Shown: positions 1-9,622 of the stretch, in pieces
Layout: the number at the start of each line of letters is the position of its first letter
Numbering within the stretch: position 1 is the stretch's first letter
Assembly: GCA_016181345.1 (NCBI GenBank)
Contig: JACOZM010000076.1
Location: forward strand, 1-9,622
Direction: 5' to 3'
Length of the DNA: 9,622 nucleotides
Source: Candidatus Woesearchaeota archaeon
GTDB lineage: Archaea > Nanobdellota > Nanobdellia > Woesearchaeales > GW2011-AR9
Notes under the pieces: model-generated
What the model saw: the letters and a program-made list of their open reading frames with translations, nothing else
What the model was told of the DNA's origin: nothing
Database searches by the model: none
Translations under genes and position numbers: made by a program

Positions 1-129
1 ATCCTTTAATTTGTCAAGGATATGCTCTAGAATAGTTTGACGGCCTACCTCCAATAAAGGTTTAGGAGTATTTTCAGTGAGCGGATATAACCTCGTGGCG
101 TATCCTGCGGCTAGGATTAATGCTTTCAT
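1..129 (-). CDS. NDP-sugar pyrophosphorylase-type nucleotidyltransferase, N-terminal part (truncated by window edge)
   Basis: The minus strand from the ATG at 129 is open for 43 codons to the window edge. The translation starts MKALILAAGYATRLYPLTEN and continues with TPKPLLEV. This is the nucleotide-binding N-terminus of the NTP_transferase family: a short beta strand, the glycine-containing loop ending in T-R-L, then the P-K-P-L motif whose lysine is conserved in sugar-1-phosphate nucleotidylyltransferases. The family joins an NTP to a sugar-1-phosphate (or phosphocholine) to give an activated nucleotide derivative in the cytoplasm. Substrate cannot be told from this fragment; a mannose-1-phosphate guanylyltransferase role would suit the phosphomannomutase at 1960-2736, but that is inference. 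A TATA-like box at 172-182 and a GAGGTG at 141-146 support this start. The plus-strand reading frame over the same bases is a shadow. Confidence 0.9.
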   Translation of the reverse strand, partial: MKALILAAGYATRLYPLTENTPKPLLEVGRQTILEHILDKLKD

Positions 130-171
130 GTTGTTAACTACACCTCAGTTTTTAACCTTATTGAGAGGAAT

Positions 172-182
172 TTTATTTAAAA
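172..182 (-). promoter_or_regulatory. TATA box for the nucleotidyltransferase gene
   Basis: On the minus strand this reads TTTTAAATAAA, an archaeal-type TATA element. Transcription would begin near 150, leaving a leader of about 20 nt that contains GAGGTG (146-141) 11 nt before the ATG at 129. A second AT-rich run (GGTTAAAAAC, about 148-157) lies 25 nt before the ATG and could serve a leaderless start instead. Confidence 0.5.
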
Positions 183-258
183 GTGTTGTGGAATTAGAGG
201 TTAAAATTAATGATTTATTGTTTATGTTAGCCTTTACGATCCTGGTTCTGAAGAAAAT

Positions 259-267
259 CTTAAATAG
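259..267 (+). promoter_or_regulatory. TATA-like box for the 288-668 gene
   Basis: CTTAAATAG is centred about 25 nt before the ATG at 288 and there is no SD between, the arrangement expected for a leaderless archaeal transcript. Confidence 0.45.
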
Positions 268-287
268 TATAAAATGTAAACCAATTT

Positions 288-668
288 ATGAATGCTAATA
301 CAAATCACAAAGTAGAATTTTTAAGGAAGATTTTACCAACAATGATAGAGGAAGGCTACTCCGATAATCAGATCATCGATGAAGGTTTAAAGGCAGATGT
401 AAGCAAAGGAGTAATAAAGATGAATCTCCTATTAATTAAAAAAACATTGACCTATAGTGTTATCTCTGCTTCAATAATCATGTGTTTTACAGTTATATTT
501 ATTTTTTTGATAGGTTTCATTGTTACTTCCTCTCCAATATTATCTTTAAAAACAATGTTTAGTATCCTAAAAATACAGTATACTTTTCCAATTGTTTATA
601 TTCTTTTAATCTTTTTCACGTATATGATGTCTTATTTAATTAAGAAGTTTGTGATTAATAAAAAATAG
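288..668 (+). CDS. Small two-helix membrane protein, function unknown
   Basis: 126 residues, not recognised. Residues 1-50 are polar and probably helical (contains EEGYSDNQII), followed by a Lys-Lys pair and two hydrophobic segments at about 55-79 and 97-117; the protein ends with a lysine-rich tail (YLIKKFVINKK). The positive residues before helix 1 and after helix 2 suggest a hairpin with both ends in the cytoplasm. The TATA-like element 25 nt upstream argues that it is a real leaderless gene. It is divergent from the nucleotidyltransferase and converges on the 5S rRNA gene, so it seems to be a single-gene unit. No signal peptide or catalytic motif is visible. Confidence 0.6.
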   Translation: MNANTNHKVEFLRKILPTMIEEGYSDNQIIDEGLKADVSKGVIKMNLLLIKKTLTYSVISASIIMCFTVIFIFLIGFIVTSSPILSLKTMFSILKIQYTFPIVYILLIFFTYMMSYLIKKFVINKK

Positions 669-700
669 TGAAGAAAAATTATTCCATAAATCAGGATATT

Positions 701-708
701 AAAAAAAA
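701..708 (-). terminator. T-run terminator of the 5S rRNA gene
   Basis: The minus strand has eight T's beginning 3 nt after the end of the 5S closing helix. Archaeal RNA polymerase typically terminates at such T-runs without needing a hairpin. Confidence 0.65.
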
Positions 709-710
709 GA

Positions 711-822
711 GTGGACAGCTTATCGGATTTCCCGCGTAGTGCAGTACACACCAATACGGAAGCATGTTTAACTTCTGTGTTCGAAATGGGAACAGGTGAA
801 CCATGCCCCTATGGCCGTCCAA
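711..822 (-). rRNA. rrf: 5S ribosomal RNA
   Basis: The minus strand carries the conserved 5S core: GGCCATAGGGG near the 5' end, CCCATTTCGAACACAGAAGT in loop B-C, TTAAAC, then GTACTG before the 3' arm. The ends pair as TGGAC (821-817) with GTCCA (716-712), forming the start of helix I. Length is about 112-115 nt, slightly short for a 5S; the exact ends are estimated. A TATA box centred 25 nt upstream and a T-run directly downstream fit an independently transcribed gene. No 16S or 23S gene is present in the window, so this 5S is unlinked on at least this side. Confidence 0.93.
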
Positions 823-840
823 TAAGCTATTTCCAATGGT

Positions 841-850
841 TATTTATAAA
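841..850 (-). promoter_or_regulatory. TATA box of the 5S rRNA gene
   Basis: Minus strand TTTATAAATA, essentially the archaeal consensus, preceded by CC and centred about 24-25 nt from the predicted 5' end of 5S rRNA (near 821-822). Confidence 0.75.
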
Positions 851-926
851 GGTTACGCTGGAAAATAGTGAGTAGGCAGAGATTTCTTTTTTTGATCGTA
901 TTTGTTCATTATTCTGAACCAAAAAT

Positions 927-936
927 CATAAAAATA
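927..936 (+). promoter_or_regulatory. TATA-like box for the 956-1249 gene
   Basis: CATAAAAATA lies 20-29 nt before the ATG at 956, with no SD in between; consistent with a leaderless transcript. Confidence 0.4.
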
Positions 937-955
937 CCAAGGTTCTAGGAATATC

Positions 956-1249
956 ATGACAGAGAAAAAAGAATTAACTGATTATTTTGGAAAAACTCCG
1001 GGTGATACTGGATTTAGACTTGGTGGGCTAAGAAATGATCTTATTGTTGATCGTCATGGACGAGAAACTGAAATGTCCTTACAACTGCCTTCTGGACTAA
1101 CCGAACCAAAAAGGCTTCTTTATCAAGGAGCTGACACGGGCTATCGCTTATCTGGCTCTTGGGGAGATGAATTTCTGGATAGTCAAGGACAGAAAACCAG
1201 GTTTAGAGTTAGTGCCAAAGCTAGAAATGAAATTAGGTATGGGACCTAA
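956..1249 (+). CDS. Small protein made of two internal repeats, function unknown
   Basis: 97 residues, soluble, not recognised. It consists of two copies of a unit offset by 43 residues: GDTGFRLGGLRNDLIVD (16-32) aligns with ADTGYRLSGSWGDEFLD (59-75), and both continue to a conserved Gly (35/78) and Thr (38/81). Shared positions are D17/D60, T18/T61, G19/G62, aromatic 20/63, R21/R64, L22/L65, G24/G67, D28/D71 and D32/D75. The alternation of hydrophobic strands with D/G turns suggests two beta hairpins or blades. The repeated codons differ at the DNA level, so the duplication is old or under protein-level selection. No transmembrane segment or signal peptide. It precedes another unknown gene by 41 nt, but that gene has its own TATA-like element. 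Confidence 0.65.
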   Translation: MTEKKELTDYFGKTPGDTGFRLGGLRNDLIVDRHGRETEMSLQLPSGLTEPKRLLYQGADTGYRLSGSWGDEFLDSQGQKTRFRVSAKARNEIRYGT

Positions 1250-1261
1250 TAATGGATATTT

Positions 1262-1271
1262 ATCTTAAATT
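1262..1271 (+). promoter_or_regulatory. TATA-like box for the 1291-1866 gene
   Basis: ATCTTAAATT lies 20-29 nt before the ATG at 1291, no SD in between. The core CTTAAAT is also found before the 288-668 gene. Confidence 0.4.
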
Positions 1272-1290
1272 AGATTGATTATTTATTACT

Positions 1291-1866
1291 ATGAGAGATA
1301 CACTAGAAGAGATTAAAGAACAACATGGAAGAATTTCCTTACCTTATATCACTGCAAGATTTTTAGAACTGCGCCATTATCACGCTGATACGATTTCTGA
1401 TTTCTTACACCATCGAGAAGAATTGGCTCGTTCTAGTTATTTTGTTATGGCCGAGCCAAACTACTCCAGAAACCCATTAGATCTTGGCTCTTACACTAAT
1501 ATTATCTTAGTTACGCTGAGAGGACCTTACCACTATGAAGAGCAAGAAGGAGTTAATGTTGATCTCTCATCCCCTGGATTGAGAAGAACTGCTCGAGAAA
1601 CAACTTTTTGGCTGTATTGCTCGGGATATAAAGAGCCTTGTGTTGACATGACGCCAAATGCAGAAATCAGTGATAATACTGGCACGTTGAAAGTACTCTC
1701 TGGGTTAGATGTACAGCAGGGAAGAGCAATCTATTCCCCTACACTTGCTTATCATCGGGAATCAAAAGCAGTTCTACTTTATGACGGATTTTTTCTAAAA
1801 GGGAATGGAAGAAAAAAGAAACGTAAGAGGATGAAAGAGTTTGAATTTGCAGTAGGATTACGGTAG
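1291..1866 (+). CDS. Hypothetical protein with basic C-terminal stretch
   Basis: 191 residues, not recognised. The first 50 residues look alpha-helical and His-rich (LRHYHADTISDFLHHREEL). The middle (about 66-165) alternates hydrophobic and polar residues as in a beta-rich fold, with two cysteines (110 and 117). Near the C-terminus is a strongly basic run at 174-180 (RKKKRKR), typical of nucleic-acid or ribosome contact, followed by a short hydrophobic tail. No membrane helix and no catalytic motif that I can name. Leaderless start supported by the TATA-like element. An RNA- or ribosome-associated role is possible from the charge pattern alone and should be treated as a guess. Confidence 0.6.
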   Translation: MRDTLEEIKEQHGRISLPYITARFLELRHYHADTISDFLHHREELARSSYFVMAEPNYSRNPLDLGSYTNIILVTLRGPYHYEEQEGVNVDLSSPGLRRTARETTFWLYCSGYKEPCVDMTPNAEISDNTGTLKVLSGLDVQQGRAIYSPTLAYHRESKAVLLYDGFFLKGNGRKKKRKRMKEFEFAVGLR

Positions 1867-1881
1867 TTCTTATAAGAAATT

Positions 1882-1912
<31 letters not shown>

Positions 1913-1928
1913 GTCTTTTCTTCCACAA

Positions 1929-1938
1929 CTATTTAAAA
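1929..1938 (+). promoter_or_regulatory. TATA box for the phosphomannomutase gene
   Basis: CTATTTAAAA lies 22-31 nt before the ATG at 1960; leaderless arrangement. The AAT repeat directly upstream could affect promoter strength if its length changes. Confidence 0.5.
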
Positions 1939-1959
1939 AAGGAAAAGAATACTCCGTTC

Positions 1960-2736
1960 ATGGAAATTACTGCCAGAGAATTATCTAATCATGATTACTT
2001 AGCAACTAAAAAGATAATCTTCGCTGATGTTGACGAAACTATCTGCGAAACTTGTCAAGTGATTGAAGATGAAATGGCTGAAGTTATTTCTTCCTTAATT
2101 AAAAAAGGTTATATATTCGCGTTTATCTCGGGAACAGAACCTCATTATCTTAAGGAGATGATCTCCTCGAAGATAAAAGGAAAACATTTCTTGCTGCCAG
2201 GAACAGGAACAATTTGTATAGATATGAGCGGAACTGAAAAAGAGCTTTATCGATTTTCTTTAACTGCTGAAGAAAGAAAAGAAGTTCTTCTAGCCCTGCA
2301 AAAATTAACTGAACACTACAATATACACTCAATGACAACGAAAGAAGATCAAATCCAAGATAGAAAAACACAGATTGCCCTTTCTGCCATCGGCCGGCAT
2401 GCTCCAACCGAATTAAAGAAACAATATGATCCTGACGGAGAAAAGCGGAAAGTTTGGATCAAATATCTTAAAAAAATCTTAGATGAAACTAAATATGAAA
2501 TAACTATTGCTGGAACCAGTACTATTGACATTACTCGAAAGGGCCTGGATAAAGGATGGGGGATCAAGCAATTTTCCGACCATCAAGGGATAGACTTAAC
2601 TTCGATCATATTTTTTGGTGATAAAACGTATCCAGGAGGAAATGATTATCCGGCAACAAAAATAGTTGATTATGTTACGGTAAAAAGCCCCAGAGAAACC
2701 TTAGAAAAGCTAAGAGCAATAAATCTTATAAACTGA
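1960..2736 (+). CDS. Phosphomannomutase, eukaryotic-like alpha-PMM (HAD superfamily, type IIB cap)
   Basis: 258 residues, close to human PMM2 (246). Converts mannose-6-phosphate to mannose-1-phosphate for glycan and lipid sugar synthesis in the cytoplasm. HAD motif I is DVDET (D23 nucleophile, D25 acid/base, T27); motif II is the ISGTE segment at 56-60; K198 in KGWGIK is the probable motif III lysine; motif IV is FFGDKTYPGGND (218-229), which matches the PMM-specific GDKTxPGGND signature rather than ordinary HAD-IIB phosphatases. The cap contains R135 and the SAIGR segment (R146), corresponding to the substrate-phosphate arginines of PMM2. Motif I has Glu where most family members have Gly (DVDGT), a mild oddity. 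The leaderless start is supported by a TATA box. The product could feed a mannose-1-phosphate nucleotidyltransferase such as the one at the left edge; that link is inference. Confidence 0.9.
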   Translation: MEITARELSNHDYLATKKIIFADVDETICETCQVIEDEMAEVISSLIKKGYIFAFISGTEPHYLKEMISSKIKGKHFLLPGTGTICIDMSGTEKELYRFSLTAEERKEVLLALQKLTEHYNIHSMTTKEDQIQDRKTQIALSAIGRHAPTELKKQYDPDGEKRKVWIKYLKKILDETKYEITIAGTSTIDITRKGLDKGWGIKQFSDHQGIDLTSIIFFGDKTYPGGNDYPATKIVDYVTVKSPRETLEKLRAINLIN

Positions 2737-2756
2737 AGCGTTTTAACTATTGTTAA

Positions 2757-2768
2757 CTTTATAATAAC
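2757..2768 (+). promoter_or_regulatory. Possible TATA box for methionyl aminopeptidase
   Basis: CTTTATAATAAC, about 70-80 nt before the ATG at 2838. Transcription near 2790 would give a leader of roughly 45 nt carrying the SD at 2826-2830. Alternatively the gene is read through from phosphomannomutase, 101 nt upstream. Confidence 0.35.
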
Positions 2769-2825
2769 TATAACCAAAATGATAACTTTAATGACATCGT
2801 AGAGGTGGATGGTTTTTATTATTTT

Positions 2826-2830
2826 AGGAG
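2826..2830 (+). promoter_or_regulatory. Shine-Dalgarno that decides the MetAP start
   Basis: AGGAG seven nt before the ATG at 2838. It selects this ATG over the in-frame GTG at 2805, which would add 11 residues not expected in the family. Confidence 0.75.
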
Positions 2831-2837
2831 ATTCTCC

Positions 2838-3734
2838 ATGGATGAAGAAACACTGAACAAAATCATGAAAGCAGGACGAATTGCTGCTCAAGTACGCGAG
2901 GAAGGGGCAAAGAAACTTTCTGTAGTTGGAACGTCGTTCTTAACAACGATGGATTATTGTGAAAAGAGGATTTTAGAATTAGGAGGAGAAATCGCCTGGG
3001 CACAATTAGCAGTTAATGATGTAGCGGCTCATTACTGTCCTGATGATGATGATACTTCTGTGTCCAAAGAAGGAGATTTAATTAAAGTTGATATTGGAGT
3101 GCATATTGATGGATATATTGCTGACAATGCCATGACAATTATATCAGGAACCTCTAACGAATGGAAAGATCTTATCACTACATCACAAAAAGCATTGAAT
3201 GCAGCGATAAAATTAGTCCGTCCCGGAGTACAACTTTGGGAGTTAGGAGAAGCACAATATTCAGAAGCAGAAGCTAAGGGTTTTACGACCATTAAAAACC
3301 TCTGCGGGCACACTCTTGGCAGATATAGAGTTCACGGAGGAATTTCTATTCCTACGTTTAACAATAAAGACAAAACAGAATTAAAAGAAGATATGCAGAT
3401 TGCAATAGAGCCATTTATCACCAACGGAACTGGATTAGTTAAAGATAAAGGCAAAGCAACTGTCTTTATGATGGGAAAAGAAAAAGGAGTCCGAAGCCCT
3501 TATGCCCGAAAGATTGTAGAATTTGTAAAGCCTCGAAATGGATTGCCGTTTACGTTCCGTGATTTGACTCGGCAATTTGGAAAAGGTGGAACGGCTTTAG
3601 GATTACGTGAATTACAAAGTTTAGGAGTAGTTCGACCTTATCCCCCATTAGCAGAAGTAGCGCAAGGGATGGTGGCACAAACAGAGCATTCAATGATTGT
3701 TAGAGATAAGCCGATTGTGTATACCAAGATTTAA
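2838..3734 (+). CDS. map: Methionine aminopeptidase, type II (archaeal)
   Basis: 298 residues from the ATG at 2838, the usual length of archaeal type II enzymes. Removes the initiator methionine from nascent proteins in the cytoplasm using two metal ions. Metal ligands are visible in order: D85 (in VDIG), D96 (in IADNA), H158 (in CGHTLG), E191 (in AIEPF) and E283 (in TEHSM); substrate-side histidines are H65 (in AAHYCP) and H166 (in VHGG). The type II insert between the HGG motif and the final glutamate is present (about residues 203-280, helical). All expected catalytic residues are present. The start follows the SD at 2826-2830. It may be co-transcribed with phosphomannomutase; it converges on the small membrane protein at 3797-3964. 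Confidence 0.96.
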   Translation: MDEETLNKIMKAGRIAAQVREEGAKKLSVVGTSFLTTMDYCEKRILELGGEIAWAQLAVNDVAAHYCPDDDDTSVSKEGDLIKVDIGVHIDGYIADNAMTIISGTSNEWKDLITTSQKALNAAIKLVRPGVQLWELGEAQYSEAEAKGFTTIKNLCGHTLGRYRVHGGISIPTFNNKDKTELKEDMQIAIEPFITNGTGLVKDKGKATVFMMGKEKGVRSPYARKIVEFVKPRNGLPFTFRDLTRQFGKGGTALGLRELQSLGVVRPYPPLAEVAQGMVAQTEHSMIVRDKPIVYTKI

Positions 3735-3796
3735 TCATCATTTAACATTGAAATTTTAAGATTGAGATATTACTATTGTTCAAGATTTAAAATTGT

Positions 3797-3964
3797 TTAA
3801 GAATTCTTTAATTTTGGTAATCCATAATAAACAAAAATAGCTCCAAGAACAATGATTATCCAAAAAGGAAGAGGAGAAATAATCCTAAAAGAGAAAAGAA
3901 CAATGTTTAGAATAAGAATAAGGGTTGCACAATACCCAATGAGTTTCAAATGAGATGGTTTCAT
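3797..3964 (-). CDS. Very small two-helix membrane protein, function unknown
   Basis: 55 residues, starting MKPSHLKLIGYCATLILILN and ending GLPKLKNS. Two hydrophobic segments at about 9-26 and 34-50 are separated by a short linker containing an Arg and two prolines (SFRIISPLP). The Lys/His-rich N-terminus and the Lys-rich C-terminus suggest both ends are cytoplasmic. Although short, it has a TATA-like element centred 25 nt upstream of the ATG (leaderless), no internal stops, ordinary codon use, and it fills an otherwise empty 350-nt gap between MetAP and HisRS. Not recognised as a named family. Confidence 0.6.
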   Translation of the reverse strand: MKPSHLKLIGYCATLILILNIVLFSFRIISPLPFWIIIVLGAIFVYYGLPKLKNS

Positions 3965-3983
3965 AGAGCTTTTTTTCTTACCT

Positions 3984-3994
3984 TATTTTAATAC
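3984..3994 (-). promoter_or_regulatory. TATA-like box for the 55-residue membrane protein
   Basis: Minus strand TATTAAAATAA centred about 25 nt before the ATG at 3964. The three 12-bp repeats (4004-4039) start 10 nt upstream of it. Confidence 0.5.
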
Positions 3995-4003
3995 GGGTTT
4001 ATC

Positions 4004-4039
4004 TATGGGGTTATTTATGGGGTTATTTATGGGGTTATT
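4004..4039 (-). repeat. Three perfect tandem 12-bp repeats
   Basis: Plus strand unit TATGGGGTTATT x3 (minus strand AATAACCCCATA). It sits just upstream of the promoter of the 55-residue membrane protein and downstream of the HisRS stop. A 12-bp spacing places the copies near one helical turn apart, so a tandem binding site is conceivable. Slippage-derived repeat without function is the simpler alternative. Confidence 0.95.
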
Positions 4040-4086
4040 TAAGTGGCATGGATGTATTTACAGGGTTTGATGTATTAGCCTTGATA

Positions 4087-5220
4087 TTAACCTTCTTTTA
4101 ATTTTCGAATAATATCTTTTGTTGACAGCAATGTTTCAGTTCCAGAGACCATGTCTCTCAATAGGACCTTATCTTCGTTGATCGTATTAATCGGAATGAC
4201 GTAAGCCTTAGTAAGGTTTCCAGAAGAAATTTTGCCTTTTTCCTTTAATGTTTCAACGATAGGAACTAAACCAAAACTTCCGCCGACAGCAGGAATCACT
4301 CGGTTTCCGCCCATAAAGTTACCGATCATATTATCCCATCTCCCTCCAGAACCTAAAGAGGAAGTGATCTTACTTTCTTTTGCATAAACTTCAAAGACTG
4401 TTCCTGTGTAATAGGCTAAGCCACGAGCCAAAGAAGCTTCAAATTTTATTTTTTTCAGGTTCATCTTCTCGATATATTGGAAAAGCTCAGATAATTCTTT
4501 CAGCCCTTCAATCCCTTCTTCTGCAGTGATCTCCTCTTTTAATGTTTGCAAGGATGTTTGTGGATTAATAAGAGTCAAAATTGCCTTGATCTGTTTTGAA
4601 TTTAATCCCCGTGTTTTTAGCTCTTCAGTAACTCCCTTTTCTCCGATCTTATCTAGCTTATCGATAGTGACGATAGCTGTTTCTTTATCAGTAATTCCTG
4701 CTTGCTCCAAAATCCCATTAAGAAGCTTACGATTATTGACTTTAATGATGACGTCTATTCCGAGCTGATCAAATCCATTTTCGAATAGTGCGAGGCATTC
4801 AGCATCAGCCACCATCGAACTACTTCCAATGATATCAAAGTCACATTGCCAGAACTGGCGCATCCTTCCTGCCTTGATAGGGCCGTCGCGAAAGACAGGA
4901 CCTATTTCATATCGCTTAAAGGGCATTTTCAAATTAGGATTCATCGCTATATATCTGGCTAATGGTACGGTTAAATCAAACCTTAACCCCAAATCACGGT
5001 CGCCTTGATCTTTTAATTTAAAGATTTCTTTCAGAGCATCAGAAGCTTCCCCGGCAGCAAATTTTGCTGCTAAAGTTTCGTAGCGTTCGATTAAAGGGGT
5101 TTCTAGCGGATAAAAGCCGTACAGAGAAAATATCTTCTGTAATGACTCTGCGAGCTGATTTTTCAACGCTTTTTCTTCCGGTGGAACGTCTTGTGTTCCT
5201 TTAGCATTTTGTAGATTCAT
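4087..5220 (-). CDS. hisS: Histidyl-tRNA synthetase with internally shortened anticodon-binding domain
   Basis: 377 residues; most HisRS are about 410-430. Charges tRNA-His with histidine in the cytoplasm (class IIa). Catalytic parts are intact: motif 1 around PLETPLIE (38-45), LRFDLTVPLARY (79-90), motif 2 with FRDGPIKAGRMRQFWQCDFD (110-129), the HisA motif LARGLAYYTGT (264-274, Arg266) and HisB GSGGRWDN (290-297). Motif 3 reads GGSFGLVPI (313-321), with Pro320 where an Arg is usual. The C-terminal domain starts normally (KAYVIPINT, 338-346) but then goes straight to INEDKVLLRDMVSG and the final helix, so about 45 residues forming helix 1, strand 2, helix 2 and strand 3 appear to be missing in frame. 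The start has an SD (GAGGTC, 5232-5227) 6 nt upstream. Last gene of a probable operon that begins with tRNA-His at 8522. Could be a variant enzyme or an assembly deletion. Confidence 0.93.
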   Translation of the reverse strand: MNLQNAKGTQDVPPEEKALKNQLAESLQKIFSLYGFYPLETPLIERYETLAAKFAAGEASDALKEIFKLKDQGDRDLGLRFDLTVPLARYIAMNPNLKMPFKRYEIGPVFRDGPIKAGRMRQFWQCDFDIIGSSSMVADAECLALFENGFDQLGIDVIIKVNNRKLLNGILEQAGITDKETAIVTIDKLDKIGEKGVTEELKTRGLNSKQIKAILTLINPQTSLQTLKEEITAEEGIEGLKELSELFQYIEKMNLKKIKFEASLARGLAYYTGTVFEVYAKESKITSSLGSGGRWDNMIGNFMGGNRVIPAVGGSFGLVPIVETLKEKGKISSGNLTKAYVIPINTINEDKVLLRDMVSGTETLLSTKDIIRKLKEG

Positions 5221-5233
5221 AAGATAGACCTCT

Positions 5234-5350
5234 TCATTGTATTTTTCTTGATTGTATTTCTCTTAATCGTGTTCTCCTCAGGGATATTTCCCTTAATTAT
5301 ATTCTCTTAATGATCTTTTCCTTGATTATTCTCTTATTAATTATATTGCT
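5234..5350 (-). repeat. Degenerate short tandem repeats across the HAD stop codon
   Basis: On the plus strand the stretch is a series of units of about 12-18 nt resembling TTGATTGTATTTCTC, TTAATCGTGTTCTCC, TTAATTATATTCTC and TTAATGATCTTTTCC. It encodes the Ile/Lys/Asn-rich tail of the HAD-like protein (IINKRIIKEKIIKRI) and continues beyond its stop towards the HisRS start. Confidence 0.55.
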
Positions 5351-6190
5351 CTTTATTTTTGCATTGTTTAAAAAGTTTGTCAACTGATTGCTAAAAAATT
5401 GAGAAGCGGCAGTACATTGAAGCAGAGAATCTACTTCAAGATCTGGAGGAGTGATATTCTCTAAATAACGATATTTTCCTCTTCTCACCCTTACTGTTCT
5501 AAGACCGGCCACTTCTGCAGCAAGAAGTACTTTTGGACGATCATCAAGGACTAAAACTTCCTCTTTACGACAGCACAATTCTTTTAAAATTACGTTCCAG
5601 GCAGAAGGATTTTCTTTGGAAAGCCCTATTTTATCCGTAGTAATGATCCGGTCAAAAAATGGAGTTAAACTTAATTTGTCCATAACTTGTTGTTCGTATT
5701 TCTCACAACCATCAACACAAAGAATTAAGTTATACCTTTGAAATAATTCTCTTAAACCAACAAGGACGTCTGGATAAAGAGAAACATTCTCTGAAAAAAC
5801 AGTCCATTTTCTATCTGCTAGTTCGTTGATGATTTCTTTAGGTATTTTAACGTTCATCTTTTCAAATGTTTTTTCCAACAATACTCTTTCATCAATTAAA
5901 ATTGCTTTGGTAATTATTGTTTCTGCATCTTTTATTTCTTTATCATTGATATCCCTACTACGAATTACTTTATCAGTTATTATTTTTTTACTATCAGCAT
6001 CAGTCTTAGCATCAGCCTCAGATTCTATCTCTACTACTACCTGCTGATAGGCTTCTAAAAAAAGAAAAAAAGGAGGAAGCGTAGTATTTGGAGAGATTTC
6101 CTCATACGCTTTCTTCATTGCTTTAGCTAGATCATCCTCTCCAGTTTTTATACAAGTTTGATATCCGTCGATGATAAGTGTCGTGATCAT
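5297..6190 (-). CDS. HAD-like hydrolase superfamily protein with atypical motifs I and II
   Basis: 297 residues from the ATG at 6190, which overlaps the stop of the upstream gene as ATGA (6190-6187), a sign of translational coupling. The longer reading with 34 more N-terminal residues lies inside the neighbour and is rejected. HAD motif I is IIDGYQT: nucleophile D8 is kept but the second Asp is Tyr10, as in the DxYxT of haloacid dehalogenases. The motif II position is in LCVDG (157-161) without the usual Ser/Thr. Motif III K192 (GLSKENPSAW) and motif IV VLDDRPK (D216, D217) followed by AAEVAGLRTVRV are typical. A long charged insert (about 55-105, rich in D/E/K/A) forms an unusual cap region. 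The Ile/Lys tail after about residue 265 is repeat-derived. Substrate unknown; reduced phosphatase activity or a binding role is possible. Confidence 0.75.
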   Translation of the reverse strand: MITTLIIDGYQTCIKTGEDDLAKAMKKAYEEISPNTTLPPFFLFLEAYQQVVVEIESEADAKTDADSKKIITDKVIRSRDINDKEIKDAETIITKAILIDERVLLEKTFEKMNVKIPKEIINELADRKWTVFSENVSLYPDVLVGLRELFQRYNLILCVDGCEKYEQQVMDKLSLTPFFDRIITTDKIGLSKENPSAWNVILKELCCRKEEVLVLDDRPKVLLAAEVAGLRTVRVRRGKYRYLENITPPDLEVDSLLQCTAASQFFSNQLTNFLNNAKIKSNIINKRIIKEKIIKRI

Positions 6191-7647
6191 CTTTTTTCTA
6201 CAGCTAGGTAGAACCTTAACTCCGCTGCGTAATCTCCTGCTAAGCTTCCTTGATTTAATGTTTCTTTTGTTAATCTTAACCAAGGAGGACACATTTTTTC
6301 CAAGACGACTCCAGAAGGTTTATATTTTCTTAAGTCATCAATCAAGATTGGTCCTGTTCTGCGTTCTTTCCCACGATAAACCATCCAGTTTCCAAACTCC
6401 TCCTGAACTTGAGCCAGAGCAAATTCTGTTCCTAATGAACTAGCTCTTTGTTCAAAATCAACTAAGCTAGAAACTCTAACGCCAAATTCTTTTTGCAAAT
6501 TATCCGCCATAGATTGCAATACATAGTTCCTTAATGGAACTCCATAGAGCTGAGCAAGACAAGCTGTTGGCAAAGAGTTCTTTACTTTAGCAATCTCGGG
6601 TTTGAAAGAAGTGACAATATTTACTCCTTCTTCTTGACCGTCAGCCATTTCAGTCTGATAACCTAATTCAGCAAGTTTTTTCTGAAGCATTCGAGCTTCC
6701 CAGAGATTCATTCCTAAGAACGGCCGAACAATTTGCAGCCTTGCCTCATAACTAGATAAGGCCCTAGCTAGAATATTCGCAGGGTCATTATAGATAGGAT
6801 CAACAAGATTACAGAAATACAAATCAGCAATAGCCCCGCCGCCTAGGCCTCCTACATCAGTAACCGTCCAATTTCCTTCTCTATCTTTCATAAAGTCAAA
6901 GGCAAGCATATACGTTTCTAGATTTGGTGTTTTATCCCAAGTCTTTTTCTTGAATCTGGCTAACGTTCCTTCAACATCTCCAGACAATCTCCATTCTCCT
7001 GCAAACTGGCTGAATCCTTGAAACATAGAATATGCTGCTTCTTCTAACCGGGCTAATTCTTCACTAGGAACGATTAAAGCTTTGCTGCCAATGTTAAAAA
7101 AAAATAGCGGATAACGGCCCATTCCTTGAGGCTTACTTCCAGGACTAATCTTTCTGTTTACGAAATCCAAGAGTTTGTTGATTCTTCTTAGACTATATTT
7201 TTTACTTGTTGCTGGATCTCTCACTATCCTTAATGTTTCTTCTAATCGCTGGCTTTCGCCTTGTTTTTCCATCGCAGATCCTAACCATGGCTCAGGAAAA
7301 CAAGCTAACGGCAATCCTAAAACACTTTCTTCTAATCCTAAATAATTTCCAGGCTTTACCGGCAAGGTTATACCAGAATTAAATGTCTGGCTTGTCGTCA
7401 AGGACTTAACAATTCGATCAATAACCGGCATGCCTTGGAAGTATTCTAATGGCTCTCGCAACTGAAGAAGAGTCTCTTTAAGTTTTAGATCTTCATCATT
7501 TCCTCCAAATAAAGACGCTAATTCCTGTTTACTTCGGCAATCTAAAATATTTCCGTATTTTGAAATCCACGGGTTACCACTAACTCTCGCTACCCACCCC
7601 AATGGTATTGATTGATAATTGCCGGGGGTGAATACAACCAGCATCAT
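6187..7647 (-). CDS. Large unknown protein, possible ATP-grasp-like fold; 5' end uncertain
   Basis: 486 residues from the first ATG (7647); a TTG at 7665 would add six. The only SD nearby is GAGG (7663-7660), 12 nt before the ATG, which is far. A much better SD plus ATG at 7717 reads in another frame (see the 7580-7717 entry), so the true N-terminus may be about 23 residues longer through a +1 shift. No family is recognised with confidence. AFDFMKDREGNWTVTDVG (249-266) followed by GLGGG resembles the D-x-M-x-D-x-x-G-x-W-x-x-x-D/E segment of ATP-grasp ligases, and a later stretch (WMVYRGKERRTGPILI, then VVLEKMCPPWLR) is similar in flavour. The protein is soluble, with no signal peptide. It lies 87 nt after the Cys-containing unknown gene (17 nt if started at 7717), and its stop overlaps the HAD-like gene by four bases, so the three are probably made together with HisRS. 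Confidence 0.7.
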   Translation of the reverse strand: MMLVVFTPGNYQSIPLGWVARVSGNPWISKYGNILDCRSKQELASLFGGNDEDLKLKETLLQLREPLEYFQGMPVIDRIVKSLTTSQTFNSGITLPVKPGNYLGLEESVLGLPLACFPEPWLGSAMEKQGESQRLEETLRIVRDPATSKKYSLRRINKLLDFVNRKISPGSKPQGMGRYPLFFFNIGSKALIVPSEELARLEEAAYSMFQGFSQFAGEWRLSGDVEGTLARFKKKTWDKTPNLETYMLAFDFMKDREGNWTVTDVGGLGGGAIADLYFCNLVDPIYNDPANILARALSSYEARLQIVRPFLGMNLWEARMLQKKLAELGYQTEMADGQEEGVNIVTSFKPEIAKVKNSLPTACLAQLYGVPLRNYVLQSMADNLQKEFGVRVSSLVDFEQRASSLGTEFALAQVQEEFGNWMVYRGKERRTGPILIDDLRKYKPSGVVLEKMCPPWLRLTKETLNQGSLAGDYAAELRFYLAVEKR

Positions 7648-7717
7648 TTCGTGCTTGATCCTCAAAATTACTTACTATTTCAATTCCCATTTTTTCGTTT
7701 TCTTTTTCTTCTTTCAT
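7580..7717 (-). other. 45-codon reading frame with strong SD, probable out-of-frame 5' end of the gene at 6187-7647
   Basis: Starts 17 nt after the stop of the upstream gene, with GGAGGA (7732-7727) placed 9 nt before the ATG at 7717. The first residues are MKEEKENEKMGIEIVSNFED and the frame stops at 7580. The larger gene is read in the frame reached by skipping one base. The frames can be joined at the run of five C's (7628-7624): reading CAC CCC, skipping one C, then GGC AAT gives a continuous 509-residue product. Either the strain or assembly has one extra C, or ribosomes shift here, or this is an independent short peptide overlapping the larger gene. Confidence 0.5.
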
Positions 7718-7726
7718 TTTATTTAT

Positions 7727-7732
7727 TCCTCC
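7727..7732 (-). promoter_or_regulatory. Strong Shine-Dalgarno before the ATG at 7717
   Basis: GGAGGA, then ATAAATAAA, then ATG. The whole initiation region is nearly identical to that of the preceding gene (GAGGAGATAAATAAAATG at 8309-8292), which supports 7717 as a used start. Confidence 0.8.
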
Positions 7733-7733
7733 A

Positions 7734-8294
7734 TTATCGCCTACAACTCAGTTTTCTTCCTACATCATTATTCGAGAATTGTTCCCTCGCCTTTAGGTAA
7801 TTCATTCCTTTAGCTGCTGAACCACCTTCTAAGTATCCGCGGACATCAGATTCAGTAGGAAATTTAGTCCAAGCACTATCAAAAGGAACGATAAGAAATC
7901 CTGCACGTTCAAGTCTTCCAAATGCTCTAAGCCGATATTTTTCTGCTTCTTCATCGGTGCCAATGGCTAATGCATTAAACTGCAAAGGCCGATTATACCA
8001 TATCTGGGGAATACCATAATCTTGGTTTAAAACAATCCTAATCCCGTCCGATGCTTCACAGCAAAATTGTGCTCTACATTCTGCCCATTCTTTTTCTCGT
8101 TGCACAGTGCACTCATCTGGTCCGAGATATACCTTCCTAAACAACCGGTCTATTTGCGATTCATCCAGTCCTTCTCTTTCAACCATTTCAAAAAATGGCG
8201 GAAGGCATGAATAAACCGAAATAGGTGGTGACTTCTCCACTATGAGTCTCGCCTTCAAGACTGTACCTATTTGCAATTCCAGTGCTTGTGTCAT
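7734..8294 (-). CDS. Cysteine-containing protein of unknown function, first protein gene after tRNA-His
   Basis: 186 residues, not recognised. Soluble, no signal peptide. Six cysteines, four of them between residues 62 and 79 (ECTVQREKEWAECRAQFCCE), a spacing that could bind metal but matches no standard zinc finger that I know. The C-terminal half reads like an alpha/beta domain: GIRIVLNQDYGIPQIWY (84-100), a helix with EEAEKYRLRAFGRLERAG, then FLIVPFDSAW, which resembles restriction-endonuclease-like or nucleotide-processing folds only vaguely. SD GAGGAG (8309-8304) 9 nt before the ATG. It begins 50 nt after the 3' end of tRNA-His with no T-run between, suggesting a joint transcript, and is followed by the large unknown protein. 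Confidence 0.75.
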   Translation of the reverse strand: MTQALELQIGTVLKARLIVEKSPPISVYSCLPPFFEMVEREGLDESQIDRLFRKVYLGPDECTVQREKEWAECRAQFCCEASDGIRIVLNQDYGIPQIWYNRPLQFNALAIGTDEEAEKYRLRAFGRLERAGFLIVPFDSAWTKFPTESDVRGYLEGGSAAKGMNYLKAREQFSNNDVGRKLSCRR

Positions 8295-8303
8295 TTTATT
8301 TAT

Positions 8304-8309
8304 CTCCTC
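8304..8309 (-). promoter_or_regulatory. Shine-Dalgarno of the 186-residue protein
   Basis: GAGGAG followed by ATAAATAAA and ATG at 8294. The same spacer sequence is used by the next gene downstream. Confidence 0.8.
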
Positions 8310-8379
8310 GCTTATAGCCCGACGGCTCGTTGGTTAGTATTGAGGCCTGCAGGAAAGAATCGAACTCTCGCTTCTAGAA

Positions 8380-8426
8380 ATCTGCAATGTTAACAACAAT
8401 AGTTGATATTTGACAACTAAAAGAAA
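8380..8426 (-). other. Canonical tRNA intron (position 37/38), 47 nt
   Basis: Exon bases CTGT (8432-8429) pair with intron GCAG (8385-8382) to give the four-pair central helix. The 5' bulge GA^T and the 3' bulge AT^T then place both cuts after the second bulge base, exactly between 37 and 38, as expected for the archaeal splicing endonuclease. The inner helix next to the 5' bulge is weak (a relaxed motif); the intron body contains an AGTTG/CAACT hairpin. Confidence 0.85.
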
Positions 8427-8451
8427 TCACAGTCTAGCGTGCTAGCCGTTA

Positions 8452-8509
8452 TGCACAAAATGACATCGATCATTTTGGCATCCCAGAAAAATCGTTGTTT
8501 TTCTGTGGA
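8452..8509 (-). other. 58-nt insertion in the D-arm, probable second intron
   Basis: The insert falls between tRNA positions 12 and 13 or 13 and 14 (a T at each border makes it ambiguous by one). It folds as two adjacent hairpins of 29 nt each: 8509-8481, with TCC/GGA, a bulged A and CAGAAAAA/TTTTTCTG; and 8480-8452, with TGCC/GGCA-like pairing through a bulged T and AAAATGA/TCATTTT. A strict bulge-helix-bulge site could not be drawn at either border, so the removal mechanism and exact cuts remain open. Confidence 0.65.
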
Positions 8510-8522
8510 CACTACTGCAGGC

Positions 8523-8785
8523 ATAAAACAATCTTAAGGGACAAATGTCCTAACGATGATGAAAATTAGAAACAATACTGATTAATGGTTGTATTTTCGG
8601 ACTACAAAATTGACGATAATTAAGAAAGTTTAAACTAGAAAAAATATCACTAACAGTGAATACAATCAACTCTGGTTTTAGCAATCATAATGAATAAAAA
8701 TCAACACTTTTATTTAAACCTTTCGTTTTTGTTGTAACTGAAAAGTTAGAAATTGCTGTGAAAAGATAGTATGACAAAAGATGGT
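8523..8785 (-). other. Intergenic leader region before tRNA-His
   Basis: No convincing protein gene. On the minus strand GGTTTAAATA at 8720-8711 is a good TATA element, predicting a transcript from about 8690 towards tRNA-His. The first ATG (8688) opens only a 12-residue frame (MIAKTRVDCIHC) ending at 8650. An imperfect palindrome, GGACAAATGTCC (8539-8550), lies just ahead of the tRNA. Confidence 0.5.
8711..8720 (-). promoter_or_regulatory. TATA box, probable promoter of the tRNA-His to HisRS unit
   Basis: Minus strand GGTTTAAATA with purines upstream (AAA), a good archaeal element. It is the clearest promoter between the seven-helix protein gene and tRNA-His. It would leave about 170 nt of leader to be removed by RNase P. 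Confidence 0.5.
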
Positions 8786-9496
8786 TTACTGCGATAATGA
8801 ATGCACTTTCAAACGCATGGCAACGAAGGCTAGGAAACTTAGGAAATATCCGGCAAGATAAGCAACATCAGCAATTATTCCTGAAAGACCATAACCCCCA
8901 CTAGCAACAACAGAAGTATAAAAGACGTCGGCTAATAATATACAGCAACTAGCCAAGAAAAATAGCGATAAAGCTGAACCAAAATGATCCAGTTTGGAAG
9001 AGAAGAAAATGACACTTAGTCCAAAAGCTACGATTAATGAACTAATGATAGGATAAAAATAATTTAAGAAGTGGGCTTTAGGGCCCAAGGTAATGGTAAA
9101 TAATAATGTAGCTACAACAGCAACTAAAAGTACTGCAAAGAGGATCATGGAAGATAATTTACCGTGAGTATAATGTTCTTTCATAAGTTGAAAAGCTAGA
9201 ACAATAAACGAAACCAAGATGAATAATCCTCCCCCTACCCAGTACACATCAGGGATTCCTGGAAAGGATTGTTTTTTCATCACGACTTCGGTCATATACA
9301 GGGCAACTTCCCCGAGAGAATATAACATATAGCCAGTAACCATAAAAAAGAAAAGAAAATATGTCTTATCATTAAATAATTCTTTTAACTTGTCATGAAA
9401 AATCCGCTCGAGCATCACGACTCCAGCAAGAGCAGCAAGAGTAGCAGAAACTGCTATAGAAGTTGTTAGTATTGTTTGTAATCCAGCTATCACCAT
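8786..9496 (-). CDS. Seven-helix integral membrane protein, possible sensor-type domain
   Basis: 236 residues with seven hydrophobic segments at about 7-29, 45-66, 82-104, 113-134, 143-165, 172-193 and 206-228. The segment FPGIPDVYWVGGGLFILVSF (78-97) before and in helix 3 and the segment GIIADVAYLAGYFLSFLAF (206-224) in helix 7 share a G-I-x-D-V-x-(W/Y)-x-x-G pattern, suggesting a 3+1+3 duplication. This P/A-D-V-x-Y motif is typical of the membrane sensing regions placed before kinase or cyclase domains, but no output domain follows here: the protein ends nine residues after helix 7 (RLKVHSLSQ). Function unknown; signal reception or transport are both possible. The start is supported by a TATA box 24-35 nt upstream (leaderless). 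It stands alone, upstream of the tRNA-His unit on the same strand. Confidence 0.8.
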   Translation of the reverse strand: MVIAGLQTILTTSIAVSATLAALAGVVMLERIFHDKLKELFNDKTYFLFFFMVTGYMLYSLGEVALYMTEVVMKKQSFPGIPDVYWVGGGLFILVSFIVLAFQLMKEHYTHGKLSSMILFAVLLVAVVATLLFTITLGPKAHFLNYFYPIISSLIVAFGLSVIFFSSKLDHFGSALSLFFLASCCILLADVFYTSVVASGGYGLSGIIADVAYLAGYFLSFLAFVAMRLKVHSLSQ

Positions 9497-9519
9497 ATCC
9501 AGTTGAGAAAGTATAGGAG

Positions 9520-9531
9520 GTATTTAAAATC
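9520..9531 (-). promoter_or_regulatory. TATA box of the seven-helix membrane protein gene
   Basis: Minus strand ATTTTAAATACC, centred about 29 nt before the ATG at 9496 with no SD in the usual place; predicts a leaderless or nearly leaderless mRNA. Confidence 0.65.
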
Positions 9532-9622
9532 TGCGTTTTTGCAGCTTAAAGGATTACGAATTCTGTCTTTAATTGCTTTAGTGAAGTTAGAGATACTATT
9601 TTGTTAATCCCTTTCCTAGAAA

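Follow-up and report, generated by a model that had tools for sequence, protein, structure and literature searches.

A dispersed double-hairpin repeat in the D arm of a tRNA-His gene ahead of hisS in Woesearchaeota-like archaea

Among palindromic repeats, Rickettsia palindromic elements are able to sit in frame inside genes, and in the E. coli thrS operator and in T-box leaders, RNA related to tRNA precedes the gene for an aminoacyl-tRNA synthetase. REP/REPIN elements are described, in the portions of the sources consulted, as inverted REP doublets (PMC3116915), with a tag, GTAG or CGTC, at the foot of the REP hairpin (PMC3733652). For archaea, the consulted portions of two further sources report tRNAs with multiple introns as well as intron transposition (PMC4033280) and some splicing endonucleases that accept relaxed motifs (PMC12397907).

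Here, we describe a locus that recalls each of these systems. In the 9622-base stretch of DNA analyzed (the window), a gene for tRNA-His(GUG) at the head of the hisS operon is interrupted by two inserts, of 47 and 58 nt, the longer of which is a copy of a dispersed repeat. Our main reading, built on sequence comparison, is a tentative one, to which we give a probability of roughly 0.47: the repeat would have inserted into the tRNA-His gene of the hisS leader and be retained in the RNA, the 47-nt insert would be spliced out as an intron, and the leader tRNA would be mainly cis-acting. In the titles and abstract openings of the literature matches listed for Woesearchaeota tRNA introns, palindromic repeats, and noncanonical tRNA introns, the repeat is not described; neither is the leader in those listed for archaeal synthetase leaders, attenuation, and small open reading frames (ORFs).

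The interrupted tRNA-His gene and its relatives

The window is contig C5 of a genome of 902,592 bases in 146 contigs, estimated to be about 68% complete and labeled G000 here (other G numbers denote related genomes). On the basis of its histidyl-tRNA synthetase (HisRS), the closest named relatives are Woesearchaeota and Nanoarchaeota metagenome-assembled genomes, with a best identity of 59%. The window also contains a 5S rRNA gene (positions 822 to 710, minus strand; 69.4 bits against Rfam).

The tRNA gene occupies positions 8345 to 8522 on the minus strand, running from G-1 (8522) to C73 (8345), with the anticodon GTG at 8430 to 8428. Its identification as tRNA-His(GUG) in the preliminary description holds: once the 47-nt and 58-nt inserts are set aside, 22/22 stem pairs of the cloverleaf form, with all 8 pairs of the acceptor stem present and the T arm and anticodon stem complete. 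Routine tRNA scans do miss the gene, as had been anticipated, since ARAGORN found no tRNA in the window and the tRNA model of Rfam yielded only a partial match, at 21.0 bits (cutoff, 29 bits), when the stretch was searched alone; in the Rfam scan of the whole window, a tRNA was not among the matches at an E value of ≤1.

A model of this gene and its upstream leader (R2) has matches in 45 of the 49 family genomes. Two kinds of tRNA-His gene could be told apart among the 46 R2 matches listed: a canonical type A, with a GGCGGCC-like acceptor sequence, and type B, the kind present in the window. Type B genes, read by eye among these matches, number 22 (G000, G001, G003, G005, G010, G012, G013, G014, G015, G019, G022, G024, G025, G030, G031, G032, G033, G060, G061, G064, G065, and G071). 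An intact type A gene is located on contig C50 of the window's own genome, which rules out the interrupted gene as the sole tRNA-His there. The preliminary description had named such an intact second copy as part of what would mark the interrupted gene as a pseudogene; that copy was indeed found. Nevertheless, a simple pseudogene does not describe the interrupted gene, whose kind was recognized in 22 genomes and stands at the head of the hisS operon. Of the 20 fetched type B loci, 16 have, according to a motif search, the anticodon and T arm of a type A gene upstream and in the same orientation. The other four genomes in which the D-arm site is filled (see below) have a canonical type A gene as well; this gene is uninterrupted in G014, whereas in G031, G061, and G064 it carries its own inserts. 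Leaders of the outgroups also hold a tRNA-His, which, among the R2 matches read, is the sole one in G207 and G213. The idea that the leader tRNA-His would be the only one outside the family was dropped, since two genomes outside the family each have a second GUG tRNA outside the hisS leader (G183, contig C20, L288; G040, contig C12, L292); having two tRNA-His genes is therefore not special to the family.

Conservation of the type B cloverleaf is more than chance. Over 21 genes, 455 of 462 stem cells are paired, compared to a maximum of 373 in 1,000 shuffles; the exon boundaries and the arms were delimited by eye (a procedure biased toward pairing), and the shuffles ignore relatedness. G064 was left out of this table owing to a partial deletion of its D stem; its other stems are kept, as judged by eye. 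G-1:C73 and the GUG anticodon, which are identity elements of tRNA-His, are present in all 21 tabulated genes. Inspection by eye also revealed that G024 and G064 have G-A in the D loop, where the others have G-G, and T at position 56 of the T loop, where the others have C; these changes read as A19:U56 replacing G19:C56. G064, which carries this A19:U56-type combination, is one of the genes with a filled D-arm site.

A dispersed repeat at one point of the D arm

The D-arm insert (positions 8452 to 8509, minus strand) has the anatomy and coordinates originally assigned to it, with two abutting 29-nt hairpins making up the 58 nt. The first hairpin (8481 to 8509, minus strand) and the second (8452 to 8480, minus strand), which is approximately the reverse complement of the first, are closed by the foot pairs TCC/GGA and TGC/GCA, and each contains one bulged base 3 bp above its foot. 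Because of a repeated T, the insertion site can be written as either 12/13 or 13/14.

A BLAST search of the locus against 60 related genomes returned many copies of the insert besides those in tRNA genes. In G010, 39/39 bases (37 of the insert and the two preceding it) are found in three places and 37/37 in a fourth, and G029, G033, and G035 show 95 to 97% identity over 35 to 39 bases of the insert region. A covariance model was built from nine copies of the repeat, with the window copy as one of the nine seeds (R1); it scores the window copy at 87.5 bits on the minus strand and 62.6 bits on the plus strand, as expected of a near-palindrome. Both helices of the repeat covary, with 97.9% of cells paired and 11 pairs changed on both sides in the nine seed rows, and 0 of 500 shuffles reached either value. 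At an E value of ≤0.01, R1 matches 43 of the 49 family genomes, with 1 to 52 matches each, counted among the best 108 candidates per genome and with many places counted on both strands, the element being near-palindromic. Beyond the family, R1 yielded fewer matches, most of them weaker (40 of 193 order genomes at an E value of ≤1e-6, five of which are family members); since a double-hairpin model may catch unrelated palindromes, we do not claim the repeat there. Some copies (L003 to L006, L010, L116, and L122) appeared by eye to lie inside larger palindromic structures with further hairpins. Kissing between the two loops of the insert was considered and rejected, as the loop sequences do not change together (by eye).

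Of the 22 type B genes, 5 have the D-arm site filled, at the same point (G000, G014, G031, G061, and G064), and in the other 17 it is empty. R1 confirmed the filled state in 5 of the 20 fetched type B loci, while G012 and G022 were judged by eye. With a like insert at the same site in four other genomes, an assembly artifact is unlikely. Between the sister genomes G060 and G061, the D-arm site is marked by a clean 57-nt gap; similarly, a comparison of G026 with G062 and G063 revealed a clean 57-nt in-frame gap in a gene for an Lhr-type helicase (L012/L271; contig C6 of G026), with the Pfam domains WH_Lhr, DEAD, and Helicase_C; here, G026 carries the repeat and its sister species lack it. A target duplication was not seen at either of these two sites, and among the other 37 genomes, none yielded a match spanning the helicase stretch. 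Among the copies examined outside tRNA-His, 2 of 61 (L012 and L135) lie inside frames that are open for at least 60 amino acids (aa) on both sides, and 59 of 61 do not. In L135 (contig C12 of G002), the frame is open for 277 and 124 aa on either side of the repeat.

When the filled/empty label was mapped onto a HisRS tree (20 family genomes and two outgroups), five changes were needed, all of which are forced by well-supported branches; each of G031, G014, G061, and G064 is sister to an empty genome, with support of at least 95/95. G064 is grouped with G013 in this tree, even though it shares its genus label with G024 and G065 (both empty as well); the HisRS phylogeny may therefore deviate from that of the genomes in places. 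When the five D-arm copies were compared with 47 other copies, three were nearest to copies elsewhere and two to another D-arm copy. Five insertions at one site and an old insertion followed by precise losses both fit this pattern. The double-hairpin palindromic repeat is likely to have arrived in the type B leader gene by insertion at the DNA level. A Y1 transposase as its mobilizer is not supported: Y1_Tnp (PF01797) is present in 17 of the 49 family genomes, and was not found in the incomplete G000; among genomes with high copy numbers, none was found in G036, G011, and G068, and one in G067.

Fate of the two inserts in the RNA

The 47-nt insert (positions 8380 to 8426, minus strand) lies between A37 and U38 (37/38). 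It fits an archaeal tRNA intron, as the preliminary description had it, and splicing is predicted: the 4-bp central helix CUGU/GCAG (4/4 pairs) is flanked by the 3-nt bulges GAU and AUU, with the 5-bp anticodon stem as the outer helix. The inner helix is not contiguous, making this a relaxed case of the bulge-helix-bulge motif, and for that reason the insert was not listed by a stricter splice-motif scan. Judged by eye, a CUGU/RCAG helix is also compatible with the 37/38 inserts of G001, G014, G015, G022, G030, and G032 and, with wobble pairs, with those of G010 and G019, but not with those of G025, G031, and G065. That a splice-like intron persists at this position in several type B genes argues for tRNA-like maturation and thereby against our main reading.

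The D-arm insert had been taken for an intron as well, a view that is not supported, since the insert is a copy of a dispersed repeat and lacks the motif where it would be needed. At the cuts that would restore the D arm, only 1 or 2 of 4 central pairs and no pair of the outer helix are available for a bulge-helix-bulge, in all five filled genes; as a control, the D-loop inserts in the type A genes of G060 (L197) and G064 (L203) show a 4/4 central splice helix. The stricter scan found no motif at the D-arm insert either, although it failed to list the 37/38 insert as well. We infer that the D-arm insert is retained, given the lack of a good splice motif around it and the C50 gene, which would supply decoding. 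According to our main reading, then, the D-arm insert would likely stay in the RNA as two side hairpins, the 47-nt insert would be removed as an ordinary tRNA intron, and the intact C50 tRNA-His is predicted to do the decoding. Minimum-energy folds of the window's tRNA did not yield a clean cloverleaf, whether the insert was retained or spliced out, and so favor neither form.

It is possible, but in our view doubtful, that the 58 nt are a genuine, very unusual second intron that spread as a mobile element and is excised by an unusual or relaxed activity, so that the gene yields tRNA-His. Removing exactly 58 nt (52 nt in G031) lets the D-stem halves pair 4/4 in four of the five filled genes, as expected of something excised, and this speaks against our main reading. 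Additionally, with a shift of 3 bases, G000, G014, G061, and G064 allow a 4/4 helix flanked by two 3-nt bulges (3/4 in G031), and the consulted reports of multi-intron tRNAs with intron transposition (PMC4033280) and of relaxed motifs (PMC12397907) offer precedents. The shifted helix has no outer helix, and the D loop of its product would be without A14. Against excision, apart from the absence of the motif at the cut positions yielding a normal D arm, stand the hairpins of the insert, which are closed at their own feet, and the 59 of 61 other copies outside long open frames, where splicing has no obvious role. Furthermore, G064 has lost part of the D stem that excision should rebuild and has kept its other stems, which supports retention. 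The endonuclease itself (PF01974) was found in 47 of the 49 genomes, nearly always as one match in a frame of 195 to 275 aa; in G000, the single match is on contig C37. This is the size of the strict-type, single-domain endonuclease; it is the two-domain enzymes that take relaxed motifs. A relaxed two-domain enzyme is thus not supported by frame length, although a second subunit is possible.

The hisS leader and its comparison with known systems

In the window, a TATA box (TTTAAATA; positions 8711 to 8718, minus strand) precedes a small ORF encoding MIAKTRVDCIHC followed by a stop (8650 to 8688, minus strand), a predicted leaderless leader peptide with one His codon that is present in 19 of 20 type B loci. 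In the window, this ORF has 12 codons, ending in Val-Asp-Cys-Ile-His-Cys. Of the 19 loci that have the small ORF, 18 carry a TTTAAA beginning 30 bases upstream of the ATG, a spacing that presumably puts the ATG at the 5' end of the transcript. In 19 of the 20 loci, an ORF of 10 to 30 codons containing Val/Ser-Asp/Glu-Cys/Tyr/Gly-Ile/Leu/Arg-His lies before the tRNA, a pattern that was derived from the same loci on which it was scored; leader-peptide attenuators likewise have, ahead of the operon, a small ORF containing codons for the amino acid under regulation, and here one conserved His codon is present in 19 of 20 loci. The 19-base core of the small ORF (at most one mismatch) was found in 27 of 287 order genomes, versus 1 of 287 for the reversed pattern. 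Most of the 21 loci listed for this core precede tRNA-His, hisS, or hisG-like genes; L238 and L257 have no clear his context. Possibly, the small ORF at 8688 to 8650 (minus strand) and its counterparts in L237 to L263 represent an archaeal histidine leader peptide.

Between the small ORF and the tRNA, the motif CATCATCGTTAG (positions 8550 to 8561, minus strand) precedes a short hairpin. The sequence at 8561 to 8550 (minus strand), CATCATCNNNTAG, is also present in relatives and reads in frame as His-His-x-stop; an ATG opening this frame was not seen in the window. Beyond the tRNA, just before the ribosome-binding site, lies an H-type pseudoknot (8308 to 8327, minus strand) with the helices P1 (AGCC/GGCT) and P2 (TCG/CGA). 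The pseudoknot covaries over 18 loci: P2 is paired in 51 of 54 cells, a value that 0 of 2,000 shuffles reached (the strings having been picked by eye), with G003 (1/3 pairs) and G019 (2/3 pairs) as the exceptions. The pseudoknot was absent or not parsed in four type B loci (G013, G014, G032, and G022, the last of which differs in spacing). In the Rfam scan of the whole window, only the 5S rRNA matched, and no family was returned for the pseudoknot.

Downstream on the same strand, hisS is present in 19 of the 20 type B loci, as recognized by an N-terminal motif; the contig of the 20th ends 366 bases downstream. In the window, four ORFs follow the pseudoknot on the minus strand: one of 186 aa (positions 7734 to 8294), without a Pfam match; one of 492 aa (6187 to 7665), without a Pfam or NCBIfam match, whose start (LVVFT) is similar to the initial segment encoded by the first genes of related operons; one for a HAD-family hydrolase (5297 to 6292); and hisS itself (4087 to 5220), assigned by Pfam and by NCBIfam TIGR00442 (over the cutoff). 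At 377 aa, the encoded HisRS is shorter at its C-terminal end than full-length relatives (420 to 443 aa). A second reading of the GCIH/DCIH kind occurs after the type B gene in L219, L221, L226, L227, L233, and L236 and in the window around 7636 (minus strand). It overlaps, in another frame, the start RLRxxxVLVVFT of differing downstream genes, and a programmed frameshift or a shared start segment is a possible explanation. In L221 and L230, a short HisG-like protein is encoded between the type B gene and hisS (PF01634 over the cutoff in both; TIGR00070 below the cutoff in L221), and similar ORFs were seen by eye in L218, L228, and L232. The position of this HisG-like ORF beside hisS in L221 and L230 recalls the HisG-HisZ pair.

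A role of the leader tRNA in cis is suggested by its folding, by its histidine identity, and by its location ahead of hisS. In our main reading, the leader tRNA would form a folded domain recognizable by HisRS or tRNA-processing enzymes that helps to set hisS expression, alone or together with the His-codon ORF and the pseudoknot. A more specific proposal, which we consider unlikely in its entirety, is that a histidine-sensing leader unlike any described, consisting of a leaderless ORF ending in Asp-Cys-Ile-His-Cys, a complete tRNA-His, and a pseudoknot at the ribosome site, controls hisS (in relatives, hisG) in Woesearchaeota-like archaea, and that in five lineages a mobile palindrome entered the D arm at the same exact point and was kept, making the leader tRNA a purely cis-acting mimic.

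The same leader bears on whether the gene might be a dying duplicate, made dispensable by the intact copy on C50 and hit by the repeat as a pseudogene. Signs of decay do exist, with two anticodon-stem mismatches in the type B gene of G061, compared to one in that of its sister G060, and the partial loss of the D stem in G064. However, we regard this explanation as quite improbable in light of the near-complete pairing over 21 genes, all with G-1:C73 and GUG, the 22/22 stem pairs of the window copy, and the conservation of leader and pseudoknot around the gene. An ordinary, functional second tRNA-His, merely cotranscribed with hisS without regulation and with a retained insert that the ribosome tolerates, is very improbable even though the cloverleaf and the histidine identity elements are intact and a tRNA-His adjoining hisS recurs in the order, because a pair of additional hairpins at 12/13 would be expected to interfere with the D stem and with the 8-14 contact of the tRNA structure and because the conserved small ORF and pseudoknot point to control.

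If our main reading is true, the repeated occurrence of a dispersed palindrome at a single exact position in a tRNA gene offers a direct look at how archaeal tRNA genes become interrupted, and it serves as a warning that an insert in an archaeal tRNA need not always be an intron. The leader, in turn, points to amino acid control of an archaeal synthetase operon through a His-codon leader ORF and a tRNA-His domain, a proposal that is directly testable.

As for the closest described systems, the repeat is, like REP/REPIN elements, a short dispersed palindrome of two hairpins in inverted orientation, with clean presence or absence between relatives. It differs in that its hosts are archaea, in that its hairpins abut without a spacer, in that the linked RAYT (Y1) transposase was not found in most family genomes (PF01797 in 17 of 49, none found in G000), and in that copies are also situated within a tRNA gene and in frame within a helicase gene; a shared GTAG or CGTC foot tag was not present in the copies inspected by eye. 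Rickettsia palindromic elements are alike in their in-frame palindromes and differ in host organism and length. With archaeal bulge-helix-bulge tRNA introns, which, in the consulted portion of PMC4033280, include transposed ones in Thermoproteales, the locus shares extra sequence within tRNA genes, the D arm among its sites, for which transposition is the likely source here, whereas the ends of the D-arm repeat lack a good splice motif and its copies outside tRNA-His are far more numerous. Finally, the leader resembles the E. coli thrS operator and T-box leaders in placing tRNA-related RNA ahead of a synthetase gene, and it differs from them in presenting a complete tRNA-His cloverleaf together with a His-codon small ORF and a pseudoknot.
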